Source of the DNA: Trichococcus paludicola
GTDB taxonomy: Bacteria; Bacillota; Bacilli; Lactobacillales; Aerococcaceae
DNA: 64,000 nt
NCBI RefSeq assembly: GCF_003052295.1
Contig: NZ_QBLC01000001.1
Coordinates: forward strand, 248,001-312,000
Direction: 5' to 3'
The notes beneath the pieces are model-generated. The model had not been told where the DNA came from, searched no databases, and saw nothing but the letters and a program-made list of their open reading frames with translations. Positions 1 through 64,000 of this stretch are shown one piece after another (the first letter of the stretch is position 1; each line of letters opens with the position of its first letter). Both the position numbers and the translations under genes were made by a program.

Positions 1-770
1 AAGCGAAAATCGAAATGGCGACCGCTGATGTCAAAGGGAATGTCCGCTTCGAGCATGTTAAGTTCGGTTATGAACCGGATCATCTGGTCATCAAGGACTT
101 CTCCGCGGATATAAAAGAAGGACAAAAAGTCGCGTTAGTTGGTCCTACCGGCGCCGGCAAGACGACGATGGTGAAATTGTTGATGCGTTTCTACGATTTG
201 ACGGGTGGAGCCATCTACATCGACAACCACAAACTTACCGATTTCACGCGCAGCGATCTGCGTACGGAATTCGGGATGGTGCTGCAGGATACGTGGCTTT
301 ACAATGGTACCATCATGGAGAACATCCGCTACGGGAAACTGGATGCGACGGATGAAGAAGTCATCGCTGCCGCAAAAGCTGCGCAGGTGGATCACTTTGT
401 CCGGACGTTGCCGGATGGCTATGATATGATCCTGAACGAGGAAGCCAACAACGTTTCTCAGGGAGAGAAACAATTGCTGACGATCGCGCGCGCCATTCTA
501 GCCGATCCGCAAATCATGATCCTGGATGAGGCGACAAGTTCGGTTGACACGCGGACGGAAGTGCTGATCCAGAAAGCGATGGATACGCTGATGCAAGGCA
601 GAACAAGCTTCATCATCGCGCATCGCTTGTCGACCATCAAAAATGCCGACCTAATCCTCTGCATGAACAACGGGGACATCGTCGAACAAGGAACCCACGG
701 AGAACTGCTGGCGAAAGGCGGCTTCTACGCCGACCTCTACAACAGCCAATTCGACGAAGGTGAAGAATAA
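1..770 (+). CDS. ABC exporter ATP-binding domain, 3' part of gene
   Basis: The open frame enters from before the window; the ATG at 15 is internal, because the frame is open from base 3. The visible part is a complete nucleotide-binding domain of a fused membrane-ATPase exporter (multidrug/lipid type). Counting from the ATG at 15: Walker A GPTGAGKT at residues 43-50, Q-loop Q91, signature VSQGE at 147-151, Walker B IMILDEA at 167-173 and H-loop H203. The membrane half lies outside the window. The family usually works as a homo- or heterodimer in the cytoplasmic membrane. The substrate cannot be told from this part. Confidence 0.93.
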   Translation, partial: AKIEMATADVKGNVRFEHVKFGYEPDHLVIKDFSADIKEGQKVALVGPTGAGKTTMVKLLMRFYDLTGGAIYIDNHKLTDFTRSDLRTEFGMVLQDTWLYNGTIMENIRYGKLDATDEEVIAAAKAAQVDHFVRTLPDGYDMILNEEANNVSQGEKQLLTIARAILADPQIMILDEATSSVDTRTEVLIQKAMDTLMQGRTSFIIAHRLSTIKNADLILCMNNGDIVEQGTHGELLAKGGFYADLYNSQFDEGEE

Positions 771-1070
771 TAAGAAAAGCGGAACGGGTTCGCTCAGCCC
801 TGAAAGAAATTTAGGAAATCGTGCCGACTGAGCATCGCAGAGCGCAATATGCTGAGAGACTTCCTGCGTCAGCAGGTTAGTCGAACAGTATCCTTGGCTC
901 GCAGAGACAAGGGGTTCCTTTATCCTTTCCGAAGGGCTTACCCGTGAAGCTAGCCATCATTATTGGATGCATAGAACATTTTGCAACTCTATGAAACACC
1001 TATGGTGATGCACTTTTTATTCTAAATAGTTCTCGATTATGACAATAAAAACTGCATCATGCAGCCTAAA
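771..1070. other. Gene-free stretch with short inverted repeats, function unknown
   Basis: No convincing ORF and no tRNA. The first 170 bases are richer in GC than the rest and contain several short inverted pairs, for example GCTCAG near 793 with CTGAGC near 828, and TGCTGA near 849 with TCAGCA near 868. The remainder is AT-rich. It may be a structured 3' region of the ABC transcript or a decayed element. I do not recognise it. Confidence 0.4.
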
Positions 1071-1113
1071 GAAGATGATTCCGATACGCAATCGGGATCA
1101 TCTTCTTTATTTT
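1071..1113 (+). terminator. Hairpin terminator, copy 1 of a duplicated element
   Basis: A 15-bp stem (1071-1085 with 1091-1105, one G-T wobble) with a five-base loop is followed by a T-rich run. The hairpin and about 20 bases before it resemble the element at 3095-3135. Both sit directly upstream of a GPH transporter gene. Confidence 0.75.
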
Positions 1114-1307
1114 TTTTGCCCACTTCCCAAAGAATAGTCGTGAAAGCGGATTTGTCAATACTGAATATAAAAAAATCCTCATCGAAGAGTTCCCCAATGG
1201 TAATCAGATCATCCTCAAGAAGGATCTAAACCTTTGACGAATGCCATCGCAACACACTTACTTCAGCAAGGATGACAGCGTTCACAAAGTATTAACAATA
1301 AAAAAGT

Positions 1308-1335
1308 TGTAACCGGTTACCAGCGATGGTATTAT
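1308..1335 (+). promoter_or_regulatory. Promoter with palindromic operator upstream of first GPH symporter
   Basis: A -35-like TTGTAA (1308-1313) and a -10-like TATTAT (1330-1335) are 16 bp apart. A perfect 12-bp palindrome GTAACCGGTTAC (1309-1320) overlaps the -35. That symmetry, with a central CG, is typical of LacI-family or CcpA-like sites. The cognate regulator is not in the window. Confidence 0.5.
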
Positions 1336-1426
1336 TTCCTTAGTTATTACAACTCAGTTTTACCAATCGCATTTCGAATACTTTTAAACGCAACGTAGTT
1401 TCATAATGTGATAAAGATTATTGAAT

Positions 1427-1440
1427 TGTAAGCGCTGGAT
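1427..1440 (+). promoter_or_regulatory. Possible cre site
   Basis: TGTAAGCGCTGGAT matches the left half and centre of the CcpA cre consensus (TGNAANCGNTNNCA) but not its last two bases. It lies just upstream of the RBS of the sugar symporter gene, where binding would block transcription. Confidence 0.4.
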
Positions 1441-1463
1441 TTCATGATATGGAGGGGATTTTT

Positions 1464-2987
1464 ATGTCAAAAAATGATTCAATGATTCAAGGGGAAACGA
1501 AACTCAATCGCGCCAAACTATGGCAGATCGTTTTATTCACTTTGAATAACTCATCAACAAATATTTATATGTTCGCTTTTGGGTTTGTCACCTATTATTC
1601 AACGGGTCTTGTTGGTTTAGCCGCACTATTCGTAAGCCAAATTATGGGGTACATCCGTATCTTTGATGGGGTTATTGACCCGGCTATCGGCGTTTTGATC
1701 GATAAGACAGACACTAAATTCGGCAAATATCGTCCCATCATGGTTCTAGGTAACATTATTACTGTTATTTCATTCTTGATATTATTTAATATTCATAGCC
1801 TGGGCGGTGGAATGAAAATTCCAATTTTCCTACTTTCGTTAGTCGTGCATAAAATCGGTTATTCCTTGCAAGCGACGGTTACAAAAGCCGGTCAAGCAGC
1901 ATTGACAAGCGATCCAAAACAACGTCCCATCTTCAATATTGTTGATGGTTGGGTAACGACTTTATTGTTTACTGGTGGTCAAATTGTTGTCGCAAACTTC
2001 TTGGTGCCAAAATATGGCGGTTTTACTCCGGAATTCTTCAAAGTGTTTATCCCAGGAGTTATGGTCATCTCAGCTATCCTCGGAATTTTGGCAGTTATCG
2101 GTATTGCAGAAAAAGACAACAAACAATACTTTGGTATTGGTGAAAAAACGACTAAAACATCATTTAAAGATTACTGGGAAATTGTCAAAGGTAACAAACC
2201 TTTGCAAATGTTAACCATGGCAGCAGCTTTTGTGAAGTTCAATTCTGCAATGTTCGGTGACCAAATTGTGTTAATGATCCTGTTCGGTATCATCTTTGGT
2301 AACTTCGGTCTATCCGGAACGATCTCTTTAGTGCTGATTTTGCCTAACCTTATGTTCACTACTTTTGCAGCAACCATTGCTCAAAAAAGAGGCTTGCGTT
2401 ACTCATATGTTCGTTATTTGCAAGGTGGCGTTATTTCATTAATTCTATTAGGCGGCTTGCTTTTCTTTGCGAACCCAGGTGATTTGAGCTTCTCTAACCC
2501 ATCCTTATGGACAGTTGCCTTCGTAATCATTTTTGCTTGCGCGAAAGGATTTACATCCACACCAACAGGCTTGGCCTTGACGATGGCAGCGGATGTCTCC
2601 GACTACGAAACAAGTGTTTCGGGACGTTATGTTTCCGGAATGTTGAGCACCATGTTCTCATTGACCGATTCAGTCGCATCATCGTTCGCGCCAATGTCGA
2701 TTGGTTGGGTGTTAGCCGCTGTAGGTTTTGCAAAAGTATTTCCAACGGCTGACACACCACTTTCGCCACAATTGCGTATGGCTGGTATTGTATTGCTTGC
2801 AGCTTTGCCTTTAGCCGGTACACTGATTGCTCTAGCGTTTATGAAATTCTACCCATTGAATAAAGAAACAATGGAAGGCATTCAAATAAAAATTGCAGAA
2901 ATGAAACAGGGTGATCCAAGTGATCATGATAATGGAGCAGAAATGCCTCAAGCAATCCCTAATACAATCCCTGCAATGAATGACTAA
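1464..2987 (+). CDS. GPH-family sugar:cation symporter (MFS_2)
   Basis: The 507-residue polytopic membrane protein resembles the glycoside-pentoside-hexuronide symporters (melibiose/xyloside/glucuronide carriers). The N-terminal third has the family's conserved region (D-G-V-I-D-P near residues 69-74, then a cytoplasmic K-F-G-K-Y-R-P loop), and about 12 hydrophobic segments follow. The frame also opens at an ATG at 1449, but GGAGGGG (1451-1457) lies 7 bases before the ATG at 1464, so I chose 1464. A palindromic operator and a cre-like site upstream suggest sugar-responsive control. It is followed by a second GPH gene. The substrate is unknown. Confidence 0.88.
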   Translation: MSKNDSMIQGETKLNRAKLWQIVLFTLNNSSTNIYMFAFGFVTYYSTGLVGLAALFVSQIMGYIRIFDGVIDPAIGVLIDKTDTKFGKYRPIMVLGNIITVISFLILFNIHSLGGGMKIPIFLLSLVVHKIGYSLQATVTKAGQAALTSDPKQRPIFNIVDGWVTTLLFTGGQIVVANFLVPKYGGFTPEFFKVFIPGVMVISAILGILAVIGIAEKDNKQYFGIGEKTTKTSFKDYWEIVKGNKPLQMLTMAAAFVKFNSAMFGDQIVLMILFGIIFGNFGLSGTISLVLILPNLMFTTFAATIAQKRGLRYSYVRYLQGGVISLILLGGLLFFANPGDLSFSNPSLWTVAFVIIFACAKGFTSTPTGLALTMAADVSDYETSVSGRYVSGMLSTMFSLTDSVASSFAPMSIGWVLAAVGFAKVFPTADTPLSPQLRMAGIVLLAALPLAGTLIALAFMKFYPLNKETMEGIQIKIAEMKQGDPSDHDNGAEMPQAIPNTIPAMND

Positions 2988-3094
2988 AGCTACGACTTTT
3001 CATTTTTGAGTAATAGGAAAAATAATAATGTCAGCGATTGCATGGATAGTCAGCCTAAACTAGACACCAAAAATAACTCTATCATGTAGCCCGA

Positions 3095-3135
3095 GAAGAT
3101 GATGACGATAAACTATCGGGGTCATCTTCTCTTAT
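3095..3135 (+). terminator. Hairpin terminator, copy 2 of a duplicated element
   Basis: GAGAAGATGA...TCATCTTCTC is a long imperfect stem around 3094-3131, followed by a short T-rich stretch. It ends the first GPH gene. Its sequence and its preceding ATCATGTAGCC segment are close to the element at 1050-1113. Confidence 0.65.
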
Positions 3136-3239
3136 TTAATACCATGATGCTTGGTGGGAGAATTAGCTGATCTGAAAAATATAAATTCAACTTATATAGA
3201 ATAGTTCACCAATTATTATAGAGAAAAGAGGAAAATATT

Positions 3240-4712
3240 ATGGCAGAAGAAAAAGTTGTTAAGCAGCAAAATTCAGCAAACGAAATGAAAAGCAGTCTAA
3301 CCCTGAAGCATAAATTGGGTTATGGTGCCGGAGATGCCGGTGGGGTTGCTACCCTGGTCTTGATCGGAACATTTATGAACCGATATCTTACAAACGTATT
3401 AGGCATACCATTTGCAACGCTATCTATACTGTTGCTCGTTTGGAATATTTGGGATATGGTCAATGACCCGATGATGGGTACTATAATGGATAAGTCCTTC
3501 TCTAAGGCACATGGCCAAAAAGATAAGTTCCGTCCTTGGATGTTGCGCTCTATTCCTTTGATTGTTATCGGTCTTATTGCATTCTTCTCTGTACCTTCAA
3601 TGTTTGATGGTATGATGCGTTTAGTAGCTATTTTTCTATTAAAAATTATCTACGAATTAGGTTACACTATGATGAACATTGCCATGGGATCAGTTCTTGG
3701 GGTAATGGCCTTAAACGATAGAGAAAGAACTACTTTATCTTCGGCTCGTGGTATGGGATCAACAGTCGGTGGTTTAATCAGTTCAATGATTATACCGGTG
3801 ATTCTTTCGCGTTTAGGTGAAAACACAACAGGTTATATGGTTTCAGGTATCTTCGCGGCTATCTTAGGTGGTGCACTGATCTTCTTCCACTATTGGGGAA
3901 CTGAAGAACGGAATGTTGCAGCGAAACTTGCCGCAGAAGAACAAACAGAACCGACAAAAGTCACAGATATTTTTGTTACATTAGCTAAAAACAAAGCGTT
4001 CTTGTCACTTTGTTTACACTCGATTGTAATCGTTTTCGGTTCAACCTTATTCAATACAACGCTTCCTTATATTTATGGCGATGTATTTGGTGATATTGGT
4101 TTAATGGGAACTGCTGCTTTAATCGGTCAAGGGTTACCAGTAGTGCTGTTACTTATCGCTCCATACTTGGTAAAATTCATTGGATCTACAGTTAAAGTAA
4201 TCCGTACTTATTTACTATTGAGTGCCTCTATCTTTATTGGATTGTACGTCTGGAAATTAGTGGGTGACTTGCCACCATTCTTATACATGGTTTCTGCCAG
4301 CGTCGGTATTGCTTTCATGCTGATGTCCGTTCAACTTCAATGGGGTCTTGTTTCAGAATCTATTGACTACAACGAATACATCACTGGCAAACGTTCCGAA
4401 GGTTCCATCTACGGTAACTTCTCGCTGACAAGACGTCTTGGCCAAATGTTGGCGCAATCCCTTGTTGTCTTGATGATTGGTTGGGTTGGTTACAGCCAAC
4501 AGGCCGCTCAAGCTGGTCAAGCGCAATCAGCTCAAGCTGTTGATGGATTAGTTCTAATGAACCTTCTTGGTCCAGCCGTTTGTGCTTTATTATCATGGGT
4601 TTCATTCAAATTCATTTGGAACATTACTGATGAAACACGTGAGGCGATGACTTCAGCTCGTCTGGCAAGACTTGAGGAATTTGCTAAGAAAAATGATGAA
4701 CCAGAAGTATAA
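3240..4712 (+). CDS. GPH-family sugar:cation symporter, second copy
   Basis: This 490-residue polytopic membrane protein is again of the GPH/MFS_2 type, with the motif L-G-Y-G-A-G-D near residues 25-31 and N-D-P-M-M-G-T-I-M-D near 74-83. It is clearly diverged from the gene before it and not a recent copy. AGAGGAAAA precedes the ATG. It lies 18 bp ahead of a creatininase-family gene and probably shares its transcript, so the carrier may import a substrate or precursor for that hydrolase. The substrate is not known. Confidence 0.88.
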   Translation: MAEEKVVKQQNSANEMKSSLTLKHKLGYGAGDAGGVATLVLIGTFMNRYLTNVLGIPFATLSILLLVWNIWDMVNDPMMGTIMDKSFSKAHGQKDKFRPWMLRSIPLIVIGLIAFFSVPSMFDGMMRLVAIFLLKIIYELGYTMMNIAMGSVLGVMALNDRERTTLSSARGMGSTVGGLISSMIIPVILSRLGENTTGYMVSGIFAAILGGALIFFHYWGTEERNVAAKLAAEEQTEPTKVTDIFVTLAKNKAFLSLCLHSIVIVFGSTLFNTTLPYIYGDVFGDIGLMGTAALIGQGLPVVLLLIAPYLVKFIGSTVKVIRTYLLLSASIFIGLYVWKLVGDLPPFLYMVSASVGIAFMLMSVQLQWGLVSESIDYNEYITGKRSEGSIYGNFSLTRRLGQMLAQSLVVLMIGWVGYSQQAAQAGQAQSAQAVDGLVLMNLLGPAVCALLSWVSFKFIWNITDETREAMTSARLARLEEFAKKNDEPEV

Positions 4713-4730
4713 TAGCGAGGTGCGCTGGTC

Positions 4731-5585
4731 ATGAAATTAAGAAGTCACTTATTGAATGTTTTAATAAATGATGAAGTGGAGGCTTACTTAAAGGAAAACG
4801 ATGTCATCATCGTGCCTTTTGGACCAACCGAACTCCACGGAGGGCTGCCCTTGGATTGCGAAACCATCTTGGCTGAGGGGATTGCCTTATTGATGGCAGA
4901 AAGGACAAACTCACTTGTGCTTCCGCATGTGCCTTATATTTATTCAGGGGCGACCGCCTCAGGGAAGGGAACCATCCAATTGACCGTCAGGGAAAGTGCC
5001 GATATGCTGCATGGTCTGGCACAGTCCTTACTGCGATCAGGCTTCAAAAAGCAAATATATATTAGTCTGCACGGCCCAGCCCATATCTCCATCAATCCGG
5101 TTGTGCGTGATTTCTTTGATGAAACAGGGGTAGCCATTCTCTATATCGACGGCATGATAACAGCCCAGAAATCCGGCGTCTTTTCAGATCCGAAAGAGAT
5201 GATGCTTCATTTTGATAAGATGATTCTTGGGGCTTACAAGCTGCGTAATCGTTTGGATGATATATTGCTGACTTCTGATTATGCAGAACCAGTTACCCAG
5301 ACCCCATCGGTTTTCGGTAACCTAAGTGCCCAAGCCTTTCAATCTGGAGCAACAGGTTACTATTTCAAGGAACATTCAGACCATATGGCAACCTCTGCTA
5401 TACCTGATATTGAAACGCGAGACCGCATGGCAGAAGAGGGACTAGTGCTGCTAAATAAGATGGTGGATACAATTGATTTTCCAACTTTGCTTAAGGAAAT
5501 GGCGATTCAAGAAGATTATCTTGAAGAGGTTTACAAACGTTACCCACACGTGCCAGCTGCCTACAATCGACACAAAAACATTTAA
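4731..5585 (+). CDS. Creatininase-family amidohydrolase
   Basis: The 284-residue protein resembles the creatininase/creatinine amidohydrolase family (PF02633), Zn/Mn-dependent hydrolases of cyclic amides. The N-terminal metal-binding stretch is visible as G-P-T-E-L-H-G at 31-37 (E34 and H36 as likely ligands) with D42, and a second block S-L-H-G-P-A-H is at 112-118 (H114). The usual E-x-H-G-x-H-L-P-L-x-T-D spacing is one residue shorter here and ends C-E-T instead of T-D-T, and the later N-G-H-G-G-N block is changed. It may therefore act on something other than creatinine. A terminator follows. Confidence 0.75.
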   Translation: MKLRSHLLNVLINDEVEAYLKENDVIIVPFGPTELHGGLPLDCETILAEGIALLMAERTNSLVLPHVPYIYSGATASGKGTIQLTVRESADMLHGLAQSLLRSGFKKQIYISLHGPAHISINPVVRDFFDETGVAILYIDGMITAQKSGVFSDPKEMMLHFDKMILGAYKLRNRLDDILLTSDYAEPVTQTPSVFGNLSAQAFQSGATGYYFKEHSDHMATSAIPDIETRDRMAEEGLVLLNKMVDTIDFPTLLKEMAIQEDYLEEVYKRYPHVPAAYNRHKNI

Positions 5586-5598
5586 ACAGTTTCACAGA

Positions 5599-5629
5599 CT
5601 GCTCCCCGTAATGTGGGGCAGTTTTTTTT
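5599..5629 (+). terminator. Terminator after creatininase-family gene
   Basis: A short stem, CTGCTCC with GGGGCAG (one wobble), is followed by eight T residues. Confidence 0.75.
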
Positions 5630-5648
5630 GATTTAAATTTATCCAAAA

Positions 5649-5681
5649 AATTCCCGGCGAAATCATGCTTCGCCGGGAATT
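5649..5681 (-). terminator. Terminator of Fe-S biogenesis gene
   Basis: A perfect 13-bp stem (5649-5661 with 5669-5681) has a seven-base loop. A run of A on the + strand (5645-5650) gives a T run on the minus strand, so it ends the minus-strand gene at 5723-6055. Confidence 0.85.
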
Positions 5682-5722
5682 GCTGCCAGAAGGAATGGAC
5701 ACTTTATCTGTTGCCGCTTTTC

Positions 5723-6055
5723 TCAATCTTTCAACTTCATATTTTTGTAGTTCATGTGCGGGTTCAACAGTCCACGGTTGCTTTTCAGGACGAAAGAAAA
5801 ACTGCTGTCGTTGAAATCGATGGTGTTGTCCTCGTCCAGTTGCTGCAGGCTGTCCTTGGTGGCTTTGACCGCGCCGAAGTTGGTGTCCAGAACAGTGTCG
5901 TAATTCTGATTTTCCGTATCATACGCTCGGATCGTGAACATGCTGCTGTCCGGTCCGCCGCAGCCGTAGATGGTGCTCATATACAAAGAGAGTTCCTCGG
6001 CCATCCCCAATTTTTCCAGTCTTTGCATGGCATTTTCAGTAAACGTCAATTTCAT
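5723..6055 (-). CDS. Iron-sulfur cluster biosynthesis (HesB/YqkB-like) protein
   Basis: The 110-residue protein is of the Fe-S_biosyn (HesB-like, PF01521) type as found in many Firmicutes (B. subtilis YqkB-like). The segment Y-G-C-G-G-P at 30-35 is the recognisable family core. The three-cysteine pattern of true A-type carriers (IscA/SufA) is absent, so this is the degenerate branch and its cluster-binding role is unproven. The RBS AGAGGTGAT is well placed. It is a single gene with its own terminator and is divergent from the metY T-box leader. Confidence 0.8.
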   Translation of the reverse strand: MKLTFTENAMQRLEKLGMAEELSLYMSTIYGCGGPDSSMFTIRAYDTENQNYDTVLDTNFGAVKATKDSLQQLDEDNTIDFNDSSFSFVLKSNRGLLNPHMNYKNMKLKD

Positions 6056-6132
6056 TTTCCATCACCTCTTGTACTAATTATAGAGCATGCCCCGACAAAA
6101 CAAATCAATTATGCTCACCCTGATAAAAATGT

Positions 6133-6161
6133 TTGACAAGGTTAGAAACAGATGCTATATT
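6133..6161 (+). promoter_or_regulatory. Promoter of metY T-box transcript
   Basis: TTGACA (6133-6138) and TATATT (6156-6161) are 17 bp apart, a near-consensus sigma-A promoter. Transcription would start near 6168 and run through the T-box. Confidence 0.85.
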
Positions 6162-6177
6162 TAATTAAATTCTAATA

Positions 6178-6457
6178 GAAGAGCGATGAAGAGAAGAGTA
6201 CCTTTCGATTGTCATTCCAGAGAGCCCCGGTAGGTGAAAAGGGGTATGATGAAAAAAAGCGAAGATGGTCTCGGAGCAAAGCAATGCGGATAGTGTTGCT
6301 TCGGTTTGTGCACGATAAAGCACAAGAGTATAACAAGCTGGAGCTTGCGTACTTTTTAAGGTATGGATCGCGAGGTCCCTACGAACATGGGTGGTAACAC
6401 GAAGAGCTTTCGTCCCTGTATTTCAAGCAGTTGGAATATAGGGACGAGGGCTTTTTT
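6178..6457 (+). ncRNA. Methionine T-box riboswitch
   Basis: The leader carries the AGAGAG...GGTAGGTGAAAA start of a stem I and the T-box sequence GGGTGGTAACACG (6389-6401), which pairs with the 3' end of uncharged tRNA. A terminator (6405-6457) follows: a GTCCCT...AGGGAC stem and a T run. The likely specifier is ATG at 6265-6267. It sits in the same context (ATGGTCT then CGGAG or CGAG) as the T-box before the metE-like gene. Uncharged tRNA-Met should favour the antiterminator and switch on metY. Met T-boxes on methionine genes are known in Lactobacillales. Confidence 0.92.
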
Positions 6458-6570
6458 GCTTTTTGCAATATCAGAGTAACGAACAGAAGCAACCTCGGCT
6501 AATCGGAAATGACCCAGAAGAGCAACTGCCATGAAAAAATAGATCGAAAACCAGAAGGGAAAGATGACAA

Positions 6571-7851
6571 ATGACAGAGAAAAATTACAGTTTTGAAACG
6601 TTGCAAGTACATGCAGGCCAAGTGCCGGACCCCGTTACCGGAGCCCGTGCGGTGCCGATCTACCAAACTACCGCTTTCGTCTTCGACAGCGCGGAACAGG
6701 CTGCCGGCCGCTTCGCTTTGACGGATGCCGGAAATGTCTACACCCGTTTGACGAACCCTACAACCGCAGTCGTGGATGCGCGGGTTGCAGCGCTTGAAGG
6801 GGGCACATCCGCAGTTACAGTCGCTTCAGGCTCGGCGGCTATCACGTACGCTATCCTCAACGTAGCGAATGCGGGAGATGAAATCGTGGCAGCCAGCACG
6901 CTCTACGGCGGAACCTACAATCTTTTCAGTGCGACTTTGCCTAATTTGGGCATCAAAACAACTTTCGTTGATCCTGAAGATGGAGCTAACTTCGAAGCTG
7001 CCATCACGGAAAAGACAAAAGCCATCTTCATCGAATCGATTGGAAACCCGAGCACGAACCTGATCGATATCGAAAAAGTCGCCGAAATCGCGCATAACCA
7101 TGGCATCATCTTGATCGTGGACAACACATTCGGTACGCCATACCTGATCCGTCCTTTCGAATTCGGCGCCGATGTTGTGGTCCACTCCGCTACGAAATTC
7201 TTGGGCGGACACGGCACAACAATGGGCGGAGTCGTCATCGAATCCGGTAAATTTGATTTCGCTGCCAGCGGAAGATACCCTGGATTCACGACGCCGGATG
7301 CGCATTACAACGGGTTGGTCTATACGGATCTGGGACCGGGGGCATTCACGACCAAAATCCGCGTGCAATTGCTGCGCGATACCGGAGCCTGCATTGGGCC
7401 GATCGATTCCTTCCTGTTGCTGCAAGGGATCGAAACTTTGTCATTGCGCGTCGAACGCCATGTCGAAAATACCCGCAAAGTTGTTGCATATTTGGCGAAC
7501 CACCCGAAAGTGTCCTGGGTGAATTATCCGGAACTGCCTGATAGCAAATACAAGGCTCTTGCCGACAAATACTTCCCTAAAGGAGCCGGTTCGATCTTCA
7601 CTTTCGGCATCGAGGGCGGCAAACAAGCCGGCATCGAGTGGATCGATAAGTTGGAATTGTTCTCGTTGCTTGCGAACGTTGCCGACGCAAAATCATTGGT
7701 CATCCACCCAGCCAGCACGACCCACGCGCAATTGAGCGACGAAGATCTTATAGCTGCCGGCGTTTCCGGGGACATGATCCGCCTGTCCATCGGGATCGAA
7801 AATGCCAATGACATCATCGCCGATCTGGAACAAGCTTTCGAACAAATCTAA
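6571..7851 (+). CDS. metY: O-acetylhomoserine sulfhydrylase
   Basis: The 426-residue PLP enzyme is of the Cys/Met metabolism family. It makes homocysteine directly from O-acetylhomoserine and sulfide. The N-terminus [10 protein letters not shown], the long insert around residues 235-270 typical of the MetY branch, and the lysine block [13 protein letters not shown] (PLP Schiff-base lysine near 209) support the call. It is the only gene behind a Met T-box. A cysteine synthase side activity is common in the family. A long hairpin overlaps its stop codon. Confidence 0.93.
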
Positions 7852-7898
7852 CAAAATGGAGGTGTAGCCTGATTTTCAAGGCTGCACCTCCATTTTGT
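7851..7898. terminator. Long hairpin after metY
   Basis: A 19-bp stem (7851-7869 with 7880-7898, one wobble) starts at the last base of the metY stop codon. T-rich flanks on both strands make it a probable terminator. Confidence 0.75.
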
Positions 7899-7905
7899 AC
7901 ATTAT

Positions 7906-7934
7906 TTGCTGACCAAACGACGGAATGATATACT
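7906..7934 (+). promoter_or_regulatory. Promoter of MFS exporter leader
   Basis: TTGCTG (7906-7911) and TATACT (7929-7934) are 17 bp apart. The transcript would have a leader of about 230 bases before the MFS gene. Confidence 0.7.
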
Positions 7935-7970
7935 GTTCCTAGTTATGATTAAGAATAGAGGCGAGCGGTC

Positions 7971-8102
7971 ATGAGCGCGAAATTGAGAATTTTTTTGACC
8001 TTGATGCATGGTATTTTTTCCGATGCGGCAATTCAAGGGGTAGAGTTTGCCCAAAAATCAAAAAAATTCAAACAACAATACGCTTCTTGCTGCTTATCCT
8101 GA
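7971..8102 (+). CDS. Possible 43-residue leader peptide
   Basis: An ATG at 7971 with a weak AGAGG upstream opens a 43-codon frame that ends with TGA at 8100-8102, 17 bases before a terminator hairpin. It lies wholly inside the untranslated leader of the MFS gene. It is rich in Lys and Gln, with two adjacent Cys codons near the end. Its position suggests ribosome-controlled attenuation. Whether it is translated is unknown. Confidence 0.3.
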   Translation: MSAKLRIFLTLMHGIFSDAAIQGVEFAQKSKKFKQQYASCCLS

Positions 8103-8119
8103 ACAAAGAGATAAGTCCG

Positions 8120-8146
8120 GCTATGGGGCCTCCCATAGCTTTTTTT
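8120..8146 (+). terminator. Terminator in leader of MFS gene (possible attenuator)
   Basis: GCTATGGG and CCCATAGC (8120-8127 with 8132-8139) form a perfect 8-bp stem with a four-base loop, followed by seven T. It lies after the promoter at 7906-7934 and 25 bp before the MFS start codon, so it can end the transcript before the gene. Confidence 0.75.
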
Positions 8147-8171
8147 GTGCAAGAAAAGAAGGGACTTTCAA

Positions 8172-9398
8172 ATGGAAAATCACACATCATTACATAAAAA
8201 TATTTCTCTGGCGAAAAAATATGCTTTCATCCAATACTTTGGCATCACCTCATTATGGCTCCTTTACCTGAGTTCATTCAAAGGGATGACCTTGGTGCAG
8301 ATTGGATTTCTGGAGGCTATCTTCCATATAACGAGTTTTGTTTTCGAAGTGCCATCAGGTGCTTTGGCGGACCGTTTTGGCTACAAAAAAATCCTGTTGT
8401 TCGGGAAAGTGATGGCCATCATCAGCTCGATCGGGATGATTTATGGCCAGAGCTTCTCGCACTTTGCGGTTGCTTTCGCGTTTTCGGCGCTTTCCTACAA
8501 TTTCAACTCTGGGACCTACGAAGCGCTGGTCTTTGAAAGCATGAAAGGACTGGACGAGGAAAGCGGCTATCTGGACAAGCTGGCCCACATCAATTTTCTG
8601 ATCGAGATCAGTGCCCAAAGCGGCGTGATCCTTGCCGGGATTTTGGCTGACACTTATTTTCAAGCCGTATATCTGGTTAATATCATGCTCTGCTTGCTGA
8701 ATATGTTCCTGATTTACCGCATGGTAGAACCAATCAAGCGACTGGATCCGCAGTCGGATGAAACAGTCGGATTATCCAAAAAAGTGGGGCAGTCCTACAC
8801 CCGGATTCTGGGGAATGCTTGGCAGTTGCTGAAGCAGCATAAAGAGCTTCGGGGCTGGATACTGTTTTTTGCCCTGCTGGACAGCTTTGCGGCGACTTAT
8901 TATTTCTATTTCCAGAACTACCTGTCAGTGCTGGGTTACAACGGTAAAGCTACGAGCTTCTATCTGTTGGCGGCTGCCCTGTTCGGCATCTTCGGAGCAA
9001 AATTTTCTCCATCCATCGAGCAGAAACTCCGTAAAAACCGCATTCCCTATGTCTTTCCGGTAGTTGTTTCGTTGTCATTACTGCTCTCGGCATTGGGGAA
9101 TCAGCTGCTGATTTTTGTCGGATTTGTGCTTTCGATCATTTTTTCTGCGGTGTCGCCGACAATCGCGAGCGCCTACATCAATCAGTTGATCCCTTCCGAA
9201 GAACGGGCGACGCTTTTGAGTGCGAACAGCATGGCCTATAGCCTCTGCATGATCATCCTTTTCCCGGTGATTGGAGGCGTCATTGACCTGTTGGATTTTC
9301 AGATCGCCTATTTGACGATGGGACTATCGATCTTGGTTGTAGGTGGAACTTTCGCTGTAGTCGCAAAAAAACGATATTACCGAAAATCAGCGGATTGA
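8172..9398 (+). CDS. MFS transporter, putative drug or metabolite exporter
   Basis: The 408-residue major facilitator has about 12 membrane segments and the loop 2-3 motif G-A-L-A-D-R-F-G-Y-K-K, followed by frequent Phe and Tyr. The upstream ATG at 8145 lies on the terminator T run; GAAGGGA 8-10 bases before the ATG at 8172 favours 8172. A leader ORF and an internal terminator precede it, a layout often seen for inducible exporters. The substrate is unknown. A terminator follows at 9414-9439. Confidence 0.85.
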   Translation: MENHTSLHKNISLAKKYAFIQYFGITSLWLLYLSSFKGMTLVQIGFLEAIFHITSFVFEVPSGALADRFGYKKILLFGKVMAIISSIGMIYGQSFSHFAVAFAFSALSYNFNSGTYEALVFESMKGLDEESGYLDKLAHINFLIEISAQSGVILAGILADTYFQAVYLVNIMLCLLNMFLIYRMVEPIKRLDPQSDETVGLSKKVGQSYTRILGNAWQLLKQHKELRGWILFFALLDSFAATYYFYFQNYLSVLGYNGKATSFYLLAAALFGIFGAKFSPSIEQKLRKNRIPYVFPVVVSLSLLLSALGNQLLIFVGFVLSIIFSAVSPTIASAYINQLIPSEERATLLSANSMAYSLCMIILFPVIGGVIDLLDFQIAYLTMGLSILVVGGTFAVVAKKRYYRKSAD

Positions 9399-9413
9399 GT
9401 AAGATGAAGAAGG

Positions 9414-9439
9414 AGGCTGTCTCTCGAGGCAGCCTTTTT
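9414..9439 (+). terminator. Terminator of MFS gene
   Basis: AGGCTGTC pairs with GGCAGCCT (one wobble), followed by five T. Confidence 0.8.
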
Positions 9440-9507
9440 GCATGGTAATTGAGCTGTGGATGTCCGATTCATCAGCGATATCGGATATCTTCCGACTTTC
9501 GTCTTCA

Positions 9508-10026
9508 TCAAAGATACTCCTCCAACACCGACCAAGCCTCCAGTTTTTCCGGCAACGTTTTGACATGTTTGCCGCGCATCGGGCTGGTCGAGGGGAGCGG
9601 CAGGTAGACCAAGCCGGAATCCTCATCCAGATCGAAGTGCTTTTTGTAGCTGCGGTAAGCTTTCCCGCCGTTGAAGGCGATGGCTCTGATCTGGGGATGA
9701 TCGCGCAGGAGGCTGTCCAGGTCATTCGGATGTTCCTCTTTGATGGCCGAATCGAGGCTGCCTTCACGGTAACAGGAATGGATGACATCCCAGAGGGCGA
9801 CATGATGCTCTTTCAGCAGCGATAGGCGGTCTTCGTAGGTCACCGGATCCTCTTCCCCGAGCAGGGAGAAAATGATTATCCAGAAATGGTTCCTCGGGTT
9901 CCCGTAGTAGTGCTGTGCTTCCAGCGACTTCGCGCCGGGCATCGATCCCAGAATCAGAACCTTGGCATGCGGATCGATAACGGGTGCCATCGAGTAAAGT
10001 TTGTCGGATTGTTTCAGTCGGAACAC
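9508..10026 (-). CDS. DNA-deoxyinosine glycosylase (family 6 UDG-like)
   Basis: The 172-residue protein is of the uracil-DNA glycosylase superfamily, family 6 (hypoxanthine-DNA glycosylase). It removes deaminated adenine from DNA. The motif G-S-M-P-G-A-K-S-L near residues 27-35 and Y-Y-G-N-P-R-N-H-F-W near 40-49 is the family's active-site region, and P-S-T-S-P near 145-149 is the C-terminal motif. The start is uncertain: the frame opens at GTG (10026) with AAAGGA almost touching it, and the next in-frame ATG (residue 13) has no RBS and would cut conserved sequence. It is a single gene. Confidence 0.85.
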   Translation of the reverse strand: MFRLKQSDKLYSMAPVIDPHAKVLILGSMPGAKSLEAQHYYGNPRNHFWIIIFSLLGEEDPVTYEDRLSLLKEHHVALWDVIHSCYREGSLDSAIKEEHPNDLDSLLRDHPQIRAIAFNGGKAYRSYKKHFDLDEDSGLVYLPLPSTSPMRGKHVKTLPEKLEAWSVLEEYL

Positions 10027-10115
10027 ATCCTTTCAAAGTTATTGTGTATCCATTCTACCAAAATCGCGCCGGAGCAGGAAACATTCGAGCTTGCCAAATT
10101 TTTTGAATAAAACAG

Positions 10116-10144
10116 TTGACGGAAGGTTAGCGATGCGTTAAAAT
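10116..10144 (+). promoter_or_regulatory. Promoter of trp operon
   Basis: TTGACG (10116-10121) and TAAAAT (10139-10144) are 17 bp apart. It feeds the T-box leader. Confidence 0.8.
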
Positions 10145-10202
10145 AATCCCAACATTAAGAAATCGTTAGAAAAATCATTTCCATCTAATTAAACCGATAA
10201 TC

Positions 10203-10454
10203 AAGAGAAGTACGCATCATACCTTGTTTCCAGAGAGTCGCCGCCAGTGAGAGTGCGATAGCGAAGGGGATGCCGAATGGACTTGAGAGGGTTGCCTTGA
10301 AAAGAGTAGGGGCAAACGGGGAACCTGATCCGTTAACAGACAGGCACATATGTTGGTATGTGAACGAGTGGGCGATTCATTTCGTCAATTTGGGTGGTAT
10401 CGCAGGAGAATACAAGCTCTTGTCCCTTTAAAGGGGGGACAAGGGCTTTTTTTG
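10203..10454 (+). ncRNA. Tryptophan T-box riboswitch
   Basis: Stem I begins with the CCAGAGAG motif near 10230. The T-box sequence GGGTGGTATCGCAGG lies at 10392-10406, and a terminator stem with seven T (10414-10454) follows. The probable specifier TGG (Trp) is at 10278-10280 in the context GAA-TGG-ACT, which lines up with the ATG specifiers of the two Met T-boxes. Low charging of tRNA-Trp should turn on trpDCFBA. Confidence 0.92.
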
Positions 10455-10481
10455 TACACAAAAAATGATGAGGTGAATGAA

Positions 10482-11549
10482 ATGCTAGAGATAAAAGAGA
10501 CGAAACTGACCGAAGAAATTCTCCCGCAAGACAGCATGAAAGCCGCTATCGATAAACTGGTGAAAAAAGAAGAACTTTCCCCGCAATTGACGAAGACCAT
10601 CATGCACCAGATCATGAGCGGTCAAGCCAGTCCGGTCCAGATCGCATCTTACCTGACTGCTATGCGGATGAAAGGCGAGACGGCCGGCGAAATCAGTGCT
10701 TCCGCTGAAGTGATGCGGGATTTTTCAAATAAGGTGCGGACTAAGACTACGGCATTGGACATCGTCGGAACCGGCGGCGATCAAGCATTCACCTTCAACA
10801 TCTCAACCGTCTCTTCCTTTGTCATCGCAGCCGCAGGGATTCCGGTGGCGAAACACGGCAACCGCAGCTCCTCAAGCAAATGTGGCAGCGCGGATGTGCT
10901 GGAAGAATTAGGTGTGAACATCGAAGCCAGCGCGCAACACAGCGAAACGATGCTGGAAGAAATCGGGATGTGCTTCATGTACGCCCAAAAATACCATCCA
11001 TCGATGAAGCATGCGGCACCCGTCAGGAAAGAAATGGGTGTCCGGACGATCTTCAACGTTCTGGGGCCATTGGCGAACCCGGCCAACGCGAACATGCAAT
11101 TGCTCGGCGTGTATGATGTCGCACTGGTGGACACGATGGCTGAAGTGCTGAACCAATTGCAGATGGAACGGGCGCTTGTGTTCGGCGGAAATGACGGATT
11201 GGATGAAATCACATTGACCACAACATCGGAAGTCGCTGAGCTCCGCGACGGCAAGATAACCCACTTCACGTTCGATCCGAAAGACTATGGTTTCGAGTAC
11301 TGCACGAACGAAGATCTGGTGGGCGGGGAACCGGCTGAGAATGCGGCCATCGCCTTGGCTATCTTGAGCGGCGAAAAAGGGCCGAAGCGCGACACGGTGT
11401 TATTGAACGCCGGCATGGCCATCTATCTTGCTAATGACGACTATACGATCGCTGACGGCATCAAGCGCGCAGCCGAACTCATCGACAGCGGAGCGGCTCT
11501 GGCGAAATTAAAGCAATTCATCACTGCATCACAGGAGGCGACGAAATGA
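10482..11549 (+). CDS. trpD: Anthranilate phosphoribosyltransferase
   Basis: The enzyme joins anthranilate to PRPP, the second step of Trp synthesis. The open frame begins upstream at 10350 inside the T-box, but GAGGTG 7 bases before the ATG at 10482 marks the real start, giving 355 residues. The family usually begins at the M-K-A-A-I-D-K-L found at residue 19, so there is a short N-terminal extension. G-T-G-G-D at 96-100 and K-H-G-N-R-S at 124-129 are the PRPP and anthranilate contacts. It is the first gene of the operon: no trpE or trpG precedes it. The stop overlaps trpC (ATGA). Confidence 0.95.
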   Translation: MLEIKETKLTEEILPQDSMKAAIDKLVKKEELSPQLTKTIMHQIMSGQASPVQIASYLTAMRMKGETAGEISASAEVMRDFSNKVRTKTTALDIVGTGGDQAFTFNISTVSSFVIAAAGIPVAKHGNRSSSSKCGSADVLEELGVNIEASAQHSETMLEEIGMCFMYAQKYHPSMKHAAPVRKEMGVRTIFNVLGPLANPANANMQLLGVYDVALVDTMAEVLNQLQMERALVFGGNDGLDEITLTTTSEVAELRDGKITHFTFDPKDYGFEYCTNEDLVGGEPAENAAIALAILSGEKGPKRDTVLLNAGMAIYLANDDYTIADGIKRAAELIDSGAALAKLKQFITASQEATK

Positions 11550-12328
11550 TATTGGATGACATCATAGCAGCGACAAAGATACGTGTGGAAAAAGCCAAAC
11601 AGGCCATCCCTTTGGAAGAAATGAAGCAAGCCGCTTTGGCATTGCCGATCAATCAGGGTTTCCCCTTCGAAAAGGCGCTGACCGGTGAAGGGATCCGCTT
11701 CATCTGCGAATGCAAGAAGGCGTCCCCTTCGAAAGGCGTGATTGTGGAGGACTTCCCATACTTAGAAATCGCCAAAGCCTACGAAGAAGCGGGGGCATCC
11801 GCAATTTCGGTATTGACGGAGCCCGATTTTTTCAAAGGCGAAAACCGATTCCTGACGGAAATAAAACAGGCAGTATCGCTTCCAATCATACGCAAAGATT
11901 TCATCATCGATGCTTATCAGATTTATGAGGCGAAAGTCATCGGCGCGGATGCCGTGCTGTTGATCGCGACTATCCTGAACGAGGACGAGTTGGATGACTT
12001 CCAGCGTTTGGCCCGCGAACTGGGGCTTTCGGCGTTGGTTGAGGCCCACACCGAAGAAGAACTGCTGAAGGCTCTACGGACCCACCCGAAAATGATCGGC
12101 GTCAACAACAGGGACTTGAAGACTTTCAAGGTGGACATCCAGCAGTCCATCAGGCTCCGCGCACTGGTGCCGGATGACATTATCTTTGTGGCCGAAAGCG
12201 GCATCTCGGAAAGACAGCAAGTCATCGAATTGGAAGAGGGCAATGTCGATGCCATCCTGATCGGCGAAACGATGATGGTCTCGCCGGATAAAAAAGGCAT
12301 GCTGGACCGCCTGCGGGGGATCGGCTGA
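11546..12328 (+). CDS. trpC: Indole-3-glycerol phosphate synthase
   Basis: The 260-residue TIM barrel closes the ring of CdRP to indole-3-glycerol phosphate. The N-terminal strand F-I-C-E-C-K-K-A-S-P-S-K-G near 52-64 (catalytic Glu and Lys), R-K-D-F-I-I-D near 115-121, G-V-N-N-R-D-L near 186-192 and V-A-E-S-G-I near 217-222 are all present. AGGAGG precedes the start, and the ATG overlaps the trpD stop by 4 bases, which implies coupled translation. Confidence 0.96.
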   Translation: MILDDIIAATKIRVEKAKQAIPLEEMKQAALALPINQGFPFEKALTGEGIRFICECKKASPSKGVIVEDFPYLEIAKAYEEAGASAISVLTEPDFFKGENRFLTEIKQAVSLPIIRKDFIIDAYQIYEAKVIGADAVLLIATILNEDELDDFQRLARELGLSALVEAHTEEELLKALRTHPKMIGVNNRDLKTFKVDIQQSIRLRALVPDDIIFVAESGISERQQVIELEEGNVDAILIGETMMVSPDKKGMLDRLRGIG

Positions 12329-12939
12329 TGGTCAAGGTGAAAATTTGCGGCCTGAAACGAGTTGAGGATGCTGAAATGCTGAATGAGCTCCGCCCGGATT
12401 TTGTAGGCTTCATTTTCGCCCCCAGCAAGCGGCAGATTTCACTGGAGCAGGCGCTGAAAATCAGGGCAGCTTTGAAGGACGCCATTCCGGCGGTCGGCGT
12501 CTTCGTCAACGAACCGATCGAAAACATCGTTGCTATCGTGGAAAGCCGGGCGATCCAGATCGTGCAGCTCCATGGCGATGAGGACGACGCCTATATCGAG
12601 GAACTGGGTAAGCGGATCACACTTCCGATCATCAAAGCTGTCGCGGTCAAGGACGCCTCTGATGTCAAGAAGGGTTACGCCTCCGATATCCTCCTCTATG
12701 ATACATACCAAAGCGGCGGGGCAGGTGGGACCGGAAAGACATTCAACTGGGACTTGCTGAAGGAAGCAACGCACCCATTCTTCTTGGCGGGCGGCCTGCA
12801 TGCGGGCAACCTCGAAGCGGCCATCCAAAAGGTGCAGCCATACGCAGTGGACATCTCGAGCGGCGTCGAAACGGACGGCGTGAAGGATTTTGATAAAATC
12901 AGGTCAGTAATGGAAATCATTGGGAGGTCAATAATATGA
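12328..12939 (+). CDS. trpF: Phosphoribosylanthranilate isomerase
   Basis: The 203-residue TIM barrel isomerises PRA to CdRP. The start K-I-C-G-L-K (catalytic Cys near residue 7), Q-L-H-G-D-E near 79-84 and the phosphate-binding A-G-G-L near 152-155 fit the family. Its ATG shares one base with the trpC stop (TGATG). It is a separate gene, not fused to trpC as in enterobacteria. Confidence 0.95.
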
Positions 12940-14117
12940 AAAGTTATTTTGGTGCACACGGGGGACAGTTCATTCCCGAAACCTTGATGAACGCTTGCTT
13001 GGAACTTACGGAAGCTTTTTTCCGATTCAGTGAGGATCCGGAATTCAAAAAAGAATTGAACAATCTGTTGGACAACTACGCAGGCAGGCCATCCCGCCTT
13101 TATTTCGCGGAAAAGATGACAAAGAACCTCGGTGGAGCGAAAGTCTACCTGAAACGAGAAGACCTGAACCACACGGGCTCGCATAAGATCAACAATGCGC
13201 TCGGACAAGTGTTATTGGCCAAAAAGATGGGCAAGAAGCGGATAATCGCGGAGACCGGCGCCGGCCAACATGGCGTGGCAACCGCCACAGCAGCTGCGCT
13301 TTTGGACATGGAGTGCGTCGTCTACATGGGCGAAGAGGATACCCAGCGTCAAGCCTTGAACGTGTTCCGGATGGAATTATTGGGCACGAAAGTGATTCCC
13401 GTGACGAGCGGCACCGCCACCCTCAAGGACGCGGTCAACGAAGCGATGAAGGATTGGGCTTCCACGTTTGAAGAGTCGCATTACTGCATCGGGTCGGTCA
13501 TGGGGCCGCATCCATTCCCGACCATGGTCCGCGATTTCCAAAAGATCATCGGGGAAGAGACCAAAGCCCAGATGGCCGAGGCGGAAGGCAAGCTGCCGGA
13601 TGTCGTGATGGCTTGCGTCGGCGGCGGTTCGAATGCGATCGGGACTTTCTATGACTTCATCGGCGACGAGAGCGTGCGGCTGATCGGCTGCGAAGCTGCC
13701 GGCAGAGGAATCCACACGCAAGACACGGCTGCGACAATCGCGACCGGTACGCCGGGCATTTTCCATGGTATGAAATCCTATTTCTGCCAGGATGATTACG
13801 GCCAGATTGCACCCGTATATTCGATATCGGCGGGACTGGACTATCCGGGGATTGGGCCTGAGCATGCGGATCTCTATGACCGCGGCCGCGCCGAGTACGT
13901 TTCGGTAACGGATGACGAGGCTGTCGCAGCCTTTGAATACCTGGCGCGGATGGAAGGAATCATCCCGGCTATCGAAAGTTCACATGCAATCGCGCATGCC
14001 ATGGTTTTGGCGCCGACGTTGGATCCGGAAAAGATCATCGTCATCTGTCTGTCGGGCCGTGGGGACAAGGACGTCGCCGCAATCGCTAGATACAAGGGAG
14101 TGGACATTCATGAATAA
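12936..14117 (+). CDS. trpB: Tryptophan synthase beta chain
   Basis: The 393-residue PLP enzyme condenses indole with serine. H-T-G-S-H-K-I-N-N at 79-87 holds the PLP lysine (K84), E-T-G-A-G-Q-H-G near 107-114 is the COMM-domain catalytic Glu region, and G-G-G-S-N-A near 228-233 binds the PLP phosphate. The length and N-terminus ([12 protein letters not shown]) match the TrpB1 class that pairs with TrpA. The ATG overlaps the trpF stop, with GGGAGG 8 bases upstream. Confidence 0.97.
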
Positions 14118-14886
14118 AATTACAGCGGCCTTCAAGCACAAGGCATTCATCCCTTTCGTGACGGCTGGGGATCCAGATCTGGAAACCACGAAGGAACTGA
14201 TCAGGGAAATCGTTGCGAATGGAGCAGACATTGTTGAAATTGGCATCCCGTTCTCCGATCCGGTTGCGGAAGGTCCTGCCATCCAAAAAGCGGATGAGCG
14301 GGCTTTAGCGAACGGCATCAATACGGATGACATTTTCCAGATGGTTGCTGAGTTGCGCACCGAAATCGACACACCTTTCGTCTTTATGACCTACATCAAC
14401 CCTGTTTTCGTCTACGGCATCGATAAATTCATGGCGCGCTGCAAAGAGACAGGCGTAGATGGCATCATCATCCCAGACGTTCCGTTCGAAGAGAAGGGCT
14501 TCATCCAGAAATCCTGCCGGGAACATGGCATCACTTACATTTCCATGGTGGCACCTTCTTCTGCTGAACGGATTGCCATGATCGCTAAAGAAGCGGAAGG
14601 TTTCCTGTATGTCGTTTCTTCCTTAGGTGTCACCGGCGTCCGTAGCGATATCACCACCGATATTGGCAGTATCCTCGATGAAATCCGCAAAATCAGTGAC
14701 ATCCCTTGCGCCATCGGCTTCGGGATTTCCAACGCGCAACAAGCGAAAGCGATGAGTGAAATAGGGGATGGCGTCATCATCGGTTCCGCAATCATCAACA
14801 TCATGGAAAAATACGGGAAAGATTCGCCCAAACCGGTCGGAGCCTTCGTGGCGGAAATGGTGGAAGCCATCCGCGGCGGTAACTGA
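14110..14886 (+). CDS. trpA: Tryptophan synthase alpha chain
   Basis: The 258-residue TIM barrel splits indole-3-glycerol phosphate to indole, which is passed to Trp[10 protein letters not shown] at 42-50 carries the first catalytic Glu (E43). The second catalytic acid, usually Asp in D-P-L-A-D-G, is Glu here (D-P-V-A-E-G, E54), a variant common in Firmicutes. The frame is open from 13912 inside trpB, but GGGAG plus the 8-base overlap with the trpB stop set the start at 14110. It is the last gene of the operon; no clear terminator is visible before gpmA. Confidence 0.96.
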
Positions 14887-14960
14887 AGTCCTTATACGTG
14901 AATCGTACTGCCTGTAGCAGTATAATGAAAGAAAATTACAGGCAGAAAGTGGTGACGGTG

Positions 14961-15647
14961 ATGAGGAAAATCATTTTGATTCGTCATGGTGCAAGCGAGT
15001 GGAATTTACTGAACTTGTTTACGGGCTGGACAGATGTCGACTTGAGTGAACAGGGTGTCACGGAAGCGAGAGAAGCCGGCCGGAAACTCAAGGAAGCCGG
15101 GATTGAATTTGATATGGCGTTCACGTCCGTGCTGCAGCGAGCGATCAAAACCTGCCATATTATTCTGGATGAAATGGATCAATTATGGATACCGGAAGTG
15201 AAAAGCTGGCGGCTCAATGAACGGCACTATGGCGATCTGCAGGGGCTGAACAAACAGGAAACAGCTGAAAAATACGGAGAAGACCAAGTTCTGAAATGGC
15301 GACGCTCCTATAATACGTTGCCGCCGTTGATGGATCCTGATAATCCGCTGTCGCCGGTCAAGGATCGCCGCTACGCCAACCTGCAGAAACGGGTCATTCC
15401 GATGGGGGAAAATTTGGAGACCACGTTGGACCGTGTCATTCCATTTTGGGAAGATCAAATCGCTCCGGCGGTATTGGACCGTAAGACGATTTTAGTGGCG
15501 GCCCACGGGAACTCCTTGCGGGCTTTGATCAAGTACCTCGAAGAAATACCCGATGATGAGATCATGGCCTTGGAAATACCTACAGGGCAGCCGTTGGTCT
15601 ATGAATTGAATGATGACTTGACGATCATCAGAAAATACTATCTATAA
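14961..15647 (+). CDS. gpmA: 2,3-bisphosphoglycerate-dependent phosphoglycerate mutase
   Basis: The 228-residue glycolytic enzyme interconverts 3- and 2-phosphoglycerate. [10 protein letters not shown] at 6-15 holds the phosphohistidine (H9), [11 protein letters not shown] is at about 86-96, and A-A-H-G-N-S-L-R near 179-186 holds the second catalytic His. The frame opens at 14898, but AAGTGGTGA before the ATG at 14961 and the family's usual M-x-K-I-I-L-I-R-H-G start decide the call. The strong terminator at 15652-15686 is shared with the converging gene. Confidence 0.95.
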
Positions 15648-15651
15648 TAAT

Positions 15652-15690
15652 AGATGCGGCTGGGGTTCCGATTCCCGGCCGCATCTTTTG
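15652..15690. terminator. Terminator between gpmA and NRDE gene
   Basis: AGATGCGGC pairs with GCCGCATCT around a 17-base loop, followed by T. The genes on either side converge. Confidence 0.8.
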
Positions 15691-15695
15691 TTGCT

Positions 15696-16472
15696 TCATT
15701 TTTCTTCAGCCTTCAATTGAAAGTTGAAACGGACATCCTTGCTGGTTCCGTCCGGCAGGTAGGATCTTTCCACAAAAGTCACCTGATCGGAATAGTCGAT
15801 GAGGATCAGTGTCGTGGAGCGGGTGCCGTAGCGTTCCGTCTGGATGAAATTGGCGGAAACAGCACGCAAAATCGGTAAATCCAGCGGCAGATCAGGCAGT
15901 TGGTCATCCGGCGGGGGCGTCCGATCAGACATGATGCGGAAGATGGCCTCTTCGTCAAGAGTGGCTGAACTAGCCAGTTCAGCCATTGCCGCTTTTGTGC
16001 GAGTGACTTTCGGCCAAGGCGTATCGAGCGTGGCATTGCTGATGGTATGGTTGCCGGATTGAAGGACGCTGCTTTCGTCCAAAATATTGTTGTAATGATG
16101 GAGGCTATCGCTCGATCCGACAATCAGATTGAAGCCGTTGTAGTCGGTCCGTTGCTGTTTGACTTGGTTCAGGTAGTCCTGGGGTTCAGTACTGCCGGTC
16201 AAGTAATCCATCACAAGGTTGCCGCGGGACAGTTTTTGGTCGGACTCCTGATCAGTCGTCAGATAACTGTTGGTCACGGCGGCAATCCTGCCTTGTTTGG
16301 TGATTCCAAGCCAAGCGCCGTGAGCGCTCAAGTCTTTACCTGCCAACAGATCGGGATGGTCCAGCCAAAAGTGTGCAGCCAAGGAGGGACGGTCATACTG
16401 CTCGTCCCGATTGGCCACGAGCATCAATTTGTACGATGCGTGTTGACTGAGTTGCAATGAAATCAGACACAT
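15696..16472 (-). CDS. NRDE (TANGO2-like) family protein
   Basis: The 258-residue protein has the NRDE signature: M-C-L-I start, then V-A-N-R-D-E-Q-Y-D-R-P near 19-29, and G-A-W-L-G-I-T near 52-58. The family is related to N-terminal nucleophile hydrolases, with Cys2 as the would-be nucleophile. The frame is longer upstream, but GGGGGA lies before the ATG that gives M-C, so I set the start at 16472. The biochemical role in bacteria is unknown. TANGO2 in eukaryotes is linked to haem or lipid handling. Confidence 0.85.
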   Translation of the reverse strand: MCLISLQLSQHASYKLMLVANRDEQYDRPSLAAHFWLDHPDLLAGKDLSAHGAWLGITKQGRIAAVTNSYLTTDQESDQKLSRGNLVMDYLTGSTEPQDYLNQVKQQRTDYNGFNLIVGSSDSLHHYNNILDESSVLQSGNHTISNATLDTPWPKVTRTKAAMAELASSATLDEEAIFRIMSDRTPPPDDQLPDLPLDLPILRAVSANFIQTERYGTRSTTLILIDYSDQVTFVERSYLPDGTSKDVRFNFQLKAEEK

Positions 16473-16701
16473 AGCTATTCCCCCAGTAAGATGTTGTTCT
16501 TTTGTTAAGTATAGCATGCGCAAGCTTCAAGTCTGAAATGGAGAACCCCTGCAGAGGCAGGCCCTGCTGAATGCAGCTCGACTGCTTATTCCAAATTTCA
16601 AAACGCGCTGGATATGAGCTATAATGAAGATAACAGTAACACCATCACGCCAATCGGAATTGCAGCGACAGGATCAACACTATTCGAAGGGGTTGTTAAG
16701 G

Positions 16702-17424
16702 ATGCTAAAAGATAGAAAAAAATATTGGACAGTCCTGCTGGTCAGTCTTTTTCTGGCAAGTTGCAGCCAAACGCAAGAAACATCTGAAGAAAAAAGTTCC
16801 TCTCAAGCGACAGCGCAAAGCAGTTCGGCAGTCAGCACAGCGAGCAGCGAAACAAAAGCAACGTCGGCAGAATCCACGGAAGCCGGTGATAGGCTCGGCA
16901 AACTGTCGAAAAGCTACATTGATATCATGGAAAGCGGCAATTACTATATGGCTTTCCGCTCCACGACGACATTTGAAGGCGAAATGATGGAATCCGAGAC
17001 GATGATGACCGTTTCGGGCGACAGGACCGCGATGCATTCTAAGTCCGTAGATACTGACACGGTAATGATGATGATGGATGGCAAAACGTATTTGATCGAC
17101 CATGTCAACAAAACGGTAATGGTTATGCCTGAAACAATGATGGAAGGGGAAGAAACCTTACCGGAAATCCCGGAATCAAGCGAGCCGGTCGAAGTGGATG
17201 ACATCGAATACATCGGCAGCGGTGAGGAAGACGGCTTGGTGTACGAGGAATATCGCACAGAGAGCGGTACACAAATCTTCTACTATTTTGATGGCGCCGA
17301 CCTGAAGAAAATCAAGACGATCGATGAATCATTTGAATCGGTCATGGAAATATTGGAATTATCCGATAATGTGTCGGAGGATGCTTTTGAAATACCAGCA
17401 GACTATCAGCAAGTGACCTACTGA
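16702..17424 (+). CDS. Methionine-rich lipoprotein, function unknown
   Basis: The 240-residue protein has a type II signal peptide (positive M-L-K-D-R-K-K, hydrophobic core, lipobox L-A-S-C with Cys21). A Ser/Thr-rich linker to about residue 60 is followed by an acidic domain. The domain is unusually rich in Met between residues 90 and 160 (M-M-E-S-E-T-M-M, V-M-M-M-M, V-M-V-M-P-E-T-M-M). Predicted strand-rich segments such as D-G-K-T-Y-L-I-D and Q-I-F-Y-Y-F-D-G recall lipoprotein-carrier (LolA/LppX-like) folds, but that is inference. GAAGGGG before 16702 chose the start over 16624. It could bind soft metals or act as a chaperone; neither is shown. Confidence 0.75.
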   Translation: MLKDRKKYWTVLLVSLFLASCSQTQETSEEKSSSQATAQSSSAVSTASSETKATSAESTEAGDRLGKLSKSYIDIMESGNYYMAFRSTTTFEGEMMESETMMTVSGDRTAMHSKSVDTDTVMMMMDGKTYLIDHVNKTVMVMPETMMEGEETLPEIPESSEPVEVDDIEYIGSGEEDGLVYEEYRTESGTQIFYYFDGADLKKIKTIDESFESVMEILELSDNVSEDAFEIPADYQQVTY

Positions 17425-17467
17425 GCACATTAGCCAGCCAGTTCCGGATGGAAGGAAGTGGAGGTTC

Positions 17468-18466
17468 TTGACGAATTTATTGGCTCCAGCAGCCAACTAT
17501 GTGTTAGCGGGAGTACTGATTTTCTGCATCTGGGTACTGTCCAAGGCAACGGATGTTTTGGTGGACGAAGCGATTTCGCTTTCGTTGGATTGGGGAATAT
17601 CCGAATTGGTGATCGGTGCTACGATTGTTTCCTTAGGAACCTCTTTGCCTGAGTTGGCGGTGTCTATTTTGTCAGCTATCCAAGGGAACAGCATAGTTGC
17701 TCTGGGGAATGTCATCGGTTCCACGATTGTGAACACCAGCTTTATTCTCGGTATCGGTGCCCTTTACGGCAGCATTCCCGTCAACCGAAAGACTGCAAAT
17801 AAGCATGCGGTGTTGTCCGGGATCTCTTTGTTTTTGATTCTGTCCGCATTGCCTGTCTTCTACGCAGACGGGCAGGGCAAGATACCGCAGTGGATCGGCT
17901 TTCTCCTGTTGCTGTTGAGCCCCTTGTATTTTGTGTGGATGCTGCGGGAAGGGAAGCAACAACCTCAAGAAATCACTGTCGACACATCCGATAAGGAAGA
18001 CGACAAGCCAATACTGATCAAACTCTTAAAATTATTTGTAAGCGCAGGTTTTGTGATTGCGAGTGCCTCAGTTATGGTGACAACGGTTGAAATTGGAGCT
18101 ACCCGAATCGGCATCCCTGATTCGGTCATCGCTTCCACAGTTGTGGCCTTCGGGACGGGGTTGCCGGAAATCAGCACAACCATCGTTTCTGTAAAAAAAG
18201 GCTATGGCGCTTTGGCGATGGGGAACATCATGGGCTCTAACCTTTTGAACACGCTTTTGATCCTCGGTACGGCGATCAGTTTGACCCCTGGAGGAATTGT
18301 TGTCAGTCCGGATTTCTATCAGATCCATTTTCCGGCTTTAGGGATTTTGTTGGTTGTTTTGGGTTATTTTTCCTACAATACTAAACGGGAAATCATCAGC
18401 AGAAAAGAAGGGCGCATTTTGGTGCTTTTTTACCTAGCCTATTTAGTATGGAATTACTTGATATAA
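17468..18466 (+). CDS. Calcium/sodium antiporter (CaCA family)
   Basis: The 332-residue membrane protein has two inverted halves, each with the alpha repeat of the cation/Ca exchangers: G-A-T-I-V-S-L-G-T-S-L-P-E near 46-58 with G-N-V-I-G-S-T-I-V-N, and V-V-A-F-G-T-G-L-P-E near 226-235 with G-N-I-M-G-S-N-L-L-N. It resembles YrbG-type exchangers, which extrude Ca in exchange for Na, H or K. The start is TTG (17468) with AGTGGAGG close upstream; no better ATG exists. A cytoplasmic acidic loop (D-K-E-D-D) separates the halves. Confidence 0.9.
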   Translation: MTNLLAPAANYVLAGVLIFCIWVLSKATDVLVDEAISLSLDWGISELVIGATIVSLGTSLPELAVSILSAIQGNSIVALGNVIGSTIVNTSFILGIGALYGSIPVNRKTANKHAVLSGISLFLILSALPVFYADGQGKIPQWIGFLLLLLSPLYFVWMLREGKQQPQEITVDTSDKEDDKPILIKLLKLFVSAGFVIASASVMVTTVEIGATRIGIPDSVIASTVVAFGTGLPEISTTIVSVKKGYGALAMGNIMGSNLLNTLLILGTAISLTPGGIVVSPDFYQIHFPALGILLVVLGYFSYNTKREIISRKEGRILVLFYLAYLVWNYLI

Positions 18467-18503
18467 AAAGGTTCGTGCCCTTACGGGAATCACGAACCTT
18501 TTT
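18465..18503. terminator. Bidirectional terminator
   Basis: A 13-bp perfect stem (AAAAAGGTTCGTG with its complement) lies between two converging genes, with T runs on both strands. Confidence 0.9.
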
Positions 18504-18506
18504 GTG

Positions 18507-19778
18507 TTATTCTTCTTTATCGTTTTCCGGAATATCCCTTTCCACATCAACAGTCGCGAAATCCTTAACGGGAGTGGAGCCGTTCACCAAGACGGGCTCT
18601 TCATCGTCCAGCTCGAATGGACCGGCCACTTCGCCAAAATAACGATTGTACCGCAGCTTGAATTTTTCGAGTACATGTTCAATCAGAATCTTCAGCATCG
18701 CGAATAGCGGCACACCTAAGATCATCCCGATAAAGCCAAGCAGATTGCCCATGATCAGCAAAACGATGATGATCGTCAGCGGGTGCATTTTCAAATTTCG
18801 GCCCATGATGCTCGGTTCGATGATGTTGCCTTGAACGAATTGCGCCAAAGCCCAGACGACGGCCATTTTTAGGAGCATGGCCGGAGACGTGAACGCAGCA
18901 ACGAACAAAGCCGGGATTACACCGATTGTCGCACCGATGAAAGGGATGACCGCTGTCAAGGTAGCAATCAAGGCAAGGACGACGGCATAATCCAGGCCGA
19001 TGATCAAATAACCAACGATCAGCAAGGCACCCAGACTCAAGGCAACAAGCAGTTGGCCTTGAACATAGGAACCGACCTGAAGCGACATCTGTCTGGAAAT
19101 CTTTTCGATATCATTGCGGAAAACAGGCGGGATGTTGTTCATGACAAACGGTTGAAACTTCCCTTGGTCCTTCAGCATGAAGAAAAGGATGACCGGGAAA
19201 GTGACTGCCACGACCACTACGCTGGAAATGGTGGAAAAAATGTTCAGGATTTTTTCGCTAGAGTTGCCGATCCATGCCAGAATCATCTCAGGGATACTAC
19301 CCACTGTGTTATCCAACCAACTTTGCGCCTGTTCATAATAGTCCTTGAATGTACTGTTCGCGAGCAGCTTGTCGAAATAGGCATTCATCTGTTCAATGTA
19401 GGTAGGAAATTCATTGACTAGATTGGTGAGCTGGCTGGACAAGATCGGAACCAAAAGGACAACCCCATAGACCAGCATGAAAATGAAGAGGACAAAGACG
19501 ATTGATGTCGCCATTCCTCGGTTGATTTTCCTACTTTCAAGGAAGGTAACCATCGGATTGAATATATAATAGAAGACGATTGCTAAAATAACGGGTGCCA
19601 CAATGGTCGAAAAAATGACCTGCAGCGGTTTGAAAATGAATGAAATGGTATCCATCGTAAATATGAGCACACCGATCAAAATCAGGGTGGACAGGATATA
19701 GATGATTGTCTTGCCGCCCAAAAAGGAGATGAGGCGCGTGTCTTCGGGTACGGTTATTTTTGTTTCTTTCTTTTGCAT
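18507..19778 (-). CDS. AI-2E family transporter (UPF0118)
   Basis: The 423-residue polytopic protein is of the AI-2 exporter family (YhhQ/TqsA/PerM-like). An N-terminal pair of membrane spans is followed by a soluble helical region (about 100-190) and a C-terminal membrane bundle with the family's conserved P-x-I-G-x-x-x-G and G-x-x-G-M-I-L-G-V-P-L-F-A segments. Members have been tied to autoinducer export and to Na/H antiport, so the substrate is open. The C-terminal tail is acidic. AAAGGACA precedes the ATG. Confidence 0.88.
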   Translation of the reverse strand: MQKKETKITVPEDTRLISFLGGKTIIYILSTLILIGVLIFTMDTISFIFKPLQVIFSTIVAPVILAIVFYYIFNPMVTFLESRKINRGMATSIVFVLFIFMLVYGVVLLVPILSSQLTNLVNEFPTYIEQMNAYFDKLLANSTFKDYYEQAQSWLDNTVGSIPEMILAWIGNSSEKILNIFSTISSVVVVAVTFPVILFFMLKDQGKFQPFVMNNIPPVFRNDIEKISRQMSLQVGSYVQGQLLVALSLGALLIVGYLIIGLDYAVVLALIATLTAVIPFIGATIGVIPALFVAAFTSPAMLLKMAVVWALAQFVQGNIIEPSIMGRNLKMHPLTIIIVLLIMGNLLGFIGMILGVPLFAMLKILIEHVLEKFKLRYNRYFGEVAGPFELDDEEPVLVNGSTPVKDFATVDVERDIPENDKEE

Positions 19779-19979
19779 ATGCTGTCCTTTCTTATGCCAT
19801 CCCCGGACTGGATCCGTAAAGCGACATAGCGGTTTTCTATTGTTAGTTTACCAGAGTTGCCTCTGAAAGCCATACTGCAAAGGTCTTATTTACGGAAAAA
19901 TTCTGTCGTTTGATTGAGAGGGCGTGCTTGAAATGTGATAGAATAACAGAACAAGAAAATGCATTAAAGGAGGCAGCCT

Positions 19980-20585
19980 ATGAAATACAGCATCTATACA
20001 CGCACAGGCGACAAAGGCAACACACGCATCGGAGGCGGGAAAGCTCTTCCGAAGAATGCCGAAAGGATCGAAGCTTTCGGCACGCTGGATGGGTTGAACT
20101 CATGGTTCGGGCTTGTCCGCACGAAGAATGATTGCGGCGAGGATATCCAGGAGGACATGGCGCTCATCCAGCAGTTCCTGTTCGATTGTTCCTCAGATTT
20201 GTCGATTCCGAAAGGGCACCGGGAGTACAAGCTCACGCAGGATCACATCGACTGGTTGGAGCAGAAAATCGACGGCTATAGCGAAGAACCGGAGGAAATC
20301 CAGTATTTCATCATACCGGGCGGAACGGAGTTGGCTAGCTGGTTTCACATTTTGCGGACGACGACCCGTGATGCCGAACGCCGGATCGTCACCTTCATGG
20401 AGCAAGAGCCGGATGAAGTGAATCCGTTTGTGCTGACGTTCATCAACCGTCTTTCGGACTACCTGTTTGTCGTGGCCCGTGTAGTAAATGTACGCAAAGG
20501 CGTTCCCGACGTGCCGTACGAACGGAGCGAAAAAGTGTTCCGGATTTCAGGAGATAAGGACAGTTCCAAGGCGAAACCGGAATAA
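19980..20585 (+). CDS. ATP:cob(I)alamin adenosyltransferase, PduO type
   Basis: The 201-residue protein makes adenosylcobalamin from cob(I)alamin and ATP. The N-terminal Y-T-R-T-G-D-K-G-N-T near 6-15 binds ATP. T-T-R-D-A-E-R-R near 129-136 and N-R-L-S-D-Y-L-F near 152-159 are the conserved helices of the PduO fold. AAAGGAGG precedes the ATG. No B12-dependent enzyme is next to it in this window, so it may serve enzymes elsewhere (propanediol or ethanolamine pathways, ribonucleotide reductase). Confidence 0.9.
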   Translation: MKYSIYTRTGDKGNTRIGGGKALPKNAERIEAFGTLDGLNSWFGLVRTKNDCGEDIQEDMALIQQFLFDCSSDLSIPKGHREYKLTQDHIDWLEQKIDGYSEEPEEIQYFIIPGGTELASWFHILRTTTRDAERRIVTFMEQEPDEVNPFVLTFINRLSDYLFVVARVVNVRKGVPDVPYERSEKVFRISGDKDSSKAKPE

Positions 20586-20611
20586 AAGGGTAGGGTAGAA
20601 ATCGGTTTTTC

Positions 20612-20771
20612 CTGCGGTGAAGGGCACTTTCGCCGGAGAAGAGAATCCCACCAAAATGTCACCTCCGGTCCACGCGGCTTCACCGGATTTGGGCTTCTGG
20701 AATTAAGTCTCCTCCGGCCATCAGGTCTCCCGCCGGAGCTGAGCGTACCCCCACAGGAGCATTTTCTCCGG
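20612..20771 (+). repeat. Array A of the 50-bp hairpin repeat
   Basis: Three units in a row: CTGCGG 20612 / CCGGAG 20633, CTCCGG 20663 / CCGGAT 20683, and CTCCGG 20712 / CCGGAG 20733. A fourth CTCCGG lies at 20766. The second box recurs exactly every 50 bp. Within a unit the two boxes can pair (CTCCGGC with GCCGGAG; TCCGGT with ACCGGA), so some base changes compensate each other. The array lies between converging genes and has no coding potential that I can support. Confidence 0.7.
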
Positions 20772-20823
20772 CCACCCCCACCACGCCGCGCCGCGATGGT
20801 CATTCATACATTCATCCAATCAA

Positions 20824-20871
20824 AAACGCACAAGGAACCCGGCCGACCGCTGCCGGGTTCCTTGTGCGTTT
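20824..20871 (-). terminator. Terminator of nnr
   Basis: A perfect 20-bp stem (20824-20843 with 20852-20871) with an 8-base loop. The A run at 20822-20826 gives T on the minus strand. Confidence 0.9.
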
Positions 20872-20893
20872 CGTTCATTTTAACAGGAAAGAA

Positions 20894-22441
20894 TCAGCGT
20901 AATACCGCTGGCAAAGCTTCGATGAGATCCGAAGCCATCAAGCTGTACTCCGATTTTTCTTGGGCAGCGATGTCCCCCGCCAAACCGTGGATGTAGACAC
21001 CCAATTTGGCCGCTTCGGAAGGTACTAAGCCTTGAGCCAATAAACCGGCGATGATGCCGGTCAAGGCATCGCCTGAACCGCCCGTCGCCATGCCGTTGTT
21101 GCCTGTCGCGTTGATGTAGTGCTCATCCTGATGGGCCACGACAGTCCGGGCATCCTTCATGACAAAGGTCAGATCCGAATCAGCCGTGCAAAACGCAGCA
21201 GTCCCTAAGAGATCCGCTTTTATTTCCGCCAAGTCCTTATCCAAAAGCCGCGCCAGTTCCTTCAAATGAGGGGTAAGGATGCTCCCCACTGGAACGGACT
21301 GCGACACTGCGTTGATGCGGGCACGGGAATCGTTCCCCGGCAAAGCCGCGTCGTTGAAACGATCGGAAAGGATATTCAGAGCATCCGCATCGATGATCAG
21401 AGGGATCTGGCTGTTTTCCAGAACCAAATCGACTACCGTGCGGGCTGCATCGGACTTCCCCATTCCTGGTCCGACAACAATCGCATCTGCGCAGGAAACC
21501 GCGGCGATGATTTTAAGGCGTTCGCTCTCCTTATCCAATCCATCCGTTTGGTAAGTCGTCAGGATGGCTTCAGGCAGCTGCATCTGAAGGATGGCGCGGT
21601 TCTCATCCGGCGTGACGATCTGGACCAGCCCGGCGCCAGTACGGTAGGCAGCTTTTGCCGAAAGGAAAGCAGCCCCGCTCATGTTTGCGGATCCGGCGAT
21701 GATCACGACCCGGCCGTAAGTGCCTTTGTTCGAATAGGCCGCGCGTCTCGGCAGCGAAAAAAGATCGCTCTCGTCATAGAACAGCACATTCGAAGAAATG
21801 ACGTCCATGGCGCTCGGTGGGAAACCGATATCGCTGACAATCAGTTTGCCGGTATGCAAAGAACCGGGGTAGAGCAGCTGGCCGATTTTTTCGATCCCGA
21901 AAGTGATGGTCACATCTGCCCGGACAGCGGTCCCCAGCACTTGTCCATTGTCGGCGGAGATACCGGATGGGATGTCGACAGCAAAGACATATCCTTGGAA
22001 CGCGTTCATGAGTTGGATCGTCTCCGCGTATTTCCCTTCTGCAGGTCTGTCCAAGCCGATGCCGAAAATCGCATCGACCAAGACGGTGTAGCCTTTGAAG
22101 TTGATTTCGCTGACGTCATCCCAGATGACCATGTCCAAGTTTTCGATGATGTCGAGTTGTTTTTTGGACTCAGCAGATAATTTGTCGTGTTCGCCGATCA
22201 AGAATACATCCACCTGGAAGCCGTGGTTCAATAAAATGCGGGCTGCCGCCATTCCGTCGCCGCCGTTGTTGCCTGAACCGCAGACCACGAGGATGATGTC
22301 CTCTCTTGAAATGCGTTCTTCCATGGCTGAGACGACCTGATTCGCCGCATTTTCCATCAGCACCAGGGCTGGGATGCCGATTTCATTGATCGTAAAGGCG
22401 TCGATTTTTTTCATCTGTTGGCTGTTGACAAGTTTTTTCAT
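20894..22441 (-). CDS. nnr: Bifunctional NAD(P)H-hydrate repair enzyme
   Basis: This 515-residue fusion repairs damaged (hydrated) NADH and NADPH. The N-terminal YjeF_N epimerase domain (about 1-215) has C-G-S-G-N-N-G-G-D-G and D-A-I-F-G-I-G-L-D-R. The C-terminal ADP/ATP-dependent dehydratase domain (about 225-510) has A-G-S-A-N-M-S-G-A, V-V-G-P-G-M-G, D-A-D-A-L-N and G-S-G-D-A-L-T-G. The frame extends 40 codons upstream, but AGGAGG 8 bases before the ATG at 22441 sets the start. It is a single gene with its own terminator. Confidence 0.95.
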   Translation of the reverse strand: MKKLVNSQQMKKIDAFTINEIGIPALVLMENAANQVVSAMEERISREDIILVVCGSGNNGGDGMAAARILLNHGFQVDVFLIGEHDKLSAESKKQLDIIENLDMVIWDDVSEINFKGYTVLVDAIFGIGLDRPAEGKYAETIQLMNAFQGYVFAVDIPSGISADNGQVLGTAVRADVTITFGIEKIGQLLYPGSLHTGKLIVSDIGFPPSAMDVISSNVLFYDESDLFSLPRRAAYSNKGTYGRVVIIAGSANMSGAAFLSAKAAYRTGAGLVQIVTPDENRAILQMQLPEAILTTYQTDGLDKESERLKIIAAVSCADAIVVGPGMGKSDAARTVVDLVLENSQIPLIIDADALNILSDRFNDAALPGNDSRARINAVSQSVPVGSILTPHLKELARLLDKDLAEIKADLLGTAAFCTADSDLTFVMKDARTVVAHQDEHYINATGNNGMATGGSGDALTGIIAGLLAQGLVPSEAAKLGVYIHGLAGDIAAQEKSEYSLMASDLIEALPAVLR

Positions 22442-22687
22442 TGAATATTCCTCCTGATGGTTGGTGGATGTCATTCCATTTTCACATTTGCTATTATACC
22501 ATTCTTGATGCGGGAAAGAATACGGGGAGCCTGATATAGCTCTATGCCAGGGGGAAACCAAATGATTGCTTTAACAAGCCGTGACTATTCTGCACAACAA
22601 TTTTCTGAAAACTTAGGGAAAACAGTCATTCACTTTTTATAAGTAATGTGATAATCTTATCAAGGAACTCGAATAAGGGAGGAATGT

Positions 22688-23611
22688 ATGATGATCGAGC
22701 TGATTGCAACAGCCGAGTCAGTAGCGCAAGCCAAGGAACTGGTGGATTGCGGCGTAGATATACTATATATAGGAGAGGATGAGTACGGCCTTCGTTTGCC
22801 GTATTCCTTCACCAGAGAGGAACAACGTGAGGTCATTGCCTATGCGCATGAGAAAGGCGCGCAGGTCAGTGCCGCGGTGAATGCGATCTTCCATAACGAT
22901 CGGATCAATCAAGTGGCCGAGTATCTGGCTTTCTTGCGTGAAGCGGAAGTCGACAGCATCACGTTGGGCGATCCTGGCGTAGTGCAAGTGATGAGGGAAC
23001 AGGATTTATTTATCCCTTACCGTTATGATGCACAAGTCATGGTGACCTCAAGCGGACAGATCAATTTCTGGGCGAAAAGGGGAGCGGTCGGTTCCGTGCT
23101 TGCCCGCGAAGTGCCTTTCGAGGAAATGAAGAAATTGGTCCCGGGTGCGTTGGTGCCGGTTGAAGTATTGGTATACGGTGCCACTTGCATCCACCAATCG
23201 AAACGCAATTTGCTTGAAAATTACTTCAATTTCATCGAGAAAGAGGAAGCCGTGAATAAAGAACGCGGATTGTTCATTTCGGAGCCGAAAAAAGTGGATT
23301 CCCATTATTCCATCTATCAGGACCGCAACGGAACACATATCTTCGCCAACAATGACCTTGATCTGATGCCTCATCTGGGCGAACTGACGGCTATCGGCGT
23401 CTCGCAATGGATGCTGGACGGTTTGTTCACCCCAGGAGAAAATTTTGTCGCAATCGCGAAACTGTTCGTGGAAGCGCGTGAAGCCTTCACGGAAGAGATC
23501 TGGACGGAAGAATTGGCGGAACGATTGGATGCCGAACTACATGCCTTGCATCCCGCAAACCGTGAGCTGGATACCGGATTCTATTCCAAGGACCCGAATG
23601 AAGTTGTCTGA
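22688..23611 (+). CDS. trhP1: U32 family protein, TrhP1-like (tRNA U34 hydroxylation)
   Basis: The 307-residue U32 'peptidase' is the shorter of a pair. In B. subtilis the matching pair YrrN/YrrO (TrhP1/TrhP2) makes 5-hydroxyuridine at tRNA wobble position 34 using prephenate. The barrel core V-D-I-L-Y-I-G-E-D-E-Y-G-L-R near 24-37 matches the family. The four-Cys cluster motif seen in the partner is missing here, as expected for the shorter member. GGAGG precedes the ATG (22691 is an equal alternative). The next gene follows after 36 bp, surely in one operon. Confidence 0.8.
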   Translation: MMIELIATAESVAQAKELVDCGVDILYIGEDEYGLRLPYSFTREEQREVIAYAHEKGAQVSAAVNAIFHNDRINQVAEYLAFLREAEVDSITLGDPGVVQVMREQDLFIPYRYDAQVMVTSSGQINFWAKRGAVGSVLAREVPFEEMKKLVPGALVPVEVLVYGATCIHQSKRNLLENYFNFIEKEEAVNKERGLFISEPKKVDSHYSIYQDRNGTHIFANNDLDLMPHLGELTAIGVSQWMLDGLFTPGENFVAIAKLFVEAREAFTEEIWTEELAERLDAELHALHPANRELDTGFYSKDPNEVV

Positions 23612-23647
23612 TACTTTGATACTGAAAGAAAGAGAGTGTACACACAC

Positions 23648-24886
23648 ATGCGAACAATAACAAAGAAGCCCGAGGTCTTGGCCCCGGGCGGAACATTGGA
23701 AAAATTGAAGACAGCCATCCACTACGGAGCTGACGCCGTCTATATCGGCGGAGAAGCGTACGGTTTGCGCAGCCGCGCAGGCAATTTCGACTATGAGGAA
23801 ATGGCGGAAGCAGTCGCTTTTGCGCATAGCCACGGTTCGAAAATCTATGTCGCCGCGAATATGGTCACACATGAAGGCAACGAGGAAGGCGCAGGCGAAT
23901 TCTTCCGCACAATCCGCGATATCGGCATCGATGCGGTCCTGATTTCAGATCCCGCGCTGATGGAAATCGCCGTAACCGATGCACCCGGCTTGCCGATCCA
24001 TTTGTCGACCCAGGCTTCCGCGACCAACTACCAGACGCTTAACTTCTGGGCGAAAGAAGGCTTGGAGCGCGTCGTTTTGGCCCGTGAAGTATCGATGGCA
24101 GAAATTCAGGAAATGAACGAGAAGACCGATGTCGAAATCGAAGCCTTCGTCCATGGGGCGATGTGCATCTCCTACTCGGGCCGTTGTGTCCTGTCCAACC
24201 ACATGTCGAACCGTGATGCCAACCGCGGAGGCTGCGCGCAGTCTTGCCGTTGGAAATATGGCTTGTACGATATGCCGTTGTTGGGGCAACAGAACCCTGT
24301 AGGTGCCGGCGAAGAAGGCATCGAAGAAAAATTCTCCATGAGTGCCGTCGATCTTTCGATGCTGGAGCACCTGCCCGATCTGATTGAGAGCGGCGTCGAC
24401 AGCCTGAAAATCGAAGGGCGCATGAAATCGATCCACTATGTGTCGACGGTAGTCAACGTCTACCGCAAAGCCGTGGATGCCTACTGCGCCGATCCCGACC
24501 ATTACGAACTGAAGCAGGAATGGGTGGATGAATTATGGAAAGTCGCGCAACGCGAATTGGCTACCGGTTTCTTCTATAAAGATCCGACCGAGGATGAACA
24601 ACTCTTCGGCCAGCGCCGCAAAATTCCGCGCTACGGTTTCATCGGCCAAGTGATGGCCTACGATCCGGAAACGCAGATGGCTACGATCCAGCAGCGGAAC
24701 AATTTCGGTGTCGGGGACGAAATCGAATTCTACGGACCGGGATTGCGCCACAACGTACTGACGGTGGAAGCCATCTGGAACGAACACGATGAAGCAATCG
24801 ACCGTGCGCCTAACGCTATGATGACTGTGAAGATGAAAGTTCCTTTCGTGGTCGAACGTTTCGATATGATCCGCAAAAAAAAATAA
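23648..24886 (+). CDS. trhP2: U32 family protein, TrhP2-like (tRNA U34 hydroxylation)
   Basis: The 412-residue U32 protein has A-P-G-G-T-L-E-K-L-K near 11-20, G-A-D-A-V-Y-I-G-G-E-A-Y-G-L-R near 26-40, and the conserved Cys-rich segment M-C-I-S-Y-S-G-R-C followed by R-G-G-C-A-Q-S-C-R-W, the four cysteines of the family's Fe-S site. The C-terminal beta domain (about 330-412) is present. GTG at 23636 is possible but gives four extra residues and a poor RBS, so I chose ATG 23648. It likely works with the upstream TrhP1 in 5-hydroxyuridine synthesis. Older databases call it a collagenase-like protease, which is probably wrong. Confidence 0.85.
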   Translation: MRTITKKPEVLAPGGTLEKLKTAIHYGADAVYIGGEAYGLRSRAGNFDYEEMAEAVAFAHSHGSKIYVAANMVTHEGNEEGAGEFFRTIRDIGIDAVLISDPALMEIAVTDAPGLPIHLSTQASATNYQTLNFWAKEGLERVVLAREVSMAEIQEMNEKTDVEIEAFVHGAMCISYSGRCVLSNHMSNRDANRGGCAQSCRWKYGLYDMPLLGQQNPVGAGEEGIEEKFSMSAVDLSMLEHLPDLIESGVDSLKIEGRMKSIHYVSTVVNVYRKAVDAYCADPDHYELKQEWVDELWKVAQRELATGFFYKDPTEDEQLFGQRRKIPRYGFIGQVMAYDPETQMATIQQRNNFGVGDEIEFYGPGLRHNVLTVEAIWNEHDEAIDRAPNAMMTVKMKVPFVVERFDMIRKKK

Positions 24887-24898
24887 TACCGGAATGAC

Positions 24899-24948
24899 AA
24901 AAAGAATGGCCCCGCGTGCTGATACAAGCTCGCGGGGCCATTCTTTTT
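24899..24948. terminator. Bidirectional terminator after trhP2
   Basis: An 18-bp perfect stem (24899-24916 with 24931-24948) has A and T runs at its base. The genes on either side converge. Confidence 0.9.
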
Positions 24949-24982
24949 ATTTTCGATAAACGATGGTGCATTCAGCCATTCA

Positions 24983-26173
24983 TCAAGAAAAGAGGCGTTC
25001 TTTCGGCTGAGCCGGTACTTTGAACAGCAAGGCGATCACTGCAGCGATGACCGTGAAGACGAAAAGCAGGAGATAAAGGTAATTCAGCCCGATTTGATCG
25101 ATGATGGGGCCGGCCATCAATTGGAAGAAGATGGTGCCGATGTTCCTGGAGAACATGGCGACGACTGCCGTTCCTGTGGCGATCAGTTTCCGGTTCAACA
25201 AGGTGGAGACCATCTTGAGGTTCAGCATGATGAAGGTGCCGGAAGCGAAAAACTTGGTCAGGACGGTCGCGATGGAAAGCACCAGAAAGTCGTTCGAAAG
25301 GAAATTGATCAGATACTCTGTCCCCGATAGGAACAAAATGGCAAGAAGGAGCTGCTTGTTCGTGAAATGGTCCATGAAGCGGTGAGACAAAGCCATCGCG
25401 ATGACTTCCGCAAACAGGGCCACTGTCAGGGTCGTGCTGACAAGTGCGACCGGAGCGCCCGTATCGGTCAAGAGCAACGGCAGATAACTAGTGTTGACTG
25501 TGTTCGTGCCGAAGATGATGAACGCCAAGAGCAGATAGGTGATGAACAGTTTGTTCTGGAAGATATTCTTGAGTGTGTTGCCGCCGGAAGTATCCTCCTG
25601 CTTCTCGGCTGCATGCTCTGGAGAGGCAGCCGCTTGCTCCGGTTTAGGCAAGAGATAAAGGAACACGATGCTTGCAAAATAACAGGCGAGATAGAGCACG
25701 AAAATGGATTTCGGCGATACAAAATCGTAAATGATTCCTGAAATCTGTTGCCCGGCAGCATAGCCGATTGTTCCCCAGAGGCGAATTTGGCCGAATCTGT
25801 AAGGGCTGTTGGCCGCAAGCACATCGAACAGCGGTGCGAGCCCTAAGGTGATGGCGTTCGCCAAACCATAAACGAGTCCGAAGAGCCAGTTGCCTGTGAA
25901 GAAAAAGAGTCCGCTGCTGATTACAGCGGAAATCAAAACATAAATGGTGACCGTTTTGCGGGTTCCCCATTTTTCATTTGAATACCCGATAAGTCCTTGG
26001 ATGATGAGTGCGATTATGTTTGAAAGGATAAGGATGAATGAAATTTCCGACCCGCTTTTTCCCAGGTCGCGCATGTAGACGGTGATTAATGATGATAAAG
26101 CCGCCATGGACATAAAGTAGAAGATGAATAATATCACGTATTGCTGATACAGACGCTCCTTGAAATACCCCAT
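24983..26173 (-). CDS. MFS transporter
   Basis: The 396-residue 12-span major facilitator is of the MFS_1-like (LacY / nucleoside-symporter-like) group. It starts M-G-Y-F-K-E-R-L-Y-Q-Q-Y and has G-Y-S-N-E-K-W-G-T-R-K near 61-71. A hydrophilic central loop (about 196-215, rich in E, A and S) separates the halves. The frame reaches back to 26284, but GGGGGAA 8-9 bases before the ATG at 26173 sets the start. The substrate is unknown; sugars or nucleosides are typical of close families. Confidence 0.85.
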   Translation of the reverse strand: MGYFKERLYQQYVILFIFYFMSMAALSSLITVYMRDLGKSGSEISFILILSNIIALIIQGLIGYSNEKWGTRKTVTIYVLISAVISSGLFFFTGNWLFGLVYGLANAITLGLAPLFDVLAANSPYRFGQIRLWGTIGYAAGQQISGIIYDFVSPKSIFVLYLACYFASIVFLYLLPKPEQAAASPEHAAEKQEDTSGGNTLKNIFQNKLFITYLLLAFIIFGTNTVNTSYLPLLLTDTGAPVALVSTTLTVALFAEVIAMALSHRFMDHFTNKQLLLAILFLSGTEYLINFLSNDFLVLSIATVLTKFFASGTFIMLNLKMVSTLLNRKLIATGTAVVAMFSRNIGTIFFQLMAGPIIDQIGLNYLYLLLFVFTVIAAVIALLFKVPAQPKERLFS

Positions 26174-26343
26174 CGAATTACATTCCCCCAATAAGTTCAC
26201 TAGTATACAATATTCTAACACATGATCCGCTGATAAGGCTGTTTCTTTCTCAAATTGAAAAGTGCTTCGCAAATCTCGCGCCATTCTTCCCCAAAATTGT
26301 AAAAAGCGTTCGAAAGGTGCCGCGCATCAGGCTTCGGATGCGT

Positions 26344-26349
26344 TATAAT
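26344..26349 (+). promoter_or_regulatory. -10 box of serine hydrolase gene
   Basis: TATAAT lies 38 bp before the start codon. No consensus -35 is evident. Confidence 0.4.
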
Positions 26350-26387
26350 GATAGATAACTATAGTAAAGGAAAGGAGGCGCTTGCTG

Positions 26388-27410
26388 ATGTATCCGGAAA
26401 CCCAAAAGAAGATCGCTGAGATGCTGGAAGGGAATGTTTTCCCCGGGGCGACTTATACCTTTATCGATAAGGATGAAACGGAAACCCAGCTGATCGGATC
26501 GGCGGCGATTTTGCCCGAGCGGGAAGACTTGCGGGAGGGCATGCTCTATGATGTGGCGTCTTTGACTAAGGTGATCGTCACGACGACGCTGCTGCTCCAA
26601 TTGCACGAGGAAGGCAAAATCAGCTTCGAAGATCCGGTGCGGGCGTATCTGCCGGCATTCCCTTCTGATGCGGTGACGATCCGCCATCTGTTGACGCACA
26701 CGTCCGATCTGAAAGGCTATATCAAAAACCGCGATGCGCTGCCGGCCGAAAAACTCGCCGCCGCCTTGACAGCCCTTGAGCCGGGAGAAAACTTCGGAGA
26801 AAAAGTGGTCTATACCGACACCGGATTGATCCTTGCCGGCTTCATCATCGAGAAGCTGACCGGGAAATCGGTAGCGGAAAACTTTGAGCAACGCATCAAG
26901 CAGCCGCTGGCCATGATGGACAGCAGCTATCAGCCAACTGATCCGATGCGTTGCGTTCCAACGCAAAACCATCCGACCAGAGGGGTGATTCGGGGTGTGG
27001 TGCATGATCCCAAAGCAGTGATCTTGGGTGGACACTGCGGTAGCGCAGGACTGTTTGCGCCGATGCAGGACCTGATTCGATTCAGCAAAATGCTGCTGCA
27101 TTTTGGGGAGTGGGAAGGCCAGCGGATCTTGCGGAAAGAGACGGTCCAAGCCTTGCTGCGGGATTGGGGAATCGTTCCGGACCAGCCGCGCTCCTTGGGG
27201 TGGAACTTGTTTCAAGATGGGGAAGACTTTGTGTTGTGGCATACCGGCTACACCGGCACCTTCATGATACTGGATCCGAACCGTCAAAAAGGTTTTTTGC
27301 TGCTTTCAAATCGGGTCCACCTCGAAGACCGCAGACCGGAATGGATTGCGGTCCGCGATGAACTGGTTGCCATCTACCTGAAGGAGGCCAAGGCAGAAAA
27401 AGCAGAATAA
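26388..27410 (+). CDS. Serine hydrolase of the beta-lactamase / penicillin-binding family
   Basis: The 340-residue class C beta-lactamase-like protein has the catalytic tetrad V-A-S-L-T-K (S-x-x-K) near residues 56-61, a tyrosine motif V-Y-T-D-T-G near 146-151 (the third position is D rather than the usual N), and W-H-T-G-Y-T-G near 286-292 as the third motif. There is no signal peptide, so it is likely cytoplasmic and acts as an esterase or peptidase rather than a resistance enzyme. AGGAGG 9 bases before the ATG at 26388 rules out the in-frame TTG at 26382. Confidence 0.87.
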   Translation: MYPETQKKIAEMLEGNVFPGATYTFIDKDETETQLIGSAAILPEREDLREGMLYDVASLTKVIVTTTLLLQLHEEGKISFEDPVRAYLPAFPSDAVTIRHLLTHTSDLKGYIKNRDALPAEKLAAALTALEPGENFGEKVVYTDTGLILAGFIIEKLTGKSVAENFEQRIKQPLAMMDSSYQPTDPMRCVPTQNHPTRGVIRGVVHDPKAVILGGHCGSAGLFAPMQDLIRFSKMLLHFGEWEGQRILRKETVQALLRDWGIVPDQPRSLGWNLFQDGEDFVLWHTGYTGTFMILDPNRQKGFLLLSNRVHLEDRRPEWIAVRDELVAIYLKEAKAEKAE

Positions 27411-27411
27411 C

Positions 27412-27442
27412 AAAAAAACGCCACTTTTGGGTGGCGTTTTTT
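27412..27442 (+). terminator. Terminator of serine hydrolase gene
   Basis: AACGCCAC and GTGGCGTT form the stem, with A and T runs on either side. Confidence 0.9.
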
Positions 27443-27682
27443 GCTGTCCTTGGATGGACGAATTTCTTTAGAAAGTGGCAGATGAAGTTGCAGCTTCATC
27501 GAACCGGTTCGGAGGTCTAAAGAAAAAGAGTAAATTCTCTCAGTAACTTTAGAGTATACAGGGACAATCTGAATATAGTATGACAGCTTATTAAAAATTT
27601 GGAAAGTAGTAAATGAAAAATTTCACATGAAAATTAATCCTGGTACACTCGTGAACCGTCTACACCCACTAAATCTCATGCA
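27443..27682. other. AT-rich gene-free stretch
   Basis: The 240 bases between two terminators hold no ORF, RNA motif or repeat that I can support. Confidence 0.5.
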
Positions 27683-27728
27683 AAAAAACGCATCGCCACT
27701 CAGGAATTGAGTGGTGATGCGTTTTTTG
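27682..27728. terminator. Terminator of the metE-like gene (bidirectional)
   Basis: A 20-bp stem with one wobble (27683-27702 with 27708-27727) and a five-base loop has A and T runs at the base. It ends the minus-strand gene at 27774. Confidence 0.88.
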
Positions 27729-27773
27729 CTGTAGGGATTTTTGTGTGCTCGAACATTAAGCTGCATCGAACGA

Positions 27774-28892
27774 TCAGTCGCCCCAGACTTCGTCAGCGAT
27801 TTGTTTGACCAAGGCCAATTTCGCCCATTGTTGTTCTTCCGTCAGATTGTTTCCTTCTTCAGTCGAAGCGAAGCCGCATTGCGGGCTCAGACATAATTGT
27901 TCCAAAGGCACGAATTTAGCAGCTTCAGCGATACGCGCCTTGACTTCGTCGATATCTTCCAATTCCGGTGTCTTTGAAGTTACAAGGCCTAGGATAATTT
28001 GGCCGTCGCCTTTGTAGTAGCGCAATGGTTCAAATCCACCAGCTCGGTCGGTGTCGTATTCCAGGAAGAAGCCGTCTAAGCCGGTTTCGCCGAACAGCTC
28101 TTTCGCAACAGGCTCATAAGCGCCTTCCTGCGAGTAGGACGAGCGGAAGTTACCGCGGCAGATATGCGTCGTGACGACCAAATCTTCAGGCAGACCGATT
28201 TGGATGTTTTTGACGTTATCAGTAGCGACGCGTTTCAATTCATCGTAGGTTTCCTGAGAACCGAAAATTTCCAACGCTTTGTCCGAGCAAAGATCGCCCC
28301 AGAAAGTGTCATCGATCTGGATGTAACGGTTCCCCAGCGAGTAGAAGTGCAGGATCGTGTCGCGGTATGCCTGTTGCAGATCAGCAGCATACTCTTCCAA
28401 GGTAGGATAGATTTCTTCGTTTCGGAAACCGAGGCGGATCAATTGGTTCGGGCTCGGAATCGATACTTTCGCAATGGCTTTGTCGCCGACTGCTTCAGCC
28501 AAGAAAGCATAGTCCGCAAAGAAGGGGTGTTCCGGATTAAAGGCGATCTTGCTGATATTGCGTACGCTGTGGGCGCTGGTCACAACATTGTGGAATTGTT
28601 TGCCTTGCGCCGCAAGGTAACCTTCAAAGCCCAACAGGTTCTCAAGAAAATCGAAATGCCAATAAGAGCGTCTGAATTCTCCGTCAGTGATGCCTTTGTA
28701 GCCAAGTTCAATCTGTTTTTCGACGATGCGTGTGATCTCAACATTTTCGATTTCGCGCAGGGCTTCCTTCGTGATTGTGCCTTCAGCCAGCTCTTTGCGG
28801 GCTTTTTTGATGCTTTCGGGACGCAGGAAGCTCCCTACGTGGTCTGCGCGGAAAGGCGCTTTCGTTCTCCTTAAAGTTGCTTGGGTTGTCAT
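27774..28892 (-). CDS. MetE-like cobalamin-independent methyltransferase (YxjG/YxjH type)
   Basis: The 372-residue protein corresponds to the C-terminal catalytic half of cobalamin-independent methionine synthase, as in the short YxjG/YxjH proteins of Bacilli. F-R-A-D-H-V-G-S-F-L-R-P near 14-25, I-Q-I-D-D near 179-183, H-I-C-R-G-N near 225-230 and L-S-P-Q-C-G-F near 332-338 supply the zinc ligands (His, Cys, Cys). It likely transfers a methyl group to homocysteine, but the donor in this subfamily is not settled. The start at 28892 has GAAGGAAA upstream. A Met T-box controls it. Confidence 0.87.
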   Translation of the reverse strand: MTTQATLRRTKAPFRADHVGSFLRPESIKKARKELAEGTITKEALREIENVEITRIVEKQIELGYKGITDGEFRRSYWHFDFLENLLGFEGYLAAQGKQFHNVVTSAHSVRNISKIAFNPEHPFFADYAFLAEAVGDKAIAKVSIPSPNQLIRLGFRNEEIYPTLEEYAADLQQAYRDTILHFYSLGNRYIQIDDTFWGDLCSDKALEIFGSQETYDELKRVATDNVKNIQIGLPEDLVVTTHICRGNFRSSYSQEGAYEPVAKELFGETGLDGFFLEYDTDRAGGFEPLRYYKGDGQIILGLVTSKTPELEDIDEVKARIAEAAKFVPLEQLCLSPQCGFASTEEGNNLTEEQQWAKLALVKQIADEVWGD

Positions 28893-28923
28893 GATCGTTT
28901 CCTTCTCTCGTTTGTTTTTTGGT

Positions 28924-29225
28924 AAAAAAATACGTCCTTGCGCATGATGCTGCGCAAGGACGTATGAAAGATTCATCGTGTTACCACCTTGGTTCAGAAA
29001 AACCTCGCGATTTTCCCCTTAACCAGTACGCCACAGCAAATCGCTGTTCAGGGATACTGTGATGCTGTAACGGGCATTCCCGTGGAGGGCTAAAGTTCTA
29101 AAAAGAGCGTTCGCCGTCCACTCACTCGAAGACCATTTTCCGGATAGCATCCCTGTCCTCTTCTCAGCAGCCGAGGTTCTCTGTGCATTTCGTCCATCCG
29201 TACTTATCTTTTCAATGTGAATTTA
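28924..29225 (-). ncRNA. Methionine T-box riboswitch upstream of the metE-like gene
   Basis: Read on the minus strand: a stem I with CAGAGAAC near 29185, a probable ATG specifier (29136-29134) in the context ATGGTCTTCGAG, the T-box GGTGGTAACACG (28988-28977), and a 15-bp terminator stem (28930-28944 with 28951-28965) followed by a T run. The T-box core is identical to that of metY over GGTGGTAACACG. Confidence 0.92.
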
Positions 29226-29242
29226 TTTTGAAATTTATATAA

Positions 29243-29271
29243 ATAATAACAAGTGGATAAGAATCAGTCAA
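29243..29271 (-). promoter_or_regulatory. Promoter of the metE-like transcript
   Basis: On the minus strand, TTGACT (29271-29266) and TATTAT (29248-29243) are 17 bp apart, just upstream of the T-box. Confidence 0.75.
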
Positions 29272-29336
29272 ATTTTTTTCATCAATTTTTCATCTTTAGT
29301 CATTTTAACATGCTTTTTTTCTGTCCAAGATGGGAA

Positions 29337-29388
29337 TTGCAATTCATGCTGTGAGGGTATATACTTCATATAGATAGATGTCTATGTG
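29337..29388 (+). promoter_or_regulatory. arsR1 promoter with ArsR operator
   Basis: TTGCAA (29337-29342) and TATACT (29360-29365) are 17 bp apart. Just after the -10 lies ATAGATAGATGTCTATGTG (29370-29388), an imperfect palindrome nearly identical to the one before arsR2. ArsR repressors bind such sites, so this unit is probably self-regulated. Confidence 0.75.
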
Positions 29389-29453
29389 TGGGCGCCAAGA
29401 GCGATAGAGCGAGCTGAAGTGCCTTAAATGACAGCAGGAAAGAGGAACTGAAT

Positions 29454-29744
29454 ATGGCGATCGAATACAAAACATATGCGAAATGTCTGAAAGTATTATC
29501 GGACGAAACCAGATTGGAAATCATGGATTTATTGTCGGAAGGCGAAATGTGCGCCTGTGCGTTATTGGATCAATTTTCGATCACACAACCGACTTTGTCC
29601 TACCATATGAAGATGATGAAGGACTGCGGTTTGGTGGACAGCAGAAAAGACGGCATTTGGGTTAAATACTCCGTGAACCATGAAAAATTGGACGAGTTGA
29701 AGGATTTTTTCCAGATAATGGCCAAGCAAAATACCACTGTGTAA
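29454..29744 (+). CDS. arsR: ArsR/SmtB-family repressor 1
   Basis: The 96-residue winged-helix repressor has L-S-D-E-T-R-L near 15-21, the metalloid-sensing motif E-M-C-A-C near 31-35 (C33 and C35) in helix alpha3, and the recognition helix T-Q-P-T-L-S-Y-H near 44-51. The cysteine pair matches the As(III)/Sb(III) sensors of the R773 type (C-V-C), so it should release DNA on binding arsenite. It leads an operon with a small thioredoxin-like gene. Confidence 0.92.
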   Translation: MAIEYKTYAKCLKVLSDETRLEIMDLLSEGEMCACALLDQFSITQPTLSYHMKMMKDCGLVDSRKDGIWVKYSVNHEKLDELKDFFQIMAKQNTTV

Positions 29745-29760
29745 TCATTCGAAAGTAGGG

Positions 29761-30000
29761 ATGGAAATGGAAATCAAAATATTGGGTCCAGGCTGCCGCA
29801 ACTGCGAGAAACTGCAAGTCAATACAGCCGAGGCGTTGAAGAAAATCGGTATGGAAGCAACCATAACCAAAGTGGAGGACCCGAAAGAAATCGCAAAATA
29901 CGGCATTATGCAGACACCGGGGCTGGTCATCAACGAAAAGGTCGTCTCCTATGGGCGTATCCTGACGCCCAAACACATTGCAGAACTGCTGCAAAAGTGA
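29761..30000 (+). CDS. Small thioredoxin-like protein (TM0996 family), copy 1
   Basis: The 79-residue redox protein has the active site G-P-G-C-R-N-C near 8-14 and a cis-Pro segment M-Q-T-P-G-L-V-I. This thioredoxin_3 family often sits beside ArsP-like permeases and ArsR repressors. It may reduce or deliver the metalloid or keep a partner's cysteines reduced. It follows arsR1 by 16 bp. A paralogue lies at 31239-31472. Confidence 0.87.
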   Translation: MEMEIKILGPGCRNCEKLQVNTAEALKKIGMEATITKVEDPKEIAKYGIMQTPGLVINEKVVSYGRILTPKHIAELLQK

Positions 30001-30034
30001 CAAAAAGAGAAAAGCCTATCCTTGAATGAATAAG

Positions 30035-30080
30035 CTGCGAAAACCGGAGTGCTGATCCGGCATTATCGCAGTTTTTTTTG
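30035..30080 (+). terminator. Terminator of arsR1-trx unit
   Basis: CTGCGA...TCGCAG with an inner CCGG pair forms the stem, followed by eight T. Confidence 0.8.
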
Positions 30081-30108
30081 TAGGGCATCATCACCTGAAA
30101 ACAACACA

Positions 30109-30164
30109 TTGACATTCATCTATGTGTGGGCGTATACTAACACATAGATAAACGTCGATGTGTT
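30109..30164 (+). promoter_or_regulatory. Permease promoter with ArsR-type operator
   Basis: TTGACA (30109-30114) and TATACT (30133-30138) are 18 bp apart. The imperfect palindrome with arms ACACATAGA and TCGATGTGT (30140-30163) follows the -10. A further half site CATCTATGTG overlaps the spacer. Confidence 0.7.
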
Positions 30165-30199
30165 ATGTAGAAAATACAAACTAGAAGGTGCAGTTCATC

Positions 30200-31204
30200 A
30201 TGGGAATTTTTCAATGGTTAAATGATCAGTTATTAAAAATGCAGTGGCTAAGCGATTTAGTCGTTGTGCTTGTCCGGGATGTCTTCGGATTGGACCTCGC
30301 CAGCAGGGTAGGCGGCAGCATCCACTTCTTCATCTACGACGTCATCAAAATATTCATCCTGTTGTCGGTGTTGATTTTCGGCATTTCTTACGTGCAAAGT
30401 TTCTTCCCGCCTGAGCGGACGAAGAAAATCCTGGGCCGCTTCGATGGGATCACCGCCAATATCCTGGCGGCATTGCTTGGGACGATCACACCTTTCTGTT
30501 CCTGTTCTTCGATTCCGCTTTTCATCGGCTTCACCGGATCGGGATTGCCGCTGGGTGTGACGTTTTCGTTCCTGATCTCTTCGCCGTTGGTCGATTTGGC
30601 ATCGATCATCCTCTTAGCCAGCATTTTCAACTGGAAAATCGCCATCGCCTATGTCGTTGTGGGACTTATCCTTGCGGTTGTCGGCGGAACCTTCATTGGG
30701 AAAGCGCATATGGAAGACCAGGTCGAATCCTTTGTGTTCGGCAGCCCTACGGTTGAACTGGAGGAAGCCGAGTTGACAAGGAAAGACCGTGTCGATTATG
30801 CATTCGATCAGGTGAAGGAAGTCGTCCAGAAAGTATGGATTTACGTGCTTCTTGGGGTCGGCATCGGGGCTGCCATCCACAACTGGATTCCCGAATCGGT
30901 CATCACAGCTCTGCTGGGCCAGGATAAATGGTATTCGGTATTGGTGGCAACAGTCGTCGGCATTCCGATGTACGCGGATATTTTCGGGACGCTGCCCATC
31001 TCCGAAGCGCTTGTCGCAAAAGGGGTCGGCTTGGGTACCGTACTTTCCTTCATGATGGGCGTGACGGCATTGTCCTTGCCGTCGATGGTCATGCTGAAGC
31101 AAGTCGTCAAACCGAAATTGTTGGGGCTTTTCTTCGGAATCGTGGCAGTCGGCATCATCATCATCGGCTATCTGTTCAATTTCTTGGGACCCATTTTTAT
31201 GTAA
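30200..31204 (+). CDS. ArsP/YraQ-like permease
   Basis: The 334-residue polytopic membrane protein is of the PF03773 permease family. A hallmark F-C-S-C-S-S near 98-103, in a conserved P-L-F-I-G-F-T-G-S-G region, and a second half with G-I-P-M-Y-A-D-I-F-G-T support the call. Some members (ArsP) export trivalent organoarsenicals; others are uncharacterised. The start at 30200 has AGAAGGTG upstream; an in-frame GTG at 30188 overlaps that RBS. It is the only integral exporter candidate in this arsenic island besides the aquaporin, because no ArsB or Acr3 is present. Confidence 0.85.
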   Translation: MGIFQWLNDQLLKMQWLSDLVVVLVRDVFGLDLASRVGGSIHFFIYDVIKIFILLSVLIFGISYVQSFFPPERTKKILGRFDGITANILAALLGTITPFCSCSSIPLFIGFTGSGLPLGVTFSFLISSPLVDLASIILLASIFNWKIAIAYVVVGLILAVVGGTFIGKAHMEDQVESFVFGSPTVELEEAELTRKDRVDYAFDQVKEVVQKVWIYVLLGVGIGAAIHNWIPESVITALLGQDKWYSVLVATVVGIPMYADIFGTLPISEALVAKGVGLGTVLSFMMGVTALSLPSMVMLKQVVKPKLLGLFFGIVAVGIIIIGYLFNFLGPIFM

Positions 31205-31238
31205 TCAAATCAAAATATGAAGCAGGAGGAATATCATC

Positions 31239-31472
31239 ATGGAAATCAAAATCTTGGGCATTGGCTGCAAAAATTGCGTGAATCTGGCCAAAAACACGGA
31301 AGAGGCATTGAAGGAACTGGGGATGGAAGCGACCATCACAAAAGTGACCGACATGAAGGACATTGCGAAATACGGCATCATGCGCACCCCGGGGTTGGTC
31401 ATCGACGAGAAAGTCGTCTCCTACGGTAAAGTCGCCAGTACACAAGAGATCACAGAATTGCTGAAAAAATAG
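31239..31472 (+). CDS. Small thioredoxin-like protein (TM0996 family), copy 2
   Basis: The 77-residue paralogue of the protein at 29761-30000 has the active site G-I-G-C-K-N-C near 6-12 and M-R-T-P-G-L-V-I later. It is 34 bp downstream of the permease, so the two are surely co-transcribed. This pairing is recurrent for the permease family and suggests a redox partner. Confidence 0.88.
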   Translation: MEIKILGIGCKNCVNLAKNTEEALKELGMEATITKVTDMKDIAKYGIMRTPGLVIDEKVVSYGKVASTQEITELLKK

Positions 31473-31482
31473 AAATTTTCAG

Positions 31483-31524
31483 AAGTGCCGGATGGGGAAA
31501 TATTCTCTATCCGGCACTTTTTTT
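31483..31524 (+). terminator. Terminator of permease-trx unit
   Basis: AAGTGCCGGAT pairs with ATCCGGCACTT, followed by T residues. Confidence 0.9.
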
Positions 31525-31544
31525 ACGCATTTTCCATTTTATCA

Positions 31545-31573
31545 TTGACTATAGATAGAAGAAAATCTATATT
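31545..31573 (+). promoter_or_regulatory. arsDA promoter with ArsR-type operator
   Basis: TTGACT (31545-31550) and TATATT (31568-31573) are 17 bp apart. The spacer holds an inverted repeat TATAGAT (31550-31556) / ATCTATA (31565-31571) that resembles the other ars operators, so repressor would block polymerase directly. Confidence 0.7.
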
Positions 31574-31646
31574 ATAAATGTGACCAAAAATATTTAGGCT
31601 TTGAAGAGCTTTTCTAAATAAAAAACAATCAAAGGGGAAATGAATC

Positions 31647-32198
31647 ATGACAAACATCACTATTTTTGAACCAGCAATGTGCTGCAACACAGGGGTCTGC
31701 GGACCATCCATCGACCAGGATCTATTACGCATCACCGCTGTAATGGACGCTCTGGGAGGTTTGGAAAATTACGAAGCTTTGCGTTATAACCTGTCCAGCA
31801 ATCCGGACCAGTTCGTTCTGAACAAAGCCGTCAGCGAAAAGCTACAGGCTGAAGGCATGGATGCTTTGCCGCTGACAGTGGTGGATGGACAAATCGTCAA
31901 AACCGGAGGCTATCCGACAAACGACGAAATCACTGAGTACATCGGTGTCCGCTTCATCGAAGAGACTGAAGATTCTTGCTGTGGTGGGGGTTGCGGGTGT
32001 GGCGGTTCAGAGGAATTTGACGAAGCAGAAAAAGTAGAAACCGAAGAAAAAGAAGAGTCAGGCTGCTGCGGCGGCAAGGGTAATAAAGGCGGCTGTGGCT
32101 GCGGTGGACAGGGTCGCCACCATCACCACCACGACCAACATGAGGAAGTGAGCCAAGAGAAAGGCTCTTGCTGCGGCGGACAATCAGGTTGCTGCTGA
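31647..32198 (+). CDS. arsD: ArsD arsenic metallochaperone with long Cys/His tail
   Basis: ArsD hands As(III) to the ATPase ArsA. The conserved core (1-108) has the essential cysteines C12, C13 and C18. The tail is unusual. ArsD proteins are commonly about 120 residues with C112-C113 and C119-C120; this one has 183 residues with 12 tail cysteines (111, 112, 116, 118, 140, 141, 150, 152, 175, 176, 182, 183) in C-C-G-G type clusters, a Glu-rich spacer (123-138), and five His in a row (158-162) plus H165. The tail could hold several metalloid or metal ions. It is followed by arsA 10 bp downstream. Confidence 0.93.
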   Translation: MTNITIFEPAMCCNTGVCGPSIDQDLLRITAVMDALGGLENYEALRYNLSSNPDQFVLNKAVSEKLQAEGMDALPLTVVDGQIVKTGGYPTNDEITEYIGVRFIEETEDSCCGGGCGCGGSEEFDEAEKVETEEKEESGCCGGKGNKGGCGCGGQGRHHHHHDQHEEVSQEKGSCCGGQSGCC

Positions 32199-32208
32199 GG
32201 GAGACAAA

Positions 32209-33963
32209 ATGATGGAATCTTTTAAACCGAGCAATCAACATTTGACGAAATACCTTTTCTTCACTGGAAAAGGCGGGGTCGGCAAGACATCGACAGCCTG
32301 TGCCACTGCAGTTGCCCTTGCCGACAGCGGCAAAAAGATCATGTTGGTCAGCACGGATCCGGCAAGCAACCTGCAGGATGTTTTCGGCAGGGAACTGACC
32401 AATAAGGGAACGGCCATCCTGGAAGTGCCGGGTCTTACGGTCGCCAATTTCGATCCGATCAGCGCAGCGAACGATTACATGGAAAGTGTGGTCGGACCCT
32501 ACAGAGGCTTGCTTCCCGAAGCTGCCATCGCGAACATGGAGGAGCAACTTTCGGGATCCTGTACGGTAGAAATCGCTTCTTTCAACGAATTCGCAGGATT
32601 TCTGACCAATAACGAGACGAAAGAGCACTTCGATCATATCCTATTCGATACGGCCCCAACAGGTCACACATTGCGCATGCTGCAGTTGCCGTCCGCTTGG
32701 AGCGATTTCCTCGATGAGAACACGACCGGTACTTCTTGCATGGGCCAATTGTCCGGTCTGGGTGATAAACAGGAGATGTACCGCTTAGCTGTGCAGACGT
32801 TGGCTAACGAACAGGAGACGACTCTGCTTTTGGTGACGCGCCCTCAGATTGGTCCCATTTTGGAAGCGGACCGGGCATCACGGGAGTTGCGCGAAATCGG
32901 CATCCGCAATCAACGTTTGCTTGTGAACGGATTGTTGGAAGAACCGAATGATGATATCTCCATGAATATATTCGAAACCCAACAACAGGCGTTGGCTGCC
33001 ATGCCGCCCCAGCTGAAGGGATTTCCGCAATTTGGGATTCCGCTGCGCACCTACAATGTGACAGGAATCGATAATCTGCGCATGTTGCTGCAATCAGATC
33101 AGCCGAAACAGCAAACTGAAGCCCACATCAAGCCCAATTTCCCGAATCTGCAGCAACTAGTGGACGATTTTGCGTCGAGCAACAAGAAAGTCATCTTCAC
33201 GATGGGGAAAGGCGGCGTCGGTAAGACGACGATCGCCGCTGCCATCGCAACTGGCCTGGCAGCCGCAGGCAAAAAGGTCCATCTGGCAACGACCGATCCG
33301 GCTGCCCATCTGGAACAAGTCATTTCGGAGTCGGCAGACATCCGATTGAGCCGAATCGACGAGAAGAAAGAACTGCAGGACTATACGGAAGAAGTCCTGC
33401 AGCAAGCGCGCCTGACGATGTCGGAGGAAGATTTGGCCTACATCGAAGAAGATCTACGTTCGCCGTGCACCCAGGAAATCGCTGTGTTCCGCCGCTTTGC
33501 GGAAATTGTAGATACTGTTGATTGCGACGTGGTGGTCATCGATACAGCCCCGACTGGCCATACCTTGCTGCTGTTGGATTCCTCGCAGAGCTACGCGAAG
33601 GAAGTGGAACGCTCCTCCGGGGACGTACCTGCAGCTGTCCGCAATTTATTGCCGGTCTTGCAGGACCCGCTTCAGACTGAAGTTGTGATGGTTACACTGC
33701 CGGAAAATACGCCGGTTTATGAATCCTTACGGTTGATGAAAGATTTGGATAGGGCAGGCATCGCCCATACATGGTGGGTAGTCAACAACAGTATGCTGAC
33801 AAGCGGCACGACCAATCCGGTATTGGCTGCGCGTGCGCAAAGCGAACGGGTTTGGATTGATAAGGTCAAAGCTGTGTCGCAAGGGCATTTTGTTGTGGTC
33901 GAGTGGTCAGCTGTGTCATTGCAAGGCAAGGCGATTACCTCGCTTTTGGGAAACAAAAAATAA
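32209..33963 (+). CDS. arsA: Arsenical pump-driving ATPase
   Basis: The 584-residue protein has two homologous ATPase halves, each with a deviant P-loop G-K-G-G-V-G-K-T (residues 20-27 and about 333-340) and the D-T-A-P-T-G-H-T switch II motif. The three metalloid-binding cysteines of ArsA are conserved: G-S-C-T-V (C118), T-S-C-M-G (C177) and S-P-C-T-Q (about C420). ArsA normally powers ArsB, sometimes Acr3. Neither is encoded nearby, so its membrane partner is unclear. RBS GAGGGAG lies just after arsD. Confidence 0.96.
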   Translation: MMESFKPSNQHLTKYLFFTGKGGVGKTSTACATAVALADSGKKIMLVSTDPASNLQDVFGRELTNKGTAILEVPGLTVANFDPISAANDYMESVVGPYRGLLPEAAIANMEEQLSGSCTVEIASFNEFAGFLTNNETKEHFDHILFDTAPTGHTLRMLQLPSAWSDFLDENTTGTSCMGQLSGLGDKQEMYRLAVQTLANEQETTLLLVTRPQIGPILEADRASRELREIGIRNQRLLVNGLLEEPNDDISMNIFETQQQALAAMPPQLKGFPQFGIPLRTYNVTGIDNLRMLLQSDQPKQQTEAHIKPNFPNLQQLVDDFASSNKKVIFTMGKGGVGKTTIAAAIATGLAAAGKKVHLATTDPAAHLEQVISESADIRLSRIDEKKELQDYTEEVLQQARLTMSEEDLAYIEEDLRSPCTQEIAVFRRFAEIVDTVDCDVVVIDTAPTGHTLLLLDSSQSYAKEVERSSGDVPAAVRNLLPVLQDPLQTEVVMVTLPENTPVYESLRLMKDLDRAGIAHTWWVVNNSMLTSGTTNPVLAARAQSERVWIDKVKAVSQGHFVVVEWSAVSLQGKAITSLLGNKK

Positions 33964-33985
33964 TGGGGAAACCCGGGACTGGAAG

Positions 33986-34037
33986 TTGTCTGTCCCGAGG
34001 CTATCCTCTATACTATAAATAGATAGATGTCTATATG
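33986..34037 (+). promoter_or_regulatory. arsR2 promoter with ArsR operator
   Basis: TTGTCT (33986-33991) and TATACT (34009-34014) are 17 bp apart. ATAGATAGATGTCTATATG (34019-34037) follows and differs from the arsR1 operator by one base. Confidence 0.75.
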
Positions 34038-34055
34038 AGAAGGAGGACATTGTCG

Positions 34056-34379
34056 ATGGATTATGAGAATTATGCAAAAGTCGCAAAAGCCTTATCGGAT
34101 GCGAAGCGAGTCAAAATAATGGATATGCTTTCCTGCGGTTCGATGTGTGCCTGCGATATCCTGGAACATTTTGACTTCACGCAACCGACACTGTCGCATC
34201 ATATCAACTTGTTGTTGAAAGCCGATTTGATCATCGTTGAAAAAACAGGCACGTGGCACCATTATTCCTTGAATCAAGAAAAGTTCGCCCAGTTCATGCA
34301 GGACACTGTGGCATTGACGGCAAGCAAAGCCGACTGCATCTGCTCCCTGGAAAAACCAAAAACAGGGTGTGGAGTCTGA
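34056..34379 (+). CDS. arsR: ArsR/SmtB-family repressor 2
   Basis: The 107-residue winged-helix repressor has L-S-D-A-K-R-V near 13-19, the As(III)-sensing S-M-C-A-C near 29-33 (C31, C33), recognition helix T-Q-P-T-L-S-H-H, and three more cysteines near the C-terminus (C-I-C-S and the final C-G-V). The frame starts at 34035, but AAGGAGG 10 bases before the ATG at 34056 chose the start. It shares its operator sequence with arsR1, so the two repressors may cross-regulate. Confidence 0.92.
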   Translation: MDYENYAKVAKALSDAKRVKIMDMLSCGSMCACDILEHFDFTQPTLSHHINLLLKADLIIVEKTGTWHHYSLNQEKFAQFMQDTVALTASKADCICSLEKPKTGCGV

Positions 34380-34444
34380 AAGTGACGACCAATGATACAT
34401 GCATCGAAAAGGATTCAAACTAAAAAAATTGAAGGAGTTGCACT

Positions 34445-36112
34445 ATGAAAATCATCGTTATCGGTTCTGTAGCCGCTGGGACATCCGTAGCGGCCAAAGC
34501 AAGAAGAAATACGGAAGAGGCAGAAATTGTCGTCTACGATCAAGGGAAGGACATTTCCTATTCCGTCTGCGGAATCCCTTACAAAATCGGTGGAGAAGTC
34601 GAATCGTTGGATAGCTTGACGCCGCGCAATGCAAAGTGGTTCAAGAAAAGATACAATGTTTCCGTATTCACGGAGCACCGGGTGACAACGATCGATCATG
34701 AAGCAAAAAAAATCGAAGTAAAAGATTTGGTGACAGGCGAAACGAAGCACGACAACTATGATGTGTTGGTCCTTGCAACTGGAGCTTCGCCGATGACGCC
34801 GCCGCCGTTTAATCAAGCTGAATATGAGAATGTTTTCCACGTCCGCAATATTCAGGATGTGCGCGATATCGAAGGGTATGCAGCTGCAAAAAATCCGGAA
34901 AAAGCGCTCATCATCGGCGCCGGGTTCATCGGTCTGGAAATGGCCGAACAGCTTGTGCATAAAGGCTGGGATGTCACCATCGTTCAGCTGGAAAATCAAG
35001 TGATGCCACCGATGGATGCAGATATGGCTTTCCGTGTGGAGGAAGTGCTGATGGCCAATGGCGTGCATATGCATCTGGGCGATACGGTCAAAACCATCGA
35101 AGGTGATGGTACAGTCAAAAAAGTGGTGACGACAAAAGGTGCGACCATCGAAACGGACATCGTCATCTTGGCGGCCGGAGTGCGCCCGAACACCGAACTG
35201 GCGAAGGAAATCGGCGTGACCATCGGAGCGACGGGGGCGGTTGCCGTCAACAGCAAAATGCAGACGAACCTTGCGGATGTTTATGCGGTCGGGGATGTGG
35301 CAGAAAGCTTCTCCGTCATCACAGGCAAGCCGATCTACCGTCCATTGGGCTCTACGGCCAATAAAATGGGACGGATCGCCGGTGATGTGATTACCGGTGG
35401 GGATCTGGAACACCGCGGCGTATTGGGTACCGGGATTTTCCGCGTATTCAATCTGCATGTCGGTCAGACAGGCATGACCGAAAAAGAAGCGAAGGCAGCA
35501 GGCTATTCTGTGGAGATCCTTTACAATATCAAGCCGGACCACGCCGAATACCTTGGCGGCAAGGAACTGATCATCAAGGCATTGGCCGATAAGGCTACTG
35601 GACGCGTCTTGGGCGCTCAAATCGTAGGAACGCAAGGTGTGGACAAACGGATCGATGTCCTCGCAACGGCCATCACCTTCAAGGCGAAAGCGGAAGACCT
35701 GTTCCACTTGGATCTGGCCTATGCACCACCATTCGCAACGACAAAAGACCCAATTCTTTATACAGGTATGGCCTTGGATAACGCCTTGCACGGAAATCCT
35801 TTGATGACGCCGGCCCAGTTGGTCGAAACGCAGCATAAAGGCGAATCAATCCAAGTGGTCGACACACGGTCCCTCAAGGACTTTGAGAAAGGCCACGTAA
35901 AAGATGCAATCCACATCCCGTTAGGGGAACTAAGGACACGCGCCGGTGAACTTTCCAAAGATATCCCGACAGTGACTTACTGCAACAAGGGCGTAACCGG
36001 AAATGCCGCTCAGAACGTCTTGATCAATTTAGGCTTCCAGGAAGTCTACAACCTTTCAGGCGGCAATAAGAATTATCAAAGTTACCTCAAAATGCTGAAA
36101 AGAAAAAGCTAA
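34445..36112 (+). CDS. CoA-disulfide reductase-like flavoenzyme with C-terminal rhodanese domain
   Basis: The 555-residue protein has an FAD/NAD(P)-binding pyridine nucleotide-disulfide oxidoreductase part (G-S-V-A-A-G at 7-12, redox Cys in S-Y-S-V-C-G-I-P-Y, C42; NAD site G-A-G-F-I-G-L-E-M-A; FAD site V-Y-A-V-G-D-V-A) and a rhodanese domain from about 465 with Y-C-N-K-G-V-T-G (Cys513). Such CoADR-Rhd enzymes reduce CoA disulfides or persulfides. In ars clusters they may supply reducing power or handle thio-arsenic compounds, which is inference. AAGGAG precedes the ATG. Confidence 0.9.
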   Translation: MKIIVIGSVAAGTSVAAKARRNTEEAEIVVYDQGKDISYSVCGIPYKIGGEVESLDSLTPRNAKWFKKRYNVSVFTEHRVTTIDHEAKKIEVKDLVTGETKHDNYDVLVLATGASPMTPPPFNQAEYENVFHVRNIQDVRDIEGYAAAKNPEKALIIGAGFIGLEMAEQLVHKGWDVTIVQLENQVMPPMDADMAFRVEEVLMANGVHMHLGDTVKTIEGDGTVKKVVTTKGATIETDIVILAAGVRPNTELAKEIGVTIGATGAVAVNSKMQTNLADVYAVGDVAESFSVITGKPIYRPLGSTANKMGRIAGDVITGGDLEHRGVLGTGIFRVFNLHVGQTGMTEKEAKAAGYSVEILYNIKPDHAEYLGGKELIIKALADKATGRVLGAQIVGTQGVDKRIDVLATAITFKAKAEDLFHLDLAYAPPFATTKDPILYTGMALDNALHGNPLMTPAQLVETQHKGESIQVVDTRSLKDFEKGHVKDAIHIPLGELRTRAGELSKDIPTVTYCNKGVTGNAAQNVLINLGFQEVYNLSGGNKNYQSYLKMLKRKS

Positions 36113-36158
36113 TATGTGAATCATCCGACGGAATGGATGGCATAAGGAGAATGAGTGA

Positions 36159-36878
36159 ATGGCAAATGGCATCGGCACGCAGTTGTTGGGCGAATTAATC
36201 GGTACCTTTTTATTGATAGTGCTTGGATGCGGCATCGGTGCAGGCGCATCCTTGAAGAAGACAAAGAGCGAACAAAATTCTTGGTTGACGATAGGGATCG
36301 GCTGGGGGCTTGCCGTAGCGATTTCCGTGTATGTTTCCAGCCCTTTGGGACCCGGCCATCTGAATCCGGCGGTAACGTTGGCGATGGCTGTTACCGGAAA
36401 TCTGCCCTGGTCATCTGTCCTTCCCTATATTGTAGCTCAATTTGTGGGTGCATTTTTGGGAGCAGTGGCCCTTTGGTTGAAATATTATCCACATTGGGCT
36501 GAAACAAAGGATTCCAGCACGATATTGGGTGTCTTTTCAACATCTCCGGCAATCCGACATTTGCCTGCCAATATATTGAGTGAAGCGATGGGGACAGCGG
36601 TACTTGTTTTCGCCGTACTAAGTTTTTCCAAAGTCGAATTCGTTGCAGGTCTGCAGCCGATTGTAGTCGGCATGCTGATCACTGTGATCATCTTGGCCAT
36701 GGGAGGGACGACAGGTGCGGCCTTGAATCCTGCCCGCGATTTGGCTCCACGGCTGGCGCATGCCATCCTGCCGATAGCGAACAAAGGGGATTCAGACTGG
36801 GGGTACGCATGGATTCCCGTAGTGGCTCCGCTGCTCGGCGGACTCGCTGCAGCTGGCATCTATCTGGTGCTTCCCTGA
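36159..36878 (+). CDS. Aquaglyceroporin (MIP family) in ars operon
   Basis: The 239-residue channel has two N-P-A motifs (69-71 in G-H-L-N-P-A-V-T and 190-192 in A-L-N-P-A-R-D). The Asp after the second N-P-A-R is a mark of glycerol-conducting members. Aquaglyceroporins pass uncharged As(OH)3, and in some bacteria (AqpS of Sinorhizobium) one replaces ArsB as the exit route. It is the last gene of the arsR2 unit, with AAGGAGAA upstream, so a role in arsenite efflux is likely. It could instead be a glycerol facilitator caught in the operon. Confidence 0.9.
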   Translation: MANGIGTQLLGELIGTFLLIVLGCGIGAGASLKKTKSEQNSWLTIGIGWGLAVAISVYVSSPLGPGHLNPAVTLAMAVTGNLPWSSVLPYIVAQFVGAFLGAVALWLKYYPHWAETKDSSTILGVFSTSPAIRHLPANILSEAMGTAVLVFAVLSFSKVEFVAGLQPIVVGMLITVIILAMGGTTGAALNPARDLAPRLAHAILPIANKGDSDWGYAWIPVVAPLLGGLAAAGIYLVLP

Positions 36879-36894
36879 AATGTACAGAACAAAC

Positions 36895-36926
36895 AATGGA
36901 GGATCCAAAACGGATTCTCCATTTTT
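36895..36926 (+). terminator. Terminator of ars island
   Basis: AATGGAGGATCC pairs with GGATTCTCCATT (one wobble), followed by T. Confidence 0.85.
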
Positions 36927-37011
36927 ATTGCATTAAAATCTGATTAGGGGTGGCAATTGTCAAAACGAGTGATAGAATGAAAAGTAAGTCAAATGTTGGG
37001 AGGATGCATTT

Positions 37012-38211
37012 ATGAATTATGATTTTGAAACGCCCGTCAACCGGAGCAATACCGGGTCCGAAAAATGGGCAGCCATGTACAGAAGCAATCCGAATGTGGG
37101 GAAGGATGTTTTTCCTTTTTCTGTAGCGGATTTGGACATAAAGACAGCACCGCAGATCGTCAAAGGACTGCAGGAATATATCGAAACAGCCGTAATGGGC
37201 TATGATCTGCCGACCGAAGACTATTACCGCGCCATCATCAACTGGATGGGGAACCGCCATGCGTGGGAAATCAAGAAGGAATGGATCATCTGCACACCGG
37301 GCATCATTGCGGCGTTCTACTCCGCTATCCGAGCGTACACGGAACCGGGCGACGGAGTCCTTTACATGGGGCCGGTCTATTACCCGTTCATGAAGTCGAT
37401 CAAGAACACGAAACGCAAGCTCATCAACAATTCGTTGGTCCGCAACGGCGATCGCTACGAAATCGATTTTGATGGTTTGGCGGAAAAAGCCAAAGAGCCG
37501 AACATCAAACTGATGCTCTTCAGCAACCCGCATAATCCGGTCGGTCGCGTCTGGACCAAAGCGGAACTGGAGAAAGTGGTCGACATCTGCGCCGCCAATG
37601 ATGTCGTGATTTTGGCGGATGAAATCCACCACGATCTGATCATGCCAGGGCATAGCTTCACGCCGATGGCAGCCATATCGGAAGCAGCAGCGGACATCTG
37701 CATCACGGCAACCGCCGCCAGCAAGTCCTTCAATATCGCGGGACTCCGCAATTCCAATGTCATCATTTCGAATCCGGAGCTCCACACGGCTTTCAAGATG
37801 GATATGGAAATGACCGGCATCGGCGGAGGAACCAATGTCATCGGCTTGAAGGCGACAGAAATCGCCTATACGGCAGCCGAGGACTGGCTGGAAGAATTCA
37901 AAGACTTGATCTGGCATAACCACGAAGTGCTGAAAGATTTCCTAGCGAAGGAACTGCCGGAAGTGACCGTCTTTGATCTGGAAGGGACCTACCTGCAATG
38001 GATGGATTTCAGCGCCTTCGGATTGTCGCACAAAGAATTGGAAACCATCACGGAGCAGGAGGCGCAAGTCTTCCTGGATGAAGGCTACATCTTCGGAGAC
38101 GAAGGCCGTGGATACGAAAGAATCAGCCTGGGTGCCCCTACGAAAACGCTGATGGAAGCGATGCAGCGCCTGGTCACAGTCATGCAAAAATACCGGAAAC
38201 ACAATCAATAG
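37012..38211 (+). CDS. PatB/MalY-type PLP-dependent C-S lyase or aminotransferase
   Basis: The 399-residue fold-type I PLP enzyme has the lysine motif A-T-A-A-S-K-S-F-N-I-A-G-L near 230-242, N-P-H-N-P-V-G-R near 167-174 and A-D-E-I-H-H-D-L near 203-210. The E-I-H-x-D-L form is typical of MalY/PatB cystathionine beta-lyases, which release homocysteine from cystathionine or H2S from cysteine. GGGAGG precedes the ATG. It is a lone gene with terminators on both sides, and no T-box is seen. Confidence 0.88.
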   Translation: MNYDFETPVNRSNTGSEKWAAMYRSNPNVGKDVFPFSVADLDIKTAPQIVKGLQEYIETAVMGYDLPTEDYYRAIINWMGNRHAWEIKKEWIICTPGIIAAFYSAIRAYTEPGDGVLYMGPVYYPFMKSIKNTKRKLINNSLVRNGDRYEIDFDGLAEKAKEPNIKLMLFSNPHNPVGRVWTKAELEKVVDICAANDVVILADEIHHDLIMPGHSFTPMAAISEAAADICITATAASKSFNIAGLRNSNVIISNPELHTAFKMDMEMTGIGGGTNVIGLKATEIAYTAAEDWLEEFKDLIWHNHEVLKDFLAKELPEVTVFDLEGTYLQWMDFSAFGLSHKELETITEQEAQVFLDEGYIFGDEGRGYERISLGAPTKTLMEAMQRLVTVMQKYRKHNQ

Positions 38212-38219
38212 AACTGGGG

Positions 38220-38244
38220 GCTGTCTCGTTGCGGGGCAGCTTTT
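38220..38244 (+). terminator. Terminator of patB-like gene
   Basis: GCTGTCTC pairs with GGGGCAGC through wobbles, followed by a T-rich tail. Confidence 0.65.
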
Positions 38245-38302
38245 GGTTTGGAGGAAACGTAGGTTGCAGCAGCGATCCATCGAGCAGCAGCGTAGCGCGC
38301 TG

Positions 38303-38458
38303 CTCCGGTGATCGAAGGCTTGGCCGGAGTTCAGCCAACATTTTTTTGTGTTCTCCGATGAGGCCAGCTTCCCCGGAGCTGAGGTCGGAATTCAGTCGCG
38401 TCCTCCGGCGGGCGGACCCTCGCCGGAGCAGGGGCTACCTCCAGCTGATTTCCTCTGG
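38303..38458 (+). repeat. Array B of the 50-bp hairpin repeat
   Basis: CTCCGG at 38303, CTCCGA at 38353, CTCCGG at 38403 and CTCTGG at 38453 recur at exactly 50 bp. Their partner boxes CCGGAG start at 38324, 38373 and 38423. The third unit forms an 8-bp perfect stem, CTCCGGCG with CGCCGGAG. The first unit shares TTCAGCCAACATT with TTCGGCCAACATT of array C (48181). The array lies in the 382-bp gap between the patB-like gene and the Zn peptidase. Confidence 0.72.
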
Positions 38459-38593
38459 CCAACCAGAATCCGATGTTGCAAACAACGGATATCTAAAGAA
38501 TTTGATAAAATTACACGACCGTAAGCATTCTTCACCTTTTCTTCATAATCGGATGCTATACTGTAGAGTAAATAAAAGAAAGGTTGATGAGAC

Positions 38594-39292
38594 ATGTTGT
38601 ATCCATTCTTCGATAGCACCTATATATTGATCATCCTCGGTATCGTGGTTTCCATGATTGCTTCGGGATTCGTCAAACGTACCTTCAATACCTATAACAA
38701 AGTGAAAAGCCAAAACGGTTACACCGCTACGGATGCAGCACGCTTCATCCTGGAGCAATCGGGCATCCATGATGTGCAGATCGAACGCGTCCGTGGGGAT
38801 TTGACGGACCACTACGACTCGCGCGCCAAAGTGCTGCGTCTTTCTGATACGACAGCCAACTCGACTTCAGTTGCAGCTATCGGTGTCGCTGCCCATGAAG
38901 TCGGTCACGCGATCCAGGACCAAAAAAATTACATTCCGTTGCGCATGCGTGCAGGTTTGGTCCCGGCCGCCAATTTCGGCCAGATGCTTTCCATGCCGAT
39001 GATCATGATTGGCATGTTCGCAGGCATGAATCAGACGTTCCTCAATTTGGGGATCCTCTTCTTCTCGTTCAGCTTCTTGTTCCAAGTGGTCACATTGCCT
39101 GTCGAATTCAATGCATCCGGACGCGCGCTGAAGATCCTGTCGAACGGTGGCATCCTGAACGCGCAAGAAGTACCGAAAGCCCGCAAAGTTCTTGTGGCAG
39201 CAGCCATGACATATGTCGCGGCTGCCTTCATGAGCTTCCTGCAACTGCTCCGTCTGCTGTTGCTTTTCGGCGGCGGAAGCAACGACGATTAA
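38594..39292 (+). CDS. Membrane zinc metallopeptidase (YugP-like)
   Basis: The 232-residue protein is of the neutral zinc metallopeptidase family PF04298 (B. subtilis YugP). An N-terminal span (about 6-26) is followed by the zinc motif H-E-V-G-H-A-I-Q near 101-108, two middle spans (about 125-165), a conserved P-V-E-F-N-A-S-x-R-A near 176-185, and a C-terminal hydrophobic segment. The active site faces the cytoplasm or membrane. The substrate is unknown. Confidence 0.88.
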   Translation: MLYPFFDSTYILIILGIVVSMIASGFVKRTFNTYNKVKSQNGYTATDAARFILEQSGIHDVQIERVRGDLTDHYDSRAKVLRLSDTTANSTSVAAIGVAAHEVGHAIQDQKNYIPLRMRAGLVPAANFGQMLSMPMIMIGMFAGMNQTFLNLGILFFSFSFLFQVVTLPVEFNASGRALKILSNGGILNAQEVPKARKVLVAAAMTYVAAAFMSFLQLLRLLLLFGGGSNDD

Positions 39293-39326
39293 CCAACAGG
39301 AGCGCGATTAGTCCGCCTTCCATCCG

Positions 39327-39373
39327 AAAAAGCTGCTTAGGTCCATTCCAACGGACCAGAGCAGCTTTTTTTT
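39327..39373 (+). terminator. Terminator of zinc peptidase gene
   Basis: AAAAGCTGCT...AGCAGCTTTT with an inner GGTCC / GGACC pair, followed by eight T. Confidence 0.9.
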
Positions 39374-39506
39374 GTTGTGCTGGCTCCCCTGAAAGGCGGC
39401 CATTTAACTTGTTATCTTGGGATGGCTATACTATAATCATGTTAGCATTTTGGAAGTCTATATCAAGAAAGAGTTCCAAATCAGACTCTGGAAGCAGGAG
39501 CTACTA

Positions 39507-40112
39507 ATGAATCCTAATAAACAATCGCAAGACAAGCGCGTCATAGCCACAAAGAAAAATCTTTTGCATGCGTTGATAACACTGCTGGAAGAAAAATCCA
39601 TCGAAGAAGTGACGGTGAGGGAGCTTACCGGACGGGCAAAAGTGAATCGGGGAACTTTTTACCTGCATTACGTAGATAAACATGATCTGTTGGAGAAAAA
39701 TATCGATGCGCTGATCCTGGAACTCCAGGACAGAGGGAAAGCCATCACGAGAACGGTTTTATCCGATGCAGCAGAAATAGAATTCAGGCAAATAACGGTT
39801 GAGGCGTTCACGGATATATTCAGCTACATCAAACAAAATGAGCGCTTCTTCAGCGTTCTTTTCAACGGGCGAAGCAGCTACTCCTTTCCGCTCAAATTCA
39901 ACACCTATTTGAGGGGACGTTTGGAAGATCAGCTCCGGTCGAAAAAAACCGTCATACCTTATGAACACTGGATCACAGCCGTTTCCTTCGCCTATCAGGG
40001 CATGATCTACTCTTGGGTGACGAACGGCATGAAAGACTCGCCGGAGCGGATGGGGGAGTATGGGTATTATTTCATTTCCCAAAGCGTGGTGGAAATAACC
40101 AGAGGAACGTGA
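39507..40112 (+). CDS. TetR/AcrR-family regulator
   Basis: The 201-residue protein has an N-terminal TetR helix-turn-helix: I-E-E-V-T-V-R-E-L-T near 32-41, then N-R-G-T-F-Y-L-H-Y near 48-56. Its C-terminal part resembles the DhaS/TetR_C_7 type common in Firmicutes. The frame begins at 39417, but GCAGGAGC before the ATG at 39507 fits the usual N-terminus. The GTPase gene starts 50 bp downstream on the same strand, so it may be co-transcribed or controlled by this protein. Confidence 0.85.
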   Translation: MNPNKQSQDKRVIATKKNLLHALITLLEEKSIEEVTVRELTGRAKVNRGTFYLHYVDKHDLLEKNIDALILELQDRGKAITRTVLSDAAEIEFRQITVEAFTDIFSYIKQNERFFSVLFNGRSSYSFPLKFNTYLRGRLEDQLRSKKTVIPYEHWITAVSFAYQGMIYSWVTNGMKDSPERMGEYGYYFISQSVVEITRGT

Positions 40113-40161
40113 TCGTTCCGAAAATTAGCATGTTTGTGTTTGAGCGACAGGAGGAAGCGTC

Positions 40162-41352
40162 ATGGGAAGAGGAAACCTTGATTTGAATGTGGTCCAGGAG
40201 ATACTGAACAAGACAAAAGAAGAAGTGGAAAACATGCACCCTGTCAATATCCTGCTGGCGGGGAAGACGGGTGTCGGGAAAAGTACGCTGATCAACAATG
40301 TCTTCCGGGAACGGATGGCTGAGACCGGCATCGGAAAACCTGTCACGAAACATCTACGGCGGATCGCGAAGGAAGGCATGCCGATCGTGCTGTACGATAC
40401 GCGCGGGCTGGAATTGGGCCATCCGATCCAAACCGAAGTCAAGAGGGAAATCATCGAGGCCATCAAGCATAGCCAAAAGGAAGGGTCCGATAAAGCGATC
40501 CATTTGGTCTATTATTGCATCAATGCGCATTCCTCCCGCATCGAGGAATCCGAGATCGCCTTCATGGAAGAATTATCCGGTCTGCTGCCGGTGCTGGTCG
40601 TCCTGACGCAATCGATCGGACAGCCTGCTACCGAGCTGAAGAAATACATCGAAAACCTAAATTTGCCGATCGCCGGGGTGCTGAACGTGATGGCGGAGCC
40701 CTATGCCATCACGGATGCGCTGGTGCTTCCGCAGAGCGGATTGAAGGAATTGATCGAGCGGACGTTTGCGGTGCTGCCGGAGGAGACGAAAGAGGCTTTT
40801 AACAACGCCCAACAAGTGGATATTGCGCGTAAAGCGAAAGCATCCCGAAGTTGGGCGACCAAATATATCGTGACCACATTCGGTGTCGGTTTCACGCCGA
40901 TTCCTTTTTCCGATGCGACTGTCTTGGTGCCGATGCAGATCGGCATGCTGGCCCACATCACCGCCATCTTCGGCATTTCGATGGACAAAGCCACCATCAC
41001 CAGCGTGATCGGCGCGGTTGGCGGAACAGGGGGAGCCACTTATTTGGGGCGGTACATCGTGTCCAACTTGCTGAAGTTGATCCCTGGTGCGGGGACGCTC
41101 GTTGGAGGGATCATCAGCGGCGCCACGGCTGCGGTGCTGACGACCGCGTTGGCGATGAGCTACATCGAGGTGCTGTCGGTCGTTGCGAAAGGCGAAAAGG
41201 ACGGAAAGTATCCGGACCTCAGCAACATCGAGACGCTGATGCGCGAAAAAATGCAGGAACGGCTCAAAATGGGGACCAAGGATCAGGACGTCAAAGAGGT
41301 CCTGGACAACCTGAAGAAGAGCAATCCATTGAAAAAATGGCTAAAAAAATAG
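40162..41352 (+). CDS. GTPase with C-terminal DUF697 membrane domain
   Basis: The 396-residue protein has a TrmE/Era-like G domain: G1 G-K-T-G-V-G-K-S at 34-41, G3 D-T-R-G near 80-83, and a non-standard G4 (V-L-T-Q-S-I-G instead of T-K-x-D). Its C-terminal half has Ala/Gly-rich hydrophobic segments typical of DUF697 (YcjF-like). Proteins of this kind attach to membranes; roles in stress or envelope functions are suspected but not known. AGGAGG precedes the ATG. Confidence 0.82.
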   Translation: MGRGNLDLNVVQEILNKTKEEVENMHPVNILLAGKTGVGKSTLINNVFRERMAETGIGKPVTKHLRRIAKEGMPIVLYDTRGLELGHPIQTEVKREIIEAIKHSQKEGSDKAIHLVYYCINAHSSRIEESEIAFMEELSGLLPVLVVLTQSIGQPATELKKYIENLNLPIAGVLNVMAEPYAITDALVLPQSGLKELIERTFAVLPEETKEAFNNAQQVDIARKAKASRSWATKYIVTTFGVGFTPIPFSDATVLVPMQIGMLAHITAIFGISMDKATITSVIGAVGGTGGATYLGRYIVSNLLKLIPGAGTLVGGIISGATAAVLTTALAMSYIEVLSVVAKGEKDGKYPDLSNIETLMREKMQERLKMGTKDQDVKEVLDNLKKSNPLKKWLKK

Positions 41353-41356
41353 AAAA

Positions 41357-41394
41357 AACAAAAACGCGGACAAATTTGTCCGCGTTTTTGTTTT
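41357..41394. terminator. Bidirectional terminator (36-bp perfect palindrome)
   Basis: 41357-41392 is a perfect palindrome centred on AAATTT with CGCGGAC / GTCCGCG arms and A/T runs at both ends. It lies between converging genes. A further GGCCGG / CCGGCC pair (41397-41412) follows. Confidence 0.9.
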
Positions 41395-41427
41395 GGGGCC
41401 GGAACTCCGGCCAAGACATACCTTATT

Positions 41428-42666
41428 TTAGATGCCTGTTACGTTAAGCGGCTGTTTTAACGGGCCATTTTTCAGGGCGAAAAGGTAACAGAATCCGTAA
41501 ATGACGCTGAGCGCCATCATCGCATACATCCCAATTGCATATGAACCGGTCACATCGTAAACGGCTCCCCAAAGCGGGCCAGAGATGGACATCCCGATGG
41601 AAGGCGCCATACCAAGGATGGACCAGATGCGCGGATAATCCCCGATACCGAAGACTTCACTCACGACCAAAGGGGTCAACACTGCGGGTCCGCCGAGCCC
41701 GAATGCGAGGATGAACATGACGATCGACAAGGCCAGGAAAGAGCGGGTGGTCGCAAGGAAGAACAAGGCGATCACCATGCAGACAACGACAACTGTAAGG
41801 GTGATGGTCGAATCGATTTTGTCATTGATGGCTCCCACCGAAATGTTGGCGATGATCATGCCAGCCATGACGAGCGAAAACAATGTGCCAACCTGTCCGG
41901 ATGTGAACTCCAGGCCACTGAAGTGCGCCGGCAGATGTTGCATCATTCCGCCTCCGAAAGCGGAAAGGAAAATGCCTATGAATAGGATGTGAAACGGTTT
42001 CATCTTTTTGGCTTCTTCATAAGGGATGGACAGATCATGTAGAGGTTGATTATTTTCGCTTAGAGCCGACAATTCATTTCCATAAGCGGTCAACCCGATG
42101 CTGTCCGGCTTTTCAACCAACAAAAAGAGGGCGTTTGGTACAGTTAAGAGCGCGAAAAGTCCTGCAATCAAAAAATAACCCATGCGCCAACCGAAATTAT
42201 CCAGAAATGTCGGCATGATCATCGAAACGATGGCTCCCGCAAGTCCTCCTGAGGCATTCAACAAGCCCATCATCAATCCTTTTTTGGCGGTGAACCAATT
42301 GTTGATCAACAAAATCGCCAGAAACATGGTGATCGGCATCATGAACAGACCGAGGAAGATGCCGCCCAGATAAAATTGCCATAAACGGGTGGCGAATGCC
42401 AACCAAACAAATCCAAGCGAAACCCAGAGACCTCCTCCGATCAGCAAGCGCTTTGCGCCAAATTTAGGTAGAAATTGTCCGATCAGGGGAAGCACGAAGA
42501 CACCGGTCAAAGTCGACAGGCTGATGTAAAGCGAAAAGGCACTGCGAGTGAAACCTAATTCCGTGGTGATCGGCTCAACGAAGAAACCAACCGCATTCCC
42601 GGCAATGTACATGGCCATGATCAAAAAGGCTGCAGATAAAAAAGATAGATAGTGGCGTAAGGTCAT
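41428..42666 (-). CDS. MFS transporter (monocarboxylate/OFA-like)
   Basis: The 412-residue 12-span major facilitator has G-x-F-V-L-P-L-I-G-Q near 54-63 and a long N-terminal half like the oxalate/formate and monocarboxylate porters. The hydrophilic centre (about 195-225) is short. It lies downstream of a ROK repressor gene on the same strand, but a terminator-like hairpin stands between them. The substrate is unknown. Confidence 0.82.
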   Translation of the reverse strand: MTLRHYLSFLSAAFLIMAMYIAGNAVGFFVEPITTELGFTRSAFSLYISLSTLTGVFVLPLIGQFLPKFGAKRLLIGGGLWVSLGFVWLAFATRLWQFYLGGIFLGLFMMPITMFLAILLINNWFTAKKGLMMGLLNASGGLAGAIVSMIMPTFLDNFGWRMGYFLIAGLFALLTVPNALFLLVEKPDSIGLTAYGNELSALSENNQPLHDLSIPYEEAKKMKPFHILFIGIFLSAFGGGMMQHLPAHFSGLEFTSGQVGTLFSLVMAGMIIANISVGAINDKIDSTITLTVVVVCMVIALFFLATTRSFLALSIVMFILAFGLGGPAVLTPLVVSEVFGIGDYPRIWSILGMAPSIGMSISGPLWGAVYDVTGSYAIGMYAMMALSVIYGFCYLFALKNGPLKQPLNVTGI

Positions 42667-42831
42667 ATAATAGTTCCTCTCTACATTAAAATTAATGAAA
42701 TATGATCCATGTCAGGTTTTTCATATAATAAAAAGGCATTCCACGATATGGAATGTCGTTTCGTGAAACCGAATACATGTATCTGCATATAAAATTCTAT
42801 ATTAATAATCAACAAAAAGCAAGAGACTGTC

Positions 42832-42864
42832 AAAAAAAACGTCACACCCCGAAGGATGTGACGA
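42832..42864 (-). terminator. Terminator of ROK gene
   Basis: On the minus strand, CGTCACATCC pairs imperfectly with TGTGACG, followed by eight T. A second hairpin (CATTCC / GGAATG near 42740-42760, minus-strand T run) follows. Confidence 0.85.
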
Positions 42865-42914
42865 CAGAAAGAGCTATTCAATTTGTTGGGATTACGCTCC
42901 AGGCATCCCAAATT

Positions 42915-44072
42915 TCAATCCTCAAAATGCAACTGCAATTGCGGAACCTGGAAGAAATGCTGGAGGGCCAATGCGATTCCGCCCAGAAGTGCGCCGTTTT
43001 TCCCCAGTGTGGACAAACTTACCGGAACGTTTTGTCCGGATTTTCGGTTCAATTCCGTTTGGATTGCGGTCACACATTCCGGCAATGCCCTGAAGAGATC
43101 GCCATTCAGATAGACTTTTTCTGGATCGAACAGGCTGACGACGTTGCTGATTGCGATGCTCATATGCAGCACGAGATGTTCCACTACGTTTTTGGCATCT
43201 TCATCGCCTGTTTTGTACAAGGCAATCAGATCGGCTAGCTTAAGTGCGGGATCCTTCTTCAGGTCCCTGATTTCCGCAACCAAAGCACCCGTTGAACAAT
43301 ATTGGTTCAGGCAACCTTGTTTGCCGCAATCGCAGTCTTTTCCGAATGGATAAAGGATTGTGTGCCCCAGATTGCCTGCCAAGCTGTTTTTGCTTCGGAA
43401 CAACCGGTTCTGCAGTAAAATCCCGGAACCAATGCCTTCATCCAGATCGATACTGATGATGTTCCCCGGAGAATGAGCGAATACCGCTTCGGCTATAACA
43501 GCCAGATTATTCTGGTTCTCCAGAAAAATCGGGCAGTCGATGGCGTCACTCTCCAAGTGTTTGGCGGTCAGATGCTCTAACATTTTGTTAGTTGATGCTA
43601 CTATCTCATCTTCATGCACAAAGCCGTCGATGGAGACAACAATACCCACGAAGCGAAATGGCGTCTTATTGAGGTTCTTCCGGTGGTAGATGACCACTTC
43701 CTCGATGCTGTCGATGATATTGCTGGCCTCAACTTTTCTGACCAAATCGTATTGCGCGACGATTTTACCTTGAAGATTGCAGACGAGAGAAGAAATCTTT
43801 GTTTGTGTAATGGTCAAACTCATCGCGTATCCGCCATTCGCGTTCACCTTCAATAACACCGGTTTTCTCCCGCCAACAACAGAACTTTGACCTGTACCGA
43901 GTTCGACGACAAGTTTTTCCTTAAGCAGTTTTTTGACAATTTCAGATACGGTTGCCTTATTGAGTCCGGAATCATGAGAGATGGCTGCTCTGGAGGTATT
44001 GGGATGATTGATGATTGCTGTCAAAACGATGGTTTCATTCTGTTCCCTGATTGTGTTACGGTTGACGATCAT
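42915..44072 (-). CDS. ROK-family (NagC/XylR-type) transcriptional regulator
   Basis: The 385-residue protein has an N-terminal winged helix (N-T-S-R-A-A-I-S near 24-31, L-N-K-A-T-V-S near 38-44) joined to a sugar kinase-like ROK domain. It has the zinc-binding C-D-C-G-K-Q-G-C-L near 246-254 and D-L-D-E-G-I-G-S-G near 208-216. Such repressors answer to sugars or amino sugars. Its start codon overlaps a perfect inverted repeat GGTGTG/CACACC, a likely self-operator. Confidence 0.9.
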   Translation of the reverse strand: MIVNRNTIREQNETIVLTAIINHPNTSRAAISHDSGLNKATVSEIVKKLLKEKLVVELGTGQSSVVGGRKPVLLKVNANGGYAMSLTITQTKISSLVCNLQGKIVAQYDLVRKVEASNIIDSIEEVVIYHRKNLNKTPFRFVGIVVSIDGFVHEDEIVASTNKMLEHLTAKHLESDAIDCPIFLENQNNLAVIAEAVFAHSPGNIISIDLDEGIGSGILLQNRLFRSKNSLAGNLGHTILYPFGKDCDCGKQGCLNQYCSTGALVAEIRDLKKDPALKLADLIALYKTGDEDAKNVVEHLVLHMSIAISNVVSLFDPEKVYLNGDLFRALPECVTAIQTELNRKSGQNVPVSLSTLGKNGALLGGIALALQHFFQVPQLQLHFED

Positions 44073-44085
44073 GGTGTGTCACACC
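44073..44085. promoter_or_regulatory. Candidate operator of ROK regulator
   Basis: GGTGTG T CACACC is a perfect 6+6 inverted repeat between the RBS and the ATG of the ROK gene. Repressor bound here would block transcription of its own gene. Confidence 0.4.
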
Positions 44086-44449
44086 CTTTACAGATTTTTT
44101 TTGAGTTTTGGGCGCAAGAAAGGTGATGGATCTGAAAAATATACAAGGAAAGGCCATCCTGAAGCAAGGTCGAACACGTTTCAGAAAGTCTATCGGATGT
44201 GGGAATATCTTGCATAGTCGTCAGAAGTGTACTGGTGAAGGCGATTACAAAAATGGTTATGAAGGAAGTGGGCTCGGTGAAGAGCGATGGTGGGGGGAAC
44301 AGTCATTGTGGGCATAAGTCTTTGGTTACATTTTAACACTTTTTGCTGTTGAGTGCGAGGTTTGGATGACCGCCAAACCCAATTCACACGTACTTTTTTT
44401 CTAGTAACCGAAGTGATTAAGCGTTTTCCGGATTGTGGTCTCTGAGTCA
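44086..44449. other. Gene-free divergent region
   Basis: It holds short frames (for example 44108-44317, 69 codons) without recognisable sequence, a good RBS or composition bias. I see no RNA motif. It includes the promoter region of the ROK gene. Confidence 0.4.
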
Positions 44450-44478
44450 TTGTCATTTTTGAGGATAATCGGTAAAAT
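44450..44478 (+). promoter_or_regulatory. Promoter of TauE-like gene
   Basis: TTGTCA (44450-44455) and TAAAAT (44473-44478) are 17 bp apart, 28 bp before the start codon. Confidence 0.75.
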
Positions 44479-44506
44479 GAAAGAATCGTTGGAGGGGGGT
44501 TACAGA

Positions 44507-45247
44507 ATGTTGGGTTTGAACGGGATTGAATGGGTGATGTTGATCATTGCCGCGATCATCATCGGTTTTTCGAAAACAGGCATACAAGGTGCGACAATAC
44601 CGGCAGTGGCACTCATTGCGGTTTTGTTCGGCGGGAAGGCGTCAGCCGGAATTATGTTGCCGATGCTGATGCTGGGGGATTTGATCGCCATCTTTCAGTA
44701 CGGCAAACAAGGTAAATTCAGTGACGTCCTGAAATTGTTGCCTGCAGCCGTAATTGGTATTGCCATTGGAGCCATCACGGGCAATTATCTCGATGACAAG
44801 CAGTTTAAAGCTTTATTGGGTATCGTCGTGTTGATTTGCTTGGGGCTGTTAATCTACAGAGAGGTGGCAAAAAGAGTTTTACCGCTTCCGAAAAATCCAA
44901 TCTTCCACTGGATGGTCGGGGCTGTCAGCGGTTTTTCATCGATGGTCGGGAATGCGGCCGGGCCTATTTTCAACGTCTATTTGCTGTCGCAGGACATTTC
45001 CAAGAACAAGATGATCGGAACAACGGCCTGGTTCTTCCTGCTGATGAATATCGTGAAATTGCCTTTCCATATCTTCATGTGGGGCACCGTTACCTGGGGA
45101 ACGCTCCGGTACATGTTGCTGATGATTCCGTTCATCGCATTCGGCAGTTGGATGGGAATCACTTTCGTCAGGAAGATAAACGAAGTGTGGTACAAACGCA
45201 TCATCATGATCATGACCGCAATTGCGGCGATTCGTCTGTTCATCTAA
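44507..45247 (+). CDS. TauE/SafE-family permease (sulfite/organic anion exporter)
   Basis: The 246-residue polytopic protein is of PF01925. The first half has G-F-S-K-T-G-I-Q-G and G-I-M-L-P-M-L-M-L-G-D, the second half G-F-S-S-M-V-G-N-A-A-G-P, the usual inverted repeat of the family. The frame starts at 44435, but GGAGGGGGG before the ATG at 44507 decides the start. The family moves sulfite, sulfoacetate or similar anions; the substrate here is unknown. Confidence 0.88.
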   Translation: MLGLNGIEWVMLIIAAIIIGFSKTGIQGATIPAVALIAVLFGGKASAGIMLPMLMLGDLIAIFQYGKQGKFSDVLKLLPAAVIGIAIGAITGNYLDDKQFKALLGIVVLICLGLLIYREVAKRVLPLPKNPIFHWMVGAVSGFSSMVGNAAGPIFNVYLLSQDISKNKMIGTTAWFFLLMNIVKLPFHIFMWGTVTWGTLRYMLLMIPFIAFGSWMGITFVRKINEVWYKRIIMIMTAIAAIRLFI

Positions 45248-45252
45248 AAGTA

Positions 45253-45303
45253 AAAAGCGATGCCTTATGAACGAGTTTGCTCCGTTCATAAGGCATCGCT
45301 TTT
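45253..45303. terminator. Bidirectional terminator after TauE gene
   Basis: A 21-bp perfect stem with a 9-base loop between converging genes. Confidence 0.9.
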
Positions 45304-45320
45304 GTTTTCCGAAAAATTAG

Positions 45321-46661
45321 CTACTTGGTGTGTTCGACTTCTACTTCATCAGCCGGATCGACTGGCCCACGCAAAGCGCGTTGGTTGGCCCGGTGGAGGT
45401 GGAATGCTTCCAAGATCGGAACCAGTATCGAAGCGACAAGTCCGCCCGAAAAGCCATTGTTGTAGAGGTTGACTCCGCCATGGAGATAACCGATATTCAT
45501 GACCAACGTCAGATGCATGGCTCCCGCGATGATGCCCGCTATGTTCCCATAGCGACCCGCCAACGGTGCTAAGGTTGTACCGAACAGTGCCGAAATCAGC
45601 ACGATGGTTGACTGATTGTCCTGATAATTGAGTCGGCCCATCAGCGTGACCCCGATTAGAATCGGCAGGACATTCTTGACGTTTTTCCCGAAGGCTCCAA
45701 AACCTATGACTGTGAAGATTCCTCCCAAAACGGGACCGTTGATTTCTCCACCCATTAAAAGAATGTAAGTCGTAGACAGGAATCCAAGCAAGGACATGTT
45801 AATGAGCGTCGCACCCAAACCGCCAAGCTCCAGGTAATCAGTGGACAATTGGCCCGAATGGCGCATGATTCGCTTTAACCCCTTGAAGCTCCATCCGTTG
45901 AGCCACAAGCCAAACAGGAACATGCCGCTGAACAGTGAATAGAGCATCACTGAAAATGGGCCGTTGTAGCCGCTGGCAAGGATATTTGCTGTTTTGATCT
46001 CGAAGCCGAAGTTGCGCATCAAAGAGATGAAGACCGTTCCGATGATGCCGCAGGTGAAGCCGACGTTATAGAGGCTGAATCCTCTTGTGAAGGTAACGAA
46101 ATGATGCGCTAGTGGGGGAATCAGGAAGCCGGAAATGAAACCGGCGCCAAGCCCCAGAAGCACACCATAGGGTTGACCGATGCCGAGGCTGAAAGAGAGT
46201 TCACTGACCAACGGTGCCAAGGCAGTCCCGAAAAGGGCAGCCAGCAACGATTTGTGCATCGGTACTTTTGTGACTCTTGCATAAGTGAAGGCACCGATGC
46301 TGATCGGCATGGAATTGAATAAGTTCTTACCAAAAAAGGCAAATCCCGCAATCGTCAAAATGCCAGCTATGACCGGGCCGTTTATCTTGGCATCCGCCAT
46401 CCGGACAATCCAGATGGCCTGCAGCGTCATCAACGAAACGTTGAATAATGCCGCTCCGACGTTCGTCAATGCCATGTAATCCGTAAACAGATTAGCCGGA
46501 GAGGCCAAGATGGTGAGGTTGCCTTCATAAATTTCCCGTGGGCTGTTGAACAGGAAGGCCACACCACCCATCAATAAGGCAAATCCTATCAATAAACCGA
46601 ATTTTAATTGCTCGGAGAGTTCCTCTTCGCCACTCATAGTAGGCTGTCTTTTCTGTATCAT
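45321..46661 (-). CDS. DUF1576 membrane protein with internal duplication
   Basis: The 446-residue polytopic protein is of the uncharacterised DUF1576 family. It has two related halves: T-D-Y-M-A-L-T-N-V-G-A-A-L with I-N-G-P-V-I-A-G-I-L-T in the first, and T-D-Y-L-E-L-G-G-L-G-A-T-L with I-N-G-P-V-L-G-G-I-F-T in the second, each followed by G-F-x-x-F-G-K-N. This implies two pseudosymmetric bundles, as in many transporters. A cre-like site upstream suggests carbon catabolite control. GGGGGA precedes the ATG. Confidence 0.85.
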   Translation of the reverse strand: MIQKRQPTMSGEEELSEQLKFGLLIGFALLMGGVAFLFNSPREIYEGNLTILASPANLFTDYMALTNVGAALFNVSLMTLQAIWIVRMADAKINGPVIAGILTIAGFAFFGKNLFNSMPISIGAFTYARVTKVPMHKSLLAALFGTALAPLVSELSFSLGIGQPYGVLLGLGAGFISGFLIPPLAHHFVTFTRGFSLYNVGFTCGIIGTVFISLMRNFGFEIKTANILASGYNGPFSVMLYSLFSGMFLFGLWLNGWSFKGLKRIMRHSGQLSTDYLELGGLGATLINMSLLGFLSTTYILLMGGEINGPVLGGIFTVIGFGAFGKNVKNVLPILIGVTLMGRLNYQDNQSTIVLISALFGTTLAPLAGRYGNIAGIIAGAMHLTLVMNIGYLHGGVNLYNNGFSGGLVASILVPILEAFHLHRANQRALRGPVDPADEVEVEHTK

Positions 46662-46760
46662 TAGTGTCCCCCAATCTTATAGTGTTGAAACTGATAAATG
46701 AAAACGGAATATGGAAATTGCTGTTTGTCGTGACTGAAAGAACCTAATCTGACAAACTCA

Positions 46761-46774
46761 TGTAAACGTTAACT
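46761..46774 (-). promoter_or_regulatory. cre site upstream of DUF1576 gene
   Basis: TGTAAACGTTAACT fits the CcpA consensus TGNAANCGNTNNCA except for the last base. It is 100 bp before the start codon of the minus-strand gene. Confidence 0.6.
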
Positions 46775-47018
46775 TACATTTAATTATACAGGGCCGGAGC
46801 GACTCTCACAATATTTATTTTCAACTTTACTAAAATCAACTAATATTGCAACAGGAAATACACAAATGGAACAATCTGCGCTGAACATTTGGTCCAAAAG
46901 AAAGCACCCCATCTAAAAATGGGCGCACTTTTGTACCGATTCAGCCCGGATTGGTTTACATTCGGATATATACCGCTACAATATAGAGAGAAGATACAAT
47001 CATTTAGGGGGAAGAAAT
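46775..47018 (+). other. Intergenic region with promoter of Gfo/Idh gene
   Basis: TTTACA (46955-46960) and TACAAT (46977-46982) are 16 bp apart and lie 37 bp before the next start codon. A small GC-rich hairpin with ACCCCAT / ATGGGCG arms (about 46906-46926) precedes it. No gene is visible. Confidence 0.55.
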
Positions 47019-48035
47019 ATGCTGACAATCGGATACATCGGAAACGGAAAGAGCACGAACCGTTATCATCTGCCATTTTCTTTATCAAGAAGCAACATAA
47101 AAGTCAAAACAATCTATAGCCGGAATCCGGAGAAGAGCGATTGGGAAAAAATCGAGGGCATCCACTACACCGGGAATATTGCGGATGTGTTGGAGGATGA
47201 TGACATCCAGTTGGTGGTCGTCTGCACGCATACGAATTCCCACTACGAGTTCGCCAAACAAGCTTTGGACCACGGCAAAAATGTACTGGTCGAAAAACCC
47301 TTCATGGCAACTTCCGAAGAAGCGGCCGCCATTTTTGCTTACGCAAAAGAAAAGGGCTTGCTGGTCCAGTGTTACCAGAACAGACGCTACGATTCGGACT
47401 TCCTGACGACGCAGAAAGTCATCGAAAGCGGCAAATTAGGCGATCTGTTGGAAGTCGAGATAGCCATTGATTACTATCGCCCGGAAATTCCCTTGTCTAT
47501 CGACAGCTTCACCAAGGATACCAGCTACCTGTACGGAATCGGCAGCCATACCATCGATCAGGTCCTTTCCTATTTCGGCAAACCGGACAAAATCCATTAT
47601 GATGTGCGCCAATTGTTGGGGCCGGGCCGGATGAACGATTATTTCGATTTGGATTTCCACTATCAGAATCTGAAGGTTTCCATCAAATCCAGCTTCTTCA
47701 GACTGAAGGAGCGTCCGAGCTTCATCGTTTACGGCAAAAAGGGTATGTTCGTGAAACAGACCCGAGACCGTCAAGAAGAGCACCTGAAAATATTCCACAT
47801 GCCGAACAATTCCGATTTCGGTGTCGACCTGCCGGAACATTACGGGGTTCTGACATATATGGATGATGAAGGCGTCTACCACGAAGAAAAAGTTGTCTCC
47901 GAAAAAGGCGATTACGCCAGAGTCTATGACGATCTGTACAACGCAATCGTGAACGGTGCGGAAAAAGTCACCAAGGATGAAGAGACCCTGCTGCAGATGG
48001 ATATCATCGAAACAGGCATAGAGGGTATGGTCTAA
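47019..48035 (+). CDS. Gfo/Idh/MocA-family oxidoreductase
   Basis: The 338-residue NAD(P)-dependent dehydrogenase has an N-terminal Rossmann fold (I-G-Y-I-G-N-G-K near 4-11), then V-V-C-T-H-T-N-S-H near 68-76 and V-E-K-P-F near 91-95 (the conserved E-K-P), followed by the C-terminal alpha/beta domain. It oxidises or reduces a sugar or polyol; the substrate is not known. GGGGGAAG precedes the ATG. Confidence 0.88.
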   Translation: MLTIGYIGNGKSTNRYHLPFSLSRSNIKVKTIYSRNPEKSDWEKIEGIHYTGNIADVLEDDDIQLVVVCTHTNSHYEFAKQALDHGKNVLVEKPFMATSEEAAAIFAYAKEKGLLVQCYQNRRYDSDFLTTQKVIESGKLGDLLEVEIAIDYYRPEIPLSIDSFTKDTSYLYGIGSHTIDQVLSYFGKPDKIHYDVRQLLGPGRMNDYFDLDFHYQNLKVSIKSSFFRLKERPSFIVYGKKGMFVKQTRDRQEEHLKIFHMPNNSDFGVDLPEHYGVLTYMDDEGVYHEEKVVSEKGDYARVYDDLYNAIVNGAEKVTKDEETLLQMDIIETGIEGMV

Positions 48036-48049
48036 AGAGTATGATAGTG

Positions 48050-48095
48050 AAAGAACCCAGTGTCGGCCTCATAGGGGGCGGACACTGGGTTCTTT
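48050..48095 (+). terminator. Terminator of Gfo/Idh gene
   Basis: A 15-bp stem (AAAGAACCCAGTGTC with its complement) followed by T-rich sequence. Confidence 0.88.
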
Positions 48096-48154
48096 GTTTA
48101 TTTGATTGTCCGGTAACCGTCTTTTTGAAGGGTTTGTGGCCAGCGGGGCTCTAC

Positions 48155-48282
48155 CTCCGGTGAACGGTGCCTTCGCCGAAGTTCGGCCAACATTCCGTTT
48201 GCGTCCTCCGCCGAGCGCAGCCTCGCTGTAGTTACGGCTGAAAGTTACCCAAGAACTTCGGTGAGCGTACGCCTCACCGGAG
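48155..48282 (+). repeat. Array C of the 50-bp hairpin repeat
   Basis: First boxes CTCCGG 48155, CTCCGC 48206 and CTTCGG 48256; second boxes CCGAAG 48176, CTGTAG 48226 and CCGGAG 48277. The spacing is 50-51 bp, as in arrays A and B. The third unit can form a 9-bp stem CTTCGGTGA/TCACCGGAG in which the change of box 1 is absorbed by a G-T pair. It lies between converging genes. Confidence 0.68.
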
Positions 48283-48337
48283 CTGCGCACTCGCATTGAT
48301 TGCTATTTTTCGTAAAAATTATCATCTGTAAAAATAG

Positions 48338-48377
48338 AAAAAACCTTAAAATGAACGCCCACTTTAAGGATTTTTTT
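48338..48377. terminator. Bidirectional terminator of aldo/keto reductase gene
   Basis: CCTTAAA and TTTAAGG pair, with A6 before and T7 after. Confidence 0.8.
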
Positions 48378-48386
48378 GTTGGTTAT

Positions 48387-49205
48387 TTAATTTGCGCGGA
48401 CATCTTTCATCGCATCCAAAATGGCTACATCTTCCGGCGAAATGGTGAAATCAAGCTGTGCATTTTCGGTGATGCGGGCCTCATGCGTAGACTTCGGCAA
48501 AGGCAAAGTATCCTTTTCCAAACAGTAACGGATGGATAACTGCGCCGGCGTTACATCGTATTTTTCAGCCATTTGCTTGATTTCCGCGCTATCCAGAATC
48601 GCACCGGTAGCTAAAGGTGAATAAGCTTCAACCACGATTTTGTGCGTTTTGCAGAAAGTCAGCAGGTCTTTTTGGTCGCGGCCGATGTAGAAAGGAATCT
48701 GGTTCGCCATCGGGATGATGTCGCAGTTGTCCAGGATCGCTTGCAAGTCTTTGATGGAGAAGTTCGAAACCCCGATTGCGCGAATTCGGCCTTCGTCATA
48801 GAGCTGTTCCATGGCTTTCCAGACTTGGATGTTGCCTTCGGTACAGTCTTTGCCGATCTCGTCCCATGGCCATGGCGCATGGATCAGATAGAGGTCCAGA
48901 TAATCCAGGCCAAGATTGTTCATGGTTTCTTCGAAGTGCTGCATTGCACCATCAAAATCTTTGATTTGCGCAGGCAATTTGCTGGTCACGAACACTTCTT
49001 CGCGCGCAATACCGAAATCGCGGATCGCTTTTCCCACATTTTCTTCGTTGTGATAGGCATGTGCCGTATCGATGTGCGTATAGCCGTTCTTCAAAGCCAT
49101 CGTCACCGCCGCATGGGCTTCTTCGTTGGGGATTTGCCATGTCCCGAAACCGATAGAGGGAATCGTCACGCCGTTGTAAAAAGTGAATACGTCTTTATTT
49201 GTCAT
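48387..49205 (-). CDS. Aldo/keto reductase
   Basis: The 272-residue NADPH-dependent TIM-barrel reductase has I-D-T-A-H-A-Y near 46-52 (Asp and Tyr of the tetrad), T-S-K-L near 74-77 (Lys), L-I-H-A-P-W-P near 107-113 (His), and the nucleotide-binding P-K-S-T near 237-240. It resembles the 2,5-diketogluconate reductase group common in Lactobacillales (YvgN/YtbE-like). AGGAGG precedes the ATG, and a cre-like site lies upstream. Confidence 0.92.
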   Translation of the reverse strand: MTNKDVFTFYNGVTIPSIGFGTWQIPNEEAHAAVTMALKNGYTHIDTAHAYHNEENVGKAIRDFGIAREEVFVTSKLPAQIKDFDGAMQHFEETMNNLGLDYLDLYLIHAPWPWDEIGKDCTEGNIQVWKAMEQLYDEGRIRAIGVSNFSIKDLQAILDNCDIIPMANQIPFYIGRDQKDLLTFCKTHKIVVEAYSPLATGAILDSAEIKQMAEKYDVTPAQLSIRYCLEKDTLPLPKSTHEARITENAQLDFTISPEDVAILDAMKDVRAN

Positions 49206-49222
49206 TAAATAACCTCCTGATA

Positions 49223-49236
49223 TGATAACGTTTACT
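49223..49236 (-). promoter_or_regulatory. cre-like site upstream of aldo/keto reductase
   Basis: On the minus strand AGTAAACGTTATCA matches the CcpA consensus except for the first base. It lies 18 bp upstream of the start codon. Confidence 0.5.
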
Positions 49237-49403
49237 ATTATTCAGTTTAGAGTAGTTGAGGGCAGATGTAAAAGAATACACCTCGCAATCCAAAAAACGA
49301 TATAAATCAGATATGCGTAAATAGAATAATTATTGCGACATGATCTAGTAAAATATTATCGGTATGATAAACTGGTGAGTAAAGACACAAGTGAGGTGGA
49401 GCC

Positions 49404-52265
49404 ATGTATTCGTTGATTACCAACAGCAAAAAAGGGACCTTGTTGGATGAATTAGTCCAATCGTTGGAAACGTGCCAACGCTTTTACCTGAACGTGGCCT
49501 TCATCAACTTTTCCGGACTGCAATTGTTGCTGGATCCGATCCAAAAAGCGGCAGAGAATGGTGCGTCCGGAAAAATACTGACGGGGACTTACCTGAACTT
49601 TACGGAACCGTATGCGTTGACCCGATTAAAAGCATTCCAGCATATCGATACGCGCATTTTTGTCGCTACCCATCAAACAGGCTTTCATCCTAAAGCTTAT
49701 ATTTTTGAATATACCAATTATTATAAAGTCATCGTCGGCTCTTCCAATATCACTCAAAGCGCCTTGAAAAGCAATATTGAATGGAACCTTCAGATCATCA
49801 CCAAGGACGGCGATGAGGACGAGCAATTCATTTCGGAAATTATGGAAGCCTACAGCCTGATTTGGGAAAGCAGCGAAATATTGGATGATGCCTTCATCAA
49901 TGATTACGCAAGTTTCTTGATGGATCGCAAAAAAGATCTTGTTGTCCAAGAGTCTTATCCTATGGTTTTCCAATTCACGCGCGGACCGTCGATCAAACCA
50001 AATATGATGCAGGAATTAGCGATAGAAAAGCTGATGCGGCTGCGGGAAAAGCACCAGGAGAAGGCGTTAGTGGTGGCTGCCACTGGAACCGGTAAAACGT
50101 TCCTAGCTGCTTTTGATGTGAAACAGGCAAAACCAGAGCGGCTTTTATTTCTGGTGCATCGAGAAGACATCCTGCATAGTGCGATGTCTTCCTTCAAAAA
50201 AATCATCAATCTGAAGGATAAATCGACCGGGATTTTATCCGGAACATCCAAAGAGCATCAGTCTGATTATTTGTTTGCGACGATCCAAAGCATGAAGAAT
50301 ATTTATGCAGAATATGATCCGGGGCACTTCGACTATATCATCGTGGATGAGGCGCATCATGCGACCAGTCCGAGATATATGGAGGTTCTCGAGCATTTTA
50401 ATCCCAAATTCCTGTTAGGGATGACTGCGACTCCGGAGCGGACGGATGGCGGTAACATCTTTGACCTGTTCGATAACAATGTACCGGTTGAAATCCGGTT
50501 GCGCGAGGCTTTGGAATACGATTTGTTGGTGCCGTTCCACTATTTTGGCATCACCGATGAATCGGGTGTCGATTTAAAGGATTCGGAAAATCTGACGCCT
50601 GATCAAATTGCAAAGCGCCTCAGTGTTCATCGAAGGGTAGATTTTATCATCGAAAAAATGAACTACTATGGGCATGATGGCTTGAAACGAAAAGCGTTAG
50701 GCTTCTGTATGACGATTGCGCATGCAGAATTTATGGCGGAGGAATTCAATAAACGGGGTATCCCAAGCATCGCCTTATCCGGTGGCGATAAAGTATCCAG
50801 AAGAGAAGCCTACACGAAGTTACTGGAAGCGGAAGATTCTGATCTGGAAGTGATCTTCACCGTGGACATTTTCAATGAAGGAATCGATATTCCCGGCGTC
50901 AATCTGGTCATGATGCTGCGGCCGACCCAATCTTCCATTGTGTTCACACAACAATTGGGACGTGGCTTGCGCAAAAAAGACAACAAGGAATTCCTGACGG
51001 TCTTGGATTTCATCGGCAATTACAGCAAAAGCTTCCTGAACGCGATCGCTCTGAACGGGCGCCGCTTTTACGACAAGGACAGCGTCAAGACGTCAGTGAA
51101 ACGCAATTTCTCGGATTTGCCGGGAGCGACCCATATCCAGTTGGACGAAATCAGCAAACAACAGATTCTGGAGCAAATTGATTTTGAGAACTTTTCTACT
51201 CTGGCCTATTTAAAGAATACGTACAATGAATTCAAAAACTTGAATAACGGAAGAATTCCTTGGCTATTGCAGGATTATTTAAAAGTCGATGCCGCACCAG
51301 ACCCGGTTAAATTCTTCTCCAGATCGGGTAAATTTAAAGCGAAGAACTACATCGAATTTTTGGATAAAGTCGAGCCGAATAATGAACTAGTGATGGAATT
51401 GCAAGGTAATCCTTTATTCATGGCCATGTTGACTGATTTGTCTCAAAAATTACCTTTAGTTCGGCTACATGAAAATATGATCTTAAACTATCTGCTGACA
51501 AGTGAAACATGTAGTTTGGAGACAGCAAGAGCAGAATTACTAGAGTATTTGGATACAGTCGATGACGAGACCATTCTGCATGCTTTCCGTACCTTGAATA
51601 TGGAATTTTCTGATAAAGGGGAATTGAAATCTGCAAGACCATTGGTGACTTTGGATGATAGGAATATGTTGCATCGGACGGAAGAATTTTCAATCATCTT
51701 GGCAGATGAACAGTATCGTCCTTTTATCGAAGATGTCCTGCATTACGGCAGAATGCGCTATTTAAAAACATTTGGCTCAATAAACTATGGCATCCCGCAT
51801 TTGAAACTCTACGAAGAGTACACAATGAAGGACATCGCCATTGTTTCAAACTATAAAAAAATACATTCTTCCTTCCGAGGACAGGGCGTGCTGAAAAATG
51901 ATGAAATCAATCATTACTTCTATTTTGTGGACCTTCATAAAGGTGACGACGTAGAAGAACGCGTGAACTACAAGGATAAGTTCATCAACACCAAGCAGTT
52001 CCAATGGGAATCGCCTAACTCCACAAAAGTAGACTCTGACCGAGGGCAAGACTTCATCCATGCGGAAAAACGAGGCGTAACCTTGCATTTGTTCGCGCGG
52101 AAATTCAAACAAATCGATAATGTGACATCCAAATTCATCTATTTAGGCAAAATAAATCCATTGTCATACCGAAATGAAAAACCGATTGAGATTCAATATA
52201 AGCTGCAAAACGAAGTGCCGTGGGAGTTATATCAAGAGTTTGAACCGGAACTTCCCATCAAGTAA
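49404..52265 (+). CDS. PLD-domain plus DEAD/DEAH helicase plus DUF3427 protein
   Basis: The 953-residue protein has three parts. Residues 1-170 form a phospholipase D-like nuclease domain with H-P-K (H95, K97) and G-S-S-N at 112-115, one half of an HKD site, so a dimer would make the full site. Residues 200-580 form an SF2 helicase: Walker A A-T-G-T-G-K-T 226-232, D-E-A-H 315-318, T-A-T 341-343, and motif VI Q-Q-L-G-R-G-L-R. The C-terminal region (about 640-950) is of the DUF3427 type. Such proteins resemble helicase-nucleases of restriction and phage-defence systems. No methylase or partner gene lies beside it. AGGTGGAG precedes the ATG. Confidence 0.85.
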   Translation: MYSLITNSKKGTLLDELVQSLETCQRFYLNVAFINFSGLQLLLDPIQKAAENGASGKILTGTYLNFTEPYALTRLKAFQHIDTRIFVATHQTGFHPKAYIFEYTNYYKVIVGSSNITQSALKSNIEWNLQIITKDGDEDEQFISEIMEAYSLIWESSEILDDAFINDYASFLMDRKKDLVVQESYPMVFQFTRGPSIKPNMMQELAIEKLMRLREKHQEKALVVAATGTGKTFLAAFDVKQAKPERLLFLVHREDILHSAMSSFKKIINLKDKSTGILSGTSKEHQSDYLFATIQSMKNIYAEYDPGHFDYIIVDEAHHATSPRYMEVLEHFNPKFLLGMTATPERTDGGNIFDLFDNNVPVEIRLREALEYDLLVPFHYFGITDESGVDLKDSENLTPDQIAKRLSVHRRVDFIIEKMNYYGHDGLKRKALGFCMTIAHAEFMAEEFNKRGIPSIALSGGDKVSRREAYTKLLEAEDSDLEVIFTVDIFNEGIDIPGVNLVMMLRPTQSSIVFTQQLGRGLRKKDNKEFLTVLDFIGNYSKSFLNAIALNGRRFYDKDSVKTSVKRNFSDLPGATHIQLDEISKQQILEQIDFENFSTLAYLKNTYNEFKNLNNGRIPWLLQDYLKVDAAPDPVKFFSRSGKFKAKNYIEFLDKVEPNNELVMELQGNPLFMAMLTDLSQKLPLVRLHENMILNYLLTSETCSLETARAELLEYLDTVDDETILHAFRTLNMEFSDKGELKSARPLVTLDDRNMLHRTEEFSIILADEQYRPFIEDVLHYGRMRYLKTFGSINYGIPHLKLYEEYTMKDIAIVSNYKKIHSSFRGQGVLKNDEINHYFYFVDLHKGDDVEERVNYKDKFINTKQFQWESPNSTKVDSDRGQDFIHAEKRGVTLHLFARKFKQIDNVTSKFIYLGKINPLSYRNEKPIEIQYKLQNEVPWELYQEFEPELPIK

Positions 52266-52285
52266 ATACATTTGGTGCAAGACTG

Positions 52286-52328
52286 CCGGGAACTGTAGCT
52301 GTGATTCTAGGCGAGCTACAGCTTCCGG
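52286..52328 (+). terminator. Hairpin after helicase gene
   Basis: A 15-bp stem with two imperfect pairs (52286-52300 with 52314-52328) followed by ATTTGT. The T run is weak. Confidence 0.55.
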
Positions 52329-52444
52329 TATTTGTCTGCACACATGCGAATGAATCTGGTTTCGTCAGGAATGGCGACAACCAATGTCAGGGTTAATTTG
52401 AGAACGCTTTTAAAAAACGGTATATTTTAGACAGGGGTGAATGT

Positions 52445-52450
52445 TATAAT
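52445..52450 (+). promoter_or_regulatory. -10 box of M20 peptidase gene
   Basis: TATAAT lies 20 bp before the start codon. The -35 is only loosely matched near 52423. Confidence 0.45.
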
Positions 52451-52470
52451 TTCGCCAAGGGGGAATGTTC

Positions 52471-53634
52471 ATGGGCTTCGATAGGAATCAGTATTTACGT
52501 GAATTGGAGACGATTGTCAATATCGACAGTGGCAGCAGAAATTCTGCGGGCACACGGGAAGTGGCGGCGTTTTTGGAAGAGAAATATAGGCAGCAAGGTT
52601 TTCTGACTGAGCTGGTTTCGGTCGGTCCGGAAGTTGGGCCGGTGCTGGTGGCGACGAATGCTCCGGACGAACCCATCGATTTGCTCTTCATCGGCCACAC
52701 TGATACTGTGTTCCTGGATGGGGAAGCGAGCAGACGGCCTTTCAAGATAGAGGGAGAGCGGCTTTATGGTCCGGGTGTCTATGACATGAAAGGCTGCAGC
52801 CTGTTGACGGCTTATGTGCTGGAAAACTTGCCCGAAGAACTGAAGGGGAACCTCAATATCTGCGTGATTCACAATCCGGATGAGGAGATCAGTTCCTTTT
52901 ATTCTCGCGAAGTGATCATCGAGAAAGCGAAAACGGCCAAATTCGCCTTCGTCATGGAGCCGAGTTCAGCGGACGGTTCGATGATCAAGGAAAGGAAAGG
53001 CATCGAAAAACTGAAGATCCATTTCAAGGGCCGGTCATCCCACGCCGGTGATGCTCCCCAGGAAGGGCGCAGTGCCATCAATGAACTGGCTCATTGGATC
53101 GTTCGCATGAATACTTTGATCGATTACGCTGCCGGTGTGTCTGTCAATGCGGGCACGATCCAGGGCGGCAGCGTACCGAATGTCGTTCCCGAGCACGCCC
53201 AGATGGAACTGGACTACCGTTACTCAAACCCCGCGGACGTCACGGCCTTCTTTGATATGCTGGAGGAACTGCAGGCTCATGCTGCCGAAATGGAGATTGG
53301 CATCGACATCGAAGTGATTGGCAAGCGTCCGCCTATGGTCGACGTTCCCGGAGCGAAAGCTTTGCGGAGCGTCTTCGAGGATGTCGGCAAGCGAATGGGC
53401 ACAGTCGTTTCGTTCAAGAAATCGGGAGGCGTATCCGACGCTAACTTCACGACTAGTGTCGGGGTTCCGACGGTCTGCAGCATCGGTCTGATCGGCGGTG
53501 CTTTCCATACCAATCATGAATATGTGGAGCTGGATTCCATTTTGCATCGCTTGGATCTTTTGACGGCGGTCATAGCAGAAATGAGTCAGCGGAAGATGTT
53601 CTGCGAAAGCGCAGATCGACTTTCCATTATGTGA
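52471..53634 (+). CDS. M20-family metallopeptidase
   Basis: The 387-residue protein is of the carboxypeptidase G2/ArgE type. F-I-G-H-T-D-T-V near 75-82 (metal His), G-V-Y-D-M-K-G-C near 105-112 (bridging Asp), N-P-D-E-E-I-S near 139-145 (catalytic and metal Glu) and F-H-T-N-H-E-Y near 349-355 are visible, with the lid/dimerisation domain around 180-290. It cleaves a C-terminal residue or an acyl group. The ATG at 52465 touches the RBS (AAGGGGGA), so the ATG at 52471 is the better start. Confidence 0.88.
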   Translation: MGFDRNQYLRELETIVNIDSGSRNSAGTREVAAFLEEKYRQQGFLTELVSVGPEVGPVLVATNAPDEPIDLLFIGHTDTVFLDGEASRRPFKIEGERLYGPGVYDMKGCSLLTAYVLENLPEELKGNLNICVIHNPDEEISSFYSREVIIEKAKTAKFAFVMEPSSADGSMIKERKGIEKLKIHFKGRSSHAGDAPQEGRSAINELAHWIVRMNTLIDYAAGVSVNAGTIQGGSVPNVVPEHAQMELDYRYSNPADVTAFFDMLEELQAHAAEMEIGIDIEVIGKRPPMVDVPGAKALRSVFEDVGKRMGTVVSFKKSGGVSDANFTTSVGVPTVCSIGLIGGAFHTNHEYVELDSILHRLDLLTAVIAEMSQRKMFCESADRLSIM

Positions 53635-53669
53635 ACTCCAACGATTCAGACATGAAAAAATATAAATTG

Positions 53670-53719
53670 AACAGCAGCGCGAAGGCCATTATCTGGTCCT
53701 CTGCGCTGCTGTTTTTTTT
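53670..53719 (+). terminator. Terminator of M20 peptidase gene
   Basis: AACAGCAGCGC and GCGCTGCTGTT form the stem, followed by T8. Confidence 0.9.
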
Positions 53720-53735
53720 GATGGAAGGCGCAGTG

Positions 53736-53761
53736 TTCCGCGGCGGAAATACTTGCCGAAG
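53736..53761 (+). repeat. Single copy of the 50-bp hairpin repeat (locus D)
   Basis: TTCCGC (53736) and CCGAAG (53756) stand 20 bp apart, with ACTTG before the second box as in the arrays. It is a lone, degenerate unit. Confidence 0.4.
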
Positions 53762-53907
53762 CACACCGGAAGAACAGCACTTTTACCGCTCCAGATGCGA
53801 TAATAGAGGTATAGCATTTCAGCCGTAAATACCGATTTGTGCAGACTGCAGTTCGTGCAAATCAGTGATTGGATAATTCCGGGGGATTAAGCAGAAGGAG
53901 TGGTAAC

Positions 53908-54405
53908 ATGGTGAAGATTGGTGAGAAGACAGTTGTGTCCGTAACGTGCCAAGATGTTATTCTGCAATTAGCTGAGCAATATTGTTCTGAAGGCGAGTAC
54001 CTTCATTTCGGGATGAAAGAGAATCCGAAAAAATATGTGTTGGTGACCGATGAAAAAATATATCTGATCAAATCCAAAGAGATGGCGGATGATAAGCATA
54101 AAGAGGATGTTTTCAGTATCCAATATACGCAGATGCGAAAAGAGGAATTAAGGATGAAGTTTGATGGCTGGTTTGTGGAAATGTCCACCAACAGCCCCAC
54201 GAAGAAGGAGCCTCATTTCCATGTAATTTTGGACAAAATCCAAGGCTTGCATCCTGAAGAAAAGGAAATTTCCAACGAGAGTCCGCAACCCGTTTTGCCG
54301 GATTATCTGGATGCGGAAATCAACTGCTTAAAAGAAATATTGGCGGAAGGCCTCATCACGCAGGAGGAATACGAGAGTGTGAAGGACAGACTTTCGGAAA
54401 TGTGA
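53908..54405 (+). CDS. Uncharacterised protein with SHOCT-like C-terminus
   Basis: The 165-residue cytoplasmic protein has no signal peptide. The N-terminal 115 residues look like an all-beta, PH-like domain (Y-V-L-V-T-D-E-K-I-Y-L-I near 38-49 is the most family-like stretch). The last 30 residues (L-K-E-I-L-A-E-G-L-I-T-Q-E-E-Y near 142-156) match the short SHOCT helix pair found at the ends of many bacterial proteins. AGAAGGAG before the ATG at 53908 chose the start over 53869. No function can be given. Confidence 0.65.
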   Translation: MVKIGEKTVVSVTCQDVILQLAEQYCSEGEYLHFGMKENPKKYVLVTDEKIYLIKSKEMADDKHKEDVFSIQYTQMRKEELRMKFDGWFVEMSTNSPTKKEPHFHVILDKIQGLHPEEKEISNESPQPVLPDYLDAEINCLKEILAEGLITQEEYESVKDRLSEM

Positions 54406-54450
54406 CCAAGCAGCCGGTTCCTCGGAGTCGCGATACAGAATATATAAAAG

Positions 54451-54494
54451 AAAAACATGGATCTGCCTCGTTTCGAGACAGATCCATGTTTTTT
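54451..54494. terminator. Terminator of the SHOCT-like protein gene
   Basis: A 15-bp perfect stem (AAAAACATGGATCTG and its complement) with a T6 tail. Confidence 0.9.
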
Positions 54495-54514
54495 GGAGTA
54501 GCGTGTTACTGGTG

Positions 54515-54598
54515 TTGCCCGATACTTATGGATTATCGGACAACTACGGGTGAAAGCAAGCAATGATTGTCCGATACTTAAAGGTTATCGGACAACTT
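54515..54598. repeat. Two copies of a TTGTCCGATA hairpin repeat
   Basis: Copies at 54515-54545 and 54568-54598 are 53 bp apart and match at 27 of 31 positions. Each is itself an inverted repeat: in copy 2, TTGTCCGATA (54568-54577) pairs perfectly with TATCGGACAA (54587-54596). They lie between two converging genes. They could be terminators, protein-binding sites or a small mobile repeat. Confidence 0.6.
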
Positions 54599-54613
54599 CT
54601 TATGAAATTAAAA

Positions 54614-55210
54614 TCAGACTGCCAAGCTTGTTCTTTTGAATGTGTTGAACTGGTCGCGCAGAAGGGCGCGCGTCAGGTGATCTTCAAAAGTCACGTTCAG
54701 ATTCGGCAGTTTTGCGATATTGTAGATGTCGTTTGTATCTTCCACGAGCACCCAATTATTCAATACTTTTACGACGATGGAGGACAGTGGTTCTGCATGG
54801 CTGCACTTGAACAATGTATCATCCACAAATTTTTTGAAAGGATTGGCCAGTTGCGTTTCCGGCAGCATGTTCTCCGCCAAGTCCAAGGCATTATCCCGAT
54901 AAATTGTGAATTCTTTCTCATAAACAGGTGGGGATTGTTTGATGAGTTCGTAATCCCGTTCCTTAATGTAGGCTAAGGCATCCTGATAACCTTTGCGGTA
55001 TTCCTTAGTCGATTTGATGCCGCTGTTCATGTAGGTTTTGGCTGCGATGACTTCTTCCAATGAATCTTCAGGGATCAACCAGCCCTCTTTGTTGCTGAAT
55101 TTCACGGCATCCTTGATTTTTCCTTTGCGGATCCATCTGCGCACCATTTCTTCTGAATGGGTAATATTTTTTTTGCTGAGTATTTTGACTGCTTCGGCTA
55201 CGGTAAGCAC
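54614..55210 (-). CDS. Uncharacterised protein with MerR/excisionase-like HTH
   Basis: The 198-residue protein starts with a helix-turn-helix of the excisionase/MerR-like (HTH_17) type: T-V-A-E-A-V-K-I-L near 3-11, E-M-V-R-R-W-I-R-K-G-K-I near 21-32, and W-L-I-P near 44-47. The remaining 140 residues match nothing that I recognise. The start is GTG with GGAGGAA upstream. It is divergent from pckA, and repeated sequences in the shared upstream region are candidate binding sites for it. Confidence 0.7.
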   Translation of the reverse strand: MLTVAEAVKILSKKNITHSEEMVRRWIRKGKIKDAVKFSNKEGWLIPEDSLEEVIAAKTYMNSGIKSTKEYRKGYQDALAYIKERDYELIKQSPPVYEKEFTIYRDNALDLAENMLPETQLANPFKKFVDDTLFKCSHAEPLSSIVVKVLNNWVLVEDTNDIYNIAKLPNLNVTFEDHLTRALLRDQFNTFKRTSLAV

Positions 55211-55274
55211 TATTCATTCCTCCGTTATTACTTGTTTAGTTGACTCTATAGTAGCATTAAGCTTTCGGGATGTG

Positions 55275-55370
55275 GTGTTTCTTTTGTGTACTCCCAAACA
55301 TAGTACAGTGAAAAAACACTTCTCGGATGCAAAAAAGTCTAATACACCAGTACAGTGTTTTTTTACTGTT
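55275..55370. promoter_or_regulatory. Repeated operator-like sites between HTH gene and pckA
   Basis: AGTACAGTGAAAAAACACT (55302-55320) recurs as AGTACAGTG plus T-run (55349-55370, itself an imperfect palindrome) and, inverted, as AGTACACAAAAGAAACAC (55292-55275). Three sites in 96 bp point to cooperative binding by a regulator, perhaps the neighbouring HTH protein. Confidence 0.5.
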
Positions 55371-55464
55371 CAAAATATCAAGCACATCATAAGTACACCT
55401 CATTATCGGCACAAACACAGAAAAGCATACTATAATGAAGGCATCAAAACTACGGAGGTCGAGT

Positions 55465-57108
55465 ATGGCAACAATTGAAACGTACCAAAGATCTGCATTG
55501 AAGAAAACCAATCCATTGTTAACTAAATTACGCACTACAGTCGAAACTGCTTTCTACGGCAGCAATATGCATGAAGTGACGACACTTGCCGAAGCCTATG
55601 AGTTGGCGAAAACATCCCCAGGGGTCATCGTGACCGACCTTCCAATCAAAGAAACGGAAAAATTGGGCCTGCCTGAAGACGCAAAAGTGCTGGTCGAAAA
55701 CGGCGGAAAGATAGTCGGACGGACCGCTAAAGCAAGAAGGATCGTCGGCGAGGACAAAGCGGAAGACGAACAATTGATCGCGATCGTCCGTGATGTCATC
55801 TACCAGAACCGTACCAAGAAGTACCACCATGCAACCGGCTATGTCGGATTGGATGAAGCGTTCATCATTAAAGCGCATATCGCATTTCCGGAAGGGAACG
55901 AAAATAATCTTTATTCTTGGTTGTTGAACTTCCAGTGGGCCAATGACATGTACAACGAATTGTACGCGCATTCAAAGAAATATGATGAAGGGGATATCTA
56001 CATCTATGCAGATCCTGATTGGCGCCATCCCGATTATCCGCTTGGCCTTGCTTACTTTGAACCCGATCATAACGTCGCCTGTATTTTGGGTATGCAGTAT
56101 TTTGGGGAATTCAAAAAAGGCACGCTGTCATTGGCCTGGGGTACCGCGCATCGCAACGGGTACGCTTCCTGCCACGGCGGCCTGAAGAAATTTGTGTTGG
56201 AAGACAAGAAACGCGTCTTTGCATTCTTCGGCTTGTCCGGTTCGGGTAAATCGACTCTGACGCATTCGAAGCACAACGGAAAGTACAAAGTGAAGGTATT
56301 GCATGATGATGCCTTCATCATCAATCTGGTTGACGGCTCATCGATTGCATTGGAACCGGCTTACTTCGACAAAACGCAGGATTATCCGGCTGACCATCCT
56401 GAGCAGGAATATTTCCTGACGGTGCAGAACGTAGGCGTGACGAAGGACATGGACGGGAAACGGGTCTTGGTGACGGAAGATATCCGCAACGGCAATGGCC
56501 GCACCGTTAAATCGCGTTACGTGACGCCGGACAGAGTGGACAAATTCCATTCGGGGATCGAGGGCGTCTACTGGATCATGAAAGATGATGCCTTGCCACC
56601 GCTTGTCAAAATCGAGAATCCGATCCTTGCCGCCACATTTGGAGCAACATTGGCAACGAAACGCTCAACAGCGGAAACCGCAAGAAAGGGCGAAGATAGA
56701 GACCGATTGGTTATCGAACCTTATGCCAACCCATTCCGCGTCTACCCGTTGATCGAAGATTACGAAGATTTTAAAGCCCTCCTGAGCAAAGAAGCAGTGG
56801 ATTGCTATATCATCAATACCGGCGCTTTCCTGAACAAAGACATCACCAAAGACATCACGCTCGGCGTAATCGAAAGCATCGTCGAAGAGACCGCCGTATT
56901 CAAACCTTTCGGGAACGGGACCGGTTTGGCATACTTGGACGTGCCTGAATATGAACCGCCGTTGGAAGATGAGAATTACAAGAAACTGGTTAAAGAACGG
57001 ATGACAATGCGCACGGAATTCCTGCAGACGTTCAACCAAGAACATCCCGAATGTCCGCTTCCGGATGAAGCCATCCATGCGTTTGACCAGATTGTCCAGT
57101 CTCTGTAA
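55465..57108 (+). CDS. pckA: Phosphoenolpyruvate carboxykinase (ATP)
   Basis: The 547-residue enzyme interconverts oxaloacetate + ATP and PEP + CO2 + ADP. The P-loop F-F-G-L-S-G-S-G-K-S-T-L lies near 254-265 and the metal/substrate D-D-A-F-I near 280-284. L-E-P-A-Y-F-D-K-T near 295-303 matches the divergent PEPCK class of Lactobacillales. GGAGG before the ATG at 55465 overrules the in-frame ATG at 55435. With citrate lyase and oxaloacetate decarboxylase nearby it can draw on the same oxaloacetate pool. Confidence 0.9.
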   Translation: MATIETYQRSALKKTNPLLTKLRTTVETAFYGSNMHEVTTLAEAYELAKTSPGVIVTDLPIKETEKLGLPEDAKVLVENGGKIVGRTAKARRIVGEDKAEDEQLIAIVRDVIYQNRTKKYHHATGYVGLDEAFIIKAHIAFPEGNENNLYSWLLNFQWANDMYNELYAHSKKYDEGDIYIYADPDWRHPDYPLGLAYFEPDHNVACILGMQYFGEFKKGTLSLAWGTAHRNGYASCHGGLKKFVLEDKKRVFAFFGLSGSGKSTLTHSKHNGKYKVKVLHDDAFIINLVDGSSIALEPAYFDKTQDYPADHPEQEYFLTVQNVGVTKDMDGKRVLVTEDIRNGNGRTVKSRYVTPDRVDKFHSGIEGVYWIMKDDALPPLVKIENPILAATFGATLATKRSTAETARKGEDRDRLVIEPYANPFRVYPLIEDYEDFKALLSKEAVDCYIINTGAFLNKDITKDITLGVIESIVEETAVFKPFGNGTGLAYLDVPEYEPPLEDENYKKLVKERMTMRTEFLQTFNQEHPECPLPDEAIHAFDQIVQSL

Positions 57109-57144
57109 GTGCCAGCAAATCGGTTAACTCCTGATTTGAAATGA

Positions 57145-57194
57145 AAAAACCAACAGCATTGTCCCGTCAATCAGGAATAATGCTGTTGGTTTTC
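57145..57194. terminator. Bidirectional terminator after pckA
   Basis: A 15-bp perfect stem (AAAACCAACAGCATT and its complement) between converging genes. Confidence 0.9.
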
Positions 57195-57207
57195 ATTTGT
57201 TTTTGTG

Positions 57208-59049
57208 TCAATTTTTTTGGAGTGGGATATTGATGCAGACCGTCAAACCTTTTTGGGCTCTGTCCAGTCTGATTTGCCAATCATATTTATCAGCGATGGA
57301 AGAAACCACAAACAGTCCCAAGCCGGACCCATTGATGCCTTTGGTAGTGAAGAAAGGGTCGAACAGATCATTGCTCTCCAATCCTTCCGCGATGCCGGGT
57401 CCATCGTCTGTGATGGATAAGACCGCAAATTCCTTGTCCTTCGTCACAATCGAACGCTTCTGCAATTCGGCGTTGCATTCGGCATCAGCTTTTTTCAGCC
57501 TGATCCTGACATTGCCGGGACGCGTATCGATCGCTTGGAAGGCGTTTGTCAGAAGGTTATACAGGACCACCTGCAAGTCCTGCTTATCGAAGCCTTCAAC
57601 CAAGATGCCAGGAGCGATGTCACTCTCGACTGTGATGCTCTTCGGCGTCAGGATCGTGATTTCGGAAATGGTGTCCTTGAGCACTTGCGAAAGATCGTGC
57701 GCGGTATCTTGTTGTCCTTCGCTGACTTTGGAAAAACGCAATACGTTTGTTGAGAGATCCTTGCCTTTTTCCGCCGCAAGGTAGATTTCCTTCAGTTCGC
57801 TGACCAATTCCTCGTTCTCGGCGTAGTCATCCATCAACAGCTGAGCATTTCCCAGGATAGGGGTAAGAAAATTATTCATGTCGTGAACAATGGTCGTGGT
57901 CAAAAGTCCGATTGCTTCCAGTTTGCTTTCTTTCAGGATCCGTTTTTCCAGTTGATGGCGCTCATTTTCGAATTTTTGTTTTTCGATGAGGCGTTGGCTT
58001 TCTTCGTAAGCCTGATTCTTTTTGTTGTAGCCCCTTATCAAAAGGATGAAGATGAGAATTATAGCAGAAATCAGCAATAATAGACTTAATAGGATATAAT
58101 TGTTTTGTATAGGAACGCGGTTGTGCTCGTAGAAATCCGAGTTCAGTGCGACTACCCAGTGGGCTGCACCAATGTCGATCCACTCGAAGGCACCCAACTT
58201 CAGGACCTTGGTCGGATTCTCTTCGTCCCACCAATAGGAGTAGTAGCTGAGCGTCCCTTGTTCTTGGGTAAGCTGCGCTTCCTCCAATCGTCTCAGGTCG
58301 GAAAGATCCAAATCCGGGAACTGCTCTTGGCGGCCGGAGATGATATCAAGTCCGACTTGGCTTTCGACAGGATGGATGACGACTTCCATATCGGCATTCT
58401 TTACCAAGGGATAGCCACTGTAATCACTGGTGTCGCTGAATATTTCCGCCTTGAACATGTTCTCAAGGTTCAACGGTGCGACAAAATAACCGCTGACTTG
58501 GCCATCGTCTTCAACGATGGGGGAATAAAGATTCACGAAAGATTGATTTTCCAGAAAATAATCGCTGCTGTTTTGGACGGGTGACCCACCAGTGAACAAC
58601 GATTTCAAACTCGGATCTGCTTGCAGATACGATTCGGCACGAGTTTCGGAAAGTACCTGGAGGGACCCATCTTCGATCTGCCATGCCTTCGCGAAAACAC
58701 CTGCGCCATCCAGTTGGATCAAGAGATTCGTTTGATCTGCATAGGAACCGAGATAAGCGGCTACGATTGCCTCTATATCGGCATCGGCGAGTTGCGATTC
58801 TGGGAGATCCTCGGAAGCCAGTTTCTGAGAAAATTGCTGGAGCGATAAGGAACGGTTTTCGATGACAAGTTGCAGATTGTTCGTCACATAGTTCAAGGTG
58901 CGCATCAGTTGTTCCTGGCCGCTTTTCTTGGCATTCTCCTCCACGGAGTAGAAGCTGCCGGCGATCGTGACCAAGGTAATCGCGATGATGATGAATAACC
59001 CTGTCATGATGATGTTGATGATACGTGTCGTTGGTTTATTTTCCATCAT
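57208..59049 (-). CDS. Sensor histidine kinase with extracellular Cache-like domain
   Basis: The 613-residue membrane kinase has a first span at about 10-33 and an extracellular sensor of about 270 residues (double-Cache-like, with W-W-D-E-E near 272-276). The second span is near 312-334, followed by a short coiled coil and the kinase core: phospho-His in V-H-D-M-N-N (H389), N box N-L-L-T-N-A-F, G1 D-D-G-P-G-I and G2 G-S-G-L-G-L. The H box is of the NtrB-like type. Cache domains bind small organic ligands such as carboxylates. It is divergent from the response regulator at 59145. Confidence 0.88.
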   Translation of the reverse strand: MMENKPTTRIINIIMTGLFIIIAITLVTIAGSFYSVEENAKKSGQEQLMRTLNYVTNNLQLVIENRSLSLQQFSQKLASEDLPESQLADADIEAIVAAYLGSYADQTNLLIQLDGAGVFAKAWQIEDGSLQVLSETRAESYLQADPSLKSLFTGGSPVQNSSDYFLENQSFVNLYSPIVEDDGQVSGYFVAPLNLENMFKAEIFSDTSDYSGYPLVKNADMEVVIHPVESQVGLDIISGRQEQFPDLDLSDLRRLEEAQLTQEQGTLSYYSYWWDEENPTKVLKLGAFEWIDIGAAHWVVALNSDFYEHNRVPIQNNYILLSLLLLISAIILIFILLIRGYNKKNQAYEESQRLIEKQKFENERHQLEKRILKESKLEAIGLLTTTIVHDMNNFLTPILGNAQLLMDDYAENEELVSELKEIYLAAEKGKDLSTNVLRFSKVSEGQQDTAHDLSQVLKDTISEITILTPKSITVESDIAPGILVEGFDKQDLQVVLYNLLTNAFQAIDTRPGNVRIRLKKADAECNAELQKRSIVTKDKEFAVLSITDDGPGIAEGLESNDLFDPFFTTKGINGSGLGLFVVSSIADKYDWQIRLDRAQKGLTVCINIPLQKN

Positions 59050-59144
59050 AAGAGCCCTTTCTTAAAAAATACACAGTATGTAAATTATCAGTTGACAAAA
59101 CGATGTTCTGCTTGCGAAACTAGAGAACATTGAGGAGGAAAAAT

Positions 59145-59855
59145 ATGAATAATCAAAAAATACTCGTCGTTGATGACGATATCGCAATCCGGCGCCTTAT
59201 TTGGAAGTCGCTGCAATCAACGGGTGTTCTTATTTACCAAAGTGATTCCATCGAAAAAACACTGGATATTATGACCCGTGTGACTTTTGATCTTTTTCTG
59301 TTGGATATCAGTCTGGAATATGAGAATGACGGCTATCATCTGGCGCAGCTGATCCGTGCTGACTACCCGTTAACCCCTATTATATTTATAAGCGGCAAAA
59401 AAAGCGAGACCGATATCATCAACGGTCTCGAAACAGGGGCGGATTATTATATTACAAAACCTTTTTCACCTAATCTTTTGCGTGCTCAAATTTTGAGCAC
59501 GTTGCAAAGAATGAAGACCATTCAGTCACAAAAAACAAATCCGAACAGCCGTGTATTGAAAGTGGGCGATTTTACTTTCGATAAAAACCTGTATCAACTG
59601 CAGAAGCGGGGGCAGGATATCGCCCTATCATCCAAAGAAATCCAATTGATGCTGTTTTTCCTGGAAAATCCGAATCAAGTCTTTTCGAAGGAGCAGATCT
59701 ATGCGAATGTATGGAATGATGGGGAAATGGACAATAATCTGATCATGGTTTACATCAGTTATCTGCGCAACAAGATTGAGGATGACTCGAAAAAGCCGCG
59801 TTATTTGAAGACTGTCTGGGGAATAGGCTATACGTTCAGCCCGGACGGCGAATAA
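59145..59855 (+). CDS. OmpR-family response regulator
   Basis: The 236-residue protein has a receiver domain with acidic D10-D11-D12, phospho-acceptor D54 in L-L-D-I, and the Lys of T-K-P-F. A winged-helix DNA-binding domain follows (about 140-236; ends K-T-V-W-G-I-G-Y-T-F). GAGGAGGAA before the ATG at 59145 sets the start. Its partner is probably the divergent kinase; pairing an NtrB-like kinase with an OmpR-type regulator is uncommon. Confidence 0.9.
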   Translation: MNNQKILVVDDDIAIRRLIWKSLQSTGVLIYQSDSIEKTLDIMTRVTFDLFLLDISLEYENDGYHLAQLIRADYPLTPIIFISGKKSETDIINGLETGADYYITKPFSPNLLRAQILSTLQRMKTIQSQKTNPNSRVLKVGDFTFDKNLYQLQKRGQDIALSSKEIQLMLFFLENPNQVFSKEQIYANVWNDGEMDNNLIMVYISYLRNKIEDDSKKPRYLKTVWGIGYTFSPDGE

Positions 59856-59857
59856 GA

Positions 59858-60715
59858 TCAGAGAAGATTTTCCAATTTTGCAAAAAAGATACCTAAGGAT
59901 AAAAGATCGGCAGCTCCGCCTGGGCTCAAGTGTCTTTCTATCAAGATCAGGTCATAGCTGTACATCAACTCTTTCAGGTTTCCTTCATGTGAATCTTGCA
60001 GGAGTTGTTTTGCTTCCGTTTTGACTGTCTGCCAGGCGTCGATGCCTCCGCGGTGGATGATGTTGCCATCTTCAACTTGGCTCATCAACAGGAGCAGCGC
60101 CTTTAATAATAGCGTTTCAATGGGCTGGCTTTGATTTGCTCTTAAAAAGGGCAAAATCAGTTGGCTCAAGGCAGGGTAGCCGGCTTCGGCTTCACCGCGG
60201 ATACCGGTGACGCCATAGCTGAGGTATAATTTTTCTCCATACGTCAAGGAGTCTTTGGCTGCGAGATCGGCAAAATCATCCGTCACCAATCCATGACTCA
60301 TTTCTTGGGCATAGGAGAGTACTTCTTGTGTATCATTTTGTGTGAAAGGAGGCTGCAGACCCCGACCAATGCAAGCGCCAGTCGCCCCCAACAGTACCGC
60401 GAAAGAGAAGTTGGCCCCTTTATGGGTATTGATGTTTTTGGTGGCAGCCAACATCGCTTTTTCGGCATGGACGCCCATTGAGCGGACTTTGTGGAACAAC
60501 TCTTTTGCGGTTCCTTCATGTTCCATTCCTAATTTTACATATTGGTACAGGTAAGGGCTTAGGCTGACGATGCTGTCCAAGAAAGTAAAGAAGTCCATGT
60601 CGGAGTGGGCACCGCTGTTGTTGCGGTCCACCAGACCAGGTTTTGGCGTCAATGCTACCTCATAAAGGAGAGCTTTCTCGGCTTGCCCGGCAATTTCGAC
60701 AAGCAGCTCATTCAT
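59858..60715 (-). CDS. citG: Triphosphoribosyl-dephospho-CoA synthase
   Basis: The 285-residue CitG-type enzyme makes the precursor of the prosthetic group of citrate lyase. E-V-A-L-T-P-K-P-G-L-V-D near 19-30, M-D-F-F-T-F near 40-45 and the T-H-K-G-A-N near 97-102 are the family's conserved blocks. The ATG at 60715 overlaps the stop of the GntR gene (ATGAATGA), so translation is coupled; a TTG at 60730 is an alternative. In Enterococcus citG lies at the end of the lyase operon, whereas here it follows the regulator. Confidence 0.9.
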   Translation of the reverse strand: MNELLVEIAGQAEKALLYEVALTPKPGLVDRNNSGAHSDMDFFTFLDSIVSLSPYLYQYVKLGMEHEGTAKELFHKVRSMGVHAEKAMLAATKNINTHKGANFSFAVLLGATGACIGRGLQPPFTQNDTQEVLSYAQEMSHGLVTDDFADLAAKDSLTYGEKLYLSYGVTGIRGEAEAGYPALSQLILPFLRANQSQPIETLLLKALLLLMSQVEDGNIIHRGGIDAWQTVKTEAKQLLQDSHEGNLKELMYSYDLILIERHLSPGGAADLLSLGIFFAKLENLL

Positions 60716-61418
60716 TGGTTTCAAAGTCAATTTTACGTTTCTCCATTTCTTTGACGATAAAATTCAGCGAGTGATCCAAATGTTCATGGGTGATGAGTTG
60801 GATCTGGAGCGCATCCTGTGTCTTCATCCCGCGGTAGATCAACCAGTGTTCCGCCAATGCAAAATCACGTCTTTCCTTCGAACTGATCGAGATGTCCCTG
60901 AAGTACATCAAGTATTCCGAAAGCTTCAAAACGATGGACTTCAAGCGTTGCATCTGGCTTTTTTCGTATATGAAATCGTTGAACTCAAAAAATTTTTGCT
61001 GTAATTCTTCAACTTTATCTTCCTGATTCAGCATTTCGCAATATTCCAAATGCAGGCGCATCACTTTGAAATCCTCGGCTGTCATCAGCTTCATGGCTGT
61101 TGTGGTAGCGAGGGTATCCAGCGCTTTGCGGATATCATAAATTTCGTACGCATCTTTGATGCTGATGCCTTTTACGACAACGCCGACTCCAGGGACGTGT
61201 TTCACTAAATCTTCTTCGGTCAACTTTTTCAGAGCGTAGCGGATGGGTGTGCGGCTGATGTTCATGTTTTCGGAGAACTCTTTTTCGTTGATGCGTTCTC
61301 CAGCTGGGATTTCGCCTAAAATGACGGTCTTGCGAAAAGCTTCGTAAATCAAGTCTTTGAGTGGCTTGTTTTGGCTAAGGTCTAAGTTTTTGCTGACTGC
61401 TTTGATTATAGTGCTCAT
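60708..61418 (-). CDS. citO: GntR-family regulator of citrate metabolism (CitO-like)
   Basis: The 236-residue FadR-like regulator has an N-terminal winged helix (E-I-P-A-G-E-R-I-N-E near 36-45, N-I-S-R-T-P-I-R-Y-A near 52-61) and an all-helical C-terminal FCD-type effector domain. In E. faecalis the matching protein CitO is a citrate-responsive activator of citHO and oadHDB-cit. GAAGGGG before the ATG at 61418 sets the start. It lies downstream of citH and overlaps citG. Confidence 0.85.
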   Translation of the reverse strand: MSTIIKAVSKNLDLSQNKPLKDLIYEAFRKTVILGEIPAGERINEKEFSENMNISRTPIRYALKKLTEEDLVKHVPGVGVVVKGISIKDAYEIYDIRKALDTLATTTAMKLMTAEDFKVMRLHLEYCEMLNQEDKVEELQQKFFEFNDFIYEKSQMQRLKSIVLKLSEYLMYFRDISISSKERRDFALAEHWLIYRGMKTQDALQIQLITHEHLDHSLNFIVKEMEKRKIDFETNE

Positions 61419-61489
61419 CTTTTTCCCCTTCATCCTATTATTTTTTGGTTAATTGTTGGTTAGTTCTTTATGAGAGCGATTCCTTTATA

Positions 61490-61515
61490 CTAAAAAGCCG
61501 AGCAGAGTCGCCCGG
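61490..61515 (-). terminator. Terminator between citH and citO
   Basis: On the minus strand AAAGCCG / CGGCTTT form a stem around a 12-base loop, with a T run. It may let only part of the citH transcript reach citO-citG. Confidence 0.7.
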
Positions 61516-61547
61516 CTTTCCAGTCCTTATAAGGATTATACGTTTCT

Positions 61548-62891
61548 TTATTGTGGGATGTAAAGCGGCATTTGGCCGAACAATACGATTGTCACTAGGA
61601 AGATAACGAAAATTCCCAATGCATATTTCGCAGATTCTTTCTGCCAAGCGCCCATGTCCAATCCAGTCAAACGAAGCAACAGGTAGATGAATGCTACCAA
61701 TGGGCTAAGTAAGTGGAACGCTTGACCCATCAGGGAAGCCAAAGCCATTTGCATGTTTGTGAATCCGTAAGAGCGACCAGCTTCAGCCAATACAGGCAAT
61801 ACACCGAAGTAGAAGCCATCATTGGAGATGAAGAAAGTACCTGGTGCAGAGATAAGGGCGATGATGATTCCCCAGAAACCTGCTAATTGTTTAGGAATGA
61901 TTGTTGCGAAGCTTTCTGCCAAAGCAGTAGCCATTCCTGAACCTTGGAATAAGCCCATGAATACGCCAGCTGCGAATACTAAGATAACTACTTGAACAGC
62001 GTCGCCGCCGTTTGCGCCGATACGAGAAGATTGATCTTTAAGAGCAGGGTAGTTGACCATCAAAGCGATACACGTACCAACCAAGAACAACATCAAAGGT
62101 GGCATTGAGATAGCTTCGATAAATGATCCAGCAACCAACCAACCGATCAAGCCGATTGTAAGGATACCATTGAAAGCGAAGTTTTGTGGACGACGGATTT
62201 CTTGTGTTTCAGGATCAGTAACAGTAGTCATTTCATCGATTTCTTCATCAGTCAGGACTTTAACGCCTAGACGAGCGCGTTCTTTGCGGCCCATGTGTGG
62301 AGCAACCCAGAAAGTGACATAAAGTAAAGCCAATATCATACCAGGAGCAAGGTAAGAAAGGATGCTTGCATCAACTTCCAGAACAGCCATTGCACGAGCA
62401 GTAGGACCGCCCCATGGAAGCAAGTTCATGATTGTGTTTTGCAGGATAACCAAGACAGCAAGGTTCATCAAGTTCATGTTTAACTTCTTATAGATAGGAA
62501 TAAAAGCTGAACAGCAGATCAAAGTTGTTGTAGTACCGTCACCATTCAAGGAAACAGTGGCAGCAACGACAGCAGTTGCCATCAATACTTTCATAGGATC
62601 GCCTTTAGCGAAGTGGATCATTTTTTTAGTGATAGGGTCGAATAGACCAGTATCCAACATGATAGAGAAGTAAAGAATAGCGAACAATAACATGATACCA
62701 GTTTTAGAAGTTGTGGTTACCCCTTCCAAAACAAATTCCCCGATGTTTCCAGAGGTAACACCCGTTGCCAAAGCGATAAGCGTAAAAACAAGTGGGATGA
62801 TTACTAATGCGGTGAACGGTGATAATTTCTTTTTCATGATCACGTACATGAAGATCGCGATCATTCCATAAGACAATACTGTAAGTAACAT
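61548..62891 (-). CDS. citH: CitMHS-family citrate transporter
   Basis: The 447-residue polytopic protein is of the citrate-metal:H symporter family (B. subtilis CitM/CitH, E. faecalis CitH). These carriers take up citrate as a complex with a divalent metal. Conserved L-N-G-D-G-T-T-T near 114-121 and S-N-D-G-F-Y-F-G-V-L-P near 342-352 are visible. GAAGGAG before the ATG at 62891 sets the start, and the longer frame to 62975 is not needed. It is divergent from oadH across a region with a palindrome and a cre-like site. Confidence 0.9.
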   Translation of the reverse strand: MLLTVLSYGMIAIFMYVIMKKKLSPFTALVIIPLVFTLIALATGVTSGNIGEFVLEGVTTTSKTGIMLLFAILYFSIMLDTGLFDPITKKMIHFAKGDPMKVLMATAVVAATVSLNGDGTTTTLICCSAFIPIYKKLNMNLMNLAVLVILQNTIMNLLPWGGPTARAMAVLEVDASILSYLAPGMILALLYVTFWVAPHMGRKERARLGVKVLTDEEIDEMTTVTDPETQEIRRPQNFAFNGILTIGLIGWLVAGSFIEAISMPPLMLFLVGTCIALMVNYPALKDQSSRIGANGGDAVQVVILVFAAGVFMGLFQGSGMATALAESFATIIPKQLAGFWGIIIALISAPGTFFISNDGFYFGVLPVLAEAGRSYGFTNMQMALASLMGQAFHLLSPLVAFIYLLLRLTGLDMGAWQKESAKYALGIFVIFLVTIVLFGQMPLYIPQ

Positions 62892-63290
62892 TTTTTTTCT
62901 CCTTCCGACTATAAAAAAGTTTTTTGAGAGTGCCTGACCGCTTCTGTATTTAAATAAGTAAGTGAATCGATTCACATTTCTTCTAATTTAAAAAACCCGA
63001 AGTTGTTTGGGCTGTCTCTCTAAGAGCAATAATAGTTACTTTGCAAGTCAATTGAAAGCCGTTACTTTAAAAAAACACGAAAAACACACTCGAATTGAAA
63101 CGCTTTCTTAAATGCGGCTTAACCAAATATTAAAAAAGTCTTAAATGCCTCCGAACGTTGATATGACAACGTTTTTAGTGTTTGGTCGTTTTTGAGAACA
63201 TAAAAAAAACAATAAAACAGGCGTAATGACCTGTTTTTAATGAGAGAAATTTCTATAATGGGATTAAATCCATAGAAAGGACGTGAGAAA
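62892..63290. promoter_or_regulatory. Divergent citH-oadH control region
   Basis: The 399 bp hold a perfect 14-bp palindrome GTGAATCGATTCAC (62962-62975), 70 bp before citH, and a cre-like TTGAAACGCTTTCT (63095-63108, one mismatch inside plus one at the end). In E. faecalis the same region carries CitO and CcpA sites; by analogy the palindrome may be a CitO site. No ORF is supported. Confidence 0.55.
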
Positions 63291-63617
63291 ATGATTTTTT
63301 TCAAAGGTTTCTTTGGGAAAAAGGACACAATAGCGCCTAAGCAAGCACCGCCAGCAACTGTTTCAGCAAGTGCACCCGTGAGTGATCTGATTGAAATTCC
63401 AGCTTTTATACCCACTGATCCGAATGAATATGAATTAGTCAGTGTCATCGCGACAGCAATCGCTGCAGGAGATCATCCTAAATCGCAGTTTGTGGTAAAG
63501 AATATTATGAAGCGTAATCCCGAGGCTCATCTTGTTTCGCTGATTTCCGCAAGTATTGCGGCAGGCACCATGCCTGAAAGTAAATTTGTCGTAAAAAAAA
63601 TAAGTCAGGTTAAATAA
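63291..63617 (+). CDS. oadH: OadH-like small oxaloacetate decarboxylase-associated protein
   Basis: The 108-residue soluble protein sits first in the operon, as oadH does in E. faecalis. After a Pro/Ala-rich stretch (15-31) there are two tandem repeats, E-L-V-S-V-I-A-T-A-I-A-A-G (48-60) then F-V-V-K-N-I, and H-L-V-S-L-I-S-A-S-I-A-A-G (80-92) then F-V-V-K-K-I. It has no membrane span, unlike the gamma subunit OadG. AAAGGACGTGA precedes the ATG. Its function in the complex is not known. Confidence 0.72.
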   Translation: MIFFKGFFGKKDTIAPKQAPPATVSASAPVSDLIEIPAFIPTDPNEYELVSVIATAIAAGDHPKSQFVVKNIMKRNPEAHLVSLISASIAAGTMPESKFVVKKISQVK

Positions 63618-63633
63618 TAAGGAGGAATTATAA

Positions 63634-64000
63634 ATGTTAAGAAAATTTAAGATTGCAATCGATGGTAAGGAATACTTAGTGGAAATGGAAGAAATCGGCG
63701 GCGTGCAACAACCGGTTCAAGCACCAGTTGCAGCAGCACCGGCAGCTCCAGTAGCAGCACCAGCAGAACAAGCAGCACCAGCTGCAGTGCCAGTTTCAGC
63801 AGCTTCAGGAGACGCAATGACATCCCCAATGCCAGGAACTATCTTAAGAGTGTTAGTGAACATCGGCGATGAAGTTAAAGAAAACCAACCATTGATGATC
63901 CTTGAAGCAATGAAGATGGAAAATGAAGTTGTCGCAAACCATGCTGGTAAAGTAGCTGGAATCCATGTGAACCAAGGGCAAGTCGTAAATGCCGGCGATG
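63634..64000 (+). CDS. oadD: Biotin carrier subunit of oxaloacetate decarboxylase (partial)
   Basis: The gene starts at ATG 63634 (GGAGGAA upstream) and runs off the window after 122 codons. Residues 28-57 form an Ala/Pro-rich flexible linker. The biotinyl domain follows with E-A-M-K-M at 91-95, so K94 carries biotin. It shuttles CO2 from the carboxyltransferase subunit to the membrane subunit (expected next, OadB), which exports Na during decarboxylation of oxaloacetate from citrate. Confidence 0.9.
   Translation, partial: MLRKFKIAIDGKEYLVEMEEIGGVQQPVQAPVAAAPAAPVAAPAEQAAPAAVPVSAASGDAMTSPMPGTILRVLVNIGDEVKENQPLMILEAMKMENEVVANHAGKVAGIHVNQGQVVNAGD

Follow-up and report, generated by a model that had tools for sequence, protein, structure and literature searches.

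The genomes of Trichococcus contain a family of short intergenic arrays, most of them built from three palindromes, that is specific to this genus among the genomes searched. The best-supported statement about the arrays, as judged from sequence comparison, is that they consist of clustered half-sites in double-strand DNA and that the core of the half-site is held by selection. Each array may be a clustered operator for a putative sequence-specific double-strand-DNA-binding protein, a reading to which a probability of about one half (0.5) is assigned.

The window, a stretch of 64,000 nucleotides of Trichococcus paludicola (contig NZ_QBLC01000001.1, positions 248,001 to 312,000), holds three such arrays, designated A, B and C (Table 1). 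They had been located, with their complementary boxes, in a first-pass annotation made from the sequence alone, and all of these positions and boxes were confirmed in the window sequence, where exact CTCCGG..CCGGAG pairs occur three times versus 0.06 expected from shuffles. The gene-free placement claimed for them holds more generally: by our own gene calls, overlap with a gene is seen for two of 84 arrays, both of which lie outside the window. Array B is covered by a mechanically called open reading frame (38229-38630) that has no NCBIfam match. The description of a dispersed, non-coding, intergenic, BIME-like family was likewise supported, and Rfam 15 has no match to the arrays at gathering score; its sole match in the window is a T-box leader (10188-10430, + strand, 112 bits) at the start of an open reading frame (10350-11549). 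The pduO protein encoded next to array A was compared with ten relatives, of which eight are on Trichococcus contigs, one (96% identical) comes from a contig that carries the label Sedimentibacter sp. SX930, and the last (45% identical) belongs to a Pediococcus bin. Elsewhere in the window, a 953-aa protein (49404-52265) matches EcoAI R subunit and RadD restriction-type helicase models below their cut-offs, and is possibly the product of a defence or repair gene.

Table 1. Palindromes of arrays A, B and C and the genes beside them, in window coordinates.
Feature	Position	Strand	Remarks
Array A palindrome 1	20612..20638	.	27 bp; left box CTGCGG
Array A palindrome 2	20663..20688	.	26 bp
Array A palindrome 3	20712..20738	.	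27 bp; exact CTCCGG..CCGGAG
Array A degenerate fourth left box	20766		read from sequence
Array B palindrome 1	38303..38329	.	27 bp; exact CTCCGG..CCGGAG
Array B palindrome 2	38353..38378	.	26 bp
Array B palindrome 3	38403..38428	.	26 bp; exact CTCCGG..CCGGAG
Array B degenerate fourth left box	38453		read from sequence
Array C palindrome 1	48155..48181	.	27 bp
Array C palindrome 2	48206..48231	.	26 bp
Array C palindrome 3	48256..48282	.	27 bp
PduO-type cob(I)yrinic acid a,c-diamide adenosyltransferase gene	19980..20585	+	stops 26 bp ahead of array A
NAD(P)H-hydrate epimerase/dehydratase gene	20894..22561	-	faces pduO convergently, array A between
PatB-family C-S lyase gene	37012..38211	+	upstream of array B
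Oxidoreductase gene	47019..48035	+	upstream of array C; matches under curated cut-offs

The anatomy of the element was derived from a two-arm scan, for which 852 kb from the window's own genome (G000; 63% complete, with 5 contigs totalling 1.94 Mb) and from the complete genome G001 served as training sequence. The scan found 158 palindromes in these 852 kb, versus 6 in one equal-sized Markov-simulated control; with weak neighbours included, they form 44 arrays of at least two units, plus 10 single units. Thirty-five of the 44 arrays have three units and six have four, the remainder being single arrays of two, eight and twelve units. Nearly all palindromes (154 of 158) are 26 or 27 bp long, and the almost fixed 50-bp period described for the window is general, the start-to-start spacing being 50 or 51 bp in 94 of 107 neighbours. 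Each palindrome consists of two inverted half-sites with the conserved sequence CTSWnCTCCGGYSARSS, almost alike in the outer and inner arms, whose cores start 20-21 bp (about two helical turns) apart; three palindromes at this period amount to six half-sites across ~130-140 bp, in which the palindromes are GC-rich and the centres of the linkers between them AT-rich. An expectation-maximization (EM) fit of array orientation, made without a null, reversed 15 of 35 arrays and yielded no clear polar consensus. The largest accumulation, among ordinary genes of G001 (C1:1550001-1558000), comprises 75 palindromes in 8 kb, mostly arranged in 189-bp higher-order units with spacings of 51, 50, 50 and 38 bp. 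Among the matches listed, clustered model matches at 1556-1563 kb in G001 and at 2425-2454 kb in another complete genome, G006, suggest that these mega-array clusters are a syntenic block. A different repetitive stretch of ~5 kb, with many matching registers that are often 66 bp apart, is shared by G006 (within C1:823001-843000) and G001 (C1, ~3265-3270 kb) and is perhaps a repetitive protein gene.

Many further copies were found in both the genome and the genus. The window's genome contains 52 occurrences of the exact pattern CTCCGG-N12-18-CCGGAG (versus 3 of a control pattern); each of 11 other Trichococcus genomes that are at least 98% complete contains 70-267 (control 1-9), a Trichococcus genome that is 51% complete contains 28, and 28 genomes from other genera of the family and order have 0-2 apiece. 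R1, a sequence-only model of the whole array built from 25 arrays, has matches at E <= 0.01 in 13 of 13 Trichococcus genomes and in none of 63 others of the family. Among 398 genomes from the phylum, 17 besides its own have an R1 match at this threshold, all of them weak (best E 2.3e-5). Two of these 17 distant matches were inspected: one (L155) is without periodic palindromes by eye, and the other (L157, in G358, from elsewhere in the Bacilli) is a 52-bp tandem satellite. The satellite resembles the arrays in its CTCCGG box and nearly equal period and in being found by R1, but, unlike a dispersed family, it is arranged as tandem copies, and R1 matches its genome in two places; the likeness is likely a coincidence. 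It occupies positions 1075-1921 of L157, some 50 bases ahead of a terminator-like hairpin. No match was found in viral contigs with one exact pattern as the query, nor in phage and plasmid records with one tandem block. Searches of the Trichococcus literature on repeats, palindromes, intergenic DNA and comparative genomics yielded no earlier account of the array; the main text of a Trichococcus genome paper (PMC6950789) does not mention repeats, palindromes or intergenic regions, and that of the RepRanger paper (PMC12306157) does not name Trichococcus. The triple-palindrome arrays thus appear to be undescribed.

Selection on the half-site core is indicated by its slow change between orthologous arrays. 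Thirty arrays supplied 105 ungapped palindrome pairs, none of them counted twice (pairs with gaps within 10 bp and repeat views being excluded); among these, positions 1-4 differ between orthologues in 45 of 840 comparisons (5.4%), and positions 9 (12/210) and -2 (15/210) are also slow. Positions 5-6 differ in 59 of 420, positions 7, 8 and 10-13 in 245 of 1259 (19.5%), and the adjoining linker in 170 of 1050 (16.2%). The ratio of change in the core to change in the rest is 0.30, with a bootstrap range over arrays of 0.21-0.40 that counts orthologous arrays from different genomes as separate, though they are not independent. When only changes in a third lineage were counted, at letters shared by the finding genome and an outgroup (307 overlapping triples from 33 arrays), the core had changed at 3.4%, the surrounding positions at 11.8%, the linkers at 13.0% and the flanks at 9.3%. 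The strictest set, in which the whole array is ungapped (12 comparisons of 9 arrays, each pair apparently entered from both sides), gives a weaker contrast, with 7.9% for the core versus 18.0% for the rest and 13.3% for the linker. Because the arrays were located by the motif itself, ascertainment accounts for some of the slow change in the core; one-sided ascertainment alone, we reckon, would bring the core/rest ratio near 0.5. Position 5, although nearly as informative as the core, changes at 16%.

Bacterial palindromic repeats are often assumed on sight to be hairpins, and selection for a hairpin had been proposed for these units in the first-pass annotation because several changes in one box have a complementary counterpart in the second. 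Single examples of such matched changes are real, but statistically they are barely in excess: the arms vary nearly independently, with covariation near the level of shuffles and a small excess at one position. The near-absence of excess compensating changes in an alignment of the copies comes close to the result that had been set beforehand as speaking against a hairpin. Among 149 palindromes, Watson-Crick pairs at stem positions 6-10 number 100, 73, 82, 114 and 81, versus 96, 68, 80, 116 and 68 expected from column frequencies, and those at position -1 number 52 versus 40. The covariation score of 25 aligned arrays was equalled by 68 of 500 shuffles, and 78 of the 500 equalled their proportion of paired cells. 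In a set of 129 palindromes, matching arms are in excess at position 10 (74 versus 58 expected, p = 0.001), not in excess at stem positions 6-9, and below expectation at positions 12 and 13; positions 6-10 jointly have 391 matches versus 367.5 expected (p = 0.006). Mismatches in this set are G.T in 92 cases versus A.C in 90, so that neither RNA strand is favoured and a strand-specific RNA is not supported. Of 159 comparisons of orthologous arrays, 36 were dropped for low coverage or identity; in the 123 used, which were partly entered from both sides so that single changes making and breaking a pair are equal by construction, both arms had changed at positions 6-10 in 75 cases versus 53.4 under independence. 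Eleven of these 75 double changes convert one Watson-Crick pair into another, whereas a pair is lost through a single change in 170 cases. At position -2, 96-100% of half-sites carry A or T, with no preference for pairing, and RNAalifold assigns an unfavourable covariation term (+0.35) and a consensus that retains one of the three local stems. The palindrome is better explained by two half-sites, each read mainly alone, than by a stem; the orthologous copies in many species suggest that what selection sees is the letters of the half-site and not their pairing.

Placement relative to genes was assessed for 84 arrays of at least two units in 12 blocks of nine genomes, orthologues included, with genes and terminators called by our own procedure. 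Of the 82 arrays that could be placed, 49 have co-directional genes on either side, 31 have convergent neighbours and 2 (a single orthologous site) divergent ones, in a background of 1023, 258 and 253 gaps of these kinds; the window's genome and the first 400 kb of G001 by themselves contribute 24, 17 and 1. The copies, when mapped against gene orientation, therefore avoid divergent promoters, and their location behind genes and outside promoters makes an architectural role likelier than the regulation of single genes. For arrays of three or four units in the window's genome and the first 400 kb of G001, a terminator-like hairpin with a T-run stands between the stop codon and the array at 39 of 53 array-facing gene ends, with a median distance of 42 nt (range 13-88) from the T-run to the first palindrome. 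A terminator-like site lies beyond the array at 8 of the 53 ends, and none was found at 6; at the pduO end facing array A, none was detected before the array. Some arrays may be transcribed, since no terminator was found between stop codon and array at 14 of these ends.

In two complete genomes a region of some 600 kb next to dif appears to lack arrays, as judged from the listed arrays, which were drawn from the best 150 of 960 candidates in G001 and the best 150 of 710 in G006. Among the matches listed, G001 has a gap of 867 kb, from 479 to 1346 kb, and G006 one of 602 kb, from 2539.5 kb via the contig ends to 216.7 kb. A full scan of G001 between 600 and 1000 kb found four single palindromes but no array of at least two units, versus 23 such arrays between 0 and 400 kb. 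Non-divergent gaps of at least 100 bp number 124 and 122 in these two stretches, and those of at least 200 bp number 51 and 83, the arrays themselves enlarging gaps. Gaps as long as those observed arose in 1 of 20000 random placements for G006 (73 listed arrays) and in none for G001 (53 listed arrays), or in 12 and 7 of 20000, respectively, when arrays within 10 kb were merged. A dif-like site of G001 (C1:715751-715778, 715.75 kb) agrees with 25 of 28 letters of the consensus, and the GC skew turns there from plus to minus. Of the G006 stretches sampled, that at 0 kb is collinear with G001 at 951 kb (91% identical) and that at 250 kb with G001 at 654 kb (89% identical), and a stretch at 100 kb has no match above 500 bp in G001; mapped through G001, the dif site of G006 would lie near 200 kb, at the edge of the zone. 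The stretches without listed arrays in both genomes adjoin or include the terminus and are not centred on dif. The zone contains housekeeping genes (clpX, tig, asnS, cca and dapB) together with a phage portal gene, and the presence of the former makes selection against insertions an alternative to a domain function.

Arrays are gained, lost and resized between species. At G000:C1:470342 an array is present in two of nine genomes, the other seven having 9-16 bp between the matched flanks. Orthologues of the array at G000:C1:480960 have 4 palindromes in G000, 3 in G012, 13 in G001, 3 in G006, 4 in G003, 6 in G004, 4 in G005 and none in G011, G002 not being placeable. By eye, the site of array A has three palindromes in the window's genome, T. 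alkaliphilus, SX930, T. patagoniensis and T. ilyis, one in T. flocculiformis, remnants in T. pasteurii, T. collinsii and strain K1Tr, and nothing alignable in T. palustris. Since arrays differ in this way between species at the same site, no single such array is essential. A scan of 41 arrays of three or four units for target duplications revealed nothing consistent. At the single site where presence and absence compare cleanly, the inferred ends are not fixed but vary from 39-52 bp ahead of the first palindrome and from 15-30 bp past the last; a MITE, with its target-site duplication at fixed ends, is thus not supported. Several empty sites hold palindrome remnants and resemble deletions, and the tandem blocks and varying unit numbers point to duplication and deletion in the spread of the arrays.

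The independence of the arms, together with the slowness of the half-site core, fits operators better than RNA hairpins, REP/BIME elements or a MITE. We infer the existence of a binding protein as the simplest explanation, and its oligomerization likewise: a putative oligomeric protein on the six half-sites could coat, bridge or wrap the DNA, and the arrays may serve chromosome organization or act as a barrier behind terminators. Chromosome organization as the role is a guess, guided by the placement of the arrays and by the array-poor zone. The more elaborate possibility of an undescribed chromosome-organizing or nucleoid-occlusion system, in which a genus-wide oligomeric protein would occupy triple-palindrome platforms behind genes throughout the chromosome except ~600 kb from dif into one replichore, is considered improbable. 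If a protein does bind, the chromosomes of one genus would carry a large class of unstudied sites that leaves a domain-like gap close to the terminus. The main rival, which is compatible with the operator reading because an element may spread and then be kept, is a BOX/RUP-like parasite, that is, a modular non-autonomous repeat that multiplied in the ancestor of Trichococcus and is tolerated 3' of genes without a host function, its palindromes being sites bound by the enzyme through which it formerly spread. Such an origin without function is possible, if on the unlikely side: it would suit the confinement to one genus of the family, the presence or absence of arrays at orthologous sites (as in two of nine genomes at G000:C1:470342), the unit numbers of 0, 3, 4, 6 or 13 at one orthologous site, the 189-bp tandem blocks, and the absence from a housekeeping region where insertions may be counter-selected, but no target duplication stands out, the inferred ends wander, the single queries of viral contigs and of phage and plasmid records found no match, and a half-site core that stays slow in place is unexpected for dead insertions.

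Two further explanations are less probable still. A BIME-2-like platform for DNA gyrase, on which arrays behind transcription units relieve positive supercoils, would agree with the location behind genes and between convergent genes, with the alternation of AT-rich linker centres and GC-rich palindromes, and with an element length of ~130-140 bp, which would suit DNA wrapped on gyrase. Nothing in the data is specific to gyrase, however, and gyrase is near universal whereas the arrays were found in one genus; a strong preference for CTCCGG is not a known feature of gyrase either, and we hold this explanation to be very improbable. The least probable is that the arrays act as hairpins of RNA or single-strand DNA, stabilizing mRNA 3' ends in the manner of REP sequences. 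General pairing-preserving covariation and G.U strand asymmetry are both absent, the RNAalifold covariation term is unfavourable, and the terminator-like sites that precede the array at 39 of 53 gene ends also speak against it, even though the inverted boxes can form stems of 6-10 bp, the 3' location is REP-like, the 14 ends without a detected terminator-like site before the array include that of pduO, matching arms are in slight excess at position 10, and a hairpin in which only the invariant core of 5-6 bp matters would be beyond the reach of covariation.

Among known systems, a CRISPR array was rejected because the short, scattered arrays are made of degenerate palindromes, as opposed to near-identical direct repeats with unrelated spacers. 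The REP and BIME elements of enterobacteria and pseudomonads are, according to PMC2817692, palindromic high-copy sequences that form composite clusters and act as protein-binding sites. To that extent the Trichococcus arrays are similar, being palindromic, high-copy, clustered and intergenic, but unlike REP/BIME they have a stem without clear compensating changes. REP sequences also have a conserved foot tetranucleotide (GTAG or GGAG) 5' of the stem, which has no counterpart in the Trichococcus arrays, where the outward flank is CTSWn in both arms. For a REP-associated tyrosine transposase as the driver of the arrays, no consistent link between them and genes with the PF01797 domain was found: 12 of 13 Trichococcus genomes have 1-8 matches each, some broken (and IS200/IS605 would look alike), an array lies within the 3.4 kb scanned at one of three such loci, and G008 (98% complete, 60 contigs), in which PF01797 was not found, has 220 exact palindromes nonetheless. 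The BOX, RUP and SPRITE repeats of Streptococcus pneumoniae are, according to PMC3049150, small interspersed repeats of high copy number, nearly confined to close relatives and proposed to be parasitic and slow-moving. The Trichococcus arrays share their high copy number and restriction to close relatives, but no target duplication was found for the arrays and their arms lack clear selection for pairing. BOX elements resemble the arrays in containing variable numbers of an internal module. The architecture differs, the Trichococcus array being a single palindrome that recurs, in most cases three times, every 50 bp. Membership of the Noc system was not supported by a gene search of 76 genomes of the family, none of which has a Noc protein above the model cut-off; matches below the cut-off, presumably including ParB, occur in 75 of the 76, and the best in G001, at 2354 kb, is probably ParB. 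Noc-binding sites number about 70 and have another sequence. The sites of Noc and of SlmA from E. coli are among the closest known systems: as described in PMC4331003, the Noc sites of Bacillus subtilis are dispersed palindromic sites that are missing from the terminus, a parallel to the Trichococcus arrays, whose array-poor zone, as a difference, is not centred on dif.
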